From Acidobacterium sp. S8 (GTDB lineage: Bacteria; Acidobacteriota; Terriglobia; Terriglobales; Acidobacteriaceae), in the NCBI RefSeq assembly GCF_009765985.1, contig NZ_LMUM01000037.1, positions 860,747-924,746 of the forward strand: a stretch of DNA of 64,000 nt. Direction: 5' to 3'. The notes under the pieces are model-generated. The model did no database searches and had not been told where the DNA came from. It saw only the letters and a list, made by a program, of their open reading frames with translations. The position numbers and the translations under genes were made by a program. This document shows positions 1 through 64,000 of this stretch, in pieces; the stretch's first letter is position 1, and every line of letters begins with the position of its first letter.

Positions 1-1119
1 CCCGGCGACGCAAAGAGCGGCTTTGCCCATTTGAAGAAGCTGCGCCCCGAAGGGCCTTTCATCAACAGCGAATATTGGGACGGCTGGTTTGATCATTGGG
101 GATCGAAGCACGCCCAGACCGACGCCAAGCAGCAAGCCAACGACCTCGACTGGACACTGCGCCAGGGATATTCCATCAGCCTCTACATGTTCCACGGCGG
201 CACCAGTTTCGGCTGGATGAACGGCGCCAATTCTGACGGCAAAAATTATGAGCCGGACGTTACCAGCTATGACTACGACTCGCCGCTCGATGAAAGTGGA
301 AGGCCAACCCCGAAATACATCCTCTTTCGCGACGTCATTTCTAAAGTTACCGGCGTTACTCCGCCTCCGGTTCCACAGATAGCGCCAGCCATCACGGTGC
401 CGTCCTTCACGCTTACGCAGTCGGCCTCGCTCTGGAAGAACCTGGGAAAGTCCACGCATAGCGAACAGCCGCTTTCGATGGAAGACCTCGACCAGGCCTA
501 CGGCTACATTCTTTACCGCACCACCCTCAGCGGACCGGTCAGCGGCGACCTCGTACTCGATCAGCTGCATGACTACGCAAAAATCTACGTCGACGGCAAG
601 CTTGCTGGAACGTTCGACCGCCGCCTGAACCAGAGCACCCTGCCGCTCAACGTCACCGCATCCAAAGCGCGGCTCGACATCCTCGTAGAGAACACAGGCC
701 GAGTGAATTTCACCAAGGTTATGCGCGGCGAGCGCAAAGGCATCACCAAAGAAGTCACGCTCGCAGGCAAGCCCGTCACTGGATGGGAGATCTACCCGCT
801 GCCTATGCAGGCACCAGAAAAATACAGCTATAGCAAAGAACCGTGCTCCGGAGCCTGCTTCTACCGCGCAACCTTCAACATTGAAAAGCCGGCGGATACC
901 TTCCTCGACACCAGTGCGTACACCAAAGGCCAGGTCTGGCTCAATGGCCGCGCCCTGGGGCGAGTCTGGAACATCGGGCCGCAGAAGACCCTCTACGTGC
1001 CCGCGTCGTGGCTCAAGCAGGGCGAAAACGAGGTCGTCGTCCTCGATCTGGAAGGCGAGCCCAACCGCACGTTGCAGGGGCTCGATCATCCAGTGCTGAA
1101 CGCAGCGGTGAAGAAGTAA
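1..1119 (+). CDS. Beta-galactosidase, GH35 family (C-terminal part, cut by window start)
   Basis: The reading frame is open from the first base, so the N-terminal half of the gene lies outside the window. The remaining 372 residues belong to a glycoside hydrolase family 35 enzyme, which removes terminal beta-galactose. The motif NSEYWDGWFDHWG carries the family's catalytic nucleophile Glu (codon at 70-72), followed by the typical MFHGGTSFGWMNGAN and YDYDSPLDE segments. The C-terminal half is the beta-sandwich region with WLNGRALGRVWNIGPQ, as in GH35 jelly-roll domains. The gene ends 3 bp before murQ, so the two are probably cotranscribed. Family assignment is strong; the natural substrate cannot be read from the sequence. 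Confidence 0.9.
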   Translation, partial: PGDAKSGFAHLKKLRPEGPFINSEYWDGWFDHWGSKHAQTDAKQQANDLDWTLRQGYSISLYMFHGGTSFGWMNGANSDGKNYEPDVTSYDYDSPLDESGRPTPKYILFRDVISKVTGVTPPPVPQIAPAITVPSFTLTQSASLWKNLGKSTHSEQPLSMEDLDQAYGYILYRTTLSGPVSGDLVLDQLHDYAKIYVDGKLAGTFDRRLNQSTLPLNVTASKARLDILVENTGRVNFTKVMRGERKGITKEVTLAGKPVTGWEIYPLPMQAPEKYSYSKEPCSGACFYRATFNIEKPADTFLDTSAYTKGQVWLNGRALGRVWNIGPQKTLYVPASWLKQGENEVVVLDLEGEPNRTLQGLDHPVLNAAVKK

Positions 1120-1122
1120 TCT

Positions 1123-2019
1123 GTGACTATGGAAAAGCTCGACCAGCTTCTGACTGAAGCACGCAACCCGGCCACCGCCAATCTCGACCAGCTCTCCACG
1201 CTCGATCTGCTCCAGACGATGCACGACGCCGACCGAGATGTGCTCACGGCGGTCGAGCGCGAACTGCCGCACATCGCGCAGGCCATCGATGCCATCGTCG
1301 CTCGTCTCGACAACGGCGGTCGGCTCTTTTATGTCGGCGCAGGCACTTCAGGCCGTCTTGGCGTGCTCGACGCCTCCGAGTGCCCGCCCACTTACAACAC
1401 ACCGCCGGAACTGGTGCAGGGCCTCATCGCAGGCGGCGACGTAGCTCTTCGCCGTTCCGTAGAGCGCGCTGAGGACGATGCCTCGCAAGGCCAGCGCGAC
1501 CTCGAAGCCCACGCCTTCAGCGGAAAAGACGTGCTCGTCGGCATTGCGGCCAGTGGACGCACGCCCTACGTGCTCGGCGGCCTCGATTACGCATGCAGTC
1601 TCGGAGCCGCTACCATCGGCCTCAGCTGCGTGCCTAATTCGCAGGTGGCACAGCGGGCGGAGATCGCCATCACGCCGGCCACCGGGCCCGAAGTAGTTAC
1701 AGGATCGACACGCATGAAGGCGGGTACGGCAACCAAGCTTGTGCTCAACATGCTCTCGACGGCATCGTTGGTGCGTCTCGGCTATGTTTACGGCAACCTG
1801 ATGGTCAACGTGCAGCCCACAAACGTAAAACTGCGCGACCGTGCCGCCAGAATCATCGCCACTCTTACCGATGTGTCACACGAAAAAGCCGCGGCGCTGC
1901 TCGATGAGGCAGGCTCAGTGAAAACAGCCATCGTGATGCAGCGTCTTGGACTCTCTCGCGCAGAAGCCGAAACAAAACTGCAGGCGGCCAAAGGAAGATT
2001 ACGCATCGCTCTCGCCTGA
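1123..2019 (+). CDS. murQ: N-acetylmuramic acid 6-phosphate etherase MurQ
   Basis: MurQ cleaves the lactyl ether of N-acetylmuramic acid 6-phosphate to give GlcNAc 6-phosphate and lactate, in cytoplasmic peptidoglycan recycling. The 298-residue product has the usual family length and one SIS sugar-phosphate domain. The glycine-rich YVGAGTSGRLGVLDASECPP stretch begins near residue 70 and GSTRMKAGTATK near residue 193; both are MurQ signatures. The start is GTG, 3 bp after the beta-galactosidase stop, with an ATG two codons later as an alternative. No MurK, AnmK or NagZ gene lies next to it here; instead it is coupled to a GH35 enzyme. Confidence 0.95.
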   Translation: MTMEKLDQLLTEARNPATANLDQLSTLDLLQTMHDADRDVLTAVERELPHIAQAIDAIVARLDNGGRLFYVGAGTSGRLGVLDASECPPTYNTPPELVQGLIAGGDVALRRSVERAEDDASQGQRDLEAHAFSGKDVLVGIAASGRTPYVLGGLDYACSLGAATIGLSCVPNSQVAQRAEIAITPATGPEVVTGSTRMKAGTATKLVLNMLSTASLVRLGYVYGNLMVNVQPTNVKLRDRAARIIATLTDVSHEKAAALLDEAGSVKTAIVMQRLGLSRAEAETKLQAAKGRLRIALA

Positions 2020-2070
2020 CCCTCTGCTAGACTTGCCGCACATCTCACGCAGAACTCAGGGACGATCAGC

Positions 2071-3390
2071 ATGTTTAAGACCGCCTGCCGCCGCAGCTTT
2101 ATTTTGTCACTGTTACTGTTACTCATGCAGTCGCTGTCTCTTGCCGCCCAGCAGGCGACGGCGCCAACGCGCACTCTCATCCGCGCCGGTCACATCATCG
2201 ACGTGCACACCGGCAATGAAGCTGCCGATCAGACCATCATCGTTACCGGCGACAGCATCTCCGCGATCGCGCCTACTGCATCCACGCTAAAGCAGTCGGG
2301 CGATGCGGAGATCGATATGCGCAATATGACCGTCCTCCCCGGTCTCATCGACGTGCACACGCACCTCACCATGGACACGAACTTCGATCCTTATCATGAG
2401 CTTTCGACCAGTGTCGCCAAGAGCGCTCTTATCGGAGCGCGCAACGCGAAGGTCACGCTCGAAGCGGGATTCACCACCGTCCGCAACGTGGGCGCCGACG
2501 GATATGCAGACGTAGACCTCCGCGACGCCATCAACGAGGGCCTGATCGAAGGTCCACACATGCAGGTCAGCGGCCCGGCGCTTGGCATTACTGGCGGCCA
2601 CTGCGACGATAATCTGCTGCCCTTCGAGTTTCACCAGACATCCGATGGAGTAGCCGACGGCGTCGAGGCGGTGCAGCATAAGGTCCGTGAGAATATCAAA
2701 TACGGAGCCGACGTCATCAAGGTCTGCGCTACCGGTGGCGTCCTCTCCAAGGGCGACGATCCGCAGGCATCGCAGTACACGCTCGAAGAGCTAAAGGCTA
2801 TCGTTGCCGACGCCCATCGACTTGGCCGCAAAGTGGCCGCGCACGCACACGGCGCGCAAGGAATCTTATGGGCTACGGAAGCGGGCATTGACTCCATCGA
2901 GCACGGCTCCTACATGAACGACGAAGATATCGCCGCCATGAAGCAGCATGGAAATTATTTTGTGCCCACGGCCTATCTCATCGACTGGATGCAGCAGTAT
3001 GGCAACCTGCCGCCGTTCTATAAACAGAAAATGAAAGACGTAAGCGCCGTTGAAAAGGCTAACGCGAAGAAGGCTATCGCGGCAGGCGTGAAGGTTGCTC
3101 TCGGCACAGATGCCGCTGTCTACCCGCACGGCCTCAACGCGCACGAACTCGACGTTTACGTAAATCAGTTCGGAATGACGCCGCTTGCCGCGCTGCAGAC
3201 GGCGACACTGAACGCCGCAGACCTCATGAGCTGGACGAATCATGTCGGCTCTATTGAAGCCGGCAAGTGGGCAGACGTCATCGCCGTCAATGGCGACCCG
3301 CTCAAAGATATCCGCATTCTCGAACATGTTCAGTTCGTCATGAAGTCCGGCATCGTCTACAAGAATGAGAGCGGAGCACTCGCGAAATGA
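2071..3390 (+). CDS. Secreted metal-dependent amidohydrolase (imidazolonepropionase/prolidase-like)
   Basis: The 439-residue protein starts with a signal peptide (hydrophobic SFILSLLLLLMQSLSLAAQQ), so it should act in the periplasm. The amidohydrolase superfamily metal ligands are in place: DVHTHLT near residues 94-100, a Lys in ADVIKVCATGG, then His in KVAAHAHGAQG, SIEHGS, and Asp in LGTDAAVYPHG. This pattern fits the group annotated as imidazolonepropionase-like or Xaa-Pro dipeptidase-like amidohydrolases. The substrate is unknown; dipeptides are a common activity in the family. The stop overlaps the next start by ATGA, so translation of the following methyltransferase-like gene is probably coupled. 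Confidence 0.85.
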   Translation: MFKTACRRSFILSLLLLLMQSLSLAAQQATAPTRTLIRAGHIIDVHTGNEAADQTIIVTGDSISAIAPTASTLKQSGDAEIDMRNMTVLPGLIDVHTHLTMDTNFDPYHELSTSVAKSALIGARNAKVTLEAGFTTVRNVGADGYADVDLRDAINEGLIEGPHMQVSGPALGITGGHCDDNLLPFEFHQTSDGVADGVEAVQHKVRENIKYGADVIKVCATGGVLSKGDDPQASQYTLEELKAIVADAHRLGRKVAAHAHGAQGILWATEAGIDSIEHGSYMNDEDIAAMKQHGNYFVPTAYLIDWMQQYGNLPPFYKQKMKDVSAVEKANAKKAIAAGVKVALGTDAAVYPHGLNAHELDVYVNQFGMTPLAALQTATLNAADLMSWTNHVGSIEAGKWADVIAVNGDPLKDIRILEHVQFVMKSGIVYKNESGALAK

Positions 3391-4121
3391 AGGCAACGGC
3401 ATTTGAATTCCGCTTTCGCGTGGTCATCATCTTCGTCATCTACTGCCTTGGCTTCTGGGCTCCGTGGGCGCGCTACATTGGCTCCAGCAGCGTCAGCACC
3501 GTGTGGCTTGAACTCTCAGGCGCGCTCGCCAGTGCTCACTGGCTCTCGCTCAGCGCCGCTACTATTCTGATTACCGTTGTTGCCATCGTCTTATTGCTCA
3601 AGGGAACCATCTTCCGCATATGGGGAACGGCCTATCTGGGTGCACCGGTTATGCAAGGCAGATCCATGCAGGGCGCGGCAATTGTCGCAGGGGGACCGTA
3701 TCGCTACGTGCGCAATCCGCTTTACGTTGGTTCATTTCTTTCGGCAGTCGCAATTTCCATACTCATGCCACCTTCGGGAGCCATCTTCTTCCTCCTCGCT
3801 CAGGCTATCTTCTTCTTCCGGCTCATTCTCGGCGAAGAGGCGTATCTGACAGGGCAACAGGGCGAGACATATCTGGTGTACAAACAGAAAGTACCGCGCT
3901 TATTGCGCAGCCTGCGGGCCCGTGTACCTGCCTCGCCTGCGCGGCCGCAATGGCTCGCCAGTGTGCTTGCGGAGAGCTACTACATCGGGATCACTGCCTG
4001 TTTCGCCGTCCTCGCATGGCGCTACAATGCCTATCTGCTCACGCGCTGCGTCATCATCTGTTTCGGAGCTTCCCTGGTGCTGCGTGCGTTTGTGCCGCGA
4101 GAAATAACCGAGAGGTCCTGA
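3387..4121 (+). CDS. Membrane methyltransferase of the isoprenylcysteine carboxyl methyltransferase (ICMT/PEMT-like) family
   Basis: This is a 244-residue multi-pass membrane protein. The motif GGPYRYVRNPLYVGSF at about residues 103-118 is the hallmark of the ICMT/phospholipid-methyltransferase-like family, and the later EEAYLTGQQGETYLVYKQKVPRL-type segment (given here only in part) supports it. Members transfer methyl groups from S-adenosylmethionine to lipid-like or prenylated acceptors, but bacterial members rarely have a known substrate. It starts inside the stop codon of the amidohydrolase (ATGA overlap) and ends 2 bp before the MarC gene, so the three form one tight transcription unit. 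A C-terminal extension with two more hydrophobic segments follows the catalytic part. Confidence 0.75.
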   Translation: MKATAFEFRFRVVIIFVIYCLGFWAPWARYIGSSSVSTVWLELSGALASAHWLSLSAATILITVVAIVLLLKGTIFRIWGTAYLGAPVMQGRSMQGAAIVAGGPYRYVRNPLYVGSFLSAVAISILMPPSGAIFFLLAQAIFFFRLILGEEAYLTGQQGETYLVYKQKVPRLLRSLRARVPASPARPQWLASVLAESYYIGITACFAVLAWRYNAYLLTRCVIICFGASLVLRAFVPREITERS

Positions 4122-4123
4122 CC

Positions 4124-4804
4124 GTGATCGATCTAGCCCGCGATGTATCCACTGTGATTGAGGCCACAGTTCTGGTTGTCGGTGCACTCTTTCCCATCGT
4201 CAATCCGCTGGGCAGCGCCGCCATCTTCATCAACATGATCGGCAGCGTCGAGCCGAAAGTGCATCGCGCCCTCACGCAGAAGATCGCTATCTACAGCTTT
4301 TTTCTGCTTATCTGCTCGCTCTTGTGGGGTGTCAAGATTCTGACTTTCTTTGGAATCTCCATCTACGCCGTGCAGATAGGCGGAGGCCTGCTCGTCGCTG
4401 CTACCGGATGGTCGCTACTCTCGCAAGGCGCCAGCGGTGTTGGTTCCAAGTCACTGCAGGATGACAACATTCTCGACCACGCCTTTTATCCCTACACGCT
4501 GCCTATAACCATCGGTCCGGGCTCCATTTCCGTTGCCGTCGCCGTGGGCGCGCATCTGCCTGCCGAGGTGCATGCCCGTTCGTTTCTTTCGCCCGAAGTT
4601 TTGATCGCTGCCATTGCAGGCTCTGTCATCATCTGCCTGATCATCTATATCTGCTATCGCTACGCGAACGCAGCGGAGCGGCTGCTGGGCTCTACCGGGA
4701 CGGCGGTTGTCATGCGCCTGTGTTCCTTCATCCTTATGTGCATCGGCGTGCAGATTCTCTGCACCGGAGTAAAAGATTACCTGGCGACGATCCACTTTTC
4801 CTGA
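4124..4804 (+). CDS. MarC family integral membrane protein
   Basis: The 226-residue protein has about six hydrophobic segments and the MarC-type N-terminal motif FPIVNPLGSAAIFINMIG, plus PITIGPGSISVAVAVGAH in the middle. MarC proteins were named after the E. coli multiple-antibiotic-resistance locus, but that role was not confirmed and their function remains unclear; some relatives are called NAAT neutral amino acid transporters. I chose the GTG at 4124, 2 bp after the preceding stop. A longer in-frame reading upstream would overlap the methyltransferase gene throughout and lacks family similarity. The 3' end overlaps the convergent methyltransferase by 71 bp. Confidence 0.85.
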   Translation: MIDLARDVSTVIEATVLVVGALFPIVNPLGSAAIFINMIGSVEPKVHRALTQKIAIYSFFLLICSLLWGVKILTFFGISIYAVQIGGGLLVAATGWSLLSQGASGVGSKSLQDDNILDHAFYPYTLPITIGPGSISVAVAVGAHLPAEVHARSFLSPEVLIAAIAGSVIICLIIYICYRYANAAERLLGSTGTAVVMRLCSFILMCIGVQILCTGVKDYLATIHFS

Positions 4805-5519
4805 CCATCAAATCGGCTTTTTCCGCAAACACTATGCTGACCGGGAAGAACGTGTCGAGGATGTAAAACTTTCTGCTCACGACCATGCCCGCCTGCCTGA
4901 AGACGCGCGCATAGTTTCCCGTGTTCTTGTAATCGGAAATCACCGCAACACCGCCCGGCTTCAACACGCGGACAATCTCAAGACATGCGCGGTCACGCCC
5001 CTCTTTTTTCGGGATGTTATGCAGACACATATTCGATACGACGACGTCGAAGCGGTCGTCGAGGAATGTCATCTTCTCCGCGGGCGCATCGATCAACTCG
5101 CACCGATCCACCACGCCTTCTGCCGCAAGATTCTGCTCTGTGCGCTCGCGTTTGTTTTCGCTCAGGTCCTCCGCCTTCCAAATGTCGATGCCGACCGCAT
5201 GACCTGTCGTCAGCTCCTTCGCGGCCGCAACCAGCAGCAGGCCGCGTCCTGTCCCGACGTCCAACACTTCTTCATTTCCCTTGAGCGTCGCCATGCGAAT
5301 CATGCGATCGCGATGCCGCATCTTGCCGAACTTTGAATACAGCAGCATCAGAGCTGCCGTAGCCAGCAGCCAGAAGGCCGTCCATTCGAAGTGAATAATC
5401 TTCACCGGACCAATGGGAATAACCGGTGTAAATGCGCGAACGATCAGGAGCGCAGTGCCGCAGAGTGCGAGGTTGCGAATCACTCCGGGGGCGTCAATGC
5501 CATAGTCAACCTTTGCCAC
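4734..5519 (-). CDS. Membrane-anchored class I SAM-dependent methyltransferase
   Basis: The 261-residue protein begins with two hydrophobic segments (about residues 12-60), then a Rossmann methyltransferase domain. Motif I is VLDVGTGRGLLLVAAAKEL, motif II contains the acidic GIDIW, and FDVVVSNMCLHNI and VLKPGGVAVISDY are the usual motifs IV and post-IV. The start is GTG with AAGG a few bases upstream. The acceptor substrate is unknown; the membrane anchor suggests a lipid, quinone or membrane-associated target, which is inference. The last 24 codons run into the 3' end of the convergent MarC gene, and this tail looks unconserved. Confidence 0.8.
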   Translation of the reverse strand: MAKVDYGIDAPGVIRNLALCGTALLIVRAFTPVIPIGPVKIIHFEWTAFWLLATAALMLLYSKFGKMRHRDRMIRMATLKGNEEVLDVGTGRGLLLVAAAKELTTGHAVGIDIWKAEDLSENKRERTEQNLAAEGVVDRCELIDAPAEKMTFLDDRFDVVVSNMCLHNIPKKEGRDRACLEIVRVLKPGGVAVISDYKNTGNYARVFRQAGMVVSRKFYILDTFFPVSIVFAEKADLMVRKSGSSPGNLLLRCRESARRCT

Positions 5520-5618
5520 GATAGCCTTTCCTTACTACACGACTGTAAGCCCGCGGCGCAGGTTCGGGCAGTCGATTCCGTCACCAAAAGAGAATGACAA
5601 ACGTCATGCGCGCAAAAC

Positions 5619-5650
5619 AAAAAGGAAACGGAGTGACCCGTTTCCTTTTT
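5619..5650 (-). terminator. Intrinsic terminator of the HU gene
   Basis: A perfect inverted repeat AAAAAGGAAACGG / CCGTTTCCTTTTT with a 6-nt loop starts 24 bp past the HU stop codon. Read on the minus strand the GC-containing stem is followed by a U run. It also reads symmetrically on the plus strand. Confidence 0.9.
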
Positions 5651-5673
5651 GTATGGTGCCCAGCGCAGTAGAA

Positions 5674-5970
5674 CTACTTCTTCGGCGGAGCGATCGTGTC
5701 CTTCGCAGCCTTGGCTACGCGGAACTTCACGACGGTCTTTGCCTTGATCTTGATCTGCTCACCGGTCTGCGGGTTGCGGCCGATGCGGGCCTTGCGCTCT
5801 GCCTTTACCAGGCGTCCGAGTCCGGGAATTACGAAGACGCCGTTCTTCTTCGTTTCCTTGATCGCTGTTTCGGCAAGCAGGTCGAGGAACGCCGCCGACT
5901 GCTTGTTGGTGAGTTCGAGCTTTTCCGCCAGCTGGCGAACGAGAGCTGTCTTCGTCATAGTTGTTGCCAT
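5674..5970 (-). CDS. HU-family histone-like DNA-binding protein
   Basis: This 98-residue protein is a nucleoid-associated HU/IHF-type protein that binds and bends DNA as a dimer. The N-terminal helical part (KTALVRQLAEKLELTNKQSA) and the arm region with GRNPQTGEQI are diagnostic, and a short basic tail AAKDTIAPPKK follows. I place the start at the ATG at 5970 because AGGAGG lies about 10 bases upstream; a TTG at 5979 in the same frame is too close to that site. The gene stands alone, with a terminator downstream and an A-tract-rich region upstream that suggests a curved, strong promoter. Confidence 0.95.
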   Translation of the reverse strand: MATTMTKTALVRQLAEKLELTNKQSAAFLDLLAETAIKETKKNGVFVIPGLGRLVKAERKARIGRNPQTGEQIKIKAKTVVKFRVAKAAKDTIAPPKK

Positions 5971-6116
5971 TTTTTTCAATCCTCCTGGTTCTTTTTCCGC
6001 TGTCCCAGAACCTTTGCTGGTATCGCGTTTGCTTCAGATTTCTTTAGTTCCGTGGTCGCAGGATTCGCTTGAAACCCCTGTATCCATGCGGCTCCCAAAA
6101 AAACCTACCGCCGTTT

Positions 6117-6204
6117 ACCTTGCGTCTTTTTGAAGCCATTGTCAACGGCAAAAGCCCTGTTTCCACAGGTTTTTTACGGTTTTTATTGGTTTTTTCCGGT
6201 TTTT
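6117..6204 (-). promoter_or_regulatory. Putative HU promoter with phased A-tracts upstream
   Basis: On the minus strand TTGACA (6145-6140) is a perfect -35 hexamer. The -10 is weak (CAAGGT at 17 bp or AAGGTA at 18 bp). Farther upstream four A-tracts of 5-6 bases begin at exactly 10-bp steps (plus-strand T-runs at 6170, 6180, 6190 and 6200), the pattern of intrinsically bent DNA. The remaining intergenic DNA to 6327 holds no gene that I can support. Confidence 0.5.
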
Positions 6205-6327
6205 CTGGATTTCGGACAATTTATTCGCCCAAAAAGGAATTGCGGAAGCCCTTGTACGGCGCGGCTTTCGCGTGCATTGGCCTTTTGCAGAGATGATGGC
6301 TAGTCTAGCCCTTTGCGCAGGGAGCGT

Positions 6328-7080
6328 CTACATCAGTTTGAAGATGTATTGCTTCTTTTTTTCCACATCCCGCGCAAATGGGCGATTTAGAAAATCGACA
6401 ATTGGAGCCGCCAGCCGGAAGCGTTTCACCACCTCACCCGCGAACCCAGCGTCGAGCGCCGCCTGCGCCGGAAGTCGCGCCACGACTCCCCACTGCTGCT
6501 GCCGGATCAGGTCGAGACCCGGGTGTTCCTTGGGAAATCCCTTTGGCGGACGCGAAAGTGCCTGCGTATCGAGATCAAGATCCATCACTTTACGGAGCTT
6601 TTTGTCGTTCAGCATCCGTCGCAGCTCTTCATGCTGCTGCAGCAATTGCATGCGGATCGCCATCAGCTGTTCCTTTTGCGGCATATAAATGCCGGCTGCG
6701 ATCACCACCTCGCTCGCCGAAAAATGAAAGTAATATCCGCCGCCGGAGGTCTTTTCAAGACCGTTGCGTGTCCACCACGCCGCCACATGTGTCTTGTAAG
6801 GAGACTTATCCGCCGAGAAGCGGATGTCCCGGTAAATGCGCATGATGCTCTTCTCCGCCGGTCGAACATGCGCCGGCGCAAACTCCGTCATCGCATCCGT
6901 TACACGTTCGACCAGGGCCAGCAGAGGCGGCTTTAACTCACGTTCGTATACATCCCGCCGCGCCTCAAACCATGCGCGGTCGTTATTTCGCTTCAATCCG
7001 CGCAGGAATTTCAGCGCCTCCGTGTTGAAATAAGGCTGAATCTCTTCCGTTTTTATCGTTTTTGAGCTGACCTTCGGCAT
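6328..7080 (-). CDS. DUF2461 / TIGR02453 family protein
   Basis: The 250-residue protein matches the conserved family of unknown function DUF2461. Visible family features are the N-terminal LKFLRGLKRNNDRAWFEARR segment, MRIYRDIRFSADKSPYKTH in the middle, GGGYYFHFSASEVVIAAGIY, and the C-terminal motif with RPFARDVEKKK. These proteins are soluble and presumed cytoplasmic, and their biochemical role is not established. The ATG start has no clear ribosome binding site. It is divergent from msrA with about 86 bp between the start codons. Confidence 0.85.
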   Translation of the reverse strand: MPKVSSKTIKTEEIQPYFNTEALKFLRGLKRNNDRAWFEARRDVYERELKPPLLALVERVTDAMTEFAPAHVRPAEKSIMRIYRDIRFSADKSPYKTHVAAWWTRNGLEKTSGGGYYFHFSASEVVIAAGIYMPQKEQLMAIRMQLLQQHEELRRMLNDKKLRKVMDLDLDTQALSRPPKGFPKEHPGLDLIRQQQWGVVARLPAQAALDAGFAGEVVKRFRLAAPIVDFLNRPFARDVEKKKQYIFKLM

Positions 7081-7166
7081 AAACGCATTGTAAAGTTTGC
7101 AGAAGCGACGGATGTCTCGATTCCGTCAAAACGCAATCTGTAACTTTTTACCCCGCCCTCGCTCTA

Positions 7167-7844
7167 ATGAGTATGAAACGCATTCTCTTGTGGGCGCTTG
7201 TCCTCGCTGCCGGTATCGCCATTGCCTATACCCAGACGGAAACCCGCAAAACGCCGATTCCCGCTGCACAGACGGATACAACCGCAGCAAAAAGCGGTAA
7301 AGCCACAGCCGTCTTTGCGGGCGGATGCTTCTGGGGTACGCAGGCTGTCTTCGAGCGCGTCAAGGGAGTTATCAACACCACCGCAGGCTACTCTGGCGGC
7401 TCCGCAGCCACTGCCCACTATGACGATGTGACCACCGAAACCACCGGCCACGCCGAGAGCGTCCGCGTCGTTTATGACCCGGCAAAGATTACGTACGGAC
7501 AGCTGCTGCGCATCTTTTTCTCCGTCGCGCACGATCCCACACAGCTCAATCGCCAGGGCAATGATGTTGGAACATCGTATCGCTCGGTTATCTTTTACTC
7601 GGATGAAGAACAGCACCGCGTCGCCGACGCCTACATCAAGCAGCTGGATGCTGCGCATGTCTTTTCGGGCCTTATCGTGACGCAGGTCGTGCCGTTGAAA
7701 GCCTTCTATCCGGCTGAGTCCTACCACCAGGATTACGCGCTTCATAATCCTGGCAACCCGTACATTGAAGTCTGCGACCGCCCTAAAATCTCTGCTCTAA
7801 AAGAGCAATTCCCGGAGCTTTTCCAGCGTTACGAAGGCAAATAA
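7167..7844 (+). CDS. msrA: Peptide methionine-S-oxide reductase MsrA, exported form
   Basis: MsrA reduces the S-epimer of methionine sulfoxide in oxidised proteins. The catalytic motif GGCFWGTQAVFERVKGV carries the nucleophilic Cys, and the family segments AGYSGG, YRSVIFY and YHQDYALHNPGNPY follow; a further Cys (EVCDRPK) near the C-terminus is a candidate resolving residue. The first ~25 residues (RILLWALVLAAGIAIAYTQ) form a signal peptide or anchor, so this copy probably repairs periplasmic proteins. It has 225 residues. Two in-frame ATGs (7167 and 7173) are possible starts. It is followed by a DUF3455 gene 35 bp downstream. Confidence 0.93.
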   Translation: MSMKRILLWALVLAAGIAIAYTQTETRKTPIPAAQTDTTAAKSGKATAVFAGGCFWGTQAVFERVKGVINTTAGYSGGSAATAHYDDVTTETTGHAESVRVVYDPAKITYGQLLRIFFSVAHDPTQLNRQGNDVGTSYRSVIFYSDEEQHRVADAYIKQLDAAHVFSGLIVTQVVPLKAFYPAESYHQDYALHNPGNPYIEVCDRPKISALKEQFPELFQRYEGK

Positions 7845-7879
7845 ACGCAGAATTCACGTTGCCCTGTTACTTTCGTCCG

Positions 7880-8353
7880 ATGATGCGAAGCCTTCTCCTC
7901 GTCGCCGCGCTCATCACGTCAGCCGCAGCGCCTGCGCAACAAGCTCCCTCCATTGATGTACCTGCTGGCATGCACCCGCTTCTCGAAGCGAAAGGCGAAG
8001 GAGCGCAAATCTATACCTGCGCTGCCGGAAAGTGGATACTCAAAGCGCCTGACGCGAAGCTTCTTGACGCAAAAGGAACCGTCATCGGCGCGCACTTTGC
8101 CGGACCCACATGGAAACTGAGCGACGGCAGCGAAGTCAAAGGTAAAGCCATCGCCACGCAGTCTTCACCGGAAGCTGGCTCTGTGCCGTGGCTGCTGCTC
8201 CAAGCCGTCCCCGGCAGCGGATCAGGAAAATTCGCTGCCGTCACGTACATCCGCCGCACCGAAACCCACGGCGGTGCGGCTCCGAAAGAAGCCTGCACCA
8301 GTGGGGACTCTAGCCAGCCCTACACGGCAATTTATAGTTTTTACGCTAAGTAA
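7880..8353 (+). CDS. Secreted DUF3455 domain protein
   Basis: The 157-residue product has a signal peptide (MRSLLLVAALITSAAAPAQQ) and then the conserved pattern of DUF3455: DVPAGMHPLLEAKGEGAQIY followed by a repeated GPTWKLSDGS block and a late aromatic VTYIRRTETHGG. DUF3455 proteins are secreted, occur in bacteria and fungi, and have no known function. The frame opens earlier with a TTG, but the ATG pair at 7880/7883 directly precedes the signal peptide. No strong ribosome binding site is visible. It may be cotranscribed with msrA. Confidence 0.75.
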   Translation: MMRSLLLVAALITSAAAPAQQAPSIDVPAGMHPLLEAKGEGAQIYTCAAGKWILKAPDAKLLDAKGTVIGAHFAGPTWKLSDGSEVKGKAIATQSSPEAGSVPWLLLQAVPGSGSGKFAAVTYIRRTETHGGAAPKEACTSGDSSQPYTAIYSFYAK

Positions 8354-8355
8354 GA

Positions 8356-9108
8356 TCAGGATGCCGACGCATGGCAGCAGTCATAGCTCAACTGTTCATT
8401 CCAGTTTGACGGCCGTCCACCGGGCGTAAAGTCGAAGATATTCCAGATCGTATCGAGAGTCGCAAGGTGACGAGGATCCTGGCCCGGATCGGCTGGACCA
8501 TACATCATCTCCGAGCTCCAGAAGTGTCGGATCTCATCGCCGGATCGATGAAAGACCGTCATCATCGGCAACTGGTCCCCCTCAGGCGATTCGGCGTGGT
8601 AGTGGCGTTTGAAGTTATTCCCCGCCACCGACAGCAGACAGAGGTTTTTCCAGCTGCGATCCTCGGCAAACGCAATCAGACGCTCTAACGGAGCCTTCGC
8701 AATGACCACGAAGTTGATCTTCTGATTCAAATGCTTCGCCGCCCCATCCAGCTGGTCGAGAAATGTAGTGCACGAGGGACACGGTCCGTCCTCCCGCTTC
8801 AATTGAGCCGTTACACCCTCCGACGGACCCGGTCGGTCATCCTGCGGCATGCGCGGAAACATGAAGTTATAAATCACCAGCGAATCCTTGCCCGGCGCGA
8901 ACAGTTCCGAAAGCCTCAGCTTTGCTGGTACGCCGTCGGCATTGAGGCCGTCAAAGACATAATCTTCAGGAACGAGCCCACCCGGCGGCAATGCCCGCCG
9001 AGAGACGGCCACCGCTTCCATGGCGCGGCGAAGCGCAATTTCGTCCTGCATGAGGAGGTCGCGAGCGACACGATATTCGGCCGACTCGTTGGGAAAAGTG
9101 ATGCTCAT
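8356..9108 (-). CDS. DUF899 family thioredoxin-like protein
   Basis: The 250-residue protein belongs to the DUF899 family, predicted to have a thioredoxin-like fold. The typical PPGGLVPEDYVFDG segment lies near the N-terminus, DSLVIYNFMFPRMPQDDRPG and GPCPSCTTFLDQLDGAAKHL follow, and the last third is rich in Trp, Phe and His. CPSC gives a CxxC pair that could act as a redox site; this is inference. The start is supported by GGAG eight bases upstream of ATG. It is convergent with the DUF3455 gene (2 bp apart) and stands as a single-gene unit. Confidence 0.8.
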   Translation of the reverse strand: MSITFPNESAEYRVARDLLMQDEIALRRAMEAVAVSRRALPPGGLVPEDYVFDGLNADGVPAKLRLSELFAPGKDSLVIYNFMFPRMPQDDRPGPSEGVTAQLKREDGPCPSCTTFLDQLDGAAKHLNQKINFVVIAKAPLERLIAFAEDRSWKNLCLLSVAGNNFKRHYHAESPEGDQLPMMTVFHRSGDEIRHFWSSEMMYGPADPGQDPRHLATLDTIWNIFDFTPGGRPSNWNEQLSYDCCHASAS

Positions 9109-9257
9109 GATTTGGCTCCTGGTTTGTGTAGAGAAAGTCTACCGTTGTGGCCCGAGCCGGAACAAGACGAATGCCGCAGAACGCCAGTTTCACTCTGCCA
9201 GCCATCACAAAATCTAGATAGACAGCCGCAGCCATCCGCTACAATCCGAGCAAACCC

Positions 9258-10448
9258 ATGCGCATATTCGTACGAACCATTTTGGCCATTTCCTGCCTGA
9301 CCGGCATCCTTGCCGCCCAAGCCAAATCTCCAGTTACAACGCAGCAGATCAAGACTTTTTATGAATCTGGTTTGCAGCGCAACGGAATCCTCGGCAGCAG
9401 CCTCATGCTTATCCGCAATGGCGAGGTCGTACTGCACGACAACTACGGCAAACAGAGCGATACCCAACCAGTGGACGACAACACCACCTATCACTGGGCT
9501 TCCGTCACCAAGACCTTTACCGGAATCGCCATCATGCAGCTGCGCGATCGCGGCCTGCTCTCGCTCGACGATCCCCTCATCAAATACATCCCCGAGCTCG
9601 CCGCTGTGCACGACGAATATGGCACTGTCTCGGCCATCACCATCCGCGAGGCCATGTCGCATTCAAGCGGCTTCCGTGACGCTACCTGGCCCTGGCGCGA
9701 CCAGGACTGGCAGCCCTTCGAGCCAACGCAGTGGTCGCAGATCGTCGCCATGCTGCCTTATTCCAATATCAAATTTGCGCCTGGCACGCGCTACAGCTAC
9801 TCCAATCTCGCCGTCGTTTTCCTGGGCGAAATCATCGAGCGTCTATCCGGAGATCAGTTCGAGGTCTACATGCAGAAGAACATCTTTCGCCCCCTCGGCA
9901 TGGACCACAGCTACTATGACCGCAGCCCGTATACACTGCTGCGCTATCGCTCCCATAGCTGGGACTTGAAAGACGGCAAGCTGACCGAAGATCCATTCGA
10001 TTTCAACACCGGCATCACCCGCTCCAACGGCGGCCTCAACTCGCCCTTGCCGGACATGTTGAAATACATTCAGTTTCTATTAGGTGATCCGGCCCATCAG
10101 GCTGACTACGATGCCATTCTCAAGCGGTCATCGCTCGAAGAAATGTGGAAGCCAGTACTGACTGTCACGCCCGACGACGACTTCCCGTCACGCGCAGGCG
10201 CGCATGACTCCGTAGCCGAAAGCTTCTTCGTTCATAGCGATCACGGCCTGACGCTTATCGGCCATCCCGGATGGCAGAACGGATTTCGCAGCCAGATCAA
10301 CATCGATCCGGCCACGCGCAGCGCCTACATCGTCGACTACAACACCGACGCGCAGGACACGAAACAAAACACGCGCAGCTTCAACATCGAGCTGCGCGAT
10401 TTCCTGATCGATAATTTCTTTAGAACACGTGAAGCAAAAGCAGAATGA
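9258..10448 (+). CDS. Secreted serine hydrolase, class C beta-lactamase/penicillin-binding-like
   Basis: The 396-residue protein has a signal peptide (residues ~1-22, ending AQAKS) and the three catalytic elements of the class C beta-lactamase-like superfamily: SxxK in ASVTKTF, the YSN-type motif in YSYSNLAVVF, and an HxG in LIGHPGWQNG in place of KTG. HxG is common in esterases and peptidases of this group, so true beta-lactamase activity is uncertain. It probably acts in the periplasm on an ester or peptide substrate. Its 3' end overlaps the small DUF3309 gene on the other strand by 29 bp. Confidence 0.85.
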   Translation: MRIFVRTILAISCLTGILAAQAKSPVTTQQIKTFYESGLQRNGILGSSLMLIRNGEVVLHDNYGKQSDTQPVDDNTTYHWASVTKTFTGIAIMQLRDRGLLSLDDPLIKYIPELAAVHDEYGTVSAITIREAMSHSSGFRDATWPWRDQDWQPFEPTQWSQIVAMLPYSNIKFAPGTRYSYSNLAVVFLGEIIERLSGDQFEVYMQKNIFRPLGMDHSYYDRSPYTLLRYRSHSWDLKDGKLTEDPFDFNTGITRSNGGLNSPLPDMLKYIQFLLGDPAHQADYDAILKRSSLEEMWKPVLTVTPDDDFPSRAGAHDSVAESFFVHSDHGLTLIGHPGWQNGFRSQINIDPATRSAYIVDYNTDAQDTKQNTRSFNIELRDFLIDNFFRTREAKAE

Positions 10449-10566
10449 TCACGATCAGCAGGATCAGGCTGATTCCGCCGCCGCCGTAATAGCCGATGCC
10501 CGGGCCCATGCGATAGCCGCCAAATCCGAAGACGAGGAGAAGAATAATGAGAATGATGAGAAGCAT
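10420..10566 (-). CDS. Small DUF3309-type membrane protein (48 residues)
   Basis: Translating the minus strand from ATG at 10566 gives 48 residues: a hydrophobic helix (LLIILIILLLVFGFGGYRMG), a glycine-rich turn with GYYGGGG, and a second helix (ISLILLIVIILLLLHVF). Two short leucine/isoleucine helices around a Gly-rich loop are the layout of DUF3309 proteins, small bacterial membrane proteins of unknown function. AGGA lies about 6 bases before the ATG. The last 29 bp overlap the 3' end of the serine hydrolase. Family membership is recognised from pattern only. Confidence 0.7.
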   Translation of the reverse strand: MLLIILIILLLVFGFGGYRMGPGIGYYGGGGISLILLIVIILLLLHVF

Positions 10567-10682
10567 GTGTTGTCCTTTCTGAGTGACTCATTCACATTTG
10601 TGAAATCACTCGTAGGATGCGTCTTCCGCGCTTTCTGTGTGTGCTTTTTTTAGATTCTTGTGTCCGCCCGGGTTGACAGCGA

Positions 10683-12098
10683 TCAATAATCTCCTTCAGG
10701 AGCGATCATTTCAAGCGGTTTTCTCTCGGCGGCGATTCCCCATACAGCCTGTGCCAGACCAGCGGCGGCCATCGCAACTGCCCCGAATACATACCCTGAA
10801 AACAGCAATGCGCGCGAGCCGCTGCCGATCAAATGGCCGAAGATCAACGGGCCAGATACTCCCCCGGCCAGCGTGCCGAAAGCATAGAAAATGGCAATCG
10901 CCGAGGCTCGAATCTCCTGCGGAAAAACTTCGCTCACCGTCAGATAGGCGGAGCTCGCCGCCGCCGACGCGAAGAAGAAGATCAGCGACCACCAGACCAT
11001 TTGCCCGGCTACCGTAAGTTCGTGACGATAGAACATCCAGCTGCCGGCGAACAACAGCAGGCCGGAGAGGCCGTAAGTGGCTCCGATCATCTGCCGCCGT
11101 CCTACCGAATCAAACAGATACCCAAGCAGCGCCGGTCCCAAGAAGTTTGCTGCCGCAATCGGAAGAAAGTAATATCCCGCCGCTTGTGCCGACACACCGT
11201 AGTACCGCAGCAGAACCAGGGACAGTGAGAAAAATACCGAGTTATAGAAGAATGCCTGTGCCGCCATCAGACCGAAACACAGCAGCGCCCGCCGCCGGTA
11301 TTCACCCTGCAATAGCCGTCGCAGGCGACGCAGAGTTTGTCGCCGTCCACTCTCATATCGAACAAGGTCCGCCGTTTGTACGGGAGGAAGCGCGCCCGCT
11401 TCACGCCGCACCGACTCCTCAATCGTCTGAACAACTGCCGCCGCCTCTGTTTGCAATCCCTGACGCAGCAACCAGCGCGGGCTCTCCGGAACAAACCGGC
11501 GCATCAGCAGAACGGCAGCGCCAAGCGGAACGCCGGACAGGAATGCAAGCCGCCATCCGAGTTTTTCTCCAAACACGGCAGAGGAAAGGAAAGCCACGGA
11601 CACCAGGGCTCCGAGAATAATCCCAAGCCAGAACGTGCCGTTGATCCAGAGATCGACCCGTCCCCGCAGCCGTGCGGGAAGCAATTCATCCACTGCGGAA
11701 TTCACCGCGGCATACTCGCCGCCAATCCCTGCTCCCGTTATTGTCCGGAAAAAGGTAAAACTCGCGAGACTCCAGGAGAGCCCTGTCGCCGCAGTGGCGC
11801 AAAGATACAGCAGCAGCGTCCACAGAAAGAGCCTGCGCCGTCCATAGCGGTCGGCTAGATATCCAAAAACTAAAGCACCCGCCACCGCGCCCATCAGATA
11901 GAACGAAGAGCTGAGGCCAAGTTGGGCATCGGTAAGGCCAAGCGTTGCAGAACTCTTCAGCGCGCCGGCAAGCGACCCGCCCAGGCTCCCTTCGAGGCCA
12001 TCAAGCAACCATGTGATTGAAAGCGCGGTGACAATTCGCAGATGCCAGCCACTCCACGGCAGCCGGTCCAGTCGTGCGGGAATGTCGGTCTCAATCAG
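10683..12098 (-). CDS. Major facilitator superfamily transporter with a non-canonical start
   Basis: A 12-helix MFS transporter of the sugar/aromatic-acid type, with GYLADRYGRRRLFLWTLLLY after helix 2 and PESPRWLLRQG at the central loop. The first standard start codon in frame (TTG at 12008) lies inside the first transmembrane helix and would drop its first half. The open frame continues upstream to a stop at 12105-12107, and the added residues (ETDIPARLDRLPWSGWH, then RIVTALSITWLLDGLEG) match the normal N-terminus of this group. The likely start is CTG at 12098, nine bases after GAGG, or ATT at 12095, giving about 471 residues. It is 73 bp downstream of the ECF42 gene and may be in its operon. 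Confidence 0.85.
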   Translation of the reverse strand: MIETDIPARLDRLPWSGWHLRIVTALSITWLLDGLEGSLGGSLAGALKSSATLGLTDAQLGLSSSFYLMGAVAGALVFGYLADRYGRRRLFLWTLLLYLCATAATGLSWSLASFTFFRTITGAGIGGEYAAVNSAVDELLPARLRGRVDLWINGTFWLGIILGALVSVAFLSSAVFGEKLGWRLAFLSGVPLGAAVLLMRRFVPESPRWLLRQGLQTEAAAVVQTIEESVRREAGALPPVQTADLVRYESGRRQTLRRLRRLLQGEYRRRALLCFGLMAAQAFFYNSVFFSLSLVLLRYYGVSAQAAGYYFLPIAAANFLGPALLGYLFDSVGRRQMIGATYGLSGLLLFAGSWMFYRHELTVAGQMVWWSLIFFFASAAASSAYLTVSEVFPQEIRASAIAIFYAFGTLAGGVSGPLIFGHLIGSGSRALLFSGYVFGAVAMAAAGLAQAVWGIAAERKPLEMIAPEGDY

Positions 12099-12171
12099 CG
12101 CTTCTTACCTCGCTCAGGCTGCACGGTGAGATGCATCTTAAGCCGATAAATCCCCCGCGCAGATCATGGAA

Positions 12172-13446
12172 TTACGAATTACCGGAGCGCGCCGCAAACT
12201 CGCGAGCCCGTTCCAACAGCAATTCCCGCTCACGCGCGTTGCGGGTCATTGAGGCGGCGCGTTCACACTCCGCCTGAGCCTCGTCATACCGGTGCAGTTT
12301 GGCCAACAGGTCACCGCGCACGCTCGGCAACAGGTGATAGCCCTTGAGCGCAGGCTCGGTGTTCAACTCGTCTACCAGCTCCAATGCCGCCGCTGGCCCA
12401 GACGCCATGCCCACCGCAACCGCGCGGTTCAATTCAACAATCGGTGAAGGCATCACCTGTGCAAGCTCGCCATAAACCTCCACAATGCGGGCCCAGTCTG
12501 TCTCATCTGCGACTACCGCCCGTGCATGACATGCCGCAATCGCAGCCTGCAGGGCATACGGTCCCCGCGCTTCGCCCAGAGCGTCGGCGCGCTCCAGCGC
12601 CTGCAACCCACGACGGATCAGCAACCGGTCCCATCGCGCCCTGTCCTGATCGAGCAACAGCACCGGCCGTCCCTCCGGCCCTGTCCGCGCCGCAGACCGA
12701 GACGCTTGAATCTCCATCAACGCGACCAGCCCATGCGCTTCCGCTTCACCCGGAGCAAGCTCCGCAAGAATGCGTCCCAGCCGTAGCGCATCTTCGCAAA
12801 GCGCGGGCCTCATCCAGTCGTCGCCCGCTGTTGCCGAATAGCCTTCGTTAAAAATCAGGTAGATGACGCTCAGGACTGAAGCCAGCCGCCGCGGCAGTTC
12901 ATCGCCGCGCGGAACTTCAAACGGAATATGCTCCTGTGCCAGCGTTTTCTTGGCGCGGACGATCCGCTGCGCAATGGTGGCTTCAGGAACCAGAAACGCC
13001 CGGGCAATCTCATCGGTCGTAAGACCGCCCAGCAGGCGCAATGTGAGCGCCGTGCGGGCCTCGGACGAGAGCACCGGATGGCACGCAATAAAAATCAATC
13101 GCAGAAGATCGTCGCCAATGTCGTCATCGAGAGCTGCGTTGAAGTCCGGCACGGCCAGCTCCTTCGCTTCCATCTCGCGGCCAAGCTCTTCATGCTTGCG
13201 CTCGAGCATCTGCCTTCGCCGCAGCTGATCGAGCGCGCGATGCTTCGCCGTGGCCATCAGCCACGCGCCAGGCTTTTCCGGAATGCCCAACTCGGGCCAC
13301 TTCTCCAGCGCGCAAACCAGCGCTTCCTGCGCCAGATCTTCTGCGAGGCCCACATCGCGCACCATGCGCGTGAGTCCGGCAATCAGTTTTGCCGACTCTA
13401 TTCTCCATACCGCGTCGATCGTGCCATGAATATCCGTAGCCGTCAC
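12172..13446 (-). CDS. ECF42-type sigma factor with C-terminal TPR-like domain
   Basis: This 424-residue protein joins an extracytoplasmic-function sigma factor (residues ~1-180: region 2 with DLAQEALVCALEKWP and AWLMATAKHRALDQLRRR, region 4 with TLRLLGGLTTDEIARAFLVP) to a ~230-residue helical extension with the conserved YLIFNEGYSATAG motif. This is the ECF42 architecture (DUF6596), known to be encoded with DGPF/YciI-like proteins and to use its extension for activity in place of a classical anti-sigma factor. Three DGPF genes lie directly upstream, and two carry a matching promoter. The start is GTG; an anti-sigma gene is absent, as expected. Confidence 0.93.
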   Translation of the reverse strand: MTATDIHGTIDAVWRIESAKLIAGLTRMVRDVGLAEDLAQEALVCALEKWPELGIPEKPGAWLMATAKHRALDQLRRRQMLERKHEELGREMEAKELAVPDFNAALDDDIGDDLLRLIFIACHPVLSSEARTALTLRLLGGLTTDEIARAFLVPEATIAQRIVRAKKTLAQEHIPFEVPRGDELPRRLASVLSVIYLIFNEGYSATAGDDWMRPALCEDALRLGRILAELAPGEAEAHGLVALMEIQASRSAARTGPEGRPVLLLDQDRARWDRLLIRRGLQALERADALGEARGPYALQAAIAACHARAVVADETDWARIVEVYGELAQVMPSPIVELNRAVAVGMASGPAAALELVDELNTEPALKGYHLLPSVRGDLLAKLHRYDEAQAECERAASMTRNARERELLLERAREFAARSGNS

Positions 13447-13476
13447 AGCTAACGATCACATCATCATTGCCGCTGA

Positions 13477-13836
13477 CTAAGCAAGCTGGCAGTCGAGTAC
13501 CGGACGGATTTCGTACTCCGCTTCCACATCGCCGCGCAGCGTTGGGCAGCGCTTGATCCAGGCAATTGCTTCTTCTTTCGAAGCAACCTCGATCATCGTC
13601 ACTCCCGCTATGAGTTCCTTCGACTCGGAAAATGGTCCGTCCACAGTCGAGAACTCGCCTTTCGAAAAACGAACCCGCGTCCCGCGCGAAGTTGGCTGCA
13701 GTCTCTCCACCGCCACTAAGGCCCCAGCCTTCTTCATCTCTTCGTCGTACTCATGCATCGCCTGAAAAAGCTCTTTGCTCGCCGGAATATCCGAATCCAT
13801 CGTCGCATCGGATTTCCGCAAAATCACAAACCGCAT
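13477..13836 (-). CDS. YciI-like DGPF protein (copy 1)
   Basis: This 119-residue protein belongs to the YCII-related family named after its DGPF motif, seen here in STVDGPFSESKELIAG near residue 70. The N-terminal MRFVILRKSDATMDSD and the later EAIAWIKRCPTLRGDVEAE are also typical. The fold is a dimeric ferredoxin-like barrel; the biochemical activity of these proteins is unknown. I start at the ATG at 13836 because GGAGG ends 9 bases upstream; the earlier TTG abuts that site. It lies 30 bp before the ECF42 gene and 15 bp after DoxX, so all three are probably one transcript. Confidence 0.9.
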   Translation of the reverse strand: MRFVILRKSDATMDSDIPASKELFQAMHEYDEEMKKAGALVAVERLQPTSRGTRVRFSKGEFSTVDGPFSESKELIAGVTMIEVASKEEAIAWIKRCPTLRGDVEAEYEIRPVLDCQLA

Positions 13837-13851
13837 CGTGTGCAACCTCCA

Positions 13852-14265
13852 TCAGCTCGAACGCCGCAATGGAATCATTGCACACAAGGGCTCATCTCGC
13901 AGACACAGCCCCGCCCACAGCAAAATTCCCATATACACAGGAAACAGCGTATTCGAGAACAGCGGATTTCCCACGCGCCACTGGACCGCCACCGCGCCGC
14001 CAAGATATCCCGTTAACAGAACTGCGCCCAGTACCGCCGTATTCGGAATGGCATAAAGAATCGTGCAGAGAAGCAGCACAATTCCCGTCGTGATCGTAAT
14101 TTCGTCCGGCCATCCCAGCGCCGCCTGGGCCTTGAGCACTGGAGCTGGTTTCATCAGCTTCATCACGCTGTCCATCAAAAGAAAAAGAACGACCAGTCCG
14201 CTCAATATGCGTCCCGTCCAGAGTCTCTTCGCTGAAACCGTATTGCCAATTGCAACTTCCTGCAT
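13852..14265 (-). CDS. DoxX family membrane protein
   Basis: The 137-residue product has four hydrophobic segments, with the DoxX-type first helix GRILSGLVVLFLLMDSVMKL and the following EITITTGIVLLLCTILYAIP and LGAVLLTGYLGGAVAVQWRV. DoxX-like proteins are small four-helix membrane proteins; some are subunits of thiosulfate:quinone oxidoreductase, but most are uncharacterised. GGAGG lies five bases upstream of the ATG. Within ECF42 neighbourhoods DoxX-like genes are known companions of DGPF proteins, so a shared stress role is likely but unproven. Confidence 0.85.
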   Translation of the reverse strand: MQEVAIGNTVSAKRLWTGRILSGLVVLFLLMDSVMKLMKPAPVLKAQAALGWPDEITITTGIVLLLCTILYAIPNTAVLGAVLLTGYLGGAVAVQWRVGNPLFSNTLFPVYMGILLWAGLCLRDEPLCAMIPLRRSS

Positions 14266-14278
14266 AAATCCTCCCCAG

Positions 14279-14312
14279 AAAAAAAGGCTCTGCCTTCGTT
14301 CACAACAGAGCC
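14279..14312 (-). terminator. Intercistronic terminator-like hairpin before doxX
   Basis: On the minus strand GGCTCTG pairs with CAGAGCC (loop 13 nt) and is followed by seven T residues. It lies between the VOC stop (14323) and the DoxX start (14265), only 13 bp before the latter's ATG, so it could act as a terminator or attenuator splitting the ECF42 cluster. Confidence 0.7.
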
Positions 14313-14322
14313 CTCGCTTAAT

Positions 14323-14733
14323 TCACGCCGGCTGCACGGTGTTCACCATCCACGGAATACCAAAGCGATCCGTCACCATCCCGAACTTTGGCGACCAGAA
14401 GGTCTGCGCGATCGGCATCGTCACATTCCCTTTTTCAGCCAACGCAGCGAAGATGCGATCTGCTTCTGCTACGTCATTCACTGAGATAGATACCGTTAAG
14501 CCTTGCGGCTTGTGGTAATACTGCGGCGGAGCGTCGGACCCCAGCAGCATCCTGTCACCGACTCTCAACGAAATGTGCATGATCTTGCCGCTCCACTCCG
14601 GTGGAAACTGACCGGCCATCGGTGACTCACCGTGGGTCATCTTGAATTCGATCTTCCCGCCGAAACACTGCTCGTAAAATTTGAATGCTTCTTCGCAATC
14701 GCCGCTGAAATTCAAATATGAATCGATCTGCAT
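14323..14733 (-). CDS. VOC superfamily protein, PhnB/glyoxalase-like
   Basis: The 136-residue protein shows the PhnB-like VOC pattern: N-terminal SYLNFSGDCEEAFKFYEQCF, then HISLRVGDRMLLGSD, and the C-terminal FWSPKFGMVTDRFGIPWMVN. VOC proteins form paired beta-alpha-beta-beta-beta modules and often bind a metal; this subgroup is frequently misnamed 3-demethylubiquinone methyltransferase. No reaction can be assigned. The gene sits between a DGPF gene upstream and DoxX downstream, the common content of ECF42 loci. Its ribosome binding site is a GA dinucleotide repeat ending three bases before the ATG. Confidence 0.88.
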   Translation of the reverse strand: MQIDSYLNFSGDCEEAFKFYEQCFGGKIEFKMTHGESPMAGQFPPEWSGKIMHISLRVGDRMLLGSDAPPQYYHKPQGLTVSISVNDVAEADRIFAALAEKGNVTMPIAQTFWSPKFGMVTDRFGIPWMVNTVQPA

Positions 14734-14735
14734 AG

Positions 14736-14750
14736 CTCTCTCTCTCTCTC
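14736..14750 (-). repeat. (GA)7 microsatellite serving as Shine-Dalgarno
   Basis: Seven CT units on the plus strand read as GAGAGAGAGAGAGAG directly before the VOC start codon. Any GAGAG within it can pair with 16S rRNA, so change in copy number would alter spacing. Confidence 0.75.
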
Positions 14751-14803
14751 AAACAAAGATTCGTCATCCTGACGATGGGTACAAGTGAAACCTTTTTGGG
14801 GGC

Positions 14804-15205
14804 TTATTTTAGCGCCACCTGCGCATGCTGCTGGTGTACTCCAGGCGCCGATCCAACGCAGACATCGCCCTGCTCGTAGATCTGGCGAATCTCGGTCTCG
14901 CCGTCGCCTGCGACTTCAAGAAATCGCTTTGAAAGTTCAATCGCCTCATCCTTCGACTCTGTCTCGAGCAGCGCAAAGCCGGCGATCAGCTCCTTCGATT
15001 CGGTAAACGGTCCATCCACCACGGCGAACTTCCCGTTAGAAAGCCGCAATCGAGCGCCATTCGCGCTCGGCATGCAGCCTTCTGTCGCAATCAGCTTGCC
15101 GGTCTTCGTCATCTCTTCAATGAACGCTCCCATCTTCGTAAAGTCCTCCTGCGTTGGTGGAGCGCCTTCTTCTTTCGCCGGTTTGTATACGCACAAAAAT
15201 TTCAT
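14804..15205 (-). CDS. YciI-like DGPF protein (copy 2)
   Basis: A 133-residue YCII-related protein with VVDGPFTESKELIAGFALLE at about residue 62 and an N-terminal MKFLCVYKPAKEEG block. An extra ~20-residue tail (GDVCVGSAPGVHQQHAQVAL) follows the usual EIRQIYE end, unlike the other two copies. AAGGAG sits seven bases before the ATG, and a TGTCGA-N17-CGAT promoter lies 47 bp upstream. Function unknown; association with the ECF42 sigma factor is established for the family. Confidence 0.9.
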   Translation of the reverse strand: MKFLCVYKPAKEEGAPPTQEDFTKMGAFIEEMTKTGKLIATEGCMPSANGARLRLSNGKFAVVDGPFTESKELIAGFALLETESKDEAIELSKRFLEVAGDGETEIRQIYEQGDVCVGSAPGVHQQHAQVALK

Positions 15206-15251
15206 CGTTTCATCTCCTTAAATTGCTTTCTAGAATTCCCTCTGCCTATCC

Positions 15252-15278
15252 ATCGAATGGCGCTGAGTTAATTCGACA
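15252..15278 (-). promoter_or_regulatory. Predicted ECF42 promoter of DGPF copy 2
   Basis: On the minus strand TGTCGA (15278-15273) is followed after exactly 17 bp by CGAT (15255-15252). The start of transcription would fall about 40 nt before the ATG at 15205. The same layout is found before DGPF copy 3, and TGTCGA is the -35 element described for ECF42 sigma factors. Confidence 0.65.
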
Positions 15279-15290
15279 CACGCACCAAAA

Positions 15291-15728
15291 TTAATTTTGT
15301 GCAGCTACTTGCGCGCGCAGACGGTCATCCTGTTCTTTCAGCTCTGGAGTCAGCGCGTCGCCTAAATCTTCTGCTTCGTACACCGGCCGAATCTCAATAT
15401 ACGACTCCTCCCTGGGAAACGGGCATGGACAGCGTTTCACCCACTCCACCGCCTCTTCCATCGATTTCACCTGCCAGATCCAGTAGCCGGCCACCAGCTC
15501 TTTTGCTTCCGCGAACGGCCCATCGATCACCGTGCGCTCCGCACCGGAAAACAGCACCCGCTTGCCCTTCGAGCTCGGCTGCAATCCATCGGCAGCCAGC
15601 AGCACACCGGCCTTCACCAGCTCTTCGTTGAACTTGCCCATCTCTGCCAACATTTCGCTCATCTCTTCGGTTGGCGGCAGCCCCGCCTCCGATTGCTTTG
15701 TTCCCTTCACCAACACCATCACACGCAT
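15291..15728 (-). CDS. YciI-like DGPF protein (copy 3)
   Basis: A 145-residue YCII-related protein with VIDGPFAEAKELVAGYWIWQ near residue 65 and an N-terminal MRVMVLVKGTKQSEAG. I use the ATG at 15728 because AAGGAGAG precedes it by four to five bases; a frame-open extension of nine codons upstream has no such site. It is the first gene of the cluster in the direction of transcription and has a predicted ECF42 promoter about 69 bp upstream. The C-terminal EIRPVYEAEDLGDA and the Gln-rich tail are variable regions. Function unknown. Confidence 0.9.
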   Translation of the reverse strand: MRVMVLVKGTKQSEAGLPPTEEMSEMLAEMGKFNEELVKAGVLLAADGLQPSSKGKRVLFSGAERTVIDGPFAEAKELVAGYWIWQVKSMEEAVEWVKRCPCPFPREESYIEIRPVYEAEDLGDALTPELKEQDDRLRAQVAAQN

Positions 15729-15796
15729 ACGTCTCTCCTTCGTTTGGAAGTCCATCGTTGGGCGATTTACCCTTGTATCTCACCCTCTACTCACAC

Positions 15797-15823
15797 GTCG
15801 AACGGCACACCGCGAAATCGACA
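15797..15823 (-). promoter_or_regulatory. Predicted ECF42 promoter of DGPF copy 3
   Basis: On the minus strand TGTCGA (15823-15818), a 17-bp spacer and CGAC (15800-15797) match the ECF42 promoter pattern. A second TGTCGA in the opposite direction (15827-15832, toward the LRR gene) lacks a CGAC/CGAT at 17 bp, so only the minus direction is supported. Confidence 0.7.
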
Positions 15824-15902
15824 CGCTGTCGAACTTTTCCTAAGATATTTATGGATTAAGAACGCCCACCCTCAACGCAGGGAACACGATACGATCTCCA
15901 TC

Positions 15903-16577
15903 ATGTCCGACGTCTCAGCTTTGCACCTCAACCTCTGGAAGCAGAATCTCGGTCGGGTGCCCGACTCGGTATGGGAACAAATCGACCTCGAATCCCTGGT
16001 TTTGGCCGAGAATCAACTGGCAGAAATTTCCGATCGCATCGCAGGCCTGAAGCGCCTCCGCATGCTCGACCTCGGCCACAACCAACTCAGCCGGATTCCG
16101 GATGCCATAGGCAATCTCGAAGCGCTCACTGATTTTCTCTATCTCCACGACAACCAGCTGACCACGCTCCCTGCATCCATCGAGCGTTTGAAACATCTCC
16201 GCTACCTGAACATCAGTGACAATCAATTCTCGATATTCCCCGAAGCCCTCTGCCGTCTCGACCATCTCATCGAGCTGCGTGCCTCCGGCAATCAGCTCAC
16301 AGCAGTTCCGGGTTCCATATCTCAGCTCCGAAATCTCCGCGAGCTGCATCTCAGAGACAATCGCCTTTCTTCGCTGCCGCCATCCATCGGCGAGCTGTGT
16401 GGCCTCCGCCACATCGACCTTCGCGGCAACCCAATTCAATCACTGCCATCGACTCTGGCCGAACTCCCGAAACTCGAAAAAGTCGATCTGCGCTGGGTCG
16501 TCAATTTTTCAAGACCAGTAGAACTCCCCGCATGGCTAAGTGAACTCGAAGCAAATGGCTGCCTCATCTGTAGATAA
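15903..16577 (+). CDS. Leucine-rich repeat protein
   Basis: The 224-residue protein consists almost wholly of leucine-rich repeats of about 23 residues (for example LVLAENQLAEISDRIAGLKR and LDLGHNQLSRIPDAIGNLEA), with roughly eight units. No signal peptide or transmembrane segment is visible, so it is probably cytoplasmic and acts in protein binding. The start is the ATG at 15903; the frame extends upstream only through the ECF42 promoter region. It is divergent from the ECF42 cluster. Its partner is unknown. A bidirectional terminator lies 38 bp downstream. Confidence 0.85.
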   Translation: MSDVSALHLNLWKQNLGRVPDSVWEQIDLESLVLAENQLAEISDRIAGLKRLRMLDLGHNQLSRIPDAIGNLEALTDFLYLHDNQLTTLPASIERLKHLRYLNISDNQFSIFPEALCRLDHLIELRASGNQLTAVPGSISQLRNLRELHLRDNRLSSLPPSIGELCGLRHIDLRGNPIQSLPSTLAELPKLEKVDLRWVVNFSRPVELPAWLSELEANGCLICR

Positions 16578-16615
16578 TTCCCGCGTCCAGGAGCGGCGGT
16601 CGATCCAGAAAGCAG

Positions 16616-16645
16616 AAAAGGCGCCGCAATGGCGCCTTTTATTTT
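16616..16645. terminator. Bidirectional intrinsic terminator
   Basis: AAAAGGCGCC pairs with GGCGCCTTTT around a 5-nt loop, giving a U run in both directions. It separates the convergent LRR gene and the phytase-esterase-like gene. Confidence 0.9.
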
Positions 16646-16661
16646 GCAAGGCAACAAACCT

Positions 16662-18041
16662 TTACCAGCCGAACAGCGAATAGTGCGGTTGCGGGACGTA
16701 TACCGATCCGCTCAGGTCCGCATCGGTAAATCCGAACACGAAGAACTGGTTGGGATTCGTATTCGGTCCGCTGTAATCCTGGAGGAAGTCATTGTCGTTC
16801 GCCACCCAGATCGTGTGCACCATCTTGCCGTTGTAGTTCACGTCTGGTCCAAAGGAAACGCCTTCGATCTTCGCTGGAATCTGGTCTGCGGTAATGCCGT
16901 TGGCGGTCAGGACTTTGACCACATCCAGAAACAGCGTCTTCGGCACAGCGTGCGCAGCTGCTGCTGTGCCGTCCATGTTGCTCACGTCGGTTGCACCGTT
17001 CAGATCGATCTTGAAGAACTGCTTCACCTTCGCCTTGCTGCCGTCGCCCAGACCCTTGCCGTCGCGCTCGTCCACAATCATCTCGTGGTCGTTCAGCGCC
17101 GTAATCTCGCTCACGCCGGAACCGGTCGTCAGCAGATACGCGTATTGGTGCGTCGTGCGGCCTGAAAGAATATCGATCGTCACAATGCGCAACACATTAG
17201 CCACATCGCCGCCTTCTGCCGCATCCTGGATCAGCGAATTCTGGATGATGCCCACCAGCGTCCGTCCATCCGGAGTAATCGCCAGCCCTTCCATGCCCTT
17301 GTTCGGAACACGGCCGGTATTGTTTGTCGCCTGCTCCTCATCACCTGTGGGCTTCGGATTCGCCACATAGAAATCTGCCGGAATCGTAAAGGTCCTGAGC
17401 CGCTCGCCCGTCGCACGCAGGAACTGATAGATATACGGTCCGTACTCATCCGAGATGAAAACCGTAAGCCCATCGTTCGATACGCGAATGCTCTCCGGGT
17501 CCAGTCGCGCATCCAGCACATCCGCCGAGCCGTGTTCCGGATCATAGCCATCCGATCGGCCCGTAAAATAGTGCTTCAGCAACGTGTTGATCGGCGGCTT
17601 GCCAGGAATGATATTCAATCCCGCGCCCGTGCCGTAATTGAGAGGAAGCAGCGCGTTCAGCAGGGTTGTTGCGCGCAGCGTGGGCGTCAGCGTAAACGGC
17701 AGACCGCTGCCGCTGTTTGGCGCCAGATCCATCGTGATCGTATGGAAGCGGTTCACATACGCTACCGTGTCGTCCACCAGCGGATTGAAGCTCACCGCAT
17801 TCGGCCCGCGGTCCGGCACTGCGAGAAAGGTATTGCCACCGGCGTAGGTAATGCCGGAGCCAAATCCGCCCAGCAAATTCGCGGGAACTCCATTTTCCAG
17901 CGTGTATTTCAATCCTGATAAGTCTTGATATGAGCCGGCACTCGATCCAGTCAGCGTACTCTTGCCCAGTAAAGTTACTTGAGCTTGCAGCGATGCGCAC
18001 ACAATCGCAACCACCGCTGCGCAATACGAGATTTTTTTCAC
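16662..18041 (-). CDS. Secreted 'esterase-like activity of phytase' family protein
   Basis: The 459-residue protein has a signal peptide (MKKISYCAAVVAIVCASLQA). The body matches the phytase-esterase-like family, with LLGGFGSGITYAGGNTFLAV, VPDRGPNAV, ESIRVSNDGLTVFISDEYGP and GMEGLAITPDGRTLVGIIQN, suggesting a beta-propeller. These extracytoplasmic proteins may hydrolyse phosphate or other esters, but activity is little tested. The start is GTG with AGGAG eight bases upstream. It is a single gene between a terminator and the PadR regulator, which reads away from it. Confidence 0.82.
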   Translation of the reverse strand: MKKISYCAAVVAIVCASLQAQVTLLGKSTLTGSSAGSYQDLSGLKYTLENGVPANLLGGFGSGITYAGGNTFLAVPDRGPNAVSFNPLVDDTVAYVNRFHTITMDLAPNSGSGLPFTLTPTLRATTLLNALLPLNYGTGAGLNIIPGKPPINTLLKHYFTGRSDGYDPEHGSADVLDARLDPESIRVSNDGLTVFISDEYGPYIYQFLRATGERLRTFTIPADFYVANPKPTGDEEQATNNTGRVPNKGMEGLAITPDGRTLVGIIQNSLIQDAAEGGDVANVLRIVTIDILSGRTTHQYAYLLTTGSGVSEITALNDHEMIVDERDGKGLGDGSKAKVKQFFKIDLNGATDVSNMDGTAAAAHAVPKTLFLDVVKVLTANGITADQIPAKIEGVSFGPDVNYNGKMVHTIWVANDNDFLQDYSGPNTNPNQFFVFGFTDADLSGSVYVPQPHYSLFGW

Positions 18042-18159
18042 GGGGAATTCTCCTCTGCTCTCGGTCTGAGAAGCAGCCAGAATTCTAAGCAGGCAATGTA
18101 AACATCAGTTCAATTCCAATTTCTGAATACTGCCCGACCAAAATTCACTTGAGTAATCT

Positions 18160-18230
18160 CGAAACTCTCCTCTTGACAATCTAGTGGGCGCAGCGCATCA
18201 TTCCTCTTGATTAACTAGAGGAGAGTTTCG
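18160..18230 (+). promoter_or_regulatory. Promoter and paired operator of PadR regulator 1
   Basis: A perfect 14-bp inverted repeat, CGAAACTCTCCTCT (18160-18173) and AGAGGAGAGTTTCG (18217-18230), encloses a promoter with TTGACA (18173-18178), 17 bp, CATCAT (18196-18201). An inner CTAGT/ACTAG pair (18181-18185, 18214-18218) extends the symmetry. The right arm also holds the ribosome binding site GGAGAG. This suggests autoregulation by PadR binding both arms; that is inference. Confidence 0.65.
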
Positions 18231-18232
18231 GA

Positions 18233-18562
18233 ATGTCCGACAAACCCAGCGACCTCGTTCAGGGAACGCTCGAAATGCTCGTCCTGAAGACGCTCGCGCT
18301 TGAGCCCATGCACGGTTTCGGCGTCGCCCTTCGCATCGAGCAGATCAGCAGCGGCGTTTTCCGCGTCAATCCCGGCTCGTTGTTTCCCGCCTTTAACCGG
18401 CTCGAACGCGCGGGCCGTATCAAGGCCGAATGGCGCTCGACGGAAAACAATCGCCGCGCAAAGTACTACGTCCTCACTGACAGCGGCCGCAAAGCGCTGA
18501 AGGAAGAAACCCGCGAATGGGGCCGCCAGATCGCCGCCATCAGCCGCATTCTCGAAGCCTGA
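18233..18562 (+). CDS. PadR family transcriptional regulator (permease-linked, copy 1)
   Basis: The 109-residue protein is a PadR-type winged-helix regulator: LVQGTLEMLVLKTLALEPMH, then the recognition part GSLFPAFNRLERAGRIKAEW and the wing ENNRRAKYYVLTDSGRKAL. It lacks the long C-terminal dimerisation domain of classical PadR, like other members placed before acidobacterial permeases. It ends 10 bp before the permease gene, so they are one unit. The inverted repeat at its own promoter is the probable binding site. The inducing signal is unknown. Confidence 0.92.
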   Translation: MSDKPSDLVQGTLEMLVLKTLALEPMHGFGVALRIEQISSGVFRVNPGSLFPAFNRLERAGRIKAEWRSTENNRRAKYYVLTDSGRKALKEETREWGRQIAAISRILEA

Positions 18563-18572
18563 GCAGGACACC

Positions 18573-21344
18573 ATGAGACCTTTGCGAGCTTTTCTGATGG
18601 GCCTGAAGGCACTCTGCCACAAAGACCAGAGAAACCGCGATCTGGATGAAGAGCTGAGCGGCTACATCGAGGCTGCTGCGCAGGAGAAGATGCGCGGCGG
18701 CATGAACCATGAAGAAGCTTTGAGCGCAGCTCGCGCGGAGATGGGAACCATGGAAACAGTAAAGCAGCAAGTGCGCTCCTCCGGTTGGGAATCGCTGGCC
18801 GAATCCATCTGGCAGGACATTCGTTACGGCCTGCGTCAATTGATCCACAGCCCCGGCTTCACCGTGACCGCCGTACTCACGCTGGCGCTCGGCATCGGAG
18901 CCAACACCGCGATCTTTACTCTCATGCATGCTGTCATGCTGAAGCAGTTGCCCATCGCCAATCCCCATCAGCTCTATCGTGTTGGCGAAGGCGAATATTA
19001 CTGCTGCGAATGGGGCGGCCTTGAAGGCTCATGGGGCACTTTCGATTACCCCTTCTATAAACATCTGCGCGACACCAACCCATCCTTCGAGCAGCTTGCC
19101 GCCTTCTCCGGTGGAACGACTTCATTCAACATTCGACGTGCAGGTTCATCTGGATCCGCTCAGACCGCGGGCGGCGAATATGTCTCCGGAAACTACTTTG
19201 CAACATTGGGAATTCAAGCCAGTCTGGGCCGCCTGATCCATCCTTCTGACGACCAATCGGAAGCCGCCGCCGTTGCGGTGATGAGTTATCGCACATGGAA
19301 AGAGAAGTACGGCGCTGATCCGGCCATCGTCGGAACTACAATCTCGTTAGACGGTCAGCCCGTCACGCTCATCGGTATCGCGCCCGAAGGCTTCTTTGGT
19401 GACCGACTCTCCGCTTATCCACCCGAACTATGGATTCCACTGAGCCAGGAACCAGCCTTTGAAGGCAATGGCCAGAAATCCATCCTCAACTCATCCGGTG
19501 ATGCGTGGCTGTATGTTACCGGCCGTTTGAAACAAGGTGCAGTGCCAGCGCAAGTGCAGGCACAGCTTACGACTGACATCCAACACTGGCTCCAGTCCGA
19601 AAGAAAGCTCAACAAAGACGATCTAGCAGACCTGCCGAAGCAGCACATTCAGCTCACACCCGGCGGCACAGGCATTTCATCTTTTCGCAGCAGCTCGAAA
19701 AACGGACTCTACCTGCTTTCAGCCGCATCCGCACTCGTGCTGCTCATCGCATGCGCCAATCTGGCGAATCTGCTGCTCGCTCGCAGCACCGCTCGCCAGC
19801 ACCAGACCGCTCTGCGCCTCTCACTCGGAGCCTCGCGCGCACGCCTGATACGCGCTGTGCTGACTGAAAGCGTGCTACTCTCTGCGATCGGCGGCCTGGC
19901 CGGGTTGCTGCTTGCATATCTCGGAACCAGGGCCATTCTGCTAATCGTCTTTCGCGGAGCAACGTATGTCCCCGTTCACGCCACGCCATCGCTGCCGATA
20001 TTTGCCTTCGCGTTACTGCTTTCCGTTCTCACCGGAGTGATCTTCGGCATCGCCCCCGCATGGATCGGGACGCATGCTGATCCTTCCAAAGGCCTGCGCG
20101 CCGCCAGCCGCAGCGCGACGCATCATTCGGCAAAGCCGCAAAAGATTCTCATCATCCTGCAGGCCGCGCTTTCCATTATCCTGCTTGCCGTGGCCGGCCT
20201 CGTAACACAGAGCTTGCGCAATCTGGAAAAAACCGACCTCGGCTTCCAGACGCAAGGCAGGCTTCTCGCCAGCATCAGCTTCAAAGCTGCCGGATACAAA
20301 CCTGAGCAACTTCCAGCGCGCTATGAAGAGCTTCAGCATCGCCTAGAGTTAATCCCCGGAGTGCGCAGCGCAAGCCTCTCGCTCAACAGTCCGCAGAATC
20401 TTTGCTGCGTCAACCTCGGTGTCACCATCGGCGGACGCACCGACAAATGGATCGAGGACGTCAACATCGTCTACAACCGCGTGAGCCCACATTATTTTCA
20501 GACTCTCGGTACGCCGCTTCTGCGCGGCCGAGCCATCACCGATCAGGACACGCAAGCCTCCCAGCACGTCGCCGTTGTCGATGAATCCTTCGCGCGAACC
20601 TTCTTTCCCGGCGAAGACGCTATCGGAAAGAGATTCGGCATGTCGCTGCCCGGCCACGGATACGACTATCAGATCATCGGCATTGTGCGCGACGCAAAAT
20701 ACAAGAACCCCTCCATTACCGCCAGCCCCACTATGTTTCTACCCTTTACACAGACCACGCAGTTCGGACCGTCGGGTTATCAGCGCCTCGAAACTGGCAC
20801 GCTCTACGCACAATCCATTCAACTCAGCGTCACTGGCGCTCCGGAAGGCTATGAGAAGCCGCTCATCAACGCATTGGCCAGCGTCGACCCCAATCTGTCA
20901 GTGGTTCGCGTCATCACCTACTCCGAACAGATCGCCACGCAGTTCAACCAGGAGCGTCTCATCGCGCGACTCACCGGCCTCTTTAGCTTGCTTGCGCTGG
21001 TGCTTGCATCCATCGGCCTCTATGGGGTGACAGCCTACAACGTCACGCGACGCGTGAATGAGATCGGCACGCGCATGGCCCTCGGCGCCAGTCGCGGCAA
21101 CATTGTGAGCATGGTGCTGCGAGGCGCATTTTCTCAAGTTGCCATTGGAATTTGCATCGGTCTGCCACTCGCCATCCTCATCGGACGCTATCTGGCCCAC
21201 CAGCTTTATGCAGTGAGCCGCTTCGATCCCCTCGTGCTCGGCCTATCCGCGTTCGTTCTATGTGCGTGTGCTCTTATCGCCGGCCTTTTTCCCGCGCGCC
21301 GCGCCGCATCCATCGAGCCCATGGAGGCGCTGCGAATCGAGTAG
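18573..21344 (+). CDS. ADOP-type MacB/FtsX permease (copy 1)
   Basis: The 923-residue protein is an ABC-type permease of the MacB/FtsX class without an ATPase in the neighbourhood, the arrangement called acidobacterial duplicated orphan permease. After a ~90-residue N-terminal region with NRDLDEELSGYIEAAAQEKM come a helix with FTVTAVLTLALGIGANTAIF, a MacB periplasmic domain, an FtsX core (SAASALVLLIACANLANLLL), a second periplasmic domain and a last FtsX core (IGLYGVTAYNVTRRVNEIGT, then FPARRAASIEPMEALR). Duplicated halves and eight helices are inferred. The transported substrate or mechanical role is unknown. Confidence 0.92.
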   Translation: MRPLRAFLMGLKALCHKDQRNRDLDEELSGYIEAAAQEKMRGGMNHEEALSAARAEMGTMETVKQQVRSSGWESLAESIWQDIRYGLRQLIHSPGFTVTAVLTLALGIGANTAIFTLMHAVMLKQLPIANPHQLYRVGEGEYYCCEWGGLEGSWGTFDYPFYKHLRDTNPSFEQLAAFSGGTTSFNIRRAGSSGSAQTAGGEYVSGNYFATLGIQASLGRLIHPSDDQSEAAAVAVMSYRTWKEKYGADPAIVGTTISLDGQPVTLIGIAPEGFFGDRLSAYPPELWIPLSQEPAFEGNGQKSILNSSGDAWLYVTGRLKQGAVPAQVQAQLTTDIQHWLQSERKLNKDDLADLPKQHIQLTPGGTGISSFRSSSKNGLYLLSAASALVLLIACANLANLLLARSTARQHQTALRLSLGASRARLIRAVLTESVLLSAIGGLAGLLLAYLGTRAILLIVFRGATYVPVHATPSLPIFAFALLLSVLTGVIFGIAPAWIGTHADPSKGLRAASRSATHHSAKPQKILIILQAALSIILLAVAGLVTQSLRNLEKTDLGFQTQGRLLASISFKAAGYKPEQLPARYEELQHRLELIPGVRSASLSLNSPQNLCCVNLGVTIGGRTDKWIEDVNIVYNRVSPHYFQTLGTPLLRGRAITDQDTQASQHVAVVDESFARTFFPGEDAIGKRFGMSLPGHGYDYQIIGIVRDAKYKNPSITASPTMFLPFTQTTQFGPSGYQRLETGTLYAQSIQLSVTGAPEGYEKPLINALASVDPNLSVVRVITYSEQIATQFNQERLIARLTGLFSLLALVLASIGLYGVTAYNVTRRVNEIGTRMALGASRGNIVSMVLRGAFSQVAIGICIGLPLAILIGRYLAHQLYAVSRFDPLVLGLSAFVLCACALIAGLFPARRAASIEPMEALRIE

Positions 21345-21464
21345 CCGCGACAACGTTAAAAGTCTGGGCGGAAATCAGCTTTCGACTGCCCTAGCGAGCG
21401 AGACGAAGGAGGCACGCTTTCCTGAATTTCGGTTCAACCGCAGCCAGTACCCTGCATACGGCAA

Positions 21465-22055
21465 TTACCGGATCACCTGCAGGGCCGCGCGGAAGAGCTC
21501 ATCGAAGTTCTCACCCGCGGCCTTGTTCTTCCCGACCGCCGTCTCAATCGCCTTCTGCGCCGCCGGCCGCTGATATCCAAGGTTCACCAGAGCCGACAGC
21601 ACATCGTCTGCCGCCGGACCCGCAGCCAAAACTGCTGGAGCGGTCGTCGCCATATCGTCGAGCTTGTCTTTCAGTTCCACCACCAGCCGCTCGGCCAGCT
21701 TTTTCCCAACGCCGGGAATCCGCGTCAGCGTCGCGTGGTCCTGCGCCCGAATCGCCGCCACCGTTCGCTCCGCATTTAATCCGCTCAAGATCGTCACAGC
21801 CAGCTTAGGCCCGACTCCCGAGACCGTAATCAGCCGCTCAAAAAGCCTCTTCTCTCTGCGGTCGAGAAAACCGAAGAGCGCCAGAATATCCTCGCGCACC
21901 TGCGTGTGAATGAAGAGGGATACCTCGGCTCCCTCGGCAGGCAAAGCCGTAAACGTCGGAACGCTGATGGTCACGTCGTAGCCCACGCCACCTGCCTCAA
22001 CAATCGCCTGTCCTGGTTGTTTTGAAAAAAGCCGCCCCCGCAAATGCGCAATCAT
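21465..22055 (-). CDS. ruvA: Holliday junction branch migration protein RuvA
   Basis: RuvA binds four-way DNA junctions and loads the RuvB helicase for branch migration in recombination repair. The 196-residue product has normal length and the three family domains: the N-terminal OB domain (MIAHLRGRLFSKQPGQAIVE), the helix-hairpin-helix pair (LITVSGVGPKLAVTILSGL and LTRIPGVGKKLAERLVVELK), and the C-terminal RuvB-contacting domain with ALVNLGYQRPAAQKAIE. ruvB and ruvC are not in the window, so the gene is unlinked from its usual partners. The sequence immediately around it shows no operon. Confidence 0.97.
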   Translation of the reverse strand: MIAHLRGRLFSKQPGQAIVEAGGVGYDVTISVPTFTALPAEGAEVSLFIHTQVREDILALFGFLDRREKRLFERLITVSGVGPKLAVTILSGLNAERTVAAIRAQDHATLTRIPGVGKKLAERLVVELKDKLDDMATTAPAVLAAGPAADDVLSALVNLGYQRPAAQKAIETAVGKNKAAGENFDELFRAALQVIR

Positions 22056-22188
22056 CCCGCGATTGTAAATAAATGCCGACGATAGCGAGAGTCATGGGGA
22101 TTTAATCGTTTAGCCAAATATTTAGGCGTAGTGTCAGGATCAAATCCCGTACCGATATAAGAAAAAAAATTTGAAGGGCGAGAATCTC

Positions 22189-22217
22189 GTCATTCTGAGC
22201 CGCAGGCGAAGAATCTC
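22189..22217 (+). repeat. Repeat family A (CATTCTGAGC type), divergent copy
   Basis: GTCATTCTGAGCCGCAGGCG followed by AAGAATCTC. A second copy lies at 40091-40117 and the core recurs inverted at 60415-60432. Such short repeats are common between genes in acidobacterial genomes. Confidence 0.7.
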
Positions 22218-22280
22218 AAACCAGATGAGCGGAGCGGATAACGCCAAAATGCAGTATTGATGTTTTCAGCAATTTAGCCT

Positions 22281-22315
22281 GGGTGCCCCATCCTTTGCAA
22301 AGCAAAGGGTGGGAT
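22281..22315 (+). repeat. GGGTGCCCCA hairpin repeat
   Basis: After GGGTGC, a 12-bp stem CCCATCCTTTGC / GCAAAGGGTGGG (one G-U pair) closes a AAA loop. The GGGTGCCCCA leader is shared with the hairpins at 59-63 kb read on their minus strand. Confidence 0.65.
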
Positions 22316-22421
22316 GGAAAACTTGCTCCGCAAATACACGAAGCGAAGTTTTAATAACTTAGACCAATCCCAACTAAACTGTTTAAATAAACAATCTCTG
22401 GGCAAAATAGGGAGGGTATTC

Positions 22422-23159
22422 CTAGCCCCGCCGACGGTACTTGATCTCAAACTCATACCCGGCATTCGCAGGGAACAATCCGGCGATATGCCGCAGCCGC
22501 TCCGCCAACACCGGAGCAGCCAGCAGCGGATACTCCCGCTCCCGCAGATCGGCATAGTCAAAATCGATACTCAGAGAAAGCAGGTAGATGGCAATCGCGT
22601 CGGAAAATGCGGCGTCGAAAAACGTGGTCTTCGCCTTCTCATCTGCACGCGTGCGGTCGGTAGCCTTCTTGCGGTTTTCCCAGGCATCCTGGCTGGTCTC
22701 GCCGCGGGCATCTGCCAGCGCCTGCGCCCAGATAAGGTCGCCGAAGCTCTGCGGCACGCCGATTGATTCAACAAAGTGGTGGCCGACGTTGATGAAGAAT
22801 TCGAAAGCCAGCGCGAAGCGGTCCTGCATCAATCGCGTCGAGATGAAGATGCACTCCGATCCGCCGAAGGTAACGTTGCGATGGCAGATGGCCCGGTCGC
22901 TGAAGTCCACCGAATACTCCGGGGCGATCAGCGTCTCGTCATTCTCGCTGATCGTCAGCGGAACAAAATAGTAGGCGCGCCTTTTCAGCGCGGCTGCAAT
23001 CGAATCCGGAACCGCCTGCACAATGCGCTCCAGCTCCTGCGCAGTCAGGTGTGTATCGCCATATTGCGCATAGCACACGCCGTTTGGCGCCTGCAGTACC
23101 TGCACATCCTGCGCAACTTTTTGCGCCGGCAACAACTCGATCTGGGCGGCTTCAGCCAT
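22422..23159 (-). CDS. Conserved-looking protein of unknown function
   Basis: I do not recognise this 245-residue protein. It has no signal peptide or transmembrane helix. Visible features are an acidic middle (PLTISENDETLIAPEYSVDF), a His/Cys-containing FSDRAICHRNVTFGGSECIF, a long helical stretch with FEFFINVGHHFVESIGVPQS, and a Tyr/Arg-rich end. Codon use and amino-acid composition look like a real gene, and the ATG start is flanked by a divergent gene only 37 bp away. It could share a regulatory region with the small membrane protein and the Kdo hydroxylase on the other strand. Confidence 0.65.
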   Translation of the reverse strand: MAEAAQIELLPAQKVAQDVQVLQAPNGVCYAQYGDTHLTAQELERIVQAVPDSIAAALKRRAYYFVPLTISENDETLIAPEYSVDFSDRAICHRNVTFGGSECIFISTRLMQDRFALAFEFFINVGHHFVESIGVPQSFGDLIWAQALADARGETSQDAWENRKKATDRTRADEKAKTTFFDAAFSDAIAIYLLSLSIDFDYADLREREYPLLAAPVLAERLRHIAGLFPANAGYEFEIKYRRRG

Positions 23160-23196
23160 AACCTTGTATTCTAGCTGAGGAGCGTGTCGCGCCGTT

Positions 23197-23475
23197 ATGG
23201 TTGCAAGCCAAGGCAGAATATTCGGGATCCAATTCGGCGATTACGGACTCTTCGCCACTCTGTTGTTGTCCTTCTCACTGGGATTCATCACTTTTTTCAC
23301 CACCTGCTTCTTCGCCATCTTCGGCATCCTCATCTACAACACCGCAGGCCACCACAACGTTAATTTCGCTGACAGCTACCGTTACATCGCTCTGCCCGCT
23401 GGACTGGTCGTCCTCGCTGTCAGCCTCGTGGTTCTGTTAGCCTTCTGGTTTCGCCGCAAACTGAGTGGCAACTGA
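23197..23475 (+). CDS. Small two-helix membrane protein, unknown function
   Basis: The 92-residue product has two strong hydrophobic segments (FATLLLSFSLGFITFFTTCFF and LPAGLVVLAVSLVVLLAFWF) with a polar loop containing AGHHNVNFADSYRY between them, and a basic end FRRKLSGN that should face the cytoplasm. I do not recognise a family. AGGAG lies 14 bases upstream of the ATG. It ends only 7 bp before the Kdo hydroxylase start, so the two are probably cotranscribed, and it may be part of the envelope function of that gene. Confidence 0.65.
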   Translation: MVASQGRIFGIQFGDYGLFATLLLSFSLGFITFFTTCFFAIFGILIYNTAGHHNVNFADSYRYIALPAGLVVLAVSLVVLLAFWFRRKLSGN

Positions 23476-23482
23476 ACACGTT

Positions 23483-24397
23483 ATGGCTGTCATCTCGATC
23501 TCGCCCGAAGAACTGAAGTCGCCCTCGCAAACACAGGAGCGCGAATGGTGCGCCGAGCTTGAAGCCGGAGACATTCTCTACTTCCCGCAGACTCCCATTC
23601 TCATCCCTGAGAATGACCTGCAGTTTCTCCTGGGCCAGCAGCAGACTGATAGCTCGCTGCACAAGAACATCGCCTACAAGCCGAACATTGACAAGCTCAG
23701 CGGTGTCGATTCCAAAACCGCAGACGCACAGGCAGTAGCGCGGCTACAAGGCATCATGCGGCAATATTCAAAGAGCGTGACCGCATTTCTCACGGACTTC
23801 CTCGCTCCCTATAACGCGAACTGGCAACTCGATTACGCCAGCTTCCGTCCGCAGGAAGAAGAAGGCCGCGACCTGCCGCAGCGTCGTCGTAACGACTTGC
23901 TGCACACCGATGCCTTTCCCACGCGCCCGACTTATGGTTCAAGGATTCTCCGCTTCTTCAATAACATCCATCCGACGCGCACCCGCGATTGGGTCGTCAG
24001 CGACCCCTTCGGCCAGACGGTGAAACAGTTCGTGCCCGCAGAGATCGCTCCGCTGCCGGACAGCGCTATCAGCCGCGCCGCGAAGTCGCTGGGCCGCGGA
24101 ATGGGACTCGCAGCAGCCATCCCATCCATCAAGCGCTCGCCCTATGACGATTTCATGATGCGCTTCCATAACTTTTTGAAAGAGAACCCGCGCTTCCAGT
24201 CCGAGTGCCCGAAGTACAGCTTCAACTTTCCTCCCGGCTCCAGCTGGATGGTTTACACCGACACCGTTCCTCACGCAGTTCTGGCCGGACAATACGCCCT
24301 CGAACAGACCTTCCTCGTTCGTCCCGAAGCGCTGGTAACGCCGGAGACCTCGCCTCTGGCAGTCTTGCAGGAGATAGCCGGTTCGAGCTTGCTGTAA
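23483..24397 (+). CDS. Kdo 3-hydroxylase family protein (KdoO-like)
   Basis: The 304-residue protein matches the Kdo hydroxylase family, Fe(II)/2-oxoglutarate oxygenases that convert Kdo in LPS to Ko. The facial-triad motif is visible as LLHTDAFPTRP (His and Asp near residues 141-143), with the distal His in DTVPHAVLAGQYALEQTF and an Arg/Phe-rich segment SRILRFFNNIHPTRTRDWV between. No signal peptide is present, fitting action on the cytoplasmic face. I use ATG 23483; a GTG at 23465 overlapping the preceding stop is possible. The assignment rests on motif memory and is good but not certain. Confidence 0.8.
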   Translation: MAVISISPEELKSPSQTQEREWCAELEAGDILYFPQTPILIPENDLQFLLGQQQTDSSLHKNIAYKPNIDKLSGVDSKTADAQAVARLQGIMRQYSKSVTAFLTDFLAPYNANWQLDYASFRPQEEEGRDLPQRRRNDLLHTDAFPTRPTYGSRILRFFNNIHPTRTRDWVVSDPFGQTVKQFVPAEIAPLPDSAISRAAKSLGRGMGLAAAIPSIKRSPYDDFMMRFHNFLKENPRFQSECPKYSFNFPPGSSWMVYTDTVPHAVLAGQYALEQTFLVRPEALVTPETSPLAVLQEIAGSSLL

Positions 24398-24452
24398 TGG
24401 CTGAAAATATTTAGCAGTAGGTCGGTCTTCCCGGAGATATACTTCTCAAGCT

Positions 24453-25247
24453 TTGAATGAGCAGGTCATTCGCGGAGCCAACTATACGGCAGCACTGCCG
24501 GAAGGCTTCACCGTCATCCCACCGAACCCCTTGATGCAGTACTCTCTCATGCTCGCGCAGATGCGCGGAATTCCCCAACCTCTGAGCATCTACATGTTGT
24601 TGCCGCCGGGGTCGCAATTCACCGACTTCACTCCGGCATTGGTTTGCGTCGAAGAAATCGATCTCATGACCTCGCAAGTGGTTCTGATGGGTCTGCAGAA
24701 TCTCGAGTCTCCAGAGGTAGCAGCCGGTCTGGCGCAATCATTGCAGGTGCAAGCCGTCTTCAATTTCGCTCCGATGCGCGAGATCCCTCTGCAATCCGGA
24801 ATCGCGGTCGGACGAGAGTTCGATGCACTCGGTATGCCTCCATTCAATGTCGCCATTCATGTGCTCATGCTGCTGATTCAGGGACCGCTATCGACGGTAA
24901 AGGTCATGGTGATGGTGCAGACCCAGAGATGGAGCGAGTTCCTGGCCCCGTGCCTGCAGTTCGTCGGCGGTATTAACGTCACCGGCGGAACATCGTTTCC
25001 AGCATCGGTGGTTGCCGTAGCCGATCCTCAACGCCCTGATCAGATGCAGCTGAACATCGTGAATCCGAATACACATAAACAGACTCCGATCATGTCTGTC
25101 CCGGCTGGAGCTGTTTACAACGTCACCATTCACATCGATGACCGCTCAACGACTGTGAATGGGAATATTCAAGGAGCGGGTATCGCCGTGGGAGAGCACA
25201 GCCTTGCTTCCACCGCGGTCCGCCCGGAAGCTGGAGCGAATGTATGA
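24453..25247 (+). CDS. Unknown protein with C-terminal glycine motif, coupled to next gene
   Basis: I do not recognise this 264-residue protein. The N-terminal ~190 residues are mixed alpha/beta, with LPEGFTVIPPNPLMQYSLML, a possible PsbP/DcrB-like strand pattern (GREFDALGM, then STVKVMVMVQTQRWSEFLAP), but this is a weak resemblance. The last part carries NGNIQGAGIAVGEHSLAS, which is repeated near the N-terminus of the following gene as GGSVSGTGIAIGAGAVSN. The only start in frame is TTG at 24453, with GGAG farther upstream than usual. It overlaps the next gene by ATGA, so the two products are probably made together. Confidence 0.65.
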   Translation: MNEQVIRGANYTAALPEGFTVIPPNPLMQYSLMLAQMRGIPQPLSIYMLLPPGSQFTDFTPALVCVEEIDLMTSQVVLMGLQNLESPEVAAGLAQSLQVQAVFNFAPMREIPLQSGIAVGREFDALGMPPFNVAIHVLMLLIQGPLSTVKVMVMVQTQRWSEFLAPCLQFVGGINVTGGTSFPASVVAVADPQRPDQMQLNIVNPNTHKQTPIMSVPAGAVYNVTIHIDDRSTTVNGNIQGAGIAVGEHSLASTAVRPEAGANV

Positions 25248-25660
25248 CCGACGATAAAGATACGAGAGGCACATACGTAGGCGGAAGCGTCTCCGGCACC
25301 GGCATCGCGATTGGCGCAGGAGCAGTCTCGAACACCTCCATCAACAATGCAGCCGATCAGCAGCAGCTTCTTAAGCTGATCGAAGATTTGCGGGCGGAGA
25401 TTCAGAAGTCCAGCATGCCGGAGGCCATGAAGAGCACCATCGTCGAAAGTGTCGTGCAGCCGATGCACGAAGATGTAAAAGCTCCGGAAGCGAAAGGCAA
25501 GCTCCAATCCGGGCTAGAAAAGCTGAATCTGCTGGTGAAGGCCTCCGGTGCTGCACAGAGCGAGCTGACGACGATTGGAACCATCGCCGGAATGATTGCT
25601 AAATTCGGCGGCATCGCCTTCCACACTGTTGCACCGTTCCTCGCAGGTTTCGGGCTGTAA
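25244..25660 (+). CDS. Unknown protein with N-terminal glycine motif and helical body
   Basis: A 138-residue protein that begins TRGTYVGGSVSGTGIAIG, matching the C-terminal motif of the gene before it. Then comes an amphipathic helical region (AADQQQLLKLIEDLRAEIQK) likely to form a coiled coil, and a C-terminal hydrophobic segment (GMIAKFGGIAFHTVAPFLAG) that might insert in a membrane. The layout, a tag-like glycine motif, a coiled coil and a hydrophobic end, resembles small effector or adaptor proteins, but no family is recognised. It starts within the stop of the previous gene. Confidence 0.65.
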   Translation: MTDDKDTRGTYVGGSVSGTGIAIGAGAVSNTSINNAADQQQLLKLIEDLRAEIQKSSMPEAMKSTIVESVVQPMHEDVKAPEAKGKLQSGLEKLNLLVKASGAAQSELTTIGTIAGMIAKFGGIAFHTVAPFLAGFGL

Positions 25661-25675
25661 CGCTGAATCAAGAAG

Positions 25676-26680
25676 CTACTGCAAGGCTGGGAATCCCGGT
25701 CTGCCCTCGCGGATCTCTGTCGAAAAGTCGGGGTCCTTATCTACCGTCTTTGCTACTGGATTGATATAAGCCCGCTTCATCAATTCGTCGAATGGCAAGC
25801 CATCTCCGGCGAGATTTCCTTCACGATATTGTTCGGCTGGTCCCTTGCCGTTCAGCAAAATCGTCCAGTTGCGCGGCAATATGCTCATGGACTTCAGCGT
25901 GAATATCTCCGTCGTGCAATTGCTCGTCGCAGCATTGTACCACTTAGGATGATCGTGCAGAAAATTGGTGAAATGGACGTAGTCCAGAAAGAGTGAGCGT
26001 GCAAACGCGGGAGTCGCCGTAGTGTGGAAGAGGTACAAATCCTCATCCTTTCTGTAGTTTGTGCGAAGGCGCACTACGTCCCGCTCATCGCTCGCTATAG
26101 AAATAAGTGTGAACTGCCGGAAGAACCCCCGCACCGCGGAATAACTCTGCCCTGCCACCTTTCGGGCTTCAATCGAAAACGCAACGTGCTGCCCGTTGCC
26201 GAGATCGAAGCTCAGTATCGTGTGTGCGATCCACGGCGAGCCCCAGTAGTCGACAAAGAGATCCATGCCGCGAATCTGCGACAGATCCACCTCACGCGTC
26301 GGCCACTGGCAGGTGTAGTCGAGCTCGGCGCGATAGTCGCAGCTGCGTGTGTTGTAGAGCGTGACGTGATCGCCATTCACCTGCCCGTACGCCAGCCGGG
26401 AGACATCGGACTGCCAGTTACCGTCATTTGACGGCTTGAGCGAAAGCCACCAGAGCAGCACAACCAGAAAGCAGGCAAGGCAGCCCACCACTCGATACCA
26501 GAAGCGCTTGAAGAAGAGTGTGCCTGCGACCACCAGCAGATACGCCACCATGCAGGGAATGCGCAGCCGTGCAAAGCGAACATCAAAGAAAAGAGCCGAG
26601 GCGGCCCACACAGTGAGCAGCAGCAGTATGAAGGACAAAAATACAACGCCAAGTTTGCGAGCCAGGTGTCGAATCGTCAT
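25676..26680 (-). CDS. DUF4105 (Lnb N-terminal-like) membrane protein
   Basis: The 334-residue protein has three hydrophobic segments in its first ~100 residues (GVVFLSFILLLLTVWAASAL and two more), then a periplasmic DUF4105 domain. The conserved Cys-containing AATSNCTTEIF and the His in LHDHPKWYNA, together with IAHTILSFDLGNGQHVAFSI, fit the domain also found at the N-terminus of the lipoprotein acyltransferase Lnb. DUF4105 is thought to have a cysteine peptidase-like fold; its activity here is unknown. I prefer ATG 26680 over the TTG at 26695. Confidence 0.8.
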   Translation of the reverse strand: MTIRHLARKLGVVFLSFILLLLTVWAASALFFDVRFARLRIPCMVAYLLVVAGTLFFKRFWYRVVGCLACFLVVLLWWLSLKPSNDGNWQSDVSRLAYGQVNGDHVTLYNTRSCDYRAELDYTCQWPTREVDLSQIRGMDLFVDYWGSPWIAHTILSFDLGNGQHVAFSIEARKVAGQSYSAVRGFFRQFTLISIASDERDVVRLRTNYRKDEDLYLFHTTATPAFARSLFLDYVHFTNFLHDHPKWYNAATSNCTTEIFTLKSMSILPRNWTILLNGKGPAEQYREGNLAGDGLPFDELMKRAYINPVAKTVDKDPDFSTEIREGRPGFPALQ

Positions 26681-26741
26681 GCGCGGTCGGAACAATCATC
26701 GACGCTACATGTCGTATGCGCAACCACAAACGTAAACTCGA

Positions 26742-28367
26742 TCAGTGTCCGCCTGAGCCTCCGCCTGCCGGCCGGAAGTTGCGCGACATGAAGATCACCA
26801 CCGGAATACCAAGTAGGGAAATAATTCCCAGCATGTGAAAGCAGTCGCGAAACCCTAGCAGGCTCGCCTGCTGCCCCAGCAGTTCATAGATGCGGCCGTT
26901 TGCGTGGGTACTTGCATCGACAGGTGAAAACCCTAGGCGCTCGAAGTTGCGCGTCAGCGAGTCGCGCGTTGCATCGACCAGCGGCAACCCGTGTGCCAGC
27001 GTGTCGGCAAGCCGCGATTGGTGCAGGTCCATGCGACGCTCATGAAACGTCGTAATGAAAGCCACGCCGAAGCTGCCGCCCCAGTTGCGCGCCAGATTCG
27101 TGAAGCTTGAAGCCTTATTGTTCTTTTGCGGAGGCAGATACGAGTATGCCATCACGCTCACCGGCACAAAAAGGAATGCGTAGCCGAAGCCCTGAATCGC
27201 GCGCGCAAAGGCGTAATGGAAGTAATCCGTCTGCGGCGTGAAGCTGCCGTAGTACCACATGGAACACGCAACAACGCAATAGCTGAAGATGATCAGGTGT
27301 CGCGGGTTCACCTTGCCCGACTGCGTTAGTCTCGCGACGAAAGGAGCAAGAACGGTAATGACCAGCGCGCCTGGACCCAGCACAAGCCCAGCGTCGGTAG
27401 CGGTATAGCCATAGAGCGTCTGTAGAATCTCCGGAATCATCGTCGTGCTGCCGAAGAGCACAAATCCGAAGAGGAAGTAGAAGATCGTAGCGGAGGCAAA
27501 ATTGCGCTCTTTCAGCAGCGTGATTTCGACTACCGGATCGGTATGGTTCCACTCCCAGTAGATCGCAAAGCTCAGCGTGACGATAGCCGCGATTAGGAGT
27601 GCCACAATCGTACTGCTACCGAACCAGTCATCGATCTGTCCACGGTCGAGCACAATTTCCAGGCATGCGAATCCAATCGCGATGAGCGCAATACCCAACC
27701 CGTCGATCTTCAGCTTGCCGCTCGCGCGCAGCTTGGCTATCTCTTCCTTGAACTGTGGCGGGTCATGCACGAGACGGCTACTGAGAATGAGCGAGACGAT
27801 GCCAATCGGCACATTGATGAAGAAGACCCAACGCCAGGAGAAGCTGTCCGTAATCCAGCCGCCCAGAGGAGGGCCGATCGCAGGCGCGGTCACAATCGCC
27901 ATGCTGTAGAGAGCGAATGCCGCAGCGCGTTTCGACGCCGGGAAGGTATCGACCAGGATGGCCTGCTCGACGGGAGCAAGACCGCCGCCACCGATCCCCT
28001 GCATGACGCGGAAGAGCAGAAGGAAGCCAAGCGTAGGCGCGATACCGCAAAGAAATGACGTTATGGTGAATAAAGCCACGCACATCATGTAATAACGCTT
28101 GCGGCCAAAGACGCGGGAAAGCCATGCGCTGAGTGGCAGAACGACTGCATTTGCTACCAGATACGAAGTCAGAACCCACGTAGCTTCATCGAAGCTCGAT
28201 CCCAGGCCGCCCGCAATATGCGGCAGGGAAACGTTGGCAATCGAAGTATCCAGAAGCTCCATGAACGTTGCCAGCGTGACCGTGATGGCCACCGCCCACG
28301 GATTAATAGCGCGCTTGGTTGCGACATCTGAGGGAGCTATGGGGCGGGCTAATGTCGCTGTGCTCAT
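26742..28367 (-). CDS. DHA2 family (EmrB/QacA type) drug efflux transporter
   Basis: The 541-residue protein is a 14-helix MFS exporter. DHA2 features are LDTSIANVSLPHIAGGLGSS in helix 1, LFRVMQGIGGGGLAPVEQAI, and PLGGWITDSFSWRWVFFINV. Such pumps export drugs or other hydrophobic compounds by proton antiport, often with an EmrA-like partner, not seen here. It is divergent from a TetR regulator, and an operator-like palindrome lies in the presumed -35/-10 spacer of its promoter (TTGCGA-17-GAATCT). I use the ATG at 28367, because the TTG at 28406 would lie upstream of that promoter's start point. Confidence 0.92.
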   Translation of the reverse strand: MSTATLARPIAPSDVATKRAINPWAVAITVTLATFMELLDTSIANVSLPHIAGGLGSSFDEATWVLTSYLVANAVVLPLSAWLSRVFGRKRYYMMCVALFTITSFLCGIAPTLGFLLLFRVMQGIGGGGLAPVEQAILVDTFPASKRAAAFALYSMAIVTAPAIGPPLGGWITDSFSWRWVFFINVPIGIVSLILSSRLVHDPPQFKEEIAKLRASGKLKIDGLGIALIAIGFACLEIVLDRGQIDDWFGSSTIVALLIAAIVTLSFAIYWEWNHTDPVVEITLLKERNFASATIFYFLFGFVLFGSTTMIPEILQTLYGYTATDAGLVLGPGALVITVLAPFVARLTQSGKVNPRHLIIFSYCVVACSMWYYGSFTPQTDYFHYAFARAIQGFGYAFLFVPVSVMAYSYLPPQKNNKASSFTNLARNWGGSFGVAFITTFHERRMDLHQSRLADTLAHGLPLVDATRDSLTRNFERLGFSPVDASTHANGRIYELLGQQASLLGFRDCFHMLGIISLLGIPVVIFMSRNFRPAGGGSGGH

Positions 28368-28400
28368 AGTATCGGTATGTTGGAAAGAGATTCTTCGTGA

Positions 28401-28412
28401 GACCAATCGGTC
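28401..28412. promoter_or_regulatory. Putative TetR operator between dha2 and tetR
   Basis: GACCAATCGGTC is an imperfect GACC-N4-GGTC palindrome, like GACCGATCGGTC-type operators of TetR/AcrR regulators. It sits between the two divergent starts. Confidence 0.6.
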
Positions 28413-28435
28413 GCAAAATGTGCTACGATTTTTTC

Positions 28436-29041
28436 GTGAGCGTTCTTTTAGGGAAGGGTGAGAAAACCCGCCGAAAGATCATCCGCAAAGCTGCGCCCGT
28501 TTTCAACCAACGAGGTTACTCGGGAACCAGCCTTTCCGAGCTGATGGAAGAGACCGGCCTGGAAAAGGGTGGCATCTATCGCCACTTCGAAAGCAAGGAA
28601 GAGCTGGCTGTCGCTGCCTTTGACTACGCATGGGACGAGATCAGACGCGTACGACTGACTGCGCTCGATCAAATTCCGAGTCCGCTGGGTAAGTTGCACG
28701 GCATGGTCGACACCTTTGCAGCTAAGCCCTCGGCCATTTCTGGTGGCTGCGCGCTGATGAACACGGCCATCGACGCCGACGATGGAAATCCCACGCTGCG
28801 AAGTCATGCACAGAGCGCGATGCGTGAATGGCTCGAATATCTGGAGAATGCCGTTCGCCAGGGCATAGCAAAGGGCGAGATCAAGCGCGGAACATCACCT
28901 CCCAGTATCGCTTCCGTCATTATTTCGACCCTCGAAGGCAGCCTGATGATTGGGCGTCTCACCGGCAATCGAACTCCTCTTTGCCTCGCACGCGAACATC
29001 TCCATCACATGCTCAATGGCGTTACAGTGCAGGCTCAATAA
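28436..29041 (+). CDS. TetR/AcrR family repressor
   Basis: The 201-residue regulator has an N-terminal HTH (KTRRKIIRKAAPVFNQRGYS followed by GTSLSELMEETGLEKGGIYR and HFESKEEL) and a helical C-terminal ligand domain. It most likely represses the divergent DHA2 exporter and itself through the palindrome at 28401-28412. The start is GTG at 28436; an upstream in-frame GTG at 28397 would place the operator inside the coding region. A GNAT gene follows 42 bp downstream and may be cotranscribed. The ligand is unknown. Confidence 0.92.
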   Translation: MSVLLGKGEKTRRKIIRKAAPVFNQRGYSGTSLSELMEETGLEKGGIYRHFESKEELAVAAFDYAWDEIRRVRLTALDQIPSPLGKLHGMVDTFAAKPSAISGGCALMNTAIDADDGNPTLRSHAQSAMREWLEYLENAVRQGIAKGEIKRGTSPPSIASVIISTLEGSLMIGRLTGNRTPLCLAREHLHHMLNGVTVQAQ

Positions 29042-29083
29042 TTTGAGGCTCAGGGGAAAGCTCAGTCATCTATTTCTGAATAC

Positions 29084-29782
29084 ATGATGAGCAAAGAAGA
29101 CCAGGAAGCACTCAACCATCCCATCTGGTATGCGCTACACACAAACCATGCGCACTTTGCGCAAGGCAGCGATCTGGCGAAGCGATACCCCGCGGATGTG
29201 TCTCCGTTAGCCGCGGTCAAAGATCAAACTCCACAGGCATATTCTGCGCTGGGTGAGTTGCTTGCCCCCGATGAGTTCGCCATCTTCTTTCTCGATGCAC
29301 CTCCGAACGTACCGAAGGGCTGGAGGCTATTGAAACATTTTCAAATGCACCACATGATCTGCCGCGACCTCCCTTCGCCGTCAAAGCTCGAATCTTTGAT
29401 ACAGCCACTGCATACGGACGACGTCTCACATATGCAGAAGATTGCGGAAGCCACGGAGCCGGGGCCCTTTCGTACACGTACCATCGAGTTCGGTGGATAC
29501 CGTGCGATCCGCGATGCCGGGCACCTTGCCGCCATGACGGGACAACGCATCAGTCTCACGGGATATACAGAAGTGAGCGCCGTTTGCACATATCCTGAAT
29601 ATCGCGGACGCGGTTACGCGCAGGCCCTTGTCGCAACCGTTGCGCGCGGCATCTTCGACCATGGCGAGACCCCCATTTTGGGCGTCACGATAGGAAATGA
29701 TGCGGCGGTCAGCACGTATGAAAAGGTAGGCTTTACCATTCGGCGTAATCTGCACGTCGTCGTGGTAAAAAAACCGCTCTAA
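29084..29782 (+). CDS. GNAT family N-acetyltransferase
   Basis: The 232-residue protein carries a C-terminal acetyltransferase domain (about residues 150-225). The acetyl-CoA binding motif is VCTYPEYRGRGYAQALVATV, with ILGVTIGNDAAVSTYEKVGF as the usual end of the fold, similar to the FR47 group. The N-terminal 130 residues are less conserved and may fix the acceptor. Small-molecule or peptide amino groups are the common acceptors in the family; the substrate here is unknown. It follows the TetR gene, so it may belong to the same resistance-type unit. Confidence 0.88.
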   Translation: MMSKEDQEALNHPIWYALHTNHAHFAQGSDLAKRYPADVSPLAAVKDQTPQAYSALGELLAPDEFAIFFLDAPPNVPKGWRLLKHFQMHHMICRDLPSPSKLESLIQPLHTDDVSHMQKIAEATEPGPFRTRTIEFGGYRAIRDAGHLAAMTGQRISLTGYTEVSAVCTYPEYRGRGYAQALVATVARGIFDHGETPILGVTIGNDAAVSTYEKVGFTIRRNLHVVVVKKPL

Positions 29783-29895
29783 TCGGCGGTTGTGCTGCAA
29801 CTAATCCGCTGTCTCAAGCGTCTTCCTGCTCAATCTCCGTGGAGCTTTCTGATATTCTTCCACTTCCCTGATTGATTTTGAGGAGGACCATGTCC

Positions 29896-31665
29896 ATGTT
29901 CAATTCCTGTCGCCGACCTCTGTCGGCGCTGTTGCTGGCGATTGCTGTTCCAACCTTCGCAGCAGATAAAACCAAAGCAAAAACCGTTGAAGATACACCA
30001 TCTGCCGTCGAGCAATCCCAGCCTGCGACGGAAAACATCGATCTCGCCATGTACCAGCGCATCCGCGAAGAGGGCATCGAGCACTCACGGATCATGCAGT
30101 ACGCCTCTGCTCTGACGGACGATATCGGTCCGCGCCTCACCGGTTCTCCAAATATGGCCAAGGCCAACGCCTGGACGCGCGATCAGCTCACCGCAATGGG
30201 CTGCGTGAATGCGCATCTTGAGGATTGGGGCGACTTTGGCATGGGCTGGCAACAGCTCAATACCTGGGTTCGCATGACCTCGCCTGACACAGCCGTCTTC
30301 ATCGCACAGGCTACTCCATGGTCTCCTGCGACAAACGGACCGGTCAGCGGCGACGTTGTTGCCGTCAATATCCAAAGCGACAAAGATTTCGACCAGTACA
30401 AGGGAAAGCTCGCTGGCAAAATTGTGCTTCTCGGCGAGATGCGCGAAGTGCCGCCGGTGGATCAGGCCCTGTTTGAGCGCTACTCCGACAAGGAACTTGA
30501 GGAGATGGCCTCCTATCAGGCAAACGATCGCGCCGGACGCGATATGCAGGCGCGTCTCCGGACATACATGCAGCGCTACAAGCTGGCTGACCAGATCGCG
30601 GATTTCCTCGCCGAGGAAAAGGCAGCAGGCGTGATCCGGCCCAGCCGCGACGCCAAGAATGGCGGCGGTTCCGGTGGAACCATCTTCGACGACAACGGCG
30701 CTGCACTTGGACGCCAGCCTTACCTCGCCGATCACAAAGTCAAAGTACCGGTTGTCGTAATGGCAATCGAGAGCTATGGCCGCGTTTCTCGTCTGCTCGA
30801 AGCTCACGTTCCCGTGACCATCGAAATGAACGTTGAGACGAAATTCACCGGCGATCACGAGCATGGCTTCGACACAGTTGCTGAAATCCCCGGCACCGAC
30901 CCCAAGCTGAAAGACGAAGTCGTAATGGTCGGCGGCCACCTCGACAGCTGGATCGCAGGCACCGGAGCCACAGACAACGGCGCTGGATCGATAGTCGCCA
31001 TGGAAGTCATGCGCATTCTCAAAGCGCTTGACGTTCACCCGCGCCGCACCATCCGCATCGCGTTGTGGAGCGGTGAAGAAGAAGGTCTCTTCGGCTCACG
31101 CGGATACGTAAAGCAGCACTTCGGCTTCGCGTCTCCGCTCAATACGCCCGACCAGGCCGCCTTGCCCGAATTTATGCGCAAGACCGGACCGCTGGATCTG
31201 AAGCCTGAGCAGAAGCTGATCTCCGGCTACTTCAACGTAGACAACGGCTCTGGAAAAGTCCGCGGCGTCTATCTGCAAGGGAACGCAGCCGTCGCGCCTA
31301 TCTTCGCGCAGTGGATCGCGCCGCTGAAGGATCTCGGCGTCACCACACTGACCATGCGGAACACCGGTGGCACCGATCACCTTTCCTTTGACGCAGTCGG
31401 CATCCCTGGCTTCCAATTTATTCAGGATCCGCTCGATTACGAGAGTCGTACCCATCACTCTAATCAGGACGTGTATGAGCGGCTGCAGCCCGGCGACCTG
31501 AAGCAGATCGCCACGGTAGAGGCCATCTTCGTCTACAACACGGCCATGCGCGAACAGATGCTGCCACGCAAGCCGCTGCCGCATCCGGAGCTGCGTGATC
31601 AGCAGAATGCCCCGCTGCCGAATCTCTTCCCCGGAGCAGTACCGCCCGCGGATGAGAAGAAGTAG
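29896..31665 (+). CDS. Secreted M28 family metallopeptidase (carboxypeptidase Q-like)
   Basis: A 589-residue zinc peptidase with a signal peptide (residues ~1-22 ending TFAADK). The M28 metal ligands are visible: VMVGGHLDSWIAGTGATDNG (His, Asp, Asp), WSGEEEGLFGSRGY (Glu pair), and GGTDHLSFDAVGIPGFQFIQ (His). A PA-like insert domain occupies about residues 130-290. Such enzymes remove terminal residues from peptides in the periplasm. AGGAGG precedes two close ATGs (29890 and 29896); spacing favours the second. A bidirectional terminator follows. Confidence 0.93.
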   Translation: MFNSCRRPLSALLLAIAVPTFAADKTKAKTVEDTPSAVEQSQPATENIDLAMYQRIREEGIEHSRIMQYASALTDDIGPRLTGSPNMAKANAWTRDQLTAMGCVNAHLEDWGDFGMGWQQLNTWVRMTSPDTAVFIAQATPWSPATNGPVSGDVVAVNIQSDKDFDQYKGKLAGKIVLLGEMREVPPVDQALFERYSDKELEEMASYQANDRAGRDMQARLRTYMQRYKLADQIADFLAEEKAAGVIRPSRDAKNGGGSGGTIFDDNGAALGRQPYLADHKVKVPVVVMAIESYGRVSRLLEAHVPVTIEMNVETKFTGDHEHGFDTVAEIPGTDPKLKDEVVMVGGHLDSWIAGTGATDNGAGSIVAMEVMRILKALDVHPRRTIRIALWSGEEEGLFGSRGYVKQHFGFASPLNTPDQAALPEFMRKTGPLDLKPEQKLISGYFNVDNGSGKVRGVYLQGNAAVAPIFAQWIAPLKDLGVTTLTMRNTGGTDHLSFDAVGIPGFQFIQDPLDYESRTHHSNQDVYERLQPGDLKQIATVEAIFVYNTAMREQMLPRKPLPHPELRDQQNAPLPNLFPGAVPPADEKK

Positions 31666-31685
31666 CAGGCTGCAATAGCGAAATG

Positions 31686-31722
31686 AAAGCCGCCGTTCTG
31701 TTGTCAGAATGGCGGCTTTTTC
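31686..31722. terminator. Bidirectional intrinsic terminator
   Basis: AAAGCCGCCGTTCTG pairs with CAGAATGGCGGCTTT (one G-U pair, 4-nt loop), followed by T5. It lies between the convergent M28 peptidase and LysR genes. Confidence 0.88.
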
Positions 31723-31751
31723 TTGCGATTTATGGCATTTATGTCGCGTTT

Positions 31752-32642
31752 TTACGCCGCCTGCAGCTTTTCCTGCAACAGCTCAAGAAATGCCATCATT
31801 CCCGGCGACAACCACTTGTCCTTGTGCCACACCACGTGGGTCGCAATATGCATTTCAGGGCCAGTCCAGGCGAGCGCCTTAAGCTGCCGCCTCTTTAGCT
31901 CTGCTGCCACCACAATCTCCGGCAAAAGGCCAATGCCCATTCCCGCTGTCGCACACTGCTTCAGAGCCTCTACGCTGGAAAATTCAGTGATATTGCCTGC
32001 GCGCGTCTTATGCGCCGATAAAGCTACATCCAGTTTCCTGCGATAGGCGCAACCAGCCTCCGTCAGCAGAAGCATCTGTCCGGCCAGATCCTGCGGATTG
32101 ACCTTCTGTCTCCTTGCCAGAGGATGGTCGGGGTGGGCGATGAGATGAACATTTTCTGTGCGCAGTCTCAGCGAAGCGCACTGAGGATGATCGACCTGGT
32201 CAATCATGCGAATCGCCATATCGAGTTTGCCGCCCTCAAGGGCCTCCCATAGGGTTTCGTCCCAGTGCGGGCGAAAGATCAGCTCCACCTCCGGATAGCG
32301 CTTGCGGAAGGACTGCAGCACCTCCGGCAGGCGGTAGGTGAGTACGCTCTCCGGCGCCCCAATCCGCAGCGGTCCGGCAGGCTCAGAGCCGTGGCGCACG
32401 GCAAAACTGCCTTCCAGCATCGCGGACAGGGCTTTTTCCGCATAGGGGAGAAAGCGGCCGCCTGCTTCTGTCAGAATCACTCGCTTGGCCAGCCGGTCAA
32501 AAAGCGGCGTACCCAGCTCTTCTTCCAGCGCTTTGATCTGCGTCGTGACATTCGATTGCACTGTATGCACGCGCTCCGCTGTGCGGGTAAAGCTTAATTC
32601 CTCAGCGAGGGCACAAAAAATCTGAAGCTGTCGCACTTCCAT
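31752..32642 (-). CDS. LysR family transcriptional regulator
   Basis: A 296-residue LysR regulator: N-terminal winged helix MEVRQLQIFCALAEELSFTR and NVTTQIKALEEELGTPLFDR, then an effector-binding domain (LRIGAPESVLTYRLPEVLQS). I start at ATG 32642, which has GGAGAT eight bases upstream and gives the family's usual N-terminus; the frame is open further upstream but that part has no similarity. LysR proteins normally control the divergent gene, here an HExxH protein whose start is 94 bp away. The effector is unknown. Confidence 0.93.
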   Translation of the reverse strand: MEVRQLQIFCALAEELSFTRTAERVHTVQSNVTTQIKALEEELGTPLFDRLAKRVILTEAGGRFLPYAEKALSAMLEGSFAVRHGSEPAGPLRIGAPESVLTYRLPEVLQSFRKRYPEVELIFRPHWDETLWEALEGGKLDMAIRMIDQVDHPQCASLRLRTENVHLIAHPDHPLARRQKVNPQDLAGQMLLLTEAGCAYRRKLDVALSAHKTRAGNITEFSSVEALKQCATAGMGIGLLPEIVVAAELKRRQLKALAWTGPEMHIATHVVWHKDKWLSPGMMAFLELLQEKLQAA

Positions 32643-32736
32643 GGATGGATCTCCCGGAATCAATCTCAAATATAGATGATGATAATCCGATGTATTCATT
32701 GGACGCATCTTATGTGGCGGATTAAAAATATTTATT

Positions 32737-33420
32737 GTGTACGACGGCTGCTCATTCTCGAAACGCTCTCTTTTGCGCTGCCTGGTCCTGCTCCTGCTTA
32801 CGACTTCCATATGCCGCGCTCAGGGCGATCGCAGTACGCTGGTTTTCTATGCAGATAAAGATGTTCGCGACACTCTGTGGACACCACTTTTTTCCGCGAT
32901 CCACGAAGATATGGCCGAAGAAAATTTCGGAACGGAAGGCCGCTCTATAGAGCGCAATCCGCGGCTAATGCGCAGCACAGAGCTGTATTCTGGCGAGGAA
33001 TTTGGCAGAGTGATTGAAGTAAAGCTGCTTGGCCGCTGCGACGTGGCACAGCAGGCTTACCGGCCGCAGCAGCCCGGCCCTCTAGGTTGGGTGCTTCGTG
33101 TCAGAGGTGAGATTCAGCCCTACATTTACGTCGATTGCGCACGCATGGCGCAGACGCTGAACGCCACAACCCTCGGCATGTCAGAGGACCAGCGCGCACA
33201 TGCCATGTCGCAGGCTATATCTCACGTCCTGGTACACGAGTGGATTCACATTGCGACGCAGAACACGGGGCATACGGAACACGGCATCACCGAAGCGCAG
33301 CTTTCCGCTTCGACGCTGGTCGCCGACCCTGCCCAACCGCGAGCAACCGCCGATTCCAATCCAGAGAAGCCAGTCGAGTTACCTTATCGCGGCTTCATCT
33401 TCGCGTCCGCAGAAAAATAA
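32737..33420 (+). CDS. Secreted protein with HExxH motif, unknown family
   Basis: The 227-residue protein has a signal peptide (RSLLRCLVLLLLTTSICRAQ). Near residue 167 it carries SHVLVHEWIHIATQNTGHTE, an HExxH zinc-peptidase motif followed by a His eleven residues later and EHG. The segment before contains two Cys (GRCDVAQQAY and DCARM) that could form a disulfide. I do not recognise a named family. The gene is divergent from a LysR regulator that probably controls it. The start is GTG; no good ribosome binding site is visible. A peptidase role is inference from the motif. Confidence 0.7.
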   Translation: MYDGCSFSKRSLLRCLVLLLLTTSICRAQGDRSTLVFYADKDVRDTLWTPLFSAIHEDMAEENFGTEGRSIERNPRLMRSTELYSGEEFGRVIEVKLLGRCDVAQQAYRPQQPGPLGWVLRVRGEIQPYIYVDCARMAQTLNATTLGMSEDQRAHAMSQAISHVLVHEWIHIATQNTGHTEHGITEAQLSASTLVADPAQPRATADSNPEKPVELPYRGFIFASAEK

Positions 33421-33435
33421 AGATCGCGGCCGCCG

Positions 33436-35586
33436 TCAGCCGTTCTCCTGGTCGAGCGCTTCCTGTGCAGGAGAGATTGTCAGGGTCTTGTGGACTGGAT
33501 CGACTGGCAGAATAAACCTTAGCGGCGAATGCAGAACCTGCCCGATCAAATATTTCAATATCTTTACCCGTTCCTCGTGACGCACGTTGTAGGCGCGCAG
33601 GGCGGTAATCGAAGCGATGCCGAAGCTCACGCTGAGATTGAGAATGAAGGTCATTCCTATTCCGGCAACTGCGTAATAAAACCAGTGATGCCCGAACGAG
33701 CTGACGCCATAACGCGCAGCGGCAAGCGCCAGCATACCGGTGTTCAACGTAACGTGGCGGATATCGAGCGGAAGGCCGAAAAAGCGGGCAACTTCCGGAA
33801 AAAAGCCCATCATGTAGCCGAGCACGATGCTCGTGCTCCAGGCGGCGATATTGTTCTCAAACCAGTGCGCGAGCCGTTGCATGCGCCGTACGCCGATCTT
33901 CAGGCCCAATGGATGCTGCGCAATCGCCTCGGGAAGCCGGTTGTAGACCGCGAAATTTTCACACCATCCTCCAATGACTGCTGCCAGCCAGAGAATAACC
34001 CCGGTAATCGCAGCATCGATGCTTGTACCCGAAGTGAAAGGATGCAGCGTTTCATAGACATGGACCGCGGTCTGTTGTGGCAGATAGGAGTGCATGAACA
34101 TCTTGTGCCAGAGCTGCTCGAAAGCGATCGCCCCAAGGCAGACGGCGATTACATTACCGAGCGCAGCAGCGAGCTGCGTGCGGCTGATACGTGCGGCGAA
34201 ATCTGCAATCTTGCTCCAGCGCGAAACGCCGCGGTTCTCGCGGACGATACCAGCCAGCGCTGCACCCGTTGCCGAAGGCTGCTTGGTGGCCAGCGCAAGC
34301 GAGAAAACTTGCAACAGCAGAAAGCTGATGGCATAGTCGGTGCCGATCAGGAAGCCTTCGACGAAGAGGGGGAAGGAGTTTCCGATAATCCGCAGCTTGA
34401 AAGCCGCTGTAAAAACCGTCAGAAGGCCGCCGCCCAGCGCCGCCAGCCACATCAACCAGTATTCCCTGCGGGTGTTGGCGATGTAGTGCTCGCCACTGTG
34501 CCCGGTGCGCTCAACCGTTTTACGCGCCAGCAGGTTCAAATTCTGGCGAATGAGAGGCCCCAATCGCGTATCTTCCAACCGGCCTGCGACAAGCGTATTC
34601 AAAAGTTGCCGTGCCGGCTGCACCGCCTGTCGGGAACTGGCTGCGATCGTCGAACCGAGCAGCTGCATGCGGTCAAGCGAAGCATCCATGCTGGTCAGGT
34701 CGAAGACCAGCGCCGTGCTGACTCCCGCCTCCTCCATGTGCAGGCCCACCTGAATCATCTCCGCCCGGCAGGCATGGAGCGCCCTTTGCCACCGATCAAG
34801 CGCGAGGTTGTCATTTGTCCCCAGCGACCGAAGAAATTCATCTGTCGCAAAGACAAGCCGGTAAAAGGGCGAGTTCTCGACATTGCGGCTGCTCCCGCGT
34901 TGCCGGACGGCCGCCGTCACGCCGCGTCCGGCCACGCGCGTAGCCAGCAGGCTCAACGCCTGGTGAATGTCATCGCTCATGTGGGGAACTGCGTCCAGCC
35001 CACCCTCGGGCCATAAAATCCGCGCGACGCGGGCAAATACCGAGGCATCCAGATGCACAAAACGCTCGACGGACCTGCTCGACGAGAAAATAGCTGTGAA
35101 CAACCGTGCCGTATCCGATTCCTCGCGCGCGGTCGGCAAAAGGCGCTGAAAGAGCCGCCGAAACGCTTCATGAAGCAGCGCCGTACTCGAGGGCAGGCCC
35201 GCGTCGGCAAAAAGCGGAACGGAGTCAAGTCCCGAAAGCAGGGCAAGCCACGAATCATTGAAGGCGGTGCGAAGCGGCTGGTCGTATTCGAGCAGCCGGA
35301 TCCAGCGCAGCAGAGAAGTAATAAAGCCACGATCCGTCGGCCTGTTCCAGATATAAGCGAAGAGCGCGACTGCCCGCCGCGTGCGCATGCCGCGAGTGCT
35401 TGCGTCGCAGAATGCCTGCGTGCGCTCACGCAGACCCACATCCTGTGTGGCAAACACCGAGCGCTTCCGCCAGCGCCGCCTCCGCCACAACCGCCGCATG
35501 GATCGCACGAATGACATTGCACACAGGATAATCGGGTTTGGCTGACGTGTCTGAATAGCAAAATCATCCGCGGGGAAATTTTCCAT
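33436..35586 (-). CDS. Gcr-type 'site-specific recombinase' family membrane protein
   Basis: The 716-residue protein resembles the family annotated as site-specific recombinase (Gcr, after a gonococcal gene). The N-terminal ~370 residues are helical and soluble (LRWIRLLEYDQPLRTAFNDS), and the C-terminal half has about seven hydrophobic segments (for example YWLMWLAALGGGLLTVFTAA). Nothing in it looks like a tyrosine or serine recombinase active site, so the family name is doubtful and a membrane function is more likely. I use ATG 35586, with GGAG six bases upstream. It is divergent from the second PadR gene and convergent with the HExxH gene. Confidence 0.75.
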   Translation of the reverse strand: MENFPADDFAIQTRQPNPIILCAMSFVRSMRRLWRRRRWRKRSVFATQDVGLRERTQAFCDASTRGMRTRRAVALFAYIWNRPTDRGFITSLLRWIRLLEYDQPLRTAFNDSWLALLSGLDSVPLFADAGLPSSTALLHEAFRRLFQRLLPTAREESDTARLFTAIFSSSRSVERFVHLDASVFARVARILWPEGGLDAVPHMSDDIHQALSLLATRVAGRGVTAAVRQRGSSRNVENSPFYRLVFATDEFLRSLGTNDNLALDRWQRALHACRAEMIQVGLHMEEAGVSTALVFDLTSMDASLDRMQLLGSTIAASSRQAVQPARQLLNTLVAGRLEDTRLGPLIRQNLNLLARKTVERTGHSGEHYIANTRREYWLMWLAALGGGLLTVFTAAFKLRIIGNSFPLFVEGFLIGTDYAISFLLLQVFSLALATKQPSATGAALAGIVRENRGVSRWSKIADFAARISRTQLAAALGNVIAVCLGAIAFEQLWHKMFMHSYLPQQTAVHVYETLHPFTSGTSIDAAITGVILWLAAVIGGWCENFAVYNRLPEAIAQHPLGLKIGVRRMQRLAHWFENNIAAWSTSIVLGYMMGFFPEVARFFGLPLDIRHVTLNTGMLALAAARYGVSSFGHHWFYYAVAGIGMTFILNLSVSFGIASITALRAYNVRHEERVKILKYLIGQVLHSPLRFILPVDPVHKTLTISPAQEALDQENG

Positions 35587-35598
35587 GCGGAACTCCCC

Positions 35599-35635
35599 TT
35601 GACAATCGACCCGAGCGAGGATAAGTTTGGGTCGA
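35599..35635 (+). promoter_or_regulatory. Promoter and operator-like inverted repeat of PadR regulator 2
   Basis: TTGACA (35599-35604), 17 bp, TAAGTT (35622-35627) is followed closely by the ATG at 35636, so the transcript may be leaderless. TCGACCC (35606-35612) and GGGTCGA (35629-35635) form a 7-bp inverted repeat around the -10. As at 18173, the -35 reads TTGACAATC. Confidence 0.55.
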
Positions 35636-35995
35636 ATGTCGACTAAAGAAGCCAACGACCAACTCGAACTTCTGCAAGGAACGCTCGACCTGCTCATCCT
35701 GCAGACACTCGCCTTCGGGCATGCGCATGGTCACGCTATTGCCCGCTCCATCGAGCGGCGGTCGGAAGATGTGCTGCAAGTTGGCCATGGTTCGCTTTAT
35801 CCAGCTCTGCAACGCCTGATGAAGTTTGGCCTCATCGTGGCAGAGGACGGCATTTCCGAGAACAACCGGAAGGCCAGGTTTTACCGGCTCACCGCAAAGG
35901 GGCGGCAGAGATTGTCGCAGGAAACCTCAAAATGGCAGCGGTTCTCGCGTGCCATGACGCGCCTTCTCACACCGCTGCCTGAAAAGGGCCAGTAG
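35636..35995 (+). CDS. PadR family transcriptional regulator (permease-linked, copy 2)
   Basis: A 119-residue PadR-type winged-helix protein with LELLQGTLDLLILQTLAFGH, GSLYPALQRLMKFGLIVAED and ENNRKARFYRLTAKGRQRL. It is a paralogue of the copy at 18.2 kb and likewise precedes an ADOP permease, 19 bp away. An ATG at 35636 starts the conserved part; a TTG at 35627 with AGGA five bases upstream is an alternative that would add three residues. The inverted repeat at its promoter suggests autorepression. Confidence 0.92.
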   Translation: MSTKEANDQLELLQGTLDLLILQTLAFGHAHGHAIARSIERRSEDVLQVGHGSLYPALQRLMKFGLIVAEDGISENNRKARFYRLTAKGRQRLSQETSKWQRFSRAMTRLLTPLPEKGQ

Positions 35996-36014
35996 CTCAA
36001 GGGAGGGACTTGTC

Positions 36015-38726
36015 ATGCTTTGGAAGAGCCGCAAAGACCGATTGGAAGATGAGATTCAAACGCACATCGACTTCGAGACACAGGAGAACATTGAGGCCGG
36101 GATGACACCCGAGAAAGCGCGCCATGCTGCGATGCGGAAGTTCGGAAATGTTCTGCTCGCCAAAGATAACGCCCGCGAAATCTGGGGCTGGCAATGGTTG
36201 GAGCGGCTCTGGCAGGACGTGGTTTTCAGCTCCCGCATTCTGCGCAAATCTCCCGGCTATACAGTCGTTGCAGTTTTGACCCTGGCGCTTGGCATCGGCG
36301 CGAATGCCGCCATCTTCTCACTCGTCCATGCCGTGCTGATGAAGAACCTGCCTGTAGGCGATGCGAAAAGCCTGGTGCGAATTGGGAACAATGGCGACTG
36401 CTGCGTTGGCCAGGGAATACCCGAGGACGGCAGCGTTTCCTACTTTCCTACCGCCGCATGGCAGCTCCTGAAGAAAAGCACCCCGGAGTTCGAAGAGCTT
36501 GCGGCCATCCAGGCAGGATTTGAATGGCGCCCAGTGACGGTGCGGCGTGATGGAGCGAAAGAAGCGCGTTCCGTGATGGGCGAGTTTGTTTCCGGCAATT
36601 ATTTCCGTACCTTTGGATTGCAGCCGCAGGCAGGACGGCTTCTGACCGATTCGGATGACGTAGCGGGCGCTCCCATGGTTGCGATCATGAGCTATGAAAC
36701 ATGGCAGCACGACTATGCAGGAAACCCGTCGATCATAGGCAGTACATTCTGGGTGAACACGAAGCCGGTCACGATAGCGGGCATCGCGCCTGAAGGCTTT
36801 TTTGGCGACCGCCTGTCGAGCACGCCGCCGGAATTCTATTTCCCGATCGAGACGATGCCGGTGTTGGCATCAGTCCCGTATGTGCACGATCCCAGGACGC
36901 AATGGTTATACATGATCGGGCGCGTGAAGCCGGGTGTCTATCAGCCGGCTTTGCAGGAAAAATTGAGCGTGCTGATTCGACAGTACATGGCCGCGAACAA
37001 GCCGTATTACTCGGGTAAAGGAAAAGCGGAGCTGCCGAAAGTACACGTTGTGCTCACGCCCGGCGGCGGCGGCATCCAAAACATGCAGGAATCATACGGA
37101 ACGAATCTGCGCATGCTGATGGCCCTTTCCGGCCTCGTGCTGTTGATTGCCTGCGCCAATATTGCCAACCTTCTACTGGTGCGCGGCATGGCGCGAAAGG
37201 CAGAGGTGTCTGTAAGAACTGCACTAGGCGCAGCGAGAGGCAGGATCATCCGGCAACTGTTGACGGAAAGCGTCGTCCTGTCTCTTGTGGGCGGCATGGC
37301 GGGTCTGGTAGTGGCATACCTGGGAACAAAGATGCTGCTGGCCTTGGCATTCCCTGGAGCGCAGAATGTTCCCATCCATGCCAGTCCATCCATCGCCGTT
37401 CTTGGATTTGCATGCGGGGTGTCACTGGTTACTGGTGTTCTGTTTGGCGTGGCACCTGCCTGGATCGCAGCACAGGGGGAACCGGCAGATGTGCTGCGAA
37501 GCGGATCGCGGGCCACGGCATTCGGCGCTTCTTTGCTGCAGCGTGGATTAGTGGTCCTGCAAGCTGCATTGTCACTGGTGCTCCTGATTGGCGCAGGCAT
37601 GTTTTCCCGCAGCTTATATAAGCTGCAGGATACGGATCTGAAGCTGGAGTCGACTAACCGGTATATCGTCCACATCAATCCCCAGGCCGCTGGTTATAAA
37701 CAGACGCAGGTAGAGGAGCTTTATCGGACGATAGAAGACCGGTTTCACGGCATACCGGGGGTGGAAAAGGCAGGCATCAGCTCTTACACGCCCATGGAAG
37801 ACAACAATAATAGTGATGGTGTTCAGATAGACGGAAAAACCGGTCCGGGCACGCAATCTTCCTGGATCAAGGTCAATTCAGAATACTTCGATTCCGTGGG
37901 GACGCATGTGGTGATGGGGCGCGGAATCACCCCGCAGGATACCTCAGCCTCCCGGCCCGTAGCCGGTGTAAGCCGGACATTTGTAAAACACCTCTTCAAC
38001 CCCGGTGAGAATCCTGTAGGGCATCTCTTTGGCTCCCCGGGATCGACAGACTCTTTTCAAATCGTCGGTGTTGTCGAAGATACGGTCTACACTACCGTCT
38101 ACTGGAAAGACCATCTCATGTACTTTGTGCCGTTCGGGCAGCGCCCATTCGGCTCGAAAGACCCTATTGAAGAAGATATGAGCATGTATGCCGGCGCCAT
38201 TGTGTTGAAGACAACCCGGCCCATCAGCGATATGGAAGCCCTGACACGGAAGACGCTGGCAAGCATCAATCCTAACCTGACAGTGGTGAAGTTCGAGACA
38301 TTCGATCAGCAGATTTCCGACCAGTTCAGCCATGAACGACTGGTAGCTCGGCTGACGATTCTGTTTGGCGGCCTTGCGCTGCTGCTTGCGACTATCGGGC
38401 TATATGGAGTGACCGCCTATACCGTTGCGCTGCGCACAAGTGAAATAGGCATTCGCATGGCACTCGGCGCAAAGCGCAGCCGGGTCATCGCGATGATTAT
38501 GCGCGGGGCCATGATCCAGGCTGCGCTGGGATTGGCCATCGGGATCCCCACGGCGCTGCTCTGCGTACGCTTTATAGAATCGCAGCTTTATGACATGAAG
38601 GGCATGGATGTCGGCATACTGGTGCTCTCGATAACGACGCTGGTGCTGGCCGCTTGCATAGCCGGGCTGATTCCCGCGCGCCGGGCAGCGACCATCGATC
38701 CGGCACAGGCCTTGAGAATGGAATAG
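36015..38726 (+). CDS. ADOP-type MacB/FtsX permease (copy 2)
   Basis: A 903-residue paralogue of the permease at 18.6 kb with the same order: an N-terminal region with RKDRLEDEIQTHIDFETQEN, a first helix YTVVAVLTLALGIGANAAIF, a MacB-like periplasmic domain, an FtsX core (MALSGLVLLIACANIANLLL), a second periplasmic domain and a final FtsX core ending IPARRAATIDPAQALRME. AAGGGAGG precedes the ATG. No ATPase gene is nearby. Whether such orphan permeases work with a distant MacB-like ATPase is unknown. It also shares the CC-containing loop region near residue 130 (GNNGDCCVGQG) with copy 1 (GEYYCCEWGG). Confidence 0.92.
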   Translation: MLWKSRKDRLEDEIQTHIDFETQENIEAGMTPEKARHAAMRKFGNVLLAKDNAREIWGWQWLERLWQDVVFSSRILRKSPGYTVVAVLTLALGIGANAAIFSLVHAVLMKNLPVGDAKSLVRIGNNGDCCVGQGIPEDGSVSYFPTAAWQLLKKSTPEFEELAAIQAGFEWRPVTVRRDGAKEARSVMGEFVSGNYFRTFGLQPQAGRLLTDSDDVAGAPMVAIMSYETWQHDYAGNPSIIGSTFWVNTKPVTIAGIAPEGFFGDRLSSTPPEFYFPIETMPVLASVPYVHDPRTQWLYMIGRVKPGVYQPALQEKLSVLIRQYMAANKPYYSGKGKAELPKVHVVLTPGGGGIQNMQESYGTNLRMLMALSGLVLLIACANIANLLLVRGMARKAEVSVRTALGAARGRIIRQLLTESVVLSLVGGMAGLVVAYLGTKMLLALAFPGAQNVPIHASPSIAVLGFACGVSLVTGVLFGVAPAWIAAQGEPADVLRSGSRATAFGASLLQRGLVVLQAALSLVLLIGAGMFSRSLYKLQDTDLKLESTNRYIVHINPQAAGYKQTQVEELYRTIEDRFHGIPGVEKAGISSYTPMEDNNNSDGVQIDGKTGPGTQSSWIKVNSEYFDSVGTHVVMGRGITPQDTSASRPVAGVSRTFVKHLFNPGENPVGHLFGSPGSTDSFQIVGVVEDTVYTTVYWKDHLMYFVPFGQRPFGSKDPIEEDMSMYAGAIVLKTTRPISDMEALTRKTLASINPNLTVVKFETFDQQISDQFSHERLVARLTILFGGLALLLATIGLYGVTAYTVALRTSEIGIRMALGAKRSRVIAMIMRGAMIQAALGLAIGIPTALLCVRFIESQLYDMKGMDVGILVLSITTLVLAACIAGLIPARRAATIDPAQALRME

Positions 38727-39050
38727 AGTTGCAGGTTCAGACTGCGAACGCAGAAATATTTTCATTTCCTCGAAATGCCGTTCTTCTTCCGTCATCACTG
38801 CTCCATAACGAAGCTCTATGGTGAAGGAGGCGGAGCCCCCTCCGTCCCAAACGCGGCTTGAGGACTATCGTTTTTTTTTGCTATAACGGCTTGCCGATGT
38901 AGCCGGCTGACTCGTTTTACGAGTGCTTGCCCCAAGGCTCGATGCAGGTGAAAGCTGGGCTCCAGAGAGTCCTTCTCCAATCCGGCCTGTCAGAGTATTC
39001 TTCCCTAAAATCCCTGTTGTCTTGATTGTTATGAAGATCCTGGAGCCGGC
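38727..39050 (+). other. Intergenic region without a recognised gene
   Basis: This 324-bp stretch holds a short GC hairpin (GGAGG at 38826 with CCTCC farther on) and a run of nine T at about 38871-38879, which together might end the permease transcript, but the stem and the T run are not adjacent. A short CTCG-TTTTA-CGAG hairpin lies near 38910. GGAG before 39051 is the ribosome binding site of the next gene. Confidence 0.5.
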
Positions 39051-40022
39051 ATGAAAAAGACTGGTGTATTTATCGCATGTAGCGTCGCCCTTACCCTGTT
39101 GTTCTATCTGCTAGCCGATTATCTGCTACCGCCACCTCCACCCTCAGCGCCCATGATGCTCCTTTTTGCCGGCATTGCGATGGTGCTGGTATGGCTGGCG
39201 CAATGCTGCGTTCGCGCGAACGGAAACAAAAAAGATAACGCTCACACAAAATTGGTGATCGTGGGAGTGCTAGCGGGGTTGGCGCTTTCTCTTTCCGCCT
39301 GCAACAGCGCTCCGCGGGAGACTGCGGCGCCAGCTCCCGCGCAGTCGGCACCGCCGCCACCACCACCAGCACTGTCCATAGCTCCGATTCATTCGGTAAA
39401 AATGGCTATGCCTATGCCCCGCGTCACGGGTACTGCTCTTCTGGCTTCCAGCCAAAAGGAGGAAAACGGTTACGGGCTGTACAGCTATGTCCTGCTTTCT
39501 CACTCGCCTTCCGACGCGGATATGCCGAAATACAAAGCATTCTTCAAGGCATTATTAATTGACCTGCCCGAGGCCAGCGCAGTCGCCCGTTATGTGTCCA
39601 AGGCGCGTATCAATATCACCTATATTCCAGTCACGACTGTTCCTGCCGGGTGGGAGCAGCTGGCCGTCGAGAAGCGCGTCGATTCCATCATGGCGAATTA
39701 CGACTACGGACGCGGTGCGGTCATGCTCGCCAGCCTTTCAAAAGGAACCGGGCAGGGGCCTCTTATTGCTTCTCTATTGCAGCCGCTCGATGTCTCCGCG
39801 CATCCGCATCCTGTGCTGGTGCAGGATCTGAGCACCGCGCAGGCAGCCTTGATGGATAGCTACATCGCTGAATTCAAGAACCAGGCGGCACAGGATCGCT
39901 TCTGGCAACCCGATACGCTGCAGCAGTTCGCATTGTCGCTGAGGAATCTCCTCGAGACGGCAGCGACAGGGCTGGGCATGAGTCAGACCGCAGTGAAGTC
40001 CTGGGTCGAGTATTTCAAGTGA
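39051..40022 (+). CDS. Unknown membrane protein with internal lipobox-like segment
   Basis: The 323-residue protein is not recognised. Two hydrophobic helices (residues ~5-23 and ~35-52) flank a proline stretch, then a third (KLVIVGVLAGLALSLSACNS) ends in LSAC, a lipobox, near residue 84. A proline-rich linker (QSAPPPPPPAL) and a ~200-residue globular domain follow, with GYGLYSYVLLSHSPSDADMP and RFWQPDTLQQFALSLRNLLE. If the lipobox is used, the mature domain would be a lipoprotein. GGAG lies five bases before the ATG. The gene is isolated between a permease and a convergent peptidase. Confidence 0.65.
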   Translation: MKKTGVFIACSVALTLLFYLLADYLLPPPPPSAPMMLLFAGIAMVLVWLAQCCVRANGNKKDNAHTKLVIVGVLAGLALSLSACNSAPRETAAPAPAQSAPPPPPPALSIAPIHSVKMAMPMPRVTGTALLASSQKEENGYGLYSYVLLSHSPSDADMPKYKAFFKALLIDLPEASAVARYVSKARINITYIPVTTVPAGWEQLAVEKRVDSIMANYDYGRGAVMLASLSKGTGQGPLIASLLQPLDVSAHPHPVLVQDLSTAQAALMDSYIAEFKNQAAQDRFWQPDTLQQFALSLRNLLETAATGLGMSQTAVKSWVEYFK

Positions 40023-40090
40023 GGTAGGCGGCTCAGCGGACTTTGAAGGCTCCGACTAGACGGATGATCTATCCCCTCAAGGGCCAAAAC

Positions 40091-40117
40091 GTCATTCTAA
40101 GCGAAGCGAAGAATCCC
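40091..40117 (+). repeat. Repeat family A (CATTCTGAGC type)
   Basis: GTCATTCTAAGCGAAGCGAA followed by GAATCCC, 40 bp beyond the M1 peptidase stop on the minus strand. It matches the copy at 22189 in 22 or more positions and the inverted core at 60415. Confidence 0.7.
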
Positions 40118-40156
40118 AAGCTGTTCTGATTGAGACTCTTCGCTCTTCTGTTTTTG

Positions 40157-42193
40157 CTACTGCACTTTCTTCTCGTTATTACTGCGATCGTCATCAGGAA
40201 GCTGATGATCCGGATCGACTACCACGGAAACGACAGGCGACTTATTCTCCAGCGCCCACGTATACGTCCCTTTCGACATCCACGTTTCAGCCGGCAGCTT
40301 CACCCGCGTCTTCGTCCCATCCTGGTGCGTGGCTTCGACCGTCGTTGGCAGCACAAGCTGGCCGCGATTGCTCAGCGTCACCGTGGAACCCTCGATCTTG
40401 TCAACGGCGACATCATATTTCCAGTTGTTCAGATACCAGCCGTTCCAGAACCAGCTCAGATCTTCGCCGCCCTCGCTCTGCATTTCGCGGAAGAAATCTG
40501 AAGGCGACGGATGCTTATAAGCCCAGTCGCGAATGTACTTGCGGAAGGCCCAGTCGAAGCGCTCCGGCCCAAGAATCTGCTCGCGCAGCAGGACCATTCC
40601 GTACGCGCCCTTGAAGTAGCTGATCGGATGCCCAAGCTGGAAACCATAGGAATCGGCCTGCGCCATCAGTGTCGGCGCATCCGGATTGTCGAGGACCTTG
40701 AGAATCATGTCAGGCGGCTCGCCGCCAGCGGAGTATTCCGAATCGCGCTTCGGTCCGTACTTACCACCCGCATACGTTGCCGATTCATCGATGTCAATGA
40801 AGGTATTGAAGCCCTCATCCATGAAGGCATGGCGTCGCTCGTTTGAGCCGACAATCATCGGAAACCAGTCATGGCCAATCTCGTGCGCAGTCACCCAGAA
40901 AAGAAAATCGCCCTTGTCCGGAATACCGTCGAAGACGATGCCCGGATACTCCATCCCAGTAGAAAACCCGGCGACGCTGACGGCGGCAGGCCACGGATAT
41001 GGGAACCACTGCTTCGAAAAGTGCTCGACTGTGTCCTTCACATATTCGGTCGACTTATCCCACGCATCCGCTCCCACGCTTTCCGGCGGATAGACGCTCA
41101 TCGCCAGGGACTTCTTGCCATCGGGCAGATTGATACGCGCCGCATCCCATATGAAAACCGGCGAAGCGCTCCACGCCACATCTCGCGTATGGTCCATGTG
41201 AAAATGCCACGTCAACGAGCCATCTGTCTTTGGGCGGCTTGCCGGATCCGTCACCTCCTCCGGCTTGCGAATGTAGACAGTTTTGTCGCTGTTGCGTGCC
41301 TGCTCCAGCCGCTCAATCTCAGCCTTGGTCAACACATCTTTCGGATTCATCAACTCGCCAGAACCGGCGACGATCATATTCGCAGGCACGGTAACGAAAT
41401 AATCGAAGTTGCCGTACTCAAGATAAAATTCGCTGCCGAGGTAAGGCAGCGTGTCCCATCCGCGCAGATCGTCATACACGCACATCCGCGGATACCACTG
41501 CGCCATGTCATAAATCTCGCCCTGCTTTGACATGCCCCACGAGGTGCGTCCGCCCCATAATCCCGGAATCTGGTAGTGGTACTGGATTTGAATCTTCAGC
41601 TTGCCACCGCGCCCCTGCAGAGGCTGCGCCAGCCGGATCTGCATCCGCGTGTCGTTGACGATGTATTCGGCCTTCGTCGTCTGCTTGCCTGCCTCGATCT
41701 CGACCGAGTCGAAAATAAATCCGTCACTCGAGGTGCTTTCCGGTTTGGCGTCGGAAGCAGGATTATTCCGCCGCCGCCGCATCATGCCGCCAAGCAGCAC
41801 CTGTGCCCGCGAGTCCTTGCGGTAGATGTTCTGATCCAGCTGTACCCATAGGTTCGGCAGCGTGTCCGGACTATTGTTGGTGTAGGTGATGATTTCCGTT
41901 GTGCGAAGCTCTTTCGCCGACGTATCGAGCGTGGCGTGAAGCTCGTAGCTGGCGTCATTCTGCCAGTAGCTCGGCCCCGGCGCGCCATTGCTCGAACGAT
42001 ACGCGTTTACCGGATCAGGTAGTGACAGCGGAGCGAATGTAAGGCGCGGATCGTAGCTGGAAGGAGCGGCAGAAGGTGCTGTCTGAGCAATTGCAGCGGA
42101 GCAGGAAACGAAGCACAGGGCAGGAATCAGCAGGCGAAGACACGAGCGGCGGAGCGAGAGGGGAAAGGATGGCACAGGAAACCTTTCTTCCAT
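40157..42193 (-). CDS. Secreted M1 family metallopeptidase
   Basis: A 678-residue zinc peptidase with an N-terminal signal sequence (SCLRLLIPALCFVSCSAAIA). The metal site is VTAHEIGHDWFPMIVGSNER with the third ligand in FMDEGFNTFIDIDES, exactly 18 residues after the second His, as in M1 gluzincins. The preceding GMEYPGIVF takes the place of the classical GAMEN exopeptidase motif, as in other bacterial secreted M1 proteins. A C-terminal beta domain with ALENKSPVVSVVVDPDHQL follows. It likely degrades peptides in the periplasm. The ATG has no clear ribosome binding site. Confidence 0.9.
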   Translation of the reverse strand: MEERFPVPSFPLSLRRSCLRLLIPALCFVSCSAAIAQTAPSAAPSSYDPRLTFAPLSLPDPVNAYRSSNGAPGPSYWQNDASYELHATLDTSAKELRTTEIITYTNNSPDTLPNLWVQLDQNIYRKDSRAQVLLGGMMRRRRNNPASDAKPESTSSDGFIFDSVEIEAGKQTTKAEYIVNDTRMQIRLAQPLQGRGGKLKIQIQYHYQIPGLWGGRTSWGMSKQGEIYDMAQWYPRMCVYDDLRGWDTLPYLGSEFYLEYGNFDYFVTVPANMIVAGSGELMNPKDVLTKAEIERLEQARNSDKTVYIRKPEEVTDPASRPKTDGSLTWHFHMDHTRDVAWSASPVFIWDAARINLPDGKKSLAMSVYPPESVGADAWDKSTEYVKDTVEHFSKQWFPYPWPAAVSVAGFSTGMEYPGIVFDGIPDKGDFLFWVTAHEIGHDWFPMIVGSNERRHAFMDEGFNTFIDIDESATYAGGKYGPKRDSEYSAGGEPPDMILKVLDNPDAPTLMAQADSYGFQLGHPISYFKGAYGMVLLREQILGPERFDWAFRKYIRDWAYKHPSPSDFFREMQSEGGEDLSWFWNGWYLNNWKYDVAVDKIEGSTVTLSNRGQLVLPTTVEATHQDGTKTRVKLPAETWMSKGTYTWALENKSPVVSVVVDPDHQLPDDDRSNNEKKVQ

Positions 42194-42362
42194 TCGTGGA
42201 ATGGTGCAAATTGAGTTGACTACGCGTAATCACAGAGTACACGGAGCGAAGTGCGCGCTACGATCCGCACCGACACGCTTGAACGAGGCAGTCATGCGGC
42301 AGTTTTTCAGGTTGCGATAGACGACGTTTTTGCCGGGCTTATGGACGCAAAGAATCGGAGCT

Positions 42363-44366
42363 CTATTCGCTGCCTACCATTTTCTTTTCCAGAATCGGCT
42401 TCCAGTGCTTTTGCGACGTCGGCTCCATCTCTGGCACACGGCGCATCGCCACCGCATATGCGGCATGTGCCGAAGCCTTGTCCCCTGTAGCTGTAAAAAC
42501 GTCGCCCAGGGCGATATTTGCGTCGAAGCCCTCCGGAACCAGCGCTACTGCTTGCTGCGCCGCAGCCAGCGCTGCCTGCGGATTGTCCTTCATCTGGGAG
42601 TGCGTCTGCTGCTCATAGCCAAGTGCAGCAGCATCCGGTAGAGCGAAGTCTCCATAGAAGACGGCCACGCCATTCGCAATCACATCGTCCGGTTTGCACT
42701 CGAAAAGCGCCTGATAGGGATTCCGCACTTTTGTTCCGAACTCGAATCCATTCAAGTCGGCAAGGCTGATCAGGACCGGGCCATGCACGACCGGCGGCAA
42801 CGCAATGTCGTACTCGTACATGGTGTCGAGCGTCGGCAGCAACTTGCAGGGGACACCATAATCGCTGGGAAGAAGAAACGGAGCAGGAAAATAGGCGAAC
42901 CAGCAGTCCTTGACGTTATGCGCATCGAGCCATTGCTTCGTCCACTTCAACTCCTGTCCCCATTCCGTCGCCGAATCGGAAAAATACAGATGCGTTTTCG
43001 TTGGGCCGCCCCACAGTGTGTTTGCATACGGCATGTAATTGGGGAACATGCGCACCGAATCGATCACATGCCACAGAAGCAGTGCTCCTACGACACACGC
43101 CCATGCCTTTCGCTGCTGTGCCATCCATGCGGCACCGGCGCCCGCCAGCGCAAAGACAAACGGAAACACCGGCAACACATGCCGGATGCCGATATTGAGC
43201 GGTCCTGCCATAGCCGCCGCGAGATAGAACAATGCCGGCAGCGCGAGAAAGAAAACCTCGCGCGGACGGCGAACTTTGCCGGCAACAAAGGCATAGATGG
43301 CAAGCGCCAACAGCCCCAGAACGCCAACGCTCCACTTCAGTGAGAGCAGCACGGGAAAGTAGAACCACTGGCCATGTGCGTAGAGCTTTCCGAAGATGTA
43401 GGTCGGCATATAAATTCCGACCCGCTGCACGTCCACAAGTCCGTAAAGGTAACTCTCCGGTAAAAGATGGTGTCGTGCGCAGAAGGAGATCAGATGCTGC
43501 ATCACCGGAGAAAGCGAATTCAGCTGGCCTGACAGCGGCGGCATTTCCACGCCTGTCGGATGCATCGCATAGCGGAAGCTGTACACGCCCCACAGAACAA
43601 ACAGTGCGATCGCTGCAATTGCCGCCATTCCTGATACCAGGGACAGCACATCGCGGCCGGGCCACTTCCGGCCTGCCTTCCACCTGCCCGCGATCTCTCC
43701 GGCGGCAAGCAAAATCAATATCGGCAGCAGCAAAACCGTCGAGTGCTTGGCAGTGAGAGCCAGTCCGGTAGCAAGGCCGCACAGCGCAGCCCGTTGCCAG
43801 CGCATTGATTTCACAAAGCGATAGAAGGTATACACCGCGGCAAAAAAGCCACATGCCGCCCCCATGTCCGTGGTGACGAAGGGCGCGTTGGTCAACACTG
43901 TCGGGTCGAAGACGAACAGCATCATCGCGATGAGTCCCGCCCACGATCCAAACATCTCCCTTCCTGCGGCAAAAAGCAGCAACGCCAGCACCAGGGCAAA
44001 GACCAGAACGGTCATATGAATCCGGAAGAGCAGCGTATCCGCGCTGTAATGGCCTCCATATTTCGGGTCGTTACGGAAGAGCAGTTCCCGGCCGCCGTAG
44101 TACGACTCGGACTTGAAATATCTGCCCTGCCGGGGAGCGATCTTCAGGTCAAGCGGCAGCAGCGAGAGCGTCGCAATGAGCTTGACCAGCGGCGGATGCT
44201 CCGGGTTCAGACTGTATTCCCGGTGCTTCCAATTCATGTATCCGGCGTAGATGTGATCGCCCTCATCCCAACTGGCAGACTCCTGCCGCGTCGACAGCCC
44301 TACTTCTGCCACCATGATGAACAATATAGAGACGACTGCTCCCGCGACCCAATGCTTACGCTGCAT
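42363..44366 (-). CDS. GT-C (PMT/ArnT-like) glycosyltransferase with C-terminal TPR part
   Basis: A 667-residue membrane protein with about ten to eleven helices. The first periplasmic loop has SWDEGDHIYAGYMNWKHREY, whose Asp-Glu pair is the catalytic acid pattern of GT-C enzymes of the PMT/ArnT group, and NPEHPPLVKLIATLSLLPLD follows. These use a polyprenyl-phosphate sugar and transfer it to proteins, lipids or glycans outside the membrane. The last ~100 residues (NPQAALAAAQQAVALVPEGF, then ANIALGDVFTATGDKASAHA) look like TPR units, an addition to the core family. The gene stands alone. Acceptor and sugar are unknown. Confidence 0.85.
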   Translation of the reverse strand: MQRKHWVAGAVVSILFIMVAEVGLSTRQESASWDEGDHIYAGYMNWKHREYSLNPEHPPLVKLIATLSLLPLDLKIAPRQGRYFKSESYYGGRELLFRNDPKYGGHYSADTLLFRIHMTVLVFALVLALLLFAAGREMFGSWAGLIAMMLFVFDPTVLTNAPFVTTDMGAACGFFAAVYTFYRFVKSMRWQRAALCGLATGLALTAKHSTVLLLPILILLAAGEIAGRWKAGRKWPGRDVLSLVSGMAAIAAIALFVLWGVYSFRYAMHPTGVEMPPLSGQLNSLSPVMQHLISFCARHHLLPESYLYGLVDVQRVGIYMPTYIFGKLYAHGQWFYFPVLLSLKWSVGVLGLLALAIYAFVAGKVRRPREVFFLALPALFYLAAAMAGPLNIGIRHVLPVFPFVFALAGAGAAWMAQQRKAWACVVGALLLWHVIDSVRMFPNYMPYANTLWGGPTKTHLYFSDSATEWGQELKWTKQWLDAHNVKDCWFAYFPAPFLLPSDYGVPCKLLPTLDTMYEYDIALPPVVHGPVLISLADLNGFEFGTKVRNPYQALFECKPDDVIANGVAVFYGDFALPDAAALGYEQQTHSQMKDNPQAALAAAQQAVALVPEGFDANIALGDVFTATGDKASAHAAYAVAMRRVPEMEPTSQKHWKPILEKKMVGSE

Positions 44367-44743
44367 GTACTTACCTCGGTTTCGAGATCATATCGCGGCA
44401 TCCGTCTGTCTCCTCGAAACAGCATCTCGACGAGAGCAAAAAACGCATTTTTCGGTCACTTTCGAGGGGGAAATTGCCCCTCTGACGCTTCGCCTGCCTT
44501 GACATAAGCCACCCCCTGCTGAAAAGCTATGGTGCTAGGACCTCTCCGGCCTCTTTGATCTGTTTTTATTGCTTGAGCCATGGTTGCGGCGTCATGGGCG
44601 ACGGGATTCGGGGTCTGTGTTCCTGAAGGAAATAGCAGCCGTTTTCCCGTAAAGAAGACGTTGGCGCTGTCCAAAGACCTTCCGCGGATACAAACTATGT
44701 GTCACTGCATCGCGCAAAGCTATGCAATGAAAAGGATTGCACG
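44367..44743. other. Intergenic region upstream of yajC
   Basis: No gene is supported in these 377 bp. A hairpin GAGGGG / CCCCTC lies around 44464-44481. TTGACA occurs near 44499 but no -10 is found at a normal distance. AAGGA at about 44732 is the ribosome binding site of yajC. Confidence 0.5.
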
Positions 44744-45052
44744 TTGAACGCAACACTACTGCTAGCCGGCGCACTTCCTCCGGGCCTGGTCTCTTTTCTG
44801 CCCTTCGTTGTTATCATTGCTGTTTTTTATCTCCTGCTCATCCGCCCCAATCAGAACAAGCAGAAGCAATGGCAGCAGATGCTCAGCAATCTAAAGCCAG
44901 GCGACAAAGTGACTACCACAGGCGGCATCCGCGGCATAATCATGTCCATCAAGGAAGACGCCATCCAGCTGCGCGTAGCGCCGGACAATATCAAACTGGA
45001 AGTAGTCAAGAGCGCCATCGCTTCCGTAACCACAGATGAGGCCGCTAAGTAG
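44744..45052 (+). CDS. yajC: Preprotein translocase accessory subunit YajC
   Basis: YajC is a small membrane protein associated with SecDF. The 102-residue product has one helix (FLPFVVIIAVFYLLLIRP) ending in RPNQNKQKQWQQML, then the conserved LKPGDKVTTTGGIRGIIMSI. I use TTG 44744 because AGGA lies seven bases upstream; the frame is open to a GTG at 44699, which has no site and adds a non-conserved stretch. It is followed by secD and secF, the standard order. Confidence 0.95.
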   Translation: MNATLLLAGALPPGLVSFLPFVVIIAVFYLLLIRPNQNKQKQWQQMLSNLKPGDKVTTTGGIRGIIMSIKEDAIQLRVAPDNIKLEVVKSAIASVTTDEAAK

Positions 45053-45074
45053 CCCGCACTCGATTTGAATTCCC

Positions 45075-46691
45075 ATGCGTAAGAATCTCACTCAAAAAAC
45101 TATTCTGATCTTCGCGGTCCTGATCGTCTTCATCTTCGGCATCATCGGCATTCCCAAAGGATTGACCGGAACAGCGCTGAAGGCGTCGCTCCTCGACCGC
45201 ATCCACCTTGGTCTTGATCTAAAGGGCGGCACGCACCTGATCCTGCAGGTGATGACCGACGAAGCCGTGAACTCGCAGACGACGAATGATGCCGCGCACA
45301 TCCAGGCCGATATGCAGCAGAACGGCATCACCGTCGGCTCCGTCATGCCCGATGCCTCGCATCCACAGGCCATCGTGATCAATGGTGCTCCGGCTGACCG
45401 TTCCGGCGATGTTCGCAATGTGCTGAACCAGCGTTACGGCGCCCAGTACGACGTCGCGTCCGGCGCGAACAACACCTTCACGCTGACCATGAAGCCCAGC
45501 GCGGTTGCGGACCTGAAAAAGCGCACCCTCGAACAGGCCATTGAAGTCATCCGCACACGCGTCGACACACTCGGCGTCAGTGAGCCGGTGATCCAGGAGT
45601 ACAACCTCGGCAGCGACCAGATCCTCGTCGAGCTTCCCGGCGTTGACGACCCGGCTCGCGTGAAGGACGTGATCCAGTCCACCGCGCGTCTTGAGTTGCA
45701 CCTTGTGCAGGGTGGCCCCTGGTCCGACGAGCAGGCAGCGCTCCAGGCGCTCGGCGGCAGCGTTCCTTATGATTCGCTCCTGCTGCACACCGCGCCCGGC
45801 GCCTCGGCTCCCGGCAGCGGCGATCAGATCTACCAGATCAAGCGCGCAGCCGAAGTCGGCGGCACCGACATCCGCGATGCCCAGGCATCGCGCAACCAGA
45901 ACACCAACGAGCCCGAAGTGGTCTTCTACCTGACCACCGCTGCCGGTAACCATTTCGCTGACTTCACCACCGCGAACAAGGGCAAGGCGCTCTGCGTCGT
46001 TCTCGACAACAAAATCTACGAAGTAGCCAACATTCATGACACCATCCGCGACCAGGGAACGATCTCGGGCGGCGGCATCACCGAGCAGCAGTCGAAGGAC
46101 CTTTCCATGCTGTTGCGGACCGGCGCGCTACCCGCATCGATCCACTACCTGCAGGAGAGCACCGTCGGCCCGTCGCTCGGCGCGGATTCGATCCGGCAGG
46201 GCGTGATGGCTGCCGTGGTCGGCATGCTGGCAGTCATGATCTTCATGCTCTTCTACTATCGTGGAGCCGGCATTAACGCCGATCTGGCACTCTTTCTCAA
46301 TCTCGTCATCCTGCTCGGTTTCATGGGCTTTACCGGACAGGTGCTTACGCTGCCGGGCATCGCCGGCGTGATTTTGACAGTCGGTATGGGCGTCGATTCG
46401 AACGTGCTGATCTTCGAGCGTATCCGTGAAGAACTGCACGCAGGCAAGTCGCCGGCAGCGGCTGTTGACCAGGGCTTCGCACATGCGTGGACAACGATCA
46501 TCGACACGCACGTGACGACCATCGTCTCGGCTGCCATTCTGTTTATTTTTGGAACCGGACCGGTGCGCGGCTTTGCCGTCACGCTGACCTTCGGTTTGCT
46601 CGCCAACCTGTTTACTGCTGTCTTTGTCTCGCGCGTTATCTTCGATTCGCACCTGAACAAGAAGCAGCGCGGCGAAGCGATTTCAATTTAG
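45075..46691 (+). CDS. secD: Protein translocase subunit SecD
   Basis: SecD, with SecF, drives protein export across the inner membrane using the proton gradient. The 538-residue protein has the first helix (TILIFAVLIVFIFGIIGIP), the D1 motif HLGLDLKGGTHLILQVMTDE, the P1 periplasmic domain, and the last five helices with GMGVDSNVLIFERIREEL (D4-type motif) near residue 435. It starts 22 bp after yajC. A ~45-residue insert compared with short SecDs lies in the P1 region. secF follows 52 bp later. Confidence 0.97.
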   Translation: MRKNLTQKTILIFAVLIVFIFGIIGIPKGLTGTALKASLLDRIHLGLDLKGGTHLILQVMTDEAVNSQTTNDAAHIQADMQQNGITVGSVMPDASHPQAIVINGAPADRSGDVRNVLNQRYGAQYDVASGANNTFTLTMKPSAVADLKKRTLEQAIEVIRTRVDTLGVSEPVIQEYNLGSDQILVELPGVDDPARVKDVIQSTARLELHLVQGGPWSDEQAALQALGGSVPYDSLLLHTAPGASAPGSGDQIYQIKRAAEVGGTDIRDAQASRNQNTNEPEVVFYLTTAAGNHFADFTTANKGKALCVVLDNKIYEVANIHDTIRDQGTISGGGITEQQSKDLSMLLRTGALPASIHYLQESTVGPSLGADSIRQGVMAAVVGMLAVMIFMLFYYRGAGINADLALFLNLVILLGFMGFTGQVLTLPGIAGVILTVGMGVDSNVLIFERIREELHAGKSPAAAVDQGFAHAWTTIIDTHVTTIVSAAILFIFGTGPVRGFAVTLTFGLLANLFTAVFVSRVIFDSHLNKKQRGEAISI

Positions 46692-46743
46692 GTATTACCC
46701 GCCTTCGGGCGCAGGAAAGAAATTTAGGAGCAGGCGGAAATCC

Positions 46744-47946
46744 GTGGAACTGTTTCGTGATGTAAAAATCGATTGGCTGGGAAAGAAGTGGTATTTCCTC
46801 GGCTTCTCACTCATCTTCAGCGTGGCGGGCGTACTCTCGCTGCTTTTCTGGCATGGTCTGCCACAGGACGTTGACTTCCGCGGCGGCACCGTCGTGCGCG
46901 TAAAATTCGACCAGCAGCCGAATGTCGATCACATCCGCGCTGCGGCAGACAAGGCCGGGCTCAAGGATGTGCGCATCCAGACCATCGTCGGTGGGCAGGC
47001 TACGAACAACGAAGTCATCATCGCGCTGGCGCAGAAGGCGAATGAAGCGTCACTCGACGCCGGTCGCGCCACTATCCTGCAGACGCTTGAAGCCAACTAT
47101 GCGCATGACGCCGGCGGTCCGGGGAAAATTGACCTCGACAATGCCAGCCAGGTCGCGCTGGCAGATTGGCTCGCGCAGAAGGACCCGGAGCATCTCGGTG
47201 CGAGCGACGCCACTGCGCAGCACTATGCGCAGCAGGCAACCGCAATCTTCGACTATCGCAATGGCCGGGGCGGCCTGATCGACTCCATTGACGGTCTCGC
47301 TACCGTGACCACCCCGGCAGTTCTCGGCGAATTGAAGCAGGACGCCTATCTCTCCGGCTTCACCATCCGCAACGTCGAAATCGTAGGCCCCCAGGTCGGC
47401 GCACAGCTTAAGAAACAGGCCCTGCTGGCAACGCTCTATTCGTTGGCGGGAATGCTGGTCTATCTCTGGTTCCGCTTTGAGCTGATCTATGGTGTGGCCG
47501 CGGTTGTCGCCGTATTCCATGACACCCTGATCACCGTCGGAGCCTTCAGTCTTGCGGACAAGGAAATCTCGCTGACTGTCATCGCTGCCATTCTGACCCT
47601 GGTCGGCTACTCGATGAACGACACCATCGTCGTCTTCGACCGTATCCGCGAGAACCTGCGCCTTACCCGTCGCGAGCCACTCGCCGCCGTCGTTAACCGC
47701 AGCATCAACCAGACGCTGAGCCGGACGGTGCTGACATCGGGCCTGACCTTCCTGACCGTGCTCTCCCTCTATCTTTTCGGCGGTGAAGTGCTGCACGCCT
47801 TCTCCTTTGCACTGGTCGTCGGCATTCTCATCGGCACCTATTCTTCCATCGCAGTAGCAGCACCCATGCTGGTGGCTTATCAGGAGTGGCGTCAGCAGCG
47901 TGGCAAAGGCGCGGTTTTGCCCGCGGCAAAAAAAGCCCGGGTGTAG
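46744..47946 (+). CDS. secF: Protein translocase subunit SecF
   Basis: The 400-residue SecF has the first helix and the motif GLPQDVDFRGGTVVRVKFDQ, then a periplasmic domain and the conserved YSMNDTIVVFDRIRENLRL with an RSINQTLSRTVLTSGLTFLT helix. Compared with E. coli SecF (~320 residues) an extra ~70 residues lie in the periplasmic domain (around residues 100-180, with many Asp and Gln). The start is GTG with a GGA-rich site before it. It closes the yajC-secD-secF unit, ended by a terminator 15 bp downstream. Confidence 0.97.
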   Translation: MELFRDVKIDWLGKKWYFLGFSLIFSVAGVLSLLFWHGLPQDVDFRGGTVVRVKFDQQPNVDHIRAAADKAGLKDVRIQTIVGGQATNNEVIIALAQKANEASLDAGRATILQTLEANYAHDAGGPGKIDLDNASQVALADWLAQKDPEHLGASDATAQHYAQQATAIFDYRNGRGGLIDSIDGLATVTTPAVLGELKQDAYLSGFTIRNVEIVGPQVGAQLKKQALLATLYSLAGMLVYLWFRFELIYGVAAVVAVFHDTLITVGAFSLADKEISLTVIAAILTLVGYSMNDTIVVFDRIRENLRLTRREPLAAVVNRSINQTLSRTVLTSGLTFLTVLSLYLFGGEVLHAFSFALVVGILIGTYSSIAVAAPMLVAYQEWRQQRGKGAVLPAAKKARV

Positions 47947-47961
47947 CGTTTCCAGAGACAT

Positions 47962-47996
47962 GCCGAGTGTGATATAGGTTTTCCACTCGGCTTTTT
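47962..47996 (+). terminator. Intrinsic terminator of the secDF unit
   Basis: GCCGAGTG pairs with CACTCGGC (loop 14 nt) and is followed by five T. It lies 15 bp after the secF stop. Confidence 0.9.
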
Positions 47997-48098
47997 CAGA
48001 GTTCGACACCCGCTTAAAAAAAAGTCCGGGCAACCGGGAACAAACAAACACCCGTCTGGTGTCTATATGTGGTAACAAGTTTCTGGAAGAGGTAGGCC

Positions 48099-48830
48099 AT
48101 GTTTGAAGATTCCCTGATGGAATCGGGCGGCAAGATTAAGACCAAGAGCAAATACCTAACAATCATTGGATTTGTCTTGAACGGGTCGATTCTCGCTGCC
48201 ATGATCCTCTATCCGCTGATTAATCCGGATGCGCTGCCAAAAGCGATGATGGCAACCCTGCTGGTCGCACCGCCACCGCCGCCACCGCCGCCACCCCCGC
48301 CGCCGCCGCAGGCCCCTGTACATGTACAGAAGATCGTCTCTGAGATGTTGAACAACCAGCTGACGGCACCCACCAAGATTCCGAAAGACATCAAGATGGT
48401 CAAGGAAGAGGCCGCTCCTCCCAGCACCGGTGTTGCCGGTATGGAAGGCATGGGCGGTGGCTCATCCGGTGGCGTTCTCGGCGGTGTCCTCGGAGGAATT
48501 GGTAATGGTCCCGCGCCGGTCGTGAAAGCGGCTGCGCCAAAGAAGGTTGCCGTCTCATCGGGCGTTATGCAGGGCAATTTGCTGGTAAAAACTGTTCCGC
48601 AGTATCCAGCCATTGCCAAGGCAGCCCGCATCCAAGGAACCGTTGTACTTCAGGCAACGATTTCCAAGTCCGGCACCATCGAAAACTTGCACGTAGTCAG
48701 TGGTCCGCCTATGTTGCAGCAGGCGGCCATGGACGCGGTAAGGTCCTGGCGGTATAAACCCTATCTTCTCAACAGTGAGCCGGTAGAGGTGGAAACGCAG
48801 GTGAACGTGGTCTTCAGCCTCGGCGGTTGA
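48099..48830 (+). CDS. TonB-like energy transducer
   Basis: A 243-residue TonB family protein. It has one N-terminal helix (YLTIIGFVLNGSILAAMILY), a run of 13 consecutive prolines, a Gly/Pro-rich spacer with GGGSSGGVLGGVLGGIGN, and a C-terminal TonB domain with VKTVPQYPAIAKAARIQGTV and AAMDAVRSWRYKPYLLNSEP. It should span the periplasm and pass energy from ExbB-ExbD to TonB-dependent receptors. GGAAGAGG precedes the ATG. exbB and two exbD genes follow, so this is a complete motor. Confidence 0.95.
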   Translation: MFEDSLMESGGKIKTKSKYLTIIGFVLNGSILAAMILYPLINPDALPKAMMATLLVAPPPPPPPPPPPPPQAPVHVQKIVSEMLNNQLTAPTKIPKDIKMVKEEAAPPSTGVAGMEGMGGGSSGGVLGGVLGGIGNGPAPVVKAAAPKKVAVSSGVMQGNLLVKTVPQYPAIAKAARIQGTVVLQATISKSGTIENLHVVSGPPMLQQAAMDAVRSWRYKPYLLNSEPVEVETQVNVVFSLGG

Positions 48831-48953
48831 TGCCCGTACTCATCATCCTGCCGCTCCGGCGCAGTGCGCCGCAGCGGTGAACCGAAGGCAGCCACGCGCA
48901 TTTCGCGCAGGTATTTCTTAACAGCAGCAAACTCCTCAGGAGGAAAGATTCAC

Positions 48954-49691
48954 GTGATTCTCGCTCATCTGACACAAGCATTTCACCCGGCTACGCTGGC
49001 CTTTTTCCAAGATCAGACCGTAGGTTTCAGCCCCATCGACCTGTGGAACAACATGGGCTCGCTCGCCAAGGGCGTTGTCATCATTCTGTTCATCATGTCG
49101 ATCTGGTCTCTGGCCGTCATCATCGACCGCTGGCTCTACTTCAGCGCAGCCCGCAAGCAGTCGCGTGAGTTCGCTCCCCGCGTTGCTGGCGCTCTCAAGG
49201 AAGGCAAGCTGGACGAGGCCATCAAGGTCGCCGATCGGAACAAGAAGTCGCACCTGGCTGAAGTTGTAACAGCCGGTCTGCAGGAGTTCCGCAACTACGG
49301 CAGCGGCGGCGCCGTGACCGAGGATCAAATTGAGTCCTCCAAACGCGCCCTCGAACGGTCCGAAGCCATTGTGCACGCCAAGCTGAAGCGTGGCCTGGGC
49401 GGACTGGCCACCATTGGTTCCACGGCTCCGTTTATCGGACTCTTCGGAACGGTCATCGGTATCTTGAACGCATTCCGTCAGATCGCAACCCAGAAGACCT
49501 CGGGTATCGGCGCAGTCGCCGGCGGTATTTCTGAAGCACTCGTGACAACCGCCTTCGGTCTGCTGGTCGCTATTCCTGCCGTTATGACGTTCAACTACTT
49601 CACCAACAAGGTGGAAGCGTTCGACGTCGAAATGGACAACTCCTCGAGCGAACTGATCGACTACTTCCTCAAGCAGGGCAACCGCCGTTAA
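48954..49691 (+). CDS. exbB: ExbB/TolQ family proton channel subunit
   Basis: A 245-residue MotA/TolQ/ExbB protein with three helices: GSLAKGVVIILFIMSIWSLA near the N-terminus, and GLGGLATIGSTAPFIGLFGT and ALVTTAFGLLVAIPAVMTFN in the C-terminal part. It forms the proton channel that energises TonB with ExbD. I use GTG 48954, which has AGGAGG seven to eight bases upstream; the open frame extends 30 codons upstream without similarity. It is 123 bp after tonB and 147 bp before the first exbD. Confidence 0.94.
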   Translation: MILAHLTQAFHPATLAFFQDQTVGFSPIDLWNNMGSLAKGVVIILFIMSIWSLAVIIDRWLYFSAARKQSREFAPRVAGALKEGKLDEAIKVADRNKKSHLAEVVTAGLQEFRNYGSGGAVTEDQIESSKRALERSEAIVHAKLKRGLGGLATIGSTAPFIGLFGTVIGILNAFRQIATQKTSGIGAVAGGISEALVTTAFGLLVAIPAVMTFNYFTNKVEAFDVEMDNSSSELIDYFLKQGNRR

Positions 49692-49731
49692 TTGGCGGGC
49701 GCGATAATCGGTGAGCGGGAATCCTGAGCTT

Positions 49732-49759
49732 GGAGCGGGGCTGCAAAATGCCCTGCTCC
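49732..49759 (+). promoter_or_regulatory. Stable hairpin between exbB and exbD
   Basis: GGAGCGGGGC pairs with GCCCTGCTCC (one G-U pair, 8-nt loop) and has no following T run, so it is not a terminator. It may protect the upstream exbB mRNA or adjust the ratio of ExbB to ExbD. Confidence 0.5.
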
Positions 49760-49838
49760 GGCAGTTTCAACCCGCAATCCAGGATGAAGAAGCTCGAGCT
49801 GAAAGCCCGGCATAGGATAGTGATCCGGGGGAGCATAA

Positions 49839-50300
49839 ATGGCAATCGTTAAAAGAAACGAAGGAAAAAAGGTCAACTCCAACATCAACGTCACCCCCAT
49901 GGTGGACGTGATGCTGGTGCTGTTGATTATCTTCATGGTCATTACGCCCATGCTCCAGAACAAGGTCAACGTGGAGCTGGCGCAGACCGATAACCCGACG
50001 GCCATGCCCGACGCCGACCACGAAGATGCCGTGGTGGTAGCGGTCACCCGCGACAGCAAGATTTTTCTGGGGCAGGATCAGGTTTCTCTCGCCGATCTCG
50101 GCGCGAAAGTTGGCGATCAGCTGCAGAACAAGACAAACAAAGAAGTGTTTTTCCGTGCGGATGCCCGCGCGCACTACGGCACTGTCATGGATGCGATCGA
50201 CGCCGTGCGTACCACGGGTGTGGAGCAGGTGGGCCTGTTGACCGAACAGCGTCAGGGCGCGGAAAATCGCCAGCCGCCCCCGAGTGCCGGCGGCGAATAA
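49839..50300 (+). CDS. exbD: ExbD/TolR family biopolymer transport protein (copy 1)
   Basis: A 153-residue ExbD with one helix whose start holds the essential Asp: [20 protein letters not shown]. The periplasmic domain continues with [20 protein letters not shown] and [20 protein letters not shown]. ExbD forms a dimer inside the ExbB ring and contacts TonB. GGGGGAG lies six bases before ATG. A second exbD follows 33 bp downstream, so two ExbD types are made from one transcript. Confidence 0.94.
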
Positions 50301-50333
50301 GCACAACGCAGCGGAGAAATGAGGAACTGACTT

Positions 50334-50771
50334 ATGGCTATGGGAAGTGGCAGCGGTCCGGGTGGACTCAATGCCGATATCAACGTTACCCCTCTGATCG
50401 ACGTCCTGTTGGTGCTGTTGATCATCTTCATGGTCATCGTGCCAGTTACGCCGAAGGGCTTGGATGCGCTGGTTCCCCAGCCGCCGAAGAACCCTCAGCA
50501 GCAGCAGCCGAATGATCGTACGATCGTCGTCTCGATCAACAATGGCCCCGGTGGAGTTCCGGCCTACCTGATCAATACGGACACCGTGGCAAAGACCGAT
50601 CTGAAAACCAGGCTCGATGCCATCTACTCGACCCGCGCCGAAAAGGTGATGTTCATTAAGGGTGACCCCGAACTGAACTTTACTTCCGTGGCGGAGGTTG
50701 TGGATATGGCCCATGGTGTGGGCGTGGACCACATCGGACTGATTACGCCGAAGATTGAAGCGGGCCAATAG
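50334..50771 (+). CDS. ExbD/TolR family biopolymer transport protein (copy 2)
   Basis: A 145-residue ExbD with the same Asp-bearing helix, [20 protein letters not shown], after a short Gly/Ser-rich head. The periplasmic part has a Gln-rich spot ([16 protein letters not shown]) and [20 protein letters not shown]. It is a diverged paralogue of copy 1, mostly outside the helix. Its stop codon falls inside the loop of the terminator hairpin. Tandem exbD genes are common in Acidobacteria and related phyla; the division of labour is unknown. Confidence 0.94.
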
Positions 50772-50782
50772 GCCCGCTTTTT
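50760..50782 (+). terminator. Intrinsic terminator of the tonB-exbBD unit
   Basis: GCGGGCC pairs with GGCCCGC around AATA, followed by T5. The exbD copy 2 stop codon lies within it. Confidence 0.92.
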
Positions 50783-50933
50783 ACGGCCAGCCTGGGTTCC
50801 CTCGCCAAGTGCTTGCCATTCGACAGAAACAAATTACAATCACTGCGCAGATACTTTTTTTGCATCCCAATGCTATACGCGGTACATCGGGCGTAAGCTG
50901 GCGATCAGGCGATCAAAGGAGATGAGAGACAGA

Positions 50934-51770
50934 ATGAATCGAATCGCACGTTTTCCGGTAATGGCGGCCGCGTTCCTGGCGATGCTGACCATGACGACCG
51001 GGTGCAGCCGCCTCAAGGCCCGCGACCAGTTGAATAAGGGCGTGGCTGCCTATAAAAATGCCAGATACGAAGAGGCAATTGGTCATTTCCAGAATGCGGT
51101 GAATCTCGACCCCAAGCTTCCGATGGCGCGGCTTTACCTCGCCACCGCGTACGCGCAGCAGGTAGTTCCCGATTTAACAACGCCAGACAATCTCAAGAAC
51201 GCTAATCTGGCGATTCAGGGCTTCCAGGGTGTACTCGATCGTGATCCCAAGGACATCAGCAGCCTCAAGGGTATTGCTGGCCTTTACTTCCAGATTGACG
51301 AGTTTGACAAAGCCAAAGAATGGCAGCAGAAAGTGCTGGCCGTTGACCCTCAGGATGCCGAAGCCGCCTACACCATCGGAGTCATCGACTGGGGCATCGC
51401 GCATAAGAATTCAGTGAAGATTCTCTCTGAAGCCGGACTGCAGGATGACGGAAATGGAAACGCCAAGACGCCCAAGAAGACCTGCCAGACAATCGTGGAT
51501 CAGAACTCGGGGATTGTAAACGAAGGCATGCAGTACCTGCAGAAAGCCCTCGATATCCGCCCGACCTATGATGACGCGATGGCGTACATGAACCTCATGT
51601 ACCGCCAGAAGGCAAGTCTCGAGTGCGGCAACGATCAGGCCCGCAAGGATGACATTGCACAGGCTGATCAATGGCGCGAAAAAACCATGGGTACCCGCAA
51701 GGCTAACGAAGAGAAGAAGCTCAATCAGCCGGGCGGTATCGTGATGGACAGCTCAGGCAAAATGAAGTAA
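50934..51770 (+). CDS. TPR-repeat lipoprotein
   Basis: A 278-residue protein with a lipoprotein signal (MAAAFLAMLTMTTGCS, Cys near residue 23) and then TPR units: LNKGVAAYKNARYEEAIGHF QNAVNL-type first repeat, a second with DISSLKGIAGLYFQIDEFDK and further helices to the end. It is probably an outer- or inner-membrane periplasmic protein that binds other proteins. I use ATG 50934, as the ATG at 50922 directly abuts the AAGGAG site. It is flanked by terminators on both sides and so is its own unit. Confidence 0.88.
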   Translation: MNRIARFPVMAAAFLAMLTMTTGCSRLKARDQLNKGVAAYKNARYEEAIGHFQNAVNLDPKLPMARLYLATAYAQQVVPDLTTPDNLKNANLAIQGFQGVLDRDPKDISSLKGIAGLYFQIDEFDKAKEWQQKVLAVDPQDAEAAYTIGVIDWGIAHKNSVKILSEAGLQDDGNGNAKTPKKTCQTIVDQNSGIVNEGMQYLQKALDIRPTYDDAMAYMNLMYRQKASLECGNDQARKDDIAQADQWREKTMGTRKANEEKKLNQPGGIVMDSSGKMK

Positions 51771-51786
51771 TTCCGCTTTCAAAAGC

Positions 51787-51820
51787 AGCAAAAAGCCGCC
51801 GATTTCGGCGGCTTTTTGCT
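51787..51820 (+). terminator. Intrinsic terminator of the TPR lipoprotein gene
   Basis: AGCAAAAAGCCGCC and GGCGGCTTTTTGCT form a perfect 14-bp stem around GATTTC, with T5 inside the descending arm. It works in both directions. Confidence 0.9.
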
Positions 51821-51857
51821 GTCTAAAGCGTCCTTTTGCCGCGCAAATTGATCCGAT

Positions 51858-51886
51858 TTGGCAGCAATCAAAAATTCTGTTTAAAA
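51858..51886 (+). promoter_or_regulatory. Putative promoter of the biotin carboxylase genes
   Basis: TTGGCA (51858-51863), a 17-bp spacer and TTAAAA (51881-51886) precede the GTG at 51899 by 12 bp, so the leader would be only a few bases. Confidence 0.5.
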
Positions 51887-51898
51887 TCCTTCCTTGCC

Positions 51899-53428
51899 GT
51901 GTCGAAGCCCGCGAAATCCATTCGAAAAATTCTTATCGCCAATCGGGGTGAAATCGCTCTCCGCATTCTGAGAGCCTGCCGTGAGTTGGATATCGCAACG
52001 GTAGCTGTCTATTCAGGCGCCGACCGCGCCGCTCTCCATGTCCTAGAGGCAGACGAGGCCTACCGATTGGGGCCCGCTCCAGCCGCTGAATCGTATCTGC
52101 GCGGTGATCTGATTTTGGAGGTTGCCCATCATTCGGGTGCCGACGCGATCCATCCTGGCTATGGATTTCTTTCTGAAAACGCTGCCTTCGCCGAAGCCTG
52201 CGAGCGCGCAAAAATTAAATTTATTGGGCCACCCGCAAGTGCCATGCGGACGCTCGGCTCAAAGACGCGCGCCCGGCAGGCGGCTGACGCAGCAGGGATG
52301 CCGCGCACTCCTGGATCTGTAAAGAGATTGGCTTCGCTCGACGAAGCCCACGCCGTTGCCGAGGAGATCGGCTATCCCGTCATGCTCAAGGCTGCAGCCG
52401 GCGGAGGAGGCAAAGGTATGCGCGCAGTCTTCAGCCGGGAAGAGCTAAGCGTGGCCTTCTCTGGTGCCAGCAGCGAGGCGGAACGGGCCTTCGGATCGGG
52501 CGAAGTTTACCTGGAAAAATTGATCGAGCGGCCACGCCACATCGAAATTCAAATTCTCGCTGATGAACATGGCAACTGTGTGTCTCTAGGTGAGCGCGAG
52601 TGTTCCGTTCAGCGCCGCCATCAGAAAGTGATCGAAGAAGCACCATCGGCAGTAGTCGGTGAAGAGTTGCGAAAGCGCATGGGCGAAGCCGCGGTGCGAC
52701 TGGCAAAATCTGCCGGATACACCAACGCGGGCACAGTCGAGTTCCTCGTGGATGACCAGAAAATTTTTTATTTTCTCGAGATGAACACCCGCCTGCAGGT
52801 GGAGCACCCTGTGACGGAACTGGTGGCCGGGCTTGATCTGGTCCATTTGCAGATTCGCATCGCTCAGGGTGAGATGCTGCCCTTCAAGCAGGAAGATATT
52901 CGCCTGCGCGGTCACGCCATAGAGTGCCGCGTCTACGCAGAAGATCCGGATAATGGATTCTTCCCGTCTCCGGGAAAAATTACCCGGCTTCTTCAACCCG
53001 GCGGTCCCGGTATTCGCGAAGATTCCGGTATCTATGAGGGCTGGACGGTACCGTTGGACTACGATCCGATGCTATCGAAACTCATTGCGTATGCGCCGAC
53101 GCGCGATGCGGCAATTGCACGCATGTTACGGGCCCTCGATGAATATGTGATTGGGGGCATCCGCACAAATCTGGGACTTTTCCGCCGCATCCTTCGCGAT
53201 GCAGACTTCCAGGCGGCGCGCATTGATACGAGCTATCTTGATCGATTGCTGGGAGCGGATGGAAACGCAGACGAAGCGCCTGCGGAAGCGGAGATAGCAG
53301 CCCTGATCGCTGCCGCGATTTTCGAAAATCTTCGTCCTGGCAACAGCAATGGACGTAGTCATGCGGATCTTTCCCCAACAGCGAATGCATGGAAGATCAC
53401 GGCCAGACGCGAAGGGCTGCGCCCATGA
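51899..53428 (+). CDS. accC: Biotin carboxylase subunit of an acyl-CoA carboxylase
   Basis: The enzyme carboxylates biotin on its carrier protein with ATP and bicarbonate. The 509-residue protein has the N-terminal KILIANRGEIALRILRACRE, the ATP-grasp glycine loop KAAAGGGGKGMRAVFS near residue 170, and FLEMNTRLQVEHPVTELVAG with the catalytic region. It is about 60 residues longer than E. coli AccC, with an acidic C-terminal extension. I use GTG 51899, just before the conserved start; an earlier ATG-like start at 51836 lies in the promoter. It overlaps the carrier gene by ATGA. Whether the carboxylase acts on acetyl-, propionyl- or another CoA cannot be told, as no carboxyltransferase gene is present. 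Confidence 0.9.
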   Translation: MSKPAKSIRKILIANRGEIALRILRACRELDIATVAVYSGADRAALHVLEADEAYRLGPAPAAESYLRGDLILEVAHHSGADAIHPGYGFLSENAAFAEACERAKIKFIGPPASAMRTLGSKTRARQAADAAGMPRTPGSVKRLASLDEAHAVAEEIGYPVMLKAAAGGGGKGMRAVFSREELSVAFSGASSEAERAFGSGEVYLEKLIERPRHIEIQILADEHGNCVSLGERECSVQRRHQKVIEEAPSAVVGEELRKRMGEAAVRLAKSAGYTNAGTVEFLVDDQKIFYFLEMNTRLQVEHPVTELVAGLDLVHLQIRIAQGEMLPFKQEDIRLRGHAIECRVYAEDPDNGFFPSPGKITRLLQPGGPGIREDSGIYEGWTVPLDYDPMLSKLIAYAPTRDAAIARMLRALDEYVIGGIRTNLGLFRRILRDADFQAARIDTSYLDRLLGADGNADEAPAEAEIAALIAAAIFENLRPGNSNGRSHADLSPTANAWKITARREGLRP

Positions 53429-53931
53429 TGATCCAGCTCGAAGTCGATGGGAAACTCCGGCGCATTGCGCTGACGCGAACGGAATCTACGAACGCATACC
53501 AAGTCAGTGTCGACGATGGCCCTGAGATCCTTATCGATGCCGAGCAACTGCAGCCAGGCGTGCTCTCAATGCAGATCGGCGGAAAGACCTATCGCTGCGT
53601 GCTGGAAGGAAGCCCTGAGGGGACAGCGGTGCATCTTCAGGGCAGGCGGGTTCAGTATCGCGTTGACGATCCGCGCTCACTGAAGTCCCGCCGTCAACGC
53701 CAGGGCGGAGCGGATGGGCCAAAAAAAGTTACGGCTCCCATGCCCGGACGAGTGGTGCGCGTGCTCGCCAAAGTCGGAGACATGGTGGAAGCGCATCAAG
53801 GCATCGTCGTGATCGAAGCGATGAAGATGCAGAACGAATTGAAATCTCCAAAAGCGGGTAAAGTCGTGCAAGTTCGGGTCGAACAGGGCGGTACAGTCTC
53901 AGCTGGCGAAGTGCTGGCTATAGTGGAGTAG
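53425..53931 (+). CDS. Biotin carboxyl carrier protein (biotin/lipoyl domain)
   Basis: A 168-residue protein with an N-terminal beta-rich part (MMIQLEVDGKLRRIALTR) and a C-terminal biotinyl domain (about residues 95-168). The biotinylation motif is VIEAMKMQNELKSPKAGKVV, with the acceptor Lys near residue 134, preceded by TAPMPGRVVRVLAKVGD. The start codon overlaps the stop of the carboxylase (ATGA), so the pair is translated together. In other bacteria a carboxyltransferase partner would complete an acyl-CoA carboxylase. A longer start at 53389 is possible but not needed. Confidence 0.92.
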   Translation: MMIQLEVDGKLRRIALTRTESTNAYQVSVDDGPEILIDAEQLQPGVLSMQIGGKTYRCVLEGSPEGTAVHLQGRRVQYRVDDPRSLKSRRQRQGGADGPKKVTAPMPGRVVRVLAKVGDMVEAHQGIVVIEAMKMQNELKSPKAGKVVQVRVEQGGTVSAGEVLAIVE

Positions 53932-54108
53932 CTCATTCTCATCCCTCGCATTTTCGATTGCGTTATATTGGATTCGGCGCATTCGGACGCCTCCGTGTCC
54001 GCGGGCAGGGCTGAGCCTACCGATAAGTAATTCTTCACAATTTTTGAAGACGCATCTTCTTTTTGCCCGTAACGCGGACGCCGGGCTGTACTTCGAAAGG
54101 AGATCGTC

Positions 54109-56007
54109 ATGTCCGAAAGTCTTCCCAATGCTGTGCCTACGCGCCGCCTCCCGCAGCAGCCAAGTCTGGAGCAGCTCAAGAAACAAGCCAAGGATTTATT
54201 GGAACGGTATCGCGCTCACGACCCGGCAACCGTGGCGGAGATACAGCAGTTCGAGCGCAAGCCTGATCCTGCTACGTTCGCGTTACACGACGCACAGCGC
54301 GTACTCGCCCGGGCTTATGGCTATCCAAGCTGGGCAAAGCTCAAAGCATTCGTGGACGGCGTCAACGTGGTCCGGTTTATGGAAGCAGTCAAGATAGGTG
54401 ATGCGGCACAGGTTCGCAAGATGCTCGTGTCCCGCTCTGAACTCGTGGATATGGACGTGAGCGCTAACGACGAGCATCGCGCCATACATTTCGCCGTACT
54501 GCGCCGCGATACGGCGATGGTGAGGCTGTTGATGGAGGCCGGCTCCGATGCCCGCAAAGGGATATTCCCGCACCGGGACGCCACTTCTGCGTTCAGCCTC
54601 GCCCGTGACAGGGATTACGGCGAACTCGTCGCCATCATCGAAGAAGAAGAGCGGCAGCGACGGGCCGAAATGAGTTGTCCGAATGCCACGGTTTCCCCGG
54701 TTCAGGATGAGATCAGTAGCGCCATTATGCGCGGCGACCGTGATACCGCCATGCGCCTGCTGGATGCAGATCGCTCCCTGATTCAGGCTTGCGATCGCGA
54801 CGGCGCGACACCGCTGCACATTGCAGCGCAGCAAACGGATGTCGAACTGATTGCCTGGCTGCTGAAGCGCCGCGCAAATGTACGGAAAAAAGACCTGCAT
54901 GATCTTATGGCACTTGATCGCGCGGCACTTGCCGCTGGTCCTGGTAGCAATCAGCACGCTCGTAGATTTCCCGATATCGCCCGATTGTTGCTGGAGGGTG
55001 GGGCAGAGATGACTATCTATGTCGCCGTAGCGTTGGCAGATGCTCCGCGCGTCCGGACACTGATTAGCACTAATCCGGAAGTATTGCGCAGAATTGGAAC
55101 CTGGAGTGGTGGACTTCTCACATTGGCCGTCAATTATGGACATCTTGAAATCGCCAGTCTGTTGCTCGATTTGGGCGCCGATGTAGATGAACGAGTCATG
55201 CTTGAAGAGCTGGAAACGCCAGCCCTTAGTTGGGGCATGCCTCTTTGGTGCGCGGCTCTGGCTGGAAATTTTGCAATGGTCAAGTTGCTTCTCGACAGAG
55301 GTGCCGATCCTAATGCCAATGTTTATGCCTCCGGCTGGCCGCTTAACAAAGCGTGGAATCACAAGGACGAGTCTGTAAAGAATCTGCTTTTGGAGCGTGG
55401 TGCTAAGCGGACGCCGTATATGGTTGCCGAAACACACGATGTCAACGAAGCGACGCGGCTGTTGAAAGCAGATCCGAGTGAGGAGGTTATACAGGAGCTT
55501 CTATGGTCTGCCGCCGATCACGGATGTCCAGAGATCGTTGCGCTGGCATTACCACATCTCAAATGGCCACTCGATGATCCGAGATGGCACTGGGTGCTGA
55601 TTCAACCTCCGCGAGGCACGAGTGGTGGTGATGCAGACAACGAAGGTCAGTTCCGCTGCATGGCCTTGTTGCTACAGCACGGAATCGATCCCAATATCAC
55701 ACGCTTTGGCCAGACAGTTCTGCATTTCACGGCGGCGCGACAGGGCGGTTTGAGCGATGAGGACAGAGCGCATTTTGCTTCCATGCTGCTCGATCACGGA
55801 GCGCGCCCAGACTTGCGAGATGACCTGCTGCGCTCGACACCTTTGGGCTGGGCCTGCCGCTGGGGGCGACCGAAACTAGCCCAGTTACTGATCGAACGTG
55901 GGGCGCCGGTGAAGGAACCAGATGCGGAGCCCTGGGCAACGCCGGAAGCCTGGGCAGCGAAAATGAAGCACGACGCGGTGCTCGAACTTTTGCGCCGAAA
56001 CCGGTGA
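54109..56007 (+). CDS. Ankyrin repeat protein with distinct N-terminal domain
   Basis: A 632-residue protein. The N-terminal ~85 residues contain QPSLEQLKKQAKDLLERYRA and HDAQRVLARAYGYPSWAKLK, a pattern seen before ankyrin repeats in some bacterial proteins; I do not know its function. About ten ankyrin units follow (for example DGATPLHIAAQQTDVELIAW and VMLEELETPALSWGMPLWCA), with two groups separated by less regular sequence. No signal peptide or helix suggests a cytoplasmic location. AAGGAG precedes the ATG. It is a single gene between the carrier protein and the His/Cys protein. Its binding partner is unknown. Confidence 0.85.
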   Translation: MSESLPNAVPTRRLPQQPSLEQLKKQAKDLLERYRAHDPATVAEIQQFERKPDPATFALHDAQRVLARAYGYPSWAKLKAFVDGVNVVRFMEAVKIGDAAQVRKMLVSRSELVDMDVSANDEHRAIHFAVLRRDTAMVRLLMEAGSDARKGIFPHRDATSAFSLARDRDYGELVAIIEEEERQRRAEMSCPNATVSPVQDEISSAIMRGDRDTAMRLLDADRSLIQACDRDGATPLHIAAQQTDVELIAWLLKRRANVRKKDLHDLMALDRAALAAGPGSNQHARRFPDIARLLLEGGAEMTIYVAVALADAPRVRTLISTNPEVLRRIGTWSGGLLTLAVNYGHLEIASLLLDLGADVDERVMLEELETPALSWGMPLWCAALAGNFAMVKLLLDRGADPNANVYASGWPLNKAWNHKDESVKNLLLERGAKRTPYMVAETHDVNEATRLLKADPSEEVIQELLWSAADHGCPEIVALALPHLKWPLDDPRWHWVLIQPPRGTSGGDADNEGQFRCMALLLQHGIDPNITRFGQTVLHFTAARQGGLSDEDRAHFASMLLDHGARPDLRDDLLRSTPLGWACRWGRPKLAQLLIERGAPVKEPDAEPWATPEAWAAKMKHDAVLELLRRNR

Positions 56008-56021
56008 CTTAGCGGTGAATT

Positions 56022-56050
56022 TTGCGTCTATATTGCTAATGCAATATAGT
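56022..56050 (+). promoter_or_regulatory. Promoter with 9-bp palindromic operator before the TonB receptor unit
   Basis: CTATATTGC-TAAT-GCAATATAG (56028-56049) is a perfect 9-bp inverted repeat. It fills the spacer between TTGCGT (56022-56027) and TATAGT (56045-56050). A start of transcription near 56057 would make the mRNA at ATG 56061 almost leaderless. A metal-responsive Fur/Zur-type repressor would fit this site, which is inference. Confidence 0.65.
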
Positions 56051-56060
56051 TAAGCTTAAG

Positions 56061-56393
56061 ATGCGTGGATTTCGTACAAGCGAGCGATCCCAGCTATCCC
56101 GTGCCCAGCTAAGCTGGACGCGCTGGATAGCGGTGCTCTGCGTTGCGCTTGTCATGCTGATCGGATTCATCCAGGTCGTGCATACGCATCCCGACGGCCA
56201 GGTAGATCACGAAGGCTGCTCGCTTTGCAATACGGCGCACCATGCGGTGCAGACGGTTGCACTGGTAACACTCTCCGTGTCGGTCCGTCCGGTATGGCGG
56301 CTCGCTTCAGAAAAGCCATTGGATCGGCCGCGCCAGAAAGTTCTGCATAAGTTGGCCAACCGGCCTCCGCCTGTATCCCAGATTGCTGCCTAA
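56061..56393 (+). CDS. Small membrane protein with His/Cys motifs (DUF2946-like)
   Basis: A 110-residue protein with one strong helix (WIAVLCVALVMLIGFIQVV) followed by HTHPDGQVDHEGCSLCNTAH, a cluster of His residues and a CxxC pair, then a less conserved basic tail. This layout resembles DUF2946-type proteins, found near metal-uptake receptors, so it could bind a metal ion such as copper or zinc; family and metal are inference. It directly precedes the TonB-dependent receptor (50 bp apart) and sits behind a palindromic promoter. Confidence 0.6.
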   Translation: MRGFRTSERSQLSRAQLSWTRWIAVLCVALVMLIGFIQVVHTHPDGQVDHEGCSLCNTAHHAVQTVALVTLSVSVRPVWRLASEKPLDRPRQKVLHKLANRPPPVSQIAA

Positions 56394-56442
56394 ACCGGCT
56401 TTTATCTGGGGAAACACACAACAGGCTTTTGGAGGTCTTATT

Positions 56443-59175
56443 ATGCGCACGCTTCTACGTCGCGTCCTTTCTGCTTTTCTTTTCACCTGCAGTTTGATTT
56501 TTTTGCCGGCAGCATTTTGTGCACAGGCAACCGGCAATTCCGGCACGGTCAGCGGTACGGTCACTGATCCCAGCGGCGCAGTGATTCCTGGCGCCACGGT
56601 TTCCATTCACAATCCGGTCAGCAAGTATGAGCGTACGGCCACGACCGACAACGCGGGACATTACCAGTTTCCTAATATCCCTCTGAATCCGTATCACCTT
56701 ATCGTGGCGATGACGGGATTCAGCAATGCTGCGCAGGATGTGGATGTAGTTTCCACTGTTCCTGTGACCGCCAATATCAGCTTGAAGCTCGGAGAGGCTG
56801 CGGATACGACGGTCGTAGTGACCGGCGAAGACCTCGTCGAGAACGATACGAGCATGCACACGGACATCGATCGCGGGCTTTTTCAAAAGTTGCCGCTTGA
56901 GAGCCAGTCTTCATCGGTGAGTTCGATGGTGACGCTGGCCTCCCCTGGTGTAGCCGCGGATTCGAACGGAATGTTCCACGGGCTTGGCGACCATGCCTCG
57001 AACTCATTCTCTGTCGACGGCCAGCCGATCACCGATCAGCAGAGCAAGACCTTCTCGAATCAAATTCCGGCTGAGTCGGTGCAATCGCTCGAAGTGATCG
57101 ATGGCGCGCCTCCGGCTGAGTATGGGGACAAGACAAGTCTCGTCATTAAAGCTACGACTCGGTCGGGACAGGGTGTGAACAAGCCTACCGGCACCATTTA
57201 CACCTCGTACGGAGCTTTTGGTTCCGCGAGCGGAGGTTTCGATCTCGGCTATGGCGGCGACAGCTGGGGCAACTTTATTGCCGCCAGCGGCATGAAGACC
57301 AGCCGTTTTCTCGATCCGCCGGAGTTCGTGGTCTTTCACGACAAGGGCAACCTGCAGAATATATTTGACCGTGCCGATTATCAGTTCACGCAAAAGGATT
57401 CCATCCATCTGAACCTGAACTACAGCCGCTCGTGGTTTCAGACGCCGAATGCGTATGACAACCTGAATGTTCTGGACCAGAACGGAAACAGTGTTGGCGA
57501 CACCGATCAGAAGTCGAAGATCGAAACCTTCAACATTTCGCCAACGTATACGCGGCTTGTAAGCCAGTATTCGGTGCTTAATCTTGGCGCTTACGCGCGT
57601 AAAGACGCATATAACTACTTTCCGAGCAGCAATCCCTTCGCCGATCTTGGTCCCATCCAGCAGGAGAGTATCGGGCAGCGACGGACGCTTTTGAACGCGG
57701 GAGCGCACGGGGATATCTCGTATGTGCGCGGCGCTCATAACTTCAAGGCCGGGGCGGTTTACGAACAGACGATCCTGCGGGAGAACGATTTACTCGGCAT
57801 CGTCAGTCCTACGCTCAATTCCCCATGCGTCGATGGAAACGGCAAGCCGGTCAGTGGATACAGCAATCCCTCGCAGTGCGCCGCAGCGGGATTATTTCCG
57901 AATGACGGGTCCAATCCGAATGTAACGGCGACGCCATTCAACCCCATTCTTCTGCCATATGATCTGACGCGCGGCGGCGGCCTCTTCGGCTTCGACGGGC
58001 ACACGGACGTAAAGGAACTAGCGCTTTATATCGAAGATCAGATCACCAAGGGAAACTGGCTCTTTAATGTCGGCATTCGCGGCGATCTGTACAACGGGCT
58101 GACAACGGCCAGCCAGGCGGAGCCTCGCCTCGGTACGGCTTACAGCTTCAAGCGGACGAACACAGTCCTGCGCGCTTCTTACGCGCGAACGCTTGAGACT
58201 CCGTTCAATGAAAACCTTGTGCTCTCGAGCCACGGGTGCGTCGATCCGGTGCTCTCTCCGCTGCTTCTGTGCACGCCGGGGGTGTCGAGCAATCTGCCTC
58301 CCGGTTTCCGGAATGAGTTCCATGCCGGCTTCCAGCAGGCGTTTGGCAAGAACCTGGTGCTGAGCGGCGAGTACATCTGGAAGTACACGCATGGGGCGTG
58401 GGATTTCAGTGTACTCGGCAATACGCCGATCACCTTCCCGATCAGCTGGCACAACTCGAAGATTCCCGGCTTCACGCTGCGGGCTGATGTGCCGGATTTC
58501 CACGGTGTCAGCGCTTTCGTCGTTATGTCGTCGGTGGCAGCCCGGTTCTTCCCGCCACAAAATGGCGGCGCCGGCGCTACCGTTGGTCAGAGCGGATATC
58601 CCTTCCGCATTGACCACGACGAGCGCTACAACGAGACGACCCACCTCCAGTACGCACTGCCGTTCCGCAAGAGCTCGTGGTTCAGCTTCAACTGGCGCTA
58701 CGACAGCGGACTTGTGGCCGGGGCGGTACCTTGCTACAACACCACCGATCCGAACAGTGGGTGCGGTGGAACTTCGATTACGCTGCCCGATGGCCGGCCG
58801 GGGATCGATCTGAGCGGCCTGACTGCCGACCAGCAGTTCGAGGCCGGACTTGCCTGCGACGGTGTCCGTGCTACTCCGACGTCAGGTTTTACAGCCTGCG
58901 ATGCGAATGGACTTTCATCCAACCTGGTGAAGATTCCTGCTCTGGGAACCGAGAACAATGACAAGAACCCGCCGCGTGTGCAGCCGCGCAGCCTGTTCGA
59001 TATGGCAGCCGGCGAGGACAATCTCTTCAATGGCGATCGCCACCGTTGGGGAGCGCGTGTGACTGCTGTCAACGTGACGAATAAGTACGCGCTGTACAAC
59101 TTTCTCTCGACCTTCAGCGGCACGCACTACGTGACGCCTCGGGCGATTACGGGACAGATTTCGTTCTCGTTCTAA
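56443..59175 (+). CDS. TonB-dependent outer membrane receptor
   Basis: A 910-residue receptor. It has a signal peptide (SAFLFTCSLIFLPAAFCAQA), a carboxypeptidase-regulatory-like beta-sandwich (GTVSGTVTDPSGAVIPGATV, typical of acidobacterial receptors), a plug domain (SNSFSVDGQPITDQQSK, SLEVIDGAPPAEYGDKTS) and a C-terminal beta-barrel to the final ITGQISFSF, ending in an aromatic residue as needed for barrel insertion. Two Cys-bearing loops (SPCVDGNGKPVSGYSNPSQC and SHGCVDPVLSPLLLC) are external. GGAGG lies seven bases before the ATG. It is most likely driven by the TonB-ExbBD motor, and it probably works with the small His/Cys protein upstream. The ligand is unknown. Confidence 0.93.
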   Translation: MRTLLRRVLSAFLFTCSLIFLPAAFCAQATGNSGTVSGTVTDPSGAVIPGATVSIHNPVSKYERTATTDNAGHYQFPNIPLNPYHLIVAMTGFSNAAQDVDVVSTVPVTANISLKLGEAADTTVVVTGEDLVENDTSMHTDIDRGLFQKLPLESQSSSVSSMVTLASPGVAADSNGMFHGLGDHASNSFSVDGQPITDQQSKTFSNQIPAESVQSLEVIDGAPPAEYGDKTSLVIKATTRSGQGVNKPTGTIYTSYGAFGSASGGFDLGYGGDSWGNFIAASGMKTSRFLDPPEFVVFHDKGNLQNIFDRADYQFTQKDSIHLNLNYSRSWFQTPNAYDNLNVLDQNGNSVGDTDQKSKIETFNISPTYTRLVSQYSVLNLGAYARKDAYNYFPSSNPFADLGPIQQESIGQRRTLLNAGAHGDISYVRGAHNFKAGAVYEQTILRENDLLGIVSPTLNSPCVDGNGKPVSGYSNPSQCAAAGLFPNDGSNPNVTATPFNPILLPYDLTRGGGLFGFDGHTDVKELALYIEDQITKGNWLFNVGIRGDLYNGLTTASQAEPRLGTAYSFKRTNTVLRASYARTLETPFNENLVLSSHGCVDPVLSPLLLCTPGVSSNLPPGFRNEFHAGFQQAFGKNLVLSGEYIWKYTHGAWDFSVLGNTPITFPISWHNSKIPGFTLRADVPDFHGVSAFVVMSSVAARFFPPQNGGAGATVGQSGYPFRIDHDERYNETTHLQYALPFRKSSWFSFNWRYDSGLVAGAVPCYNTTDPNSGCGGTSITLPDGRPGIDLSGLTADQQFEAGLACDGVRATPTSGFTACDANGLSSNLVKIPALGTENNDKNPPRVQPRSLFDMAAGEDNLFNGDRHRWGARVTAVNVTNKYALYNFLSTFSGTHYVTPRAITGQISFSF

Positions 59176-59228
59176 TGCTGTTTGGTGCCCCGCGCTGCGG
59201 TGCGGGGTACCCCCTCCCCCTTTTGTAT

Positions 59229-59265
59229 AAAACCCCAGGTTAGCTTCGCGAACCTGGGGCACCCG
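59229..59265. repeat. Hairpin repeat family B, copy 1 (terminator-like)
   Basis: CCCCAGGTT pairs with AACCTGGGG around a 9-nt loop. It is near-identical to the copies at 60460 and 62788 and lies 26 bp after the stop of the minus-strand Gfo/Idh/MocA gene. Read on the minus strand the stem is followed by TTTT. Confidence 0.85.
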
Positions 59266-59290
59266 GTGGTTTCGAGGTAAGGCTGGAATT

Positions 59291-60283
59291 TCAGGCTACT
59301 GTTTGCTTGTTTCCGGTGTGCCAGCTTTTGTAGGCGGCATCCAGAACGCGCTGGTTGTGCAGGCCGTCTTCGCCGGTGGCGAGGTATTCGCCGCGTCCTG
59401 CGATGGCGGCCGAGAAGCTGTCGAGCATGCGGCTATAGGCATCATCGTTTGAGACGCGCTGGTGGGCGGCTACCTTGTCCTGGCGGTAAAGGACGACATC
59501 AACCGGATGATCAACGGTGAGACCGTTCTCGCAGAGGATGACGCCGGTTTCGCCGGTGACTTCCATGAGCGAGCGATAGGAGCCGCGGGTGGTGACGGTG
59601 ACGGCTCCCATGGCCCCGTTTCCGAAGGCGAAACTGACGACGGCATGCGATTCGACGGCACCGGAATGTGCGTCTTTATGGGCCAGGGTGCTGACCTCGG
59701 TGATATCAGTATTGAGCACGAAGCGCAGGCCGTCGAGGCAGTGAATGGCCACGTCGCCGATGGGGCCTCCGGTGGCGAGAGATGGATCGTAGATCCAGGC
59801 GCGCGGGCTCTTGTCGGCGTTGTAGCAAAACTGTGAATGCGCGAGCAGCGGCTGGCCGATGCGGCCTTCGGCGATCCATTCGCGGATAAGCTGGATGCTT
59901 GAGTTGTAGCGCATGTTCTGGGCTACTCCGAAGACGACTCCGGCGGCGCGAGTGGCAAAGAGCATCTGCTCGACTTCGGAGGCGTTGAGCGCGAGAGGCT
60001 TTTCGCATAGGACGTGTTTGCCGTGTTGCGCTGCGAGGAGGACGTGCGGGAGATGCAGTGCGTCGGGCGACGCGATGAAGACGGCGTCAATTTCAGGCGA
60101 GGCGCAGAGCTCTTCAGCGGAATTGAAGATACGCGGGATGTTGTACTCGCGGCCGTTCGCTGCAGCCTTTGCGGGATCGCGCCGCCACATGCCTGTCAGC
60201 GTGGATTCCTTTGCTTCGGCAAAGCCGGGAAGCATGCGTTTGATGGCGTGATGGCCGAAACCGAGGATGCCGTAGCGGGTCAT
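59291..60283 (-). CDS. Gfo/Idh/MocA family oxidoreductase
   Basis: A 330-residue NAD(P)-dependent dehydrogenase of the Gfo/Idh/MocA family. The N-terminal Rossmann fold has YGILGFGHHAIKRMLPGF, and the conserved cofactor-binding HVLCEKPLALNASEVEQML includes the EKP motif. The C-terminal domain provides the substrate site with GGPIGDVAIHCLDGLRFVLN (Asp and His catalytic pattern). Substrates are usually sugars or inositols. The start is ATG 60283 with GGAG five bases upstream; the earlier TTG is not needed. It stands between two repeat elements and has no partner genes. Confidence 0.92.
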   Translation of the reverse strand: MTRYGILGFGHHAIKRMLPGFAEAKESTLTGMWRRDPAKAAANGREYNIPRIFNSAEELCASPEIDAVFIASPDALHLPHVLLAAQHGKHVLCEKPLALNASEVEQMLFATRAAGVVFGVAQNMRYNSSIQLIREWIAEGRIGQPLLAHSQFCYNADKSPRAWIYDPSLATGGPIGDVAIHCLDGLRFVLNTDITEVSTLAHKDAHSGAVESHAVVSFAFGNGAMGAVTVTTRGSYRSLMEVTGETGVILCENGLTVDHPVDVVLYRQDKVAAHQRVSNDDAYSRMLDSFSAAIAGRGEYLATGEDGLHNQRVLDAAYKSWHTGNKQTVA

Positions 60284-60407
60284 GTGATCTCCGTTCAATT
60301 GGGGTGAACCCCTCTCCTTTTTCTACCATTGTTCGGTGGAGTGATTGGCGTAAACCATAGGGGTGAATGGGGGTTCAAGTGGCTTGATTTTAGAGTGAAA
60401 TGAGAAT

Positions 60408-60441
60408 CCCCACCCTTCGCTTCGCTCAGAATGGGGCACCC
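60408..60441 (-). repeat. GGGTGCCCCA hairpin repeat with family A core
   Basis: Read on the minus strand it is GGGTGCCCCATTCTGAGCGA followed by AGCGAAGGGTGGGG. It thus joins the leader of the hairpin repeats to the CATTCTGAGCGAAGCGAAG core of repeat family A. Confidence 0.7.
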
Positions 60442-60459
60442 AGGCTGGCTCTGATGGTA

Positions 60460-60495
60460 AAAACCCCAGGTTAGCTTCGCGAACCTGGGGCACCC
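60460..60495. repeat. Hairpin repeat family B, copy 2 (terminator-like)
   Basis: Same 36 bases as copy 1, 24 bp after the stop of the PPIase gene on the minus strand, and followed in that direction by TTTTTACC. Confidence 0.85.
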
Positions 60496-60518
60496 GTGAC
60501 TGTGAGGTGATTCGTTTT

Positions 60519-61616
60519 CTACTGTGCGCCGTTCTTGAAGACTTCCTCGGCGAAGAAGTTTTCTACGCGGGCTTCGTCGCGCAGCATTTCGAGATACGCG
60601 TTGCGGAGAAGCTGGACGCGGGCATCGCGCAACTGGCCGCGGATGCTCTGCTGTACGCGAGGATCGTTCAGCTCGCGCTGTCCGGCGGCCTGCTTGTCGA
60701 GCAGCTTGTAGATGGCGTAGCCGATGGTCTTGTGCTGGTTGTCGTAGACCGGCATGATCTCGGTGATCTGGCCGGGCTGGATTTTCGACATGACAGCGTA
60801 GACCTCCGGGCTTGCGTGCAGCTGTGACTCAGAGACGAAGCCCATATCGCCACCGTTTGAAGCAGTATCAGGACGCTCGGAGAAGTTCTGCGCCAGCAGG
60901 CCGAAATCTTCGCCGCTTTCGAGGCGGTTGTGCAGCGTTTCAATCTTCTTCTTTGCTTCGGCGTCGTTGGTTGCCTTGCTGTTCTGCAGGTTGATGCTCT
61001 GCTGCTGCGGTGGCAGCGGCTGGCCGGTGACCATGATCTGCGCGAGGTGATACATGGGCTCGATCAGATTGAACTCGGCCTTGTGCGCGTTGTAATACGT
61101 GGCGATGTCGGCGTCGGTAATGTTGATCTTCGAGTTGATCTCTTTGTTGAGAAGCTTGTCCTCGGTCTTCGAGCGGCGAACCTGGCGCTTCAGATCGTCA
61201 AGGGTGAGGTGCTTGGCGGCGAGGCGCTTGTTGAACTCGTCCTGGGTGAAAGGCGCCTTGAATTCGTTGATCTGATTATCGATTTCCTCATCGGTCGCCG
61301 TGAGATTGAGCTTGGTGGCGCGCTCGAGCAGGATCTCTTCGTCAATGAGCTGGCGGATGAGGTTGAGACGCACGATGTCTGCCTGCTCTTTGGATGGCTG
61401 CTGCTGCGATTCGCCGAGATTGTTCTCGTAAAGCTTTTCCACTTCCGAGCGCATGATGGGCTTGCCGTTGACGGTAGCAACCACATCGGGGCCATGGGTG
61501 CGGCGGCAGCCAATGCCGACCAGGCAGAGAGCAGCCACGCCGACAAAGGCCATCTGCTGCGGAAGATTCAATACGCTAAAACGGGAAACGCGAGTGGCTT
61601 TCGATGGACGCTGCAA
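60519..61616 (-). CDS. SurA/PrsA-like peptidyl-prolyl isomerase lipoprotein
   Basis: A 365-residue periplasmic folding factor. The lipobox is LVGIGC (Cys near residue 37). An N-terminal SurA-type helical part (VVATVNGKPIMRSEVEKLYE) is followed by a parvulin/PpiC-type isomerase domain at about residues 185-300 (SERPDTASNGGDMGFVSESQ) and a C-terminal helix. I start at TTG 61616, because AGGAG lies seven bases upstream and the lipobox then has a normal distance; the ATG at 61682 would put the Cys at residue 59. It is directly downstream of the DsbA-like gene. Such proteins assist outer-membrane protein folding. Confidence 0.88.
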   Translation of the reverse strand: MQRPSKATRVSRFSVLNLPQQMAFVGVAALCLVGIGCRRTHGPDVVATVNGKPIMRSEVEKLYENNLGESQQQPSKEQADIVRLNLIRQLIDEEILLERATKLNLTATDEEIDNQINEFKAPFTQDEFNKRLAAKHLTLDDLKRQVRRSKTEDKLLNKEINSKINITDADIATYYNAHKAEFNLIEPMYHLAQIMVTGQPLPPQQQSINLQNSKATNDAEAKKKIETLHNRLESGEDFGLLAQNFSERPDTASNGGDMGFVSESQLHASPEVYAVMSKIQPGQITEIMPVYDNQHKTIGYAIYKLLDKQAAGQRELNDPRVQQSIRGQLRDARVQLLRNAYLEMLRDEARVENFFAEEVFKNGAQ

Positions 61617-61698
61617 TACATATCTCCTTGGAAGCGCGACGGCCGCGCTCACCAGTTCTTTCAGCATAATCTGCGGACTCATTGAAGGAAAGCCGCCG

Positions 61699-62655
61699 TC
61701 ATCTTCCGCCCGGATTCTTTGCCGGAGCTTGCTGTGCGGTTGCCGGTTCGGGAGGCGGGGTGATGCCTTCCGCTTTCAGGGCGCGATCGATCGCGAGCCA
61801 GACCTGCGATTCGGGCAGCGCTCCGGAGAGACGCTCGCCATTGATGAAGAGTGTCGGGGTGCCATCCACGCCGAGGGCGTCGCCTTCTTTGAGCGAAGAG
61901 CGAACGACGGAGTCGTCCTGCTTCGTGAGGCAGGCATTCAGCTTTGTAGTGTCGAGCTTGCTGCGCTGGCCCTCGTCGCGTGCCAGCTTATCGAGCGTTG
62001 CGGCGGACTTGGCTGGATCGCGGTCGGGGCCGGTAACGTCTTCTCCATGGGTGTGCAGGTAATCGACGTAGTTCCAATAGGCGCTGGGGTTCTGAGTGGC
62101 GAGGCAGTTGGCGTCAATCGAAGCGCGGAGGGCCCAGGGGTGGATTTCGAGCAGCGGGAAATCTTTATAGACGACTTTGATCTGATCCTTGTAGCGATTC
62201 AGAGTGTCGGGAAAGAGCTGCGCGTGCATGCGGGCGCAGTAGGGGCATTCGAGGTCATCGAAATTGATGATGGTGACCTTGGCCTGCGGATTGCCGCGCA
62301 TGGGGCGGTTGCCGGTAGAAATCTCGTCGGAGGGGTCTTTGCTCAGATCCCATTTAGAGAGGCGCGCGAGGGTGTTGCCATCCTTCGAGATGAGGAAGTT
62401 CAACGACTGGCGCTTGGTGGGATCGGTGGCGGACGAAAACGTAATCGGGACGGTGTCGTATCCTGCGATGTCACTTTTGCTGCGTGCTCCGACCTCGACG
62501 TTCCAATCCTGCGGGACATTGAGCTGCGTGCGCACAAGTATCTCGATGCGACGATCTACTTTGGGATTGCGGGGAGCGTCCTGGGCCTTGCACCCGGCTG
62601 CGAGAAGTACGAAGAGGCAGCCAAAAAGAAAACGGGTTCGAAACAAGAAAACCAC
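61699..62655 (-). CDS. DsbA-like thioredoxin-fold lipoprotein
   Basis: A 318-residue thiol oxidoreductase candidate. A lipoprotein signal (FLFGCLFVLLAAGC, Cys near residue 22) leads to a ~90-residue domain of unknown fold and then a DsbA/DsbG-like thioredoxin domain with INFDDLECPYCARMHAQLF (CPYC active site near residue 136) and the cis-Pro segment GVDGTPTLFINGERLSG. It probably oxidises or isomerises disulfides in the periplasm. It is 82 bp before the PPIase (using the TTG start) and downstream of lptD. CPYC is typical of DsbG-like or thioredoxin-like enzymes, so isomerase activity is possible. Confidence 0.87.
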   Translation of the reverse strand: MVFLFRTRFLFGCLFVLLAAGCKAQDAPRNPKVDRRIEILVRTQLNVPQDWNVEVGARSKSDIAGYDTVPITFSSATDPTKRQSLNFLISKDGNTLARLSKWDLSKDPSDEISTGNRPMRGNPQAKVTIINFDDLECPYCARMHAQLFPDTLNRYKDQIKVVYKDFPLLEIHPWALRASIDANCLATQNPSAYWNYVDYLHTHGEDVTGPDRDPAKSAATLDKLARDEGQRSKLDTTKLNACLTKQDDSVVRSSLKEGDALGVDGTPTLFINGERLSGALPESQVWLAIDRALKAEGITPPPEPATAQQAPAKNPGGR

Positions 62656-62787
62656 CTTTCTCCCGTGGGAGAAGTCTTATTTCGATTATCTCATTCGGGG
62701 GAATTTGCGGGTGTTGGGGGAAATCGATTCCCATGTACGATGCTCGGACTTTGGGGTGGAATCTCTAATGCGCTTGGCTCTTATGGT

Positions 62788-62823
62788 AAAGCCCCAGGTT
62801 AGCTTCGCGAACCTGGGGCACCC
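62788..62823. repeat. Hairpin repeat family B, copy 3 (terminator-like)
   Basis: Same element with one base changed (AAAG for AAAA before the stem). It lies 10 bp after the lptD stop on the minus strand. Copies 2 and 3 also share GGCTCTNATGGTAAA just outside. Confidence 0.85.
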
Positions 62824-62833
62824 GGTTTGGGAT

Positions 62834-64000
62834 TTAGAAGATGCGGGCGGCGCGACGAAGGCTTCCGGCGGAGCCGACTCCGGCGAGAGTGAAGCTGTAG
62901 AGGTATTGGGTGTCGTCACGGACGCTGCCGAGGGAGTAGCGGCGCATCTCGAAGCTCAGGCCGCAGCAGTCCCAGTTGTAGCCGGCCTGGAAGGCATCGT
63001 ATTGAAACTGATTCTGGACGAAGTCATATCCGAGGGTGGTTCCGGCGCTGAACCCGGCTTTGGTGGCTCTGCCGTAACTGGCTGAGAAGCGCAGCTGGTT
63101 GTAATTGGATGTAGGATTCGGCGATGGTGCAGTGGGCAGCACCACGGAGGGAGCTTCGGGGGCGTTCAGGTGGAAGTCTCCCGCAGAAAAGGCGTAGTTG
63201 CCCTTCTTGTATTCGGCATATACGTTGCTGGCCGTCATGCGGCCGAGGCGTGGATCGTAGTCGAGGTCCCATTCGAGGTCTGTGGATGAAGAGCTCCGCA
63301 TGCGCAGGCGTGAGATGACGGGTGAGAAGTTACGCGGACCGGTGAGGAAGGCGACGCCGGTCAGGTCGAGCGAGGTCGTCAGCACATTGCGGGTGCCGGG
63401 GGTGACGGCGCGGCCGAAATCTTCGTTGAAGAAGTATTTTTGCGCAACCTGCCAGGAGAGCCAGTCGACGGTGCCTCCGCCGCAAAGATCGCTGGGGCCG
63501 AGGGCTTCGTCGCCGGTGCATGGATGCGGGCGCAGGTGGCGCAGGAAGAGGCGCTGAGTTACGGAGTAGTCGAGCTCATTTGTGTCGCTGGCAATGTCGA
63601 CATCGTCAAAGCGCAGGATGGAGTCGAAGTTGTCGATGCCGGAGACGTAGTGGTATTGCAAGTCGGGCTCAATGGTGTGGCGCAGGTCGCCGCCGAAGAG
63701 GCGGGTGAGCCAGGGAGCGGAGAAGTCGCGCTCGATGGCGGGCGGACGCAGGTCGATGCCTGCTTCAAAGTCTTTGCGATTTACGCTGGCATCGCGCTCG
63801 CTGGGAACGATGCCGAGAGGTGCGGGGTTCTGGCTCTTGCCGTAGAAGGTGTCGCGCACGGCGACTTCGGGGCGGAAGGTCCAGCCGCCTGCGGAAAAGG
63901 GCAGCGCCAGATGCGGGTAGAGATCGACGCGCGGGACCTCGTGCACGCGGAAGGTTGCCGAGTTCACGGCATTGGCAGGCTCGGAGCGAGAGAGACCTGC
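62834..64000 (-). CDS. lptD: LPS-assembly outer membrane protein LptD (C-terminal part, cut by window end)
   Basis: The frame is open to the last base, so the N-terminus lies outside. The 388 residues visible are the barrel region of LptD, which inserts LPS into the outer leaflet with LptE. Evidence: the barrel ends in FQAGYNWDCCGLSFEMRRYS, with the adjacent Cys-Cys pair that in E. coli forms the two essential disulfides (Cys724/725), and TRLFGGDLRHTIEPDLQYHY and LTGPRNFSPVISRLRMRSSS are typical. A further Cys pair (PCTGDEALGPSDLC) lies in the visible part. The PPIase and DsbA-like genes follow on the same strand. Confidence 0.87.
   Translation of the reverse strand, partial: AGLSRSEPANAVNSATFRVHEVPRVDLYPHLALPFSAGGWTFRPEVAVRDTFYGKSQNPAPLGIVPSERDASVNRKDFEAGIDLRPPAIERDFSAPWLTRLFGGDLRHTIEPDLQYHYVSGIDNFDSILRFDDVDIASDTNELDYSVTQRLFLRHLRPHPCTGDEALGPSDLCGGGTVDWLSWQVAQKYFFNEDFGRAVTPGTRNVLTTSLDLTGVAFLTGPRNFSPVISRLRMRSSSSTDLEWDLDYDPRLGRMTASNVYAEYKKGNYAFSAGDFHLNAPEAPSVVLPTAPSPNPTSNYNQLRFSASYGRATKAGFSAGTTLGYDFVQNQFQYDAFQAGYNWDCCGLSFEMRRYSLGSVRDDTQYLYSFTLAGVGSAGSLRRAARIF

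Follow-up and report, generated by a model that had tools for sequence, protein, structure and literature searches.

Two sites on the minus strand of the window, by which we mean the whole 64 kb stretch of DNA analysed, are very probably ECF42 promoters, a kind that is already known. We put the probability at about 0.92 that the ECF42 sigma factor of this gene cluster directs RNA polymerase to both sites, termed P3 and P2. The assignment to the ECF42 type follows from three observations taken together: 75 of 98 YCII genes in related loci are preceded by such a site, both window sites have high matrix scores, and promoters of the same geometry exist in Sinorhizobium meliloti. The motif, its spacing, its conservation and its covariation with the sigma factor are established by sequence comparison.

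An ECF42 gene cluster with three YCII genes

Read along the minus strand, the cluster has the order P3, YCII copy 3, P2, YCII copy 2, VOC, DoxX_2, YCII copy 1 and ECF42 sigma factor. The three YCII-related (DGPF) genes match Pfam family PF03795: copy 3 (15291-15728, E 2.5e-18), copy 2 (14804-15205, E 6.9e-12) and copy 1 (13477-13836), which adjoins the sigma gene and lacks a promoter site of its own. Between copies 2 and 1 lie a PhnB-like glyoxalase/VOC gene (14323-14733, PF00903 and PF06983) and a gene for a DoxX_2 membrane protein (13852-14265, PF13564). The sigma gene itself (12172-13446) encodes 424 amino acids and was placed in a tree of 187 relatives.

The literature on this group describes ECF42 sigma factors as having regions 2 and 4, a long, TPR-rich C-terminal extension of about 200 residues, and a YCII (DGPF) gene adjoining the sigma gene (PMC8999054). 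Over its 424 residues the window's sigma factor contains Sigma70_r2, Sigma70_r4_2 and, as a C-terminal extension, DUF6596, and three YCII genes lie upstream of it on the same strand; the Pfam scan gave no TPR family in it above the cut-off used. ECF42 factors are further expected to lack an anti-sigma gene and to be controlled through their C-terminal extension. None of the nine products scanned with Pfam matches an anti-sigma family, and no Rfam family reaches threshold in 13400-16000. In many plasmid records from enterobacteria and Acinetobacter, the match is confined to residues 227-384 of the sigma factor, and several of these are annotated as DUF6596 protein; such matches are possibly sigma remnants or a separate protein.

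Where three YCII genes precede the sigma gene on its strand, the pattern site-site-none (5' to 3') is the commonest, occurring in 9 of 14 loci when duplicates are removed and in 10 of 16 with duplicates. Among the nine are the window and L042, its nearest relative, as well as L084 and L226, whose sigma factors are near-identical to each other. Thus, two promoters combined with a siteless sigma-proximal YCII gene constitute a recurring arrangement. Two plasmid loci, from Nostoc and Leptolyngbya (L281 and L282), have a YCII gene oriented divergently from the sigma gene and preceded by two tandem ECF42-type promoters with a distance of about 82 bp between them.

The two sites

P3 (15797-15823, minus strand) lies upstream of YCII copy 3 and consists of a -35 box TGTCGA (15818-15823), a 17-bp spacer and an extended -10 element CGTTCGAC (15797-15804). 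P2 (15252-15278, minus strand), upstream of YCII copy 2, has the same -35 box (15273-15278), a spacer of the same length and the extended -10 element CATTCGAT (15252-15259). The preliminary description had noted TGTCGA, a 17-bp spacer and CGAT or CGAC before YCII copies 2 and 3 on this strand, and this is exact at both sites, P3 reading TGTCGA-N17-CGAC and P2 TGTCGA-N17-CGAT. These are the sole matches to TGTCGA-N17-CGAY in the window, and neither the motif search nor a matrix scan found a third ECF42 site there. Measured against the form expected of ECF42 promoters (TGTCGN and CG[A/T]C, 17 bp apart, located before YCII or other cluster genes), P3 agrees fully; P2 has CGAT in place of CGAC, and the position agrees for both.

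Several features extend beyond what had been described earlier, namely an A-rich block upstream, CGTT or CATT directly before CGA[C/T], and TAGAG or CAGAG downstream. In P3 the place of the A-rich block of relatives is taken by AGGAAAA (15835-15841, minus strand), which may resemble an UP element. The putative transcription starts are the A of TAGAGGG at 15788 for P3, at the same distance as the S. meliloti SMc01149 start and within the conserved TAGAG, and the A of CAGAGGG at 15243 for P2, by analogy with the profile of 75 sites described below and the data on S. meliloti (PMC6180224). P2 deviates from the consensus (CATT, CGAT, CAGAG) and has a lower matrix score than P3.

Specificity of the short motif

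The short motif taken alone is suggestive only, since shuffled versions of the window contain TGTCGA-N17-CGAY 0.41 times on average and 9 of 100 shuffles have at least two matches. When TT is added before the CG, the resulting pattern TGTCGR-N15-TTCGWY still matches twice in the window, and 0 of 100 shuffles reach two. By this measure the longer pattern is decisive and the short motif is not.

In the organism's own genome (5.4 Mb), the short motif occurs 44 times versus 17 for a reversed-pattern control, and TGTCGR-N15-TTCGWY 12 times versus 12. On these counts neither pattern is specific by itself, and the short motif alone is not usable as the searchable tag for the regulon that had been proposed. 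Of the 12 longer matches, the window pair and a site before an orphan YCII gene score high by matrix, and the other nine score below 9; a large regulon in this genome is not supported. A 39-nt consensus allowing at most three mismatches has three matches in the genome (P3, P2 and one other; control, 8). With at most two mismatches it is found in 33 of 151 genomes of the class, with 65 matches versus 19 in control columns.

The orphan YCII gene lies about 700 kb from the window cluster and has an ECF42-like promoter with a matrix score of 37.3 (4943-4969 in locus L124; C29:169942 in the organism's own genome). This promoter is a sign of a target in trans. By eye, its site resembles a second site type found in the clade of one of the genome's other ECF42 sigma factors, that of contig C30, to which it is assigned on this basis.

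Enrichment upstream of YCII genes in related loci

We used the window's sigma factor as query and took the best 80 of 572 relatives' loci from genome contigs. By record title these belong to Acidobacteria, Gemmatimonadetes, Actinobacteria, Proteobacteria, Myxococcota, Chloroflexi and others, with many metagenome bins. A start could be assigned for 98 YCII genes in 65 of the 80 loci. TGTCGA-N17-CGA[C/T] is present within 400 bp upstream of 51 of these genes, with none on the reverse strand. In a spacing scan with TGTCG[A/G]-Nk-CG[A/T]C, 70 genes have a match at k = 17, compared with 0 to 11 at every other k from 10 to 24, and the reverse strand gives 0 at 17. The somewhat broader TGTCG[A/G]-N17-CG[A/T][C/T] precedes 75 of the 98 YCII genes in 58 of the 65 loci and is lacking before the remaining 23; in 15 loci at least two such genes have it.

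Away from YCII genes, the strict motif occurs 24 times on both strands of the 1.32 Mb of these loci; at that density 0.12 matches would be expected before YCII genes, where there are 51. The preliminary description had made its reading depend on enrichment of the motif before ECF42-associated genes in related genomes, and the 80 loci bear this out for YCII genes. Together with the RpoE10-responsive S. meliloti promoters of the same geometry, the enrichment supports its view of both sites as ECF42-type promoters. It is highly improbable that P3 and P2 are chance or coding-sequence matches. Such a reading can draw on the shuffles and genome counts for the short motif given above; it is contradicted by this enrichment and by the matrix scores, and both sites lie upstream of YCII genes within a full and conserved promoter. 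One short-motif match with TTCGAC, in locus L024, falls, as judged by eye, within coding sequence resembling an integrase gene and was discounted as chance.

The check proposed in the preliminary description also named DoxX and VOC genes, and some further sites do precede such genes. In 2.39 Mb of ECF42 surroundings there are 165 matrix matches scoring at least 20, 129 of them before YCII genes as called. The other 36 were sorted by eye, aided by ten Pfam scans: at least four precede YCII genes at greater distance, others lie before VOC genes, DoxX genes or genes for small hydrophobic proteins, while for some no target is evident. The small hydrophobic proteins (93-133 aa, similar-looking, not aligned) each follow an ECF42 matrix match of 21.6 to 59.7. 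They occur in L225, L231, L105, L070, L226, L090, L217, L050, L223, L056, L043, L082, L215, L224, L213 and L216, all Acidobacteria except L056; Pfam gave no match for the three that were tried. As the window has no third ECF42 site, no small hydrophobic gene follows one there.

The full promoter profile

The 75 sites of relatives share more than the two boxes. In the stretch 12 to 18 nt upstream of the -35 box, each of seven positions has A in 45-68% of sites. The -35 box is followed by TTT, and CG[A/T]C is immediately preceded by CGTT (77-96% per base) and followed by GT. From the eighth nucleotide past the -10 box the profile reads T80 A72 G72 A78 G73 (percent). The full promoter thus comprises an A-rich upstream block, the two boxes, CGTTCGAC, and TAGAG at the putative start. 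The SMc01149 start of S. meliloti, mapped by RNA-seq and 5'-RACE, coincides with the position of the A of TAGAG according to Table 1 of the source (PMC6180224), so that TAGAG probably spans -1 to +4.

A 59-position matrix with fixed 17-bp spacing was built from the 75 sites, excluding the window; positions whose boxes had no TG and no CG were passed over in the scans. P3 scores 61.6 and P2 40.8, compared with 12.5 for the next best place in the window. In 1.32 Mb of locally shuffled sequence, one place has a matrix score of 8.

A perfect inverted repeat, TCGACA-GCG-TGTCGA (15818-15832), overlaps the -35 box of P3. This repeat would suit an operator for a DNA-binding repressor in place of a promoter, a reading that we regard as very unlikely. 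P2 has no inverted repeat, and TCGAC occurs within 15 nt upstream of the -35 box in only 2 of the 75 relatives' sites, on which ground a conserved TCGACA-N3-TGTCGA operator at P3 was rejected. The motif instead has two directional boxes at a fixed distance of 17 bp, an A-rich block and a conserved start region, covaries with the recognition helix of the sigma factor, and precedes start sites mapped in S. meliloti.

Paralogous sigma factors and promoter variants

The genome encodes three ECF42 sigma factors, that of the window and one each on contigs C30 and C10. We added another 110 ECF42 loci from the class, including five already present in the 80-locus set, and sorted the promoter list by clade of the tree of 187 sigma factors. 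For the class set and the three own loci, with 180 YCII genes, TGTCGR-CGWY within 300 bp occurs at spacing 17 before 79 genes and at spacing 16 before 13; on the reverse strand there are 4 at 17. When TGTC[G/C][A/G] and spacings of 16 or 17 are allowed, 100 of the 180 genes have a site within 200 bp.

Promoter variants differ by clade. C30-type clusters have mainly TGTCGA-N16-(A/C)ACGACTA, with a spacer of 15 in two near-identical loci, and a second form, TGTCGAATTCC..GTTCGACTA, with spacing 17. Members of the C10 clade have TGTCCA in 6 of 10 cases (at spacing 18 in L269) and TGTCGA in two, and no site was found in the other two; TGTCCA of this type goes with an S-K-R or G-K-R helix. A single fixed spacer for all ECF42 promoters was rejected, as the C30 clade commonly has a spacer of 16, as does part of another clade, and a few loci have 18. 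The 18-bp form, TGTCGA-N18-CGTC, is seen in L097 and L118 (Saccharothrix; two related Actinomycetota). On the organism's own contig C30 (L122, about 8530-8570), a second TGTCGA-N16-CGACTATAAGG site follows the second YCII gene and lies upstream of a MacB/FtsX-type permease gene (8737-11223).

With three such sigma factors in one genome, P3 and P2 might be read by the C30 or C10 paralogue and not by the sigma factor of their own cluster; the C30 sigma factor in particular shares the helix residues A-Q and likewise has adjoining TGTCGA sites. We consider this unlikely; some cross-talk from the C30 sigma factor may occur. Read directly, the sites beside the two paralogues are different variants, in keeping with the C30 and C10 forms just described. 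Moreover, P3 and P2 fit the matrix of their own clade, on which the C30 and C10 stretches reach at most 12.2, the matrix being fixed at 17-bp spacing.

Covariation of the recognition helix with the -35 element

Assignment of P3 and P2 to the sigma factor of their cluster can also be approached through its region 4 recognition helix, TIAQRIVRAK. In the sigma alignment, xAQR goes with TGTCGA, xSKR, GKR or AKR with TGTCCA, and xEKR or ERR with TGTCCG. The two variable residues are A159 and Q160 (codons at 12967-12972, minus strand); residue 159 covaries with base 6 of the -35 box and residue 160 with base 5.

The first set comprised 156 sites from 127 loci, picked regardless of bases 5 and 6. At base 5, K goes with C in 7 of 7 sites, R with C in 1 of 1 and Q with G in 146 of 148; at base 6, E goes with G in 3 of 3 and A, G, S or Q with A in 153 of 153. 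Seven K/R loci had no site by the criteria used, two of which, L178 (TGTCCA) and L268 (TGTCCG), have one in a looser list; the C10 site was read directly in L123.

Three later sets were read after the rule had been noted and were scored by eye, using the best candidate per locus. Among 18 plasmid loci (set 1), base 5 is right in all 11 with Q or K and a site, and base 6 in 11 of 13 (misses, L275 and L290). Outside the rules are L279 (R-Q-R, TGTCGC) for base 6 and five loci with A or V in place of Q/K, for which the base 5 rule is silent; one further locus has no YCII gene and one A-Q-R locus no site. Set 2 consisted of 20 new loci of the phylum, every one of them with Q and several belonging to a single genus. 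Here base 5 is right in 16 of the 17 with a site (miss, L302) and base 6 in 17 of 17; two have no site and one no YCII gene. Among 31 loci (set 3), base 5 is right for 11 of 13 with K, the misses being L323, whose second-best site is TGTCCG, and L338, and for 13 of 13 with Q. Base 6 is right in 21 of 24 (misses, L323, L335 and L359), with L338 and L344 outside the rule; L351 was dropped as a repeat of L308, three loci have no site and one has no YCII gene. Another ten loci that came up with set 2 and seven with set 3 were already in the first set and were therefore not counted. Over the three sets, base 5 is right in 51 of 54 cases and base 6 in 49 of 54. From the S. meliloti box TGTCGG, known beforehand, the rule predicts an E-Q-R helix, and strain Ak57 (L353) has AMEQRITRAK.

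All sets combined contain 256 distinct sigma factors and 206 sites in 176 loci. K or R goes with C at base 5 in 19 of 21 sites and Q with G in 178 of 182; at base 6, sites with E have G in 11 of 12 cases, and those with a small residue (or Q/N) have A in 187 of 193. When all sigma columns are scanned, residue 160 ranks first for base 5, and residue 159 ranks third for base 6 by normalised score, with the top raw score of the four listed. A basic residue goes with C at base 6 in L279 (R with TGTCGC) and L344 (K with TGTCCC, a weak site). In a printed alignment to the ECF sigma structure 6in7, A159 and Q160 fall on R and S of the helix TVRSRIFRAR.

When the helix columns are left out of the tree, residue 160 changed at least four times and base 5 at least five times; well supported branches hold only two independent pairs, both concordant, too few for a sign test. 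Residue 159 changed at least twice and base 6 at least six times, and hence base 6 also moves without residue 159. Independent change was simulated by placing random base changes on the tree; nine rows that did not fit the two-state coding of a trait, or of both, were omitted from the count concerned. Five base 5 changes never agree as well as the data (0 of 200,000; 1 mismatch in 169), and six base 6 changes do so in 291 of 200,000 (4 mismatches in 172). The main weakness of the covariation is the small number of independent events.

These data make a two-residue code for ECF42 sigma factors likely. In this code, Q at residue 160 would read G5 and K or R would read C5, and at residue 159 a small residue would read A6, E would read G6 and K or R would read C6, the last from two loci only. 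Combined with changes of spacer and -10 element, such differences would separate paralogue regulons in one genome, here A-Q with TGTCGA-17, A-Q with TGTCGA-16 and S-K with TGTCCA-17. As a lead only, residue 69 may form a second code for the third base of the -10 box (A or T), with N going with T in 30 of 32 cases, F with A in 23 of 23, and H and R mixed. Our literature search, which covers few subscription papers, found no title or abstract describing a residue 159/160 code for ECF42.

Proposed mechanism and implications

From these comparisons we infer that P3 and P2 are used by the cluster's own sigma factor. Its region 4.2 would bind TGTCGA, with Q160 reading base 5 and residue 159 base 6, and region 2 would open the extended -10 element C[G/A]TTCGA[C/T]; the A-rich block may bind the alpha C-terminal domain. 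Transcription would begin at the A of TAGAG or CAGAG, giving a leader of about 60 nt from P3 and 38 nt from P2 ahead of the start codon. P3 would serve YCII copy 3. P2 would serve YCII copy 2 and perhaps, by read-through, the VOC, DoxX, YCII copy 1 and sigma genes, the last of which could create positive feedback. This read-through may be cut by two weak hairpins that resemble terminators, at 14761-14775 and 14283-14297 (z -1.5 and -1.1), which lie downstream of P2 and ahead of the sigma gene on the minus strand.

The analysis provides a supported promoter model for the ECF42 group, which is widely distributed among Acidobacteriota and also occurs in other phyla. Covariation ties sites to their sigma factor without experiment and helps to assign promoters to paralogues within one genome, and the two-residue recognition code is testable. 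Rewiring of ECF specificity in general has already been published, reportedly by Todor and colleagues in 2020 on the basis of covariation.

Comparison with known systems

ECF42 promoters of Streptomyces venezuelae, reportedly described by Liu and colleagues in 2018, are said to carry TGTCGA and CGA/TC. For the ECF42 factor RpoE10 of S. meliloti, the source gives TGTCGG-N17-CGTC for the SMc01149 and SMb20475 promoters, both of which go up on RpoE10 overexpression (PMC6180224). These resemble P3 and P2 in having two boxes exactly 17 bp apart, and the SMc01149 start lies 9 nt past the -10 box, at what is here the A of TAGAG. They differ in combining TGTCGG, an E-Q-R helix and CGTC, whereas the window has TGTCGA, A-Q-R and CGAC or CGAT. 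In the same study, the motif of SMc01151, the YCII gene of the rpoE10 operon, overlaps the gene start, and this operon does not respond to RpoE10 overexpression; on that evidence, positive feedback is not general (PMC6180224). Strain Ak57 (L353) has both the published SMc01149 promoter, before the corresponding gene, and the SMc01151 motif.

Experimental work on other ECF factors touches the same helix positions. In Corynebacterium glutamicum sigma-H, a set of four changes that by our alignment covers positions 159 and 160 exchanged -35 specificity (PMC11588781). For E. coli sigma-E, T169, R171, S172, R173 and R176 are named in -35 recognition; R171, or K170 in SigW of Bacillus subtilis, bonds the template G opposite C at -31, and S172, or T171 in SigW, contacts base -34 (PMC6713349). 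The named residues fit the 6in7 pattern, and residues 159 and 160 are on this ground, and not by direct alignment to sigma-E, equated with R171 and S172. As in sigma-E and SigW, a basic residue at position 159 goes with C at base 6 in the ECF42 loci L279 and L344. Unlike in those factors, where the residue aligned with 160 contacts -34, the longer Q or K side chain of ECF42 tracks base 5.
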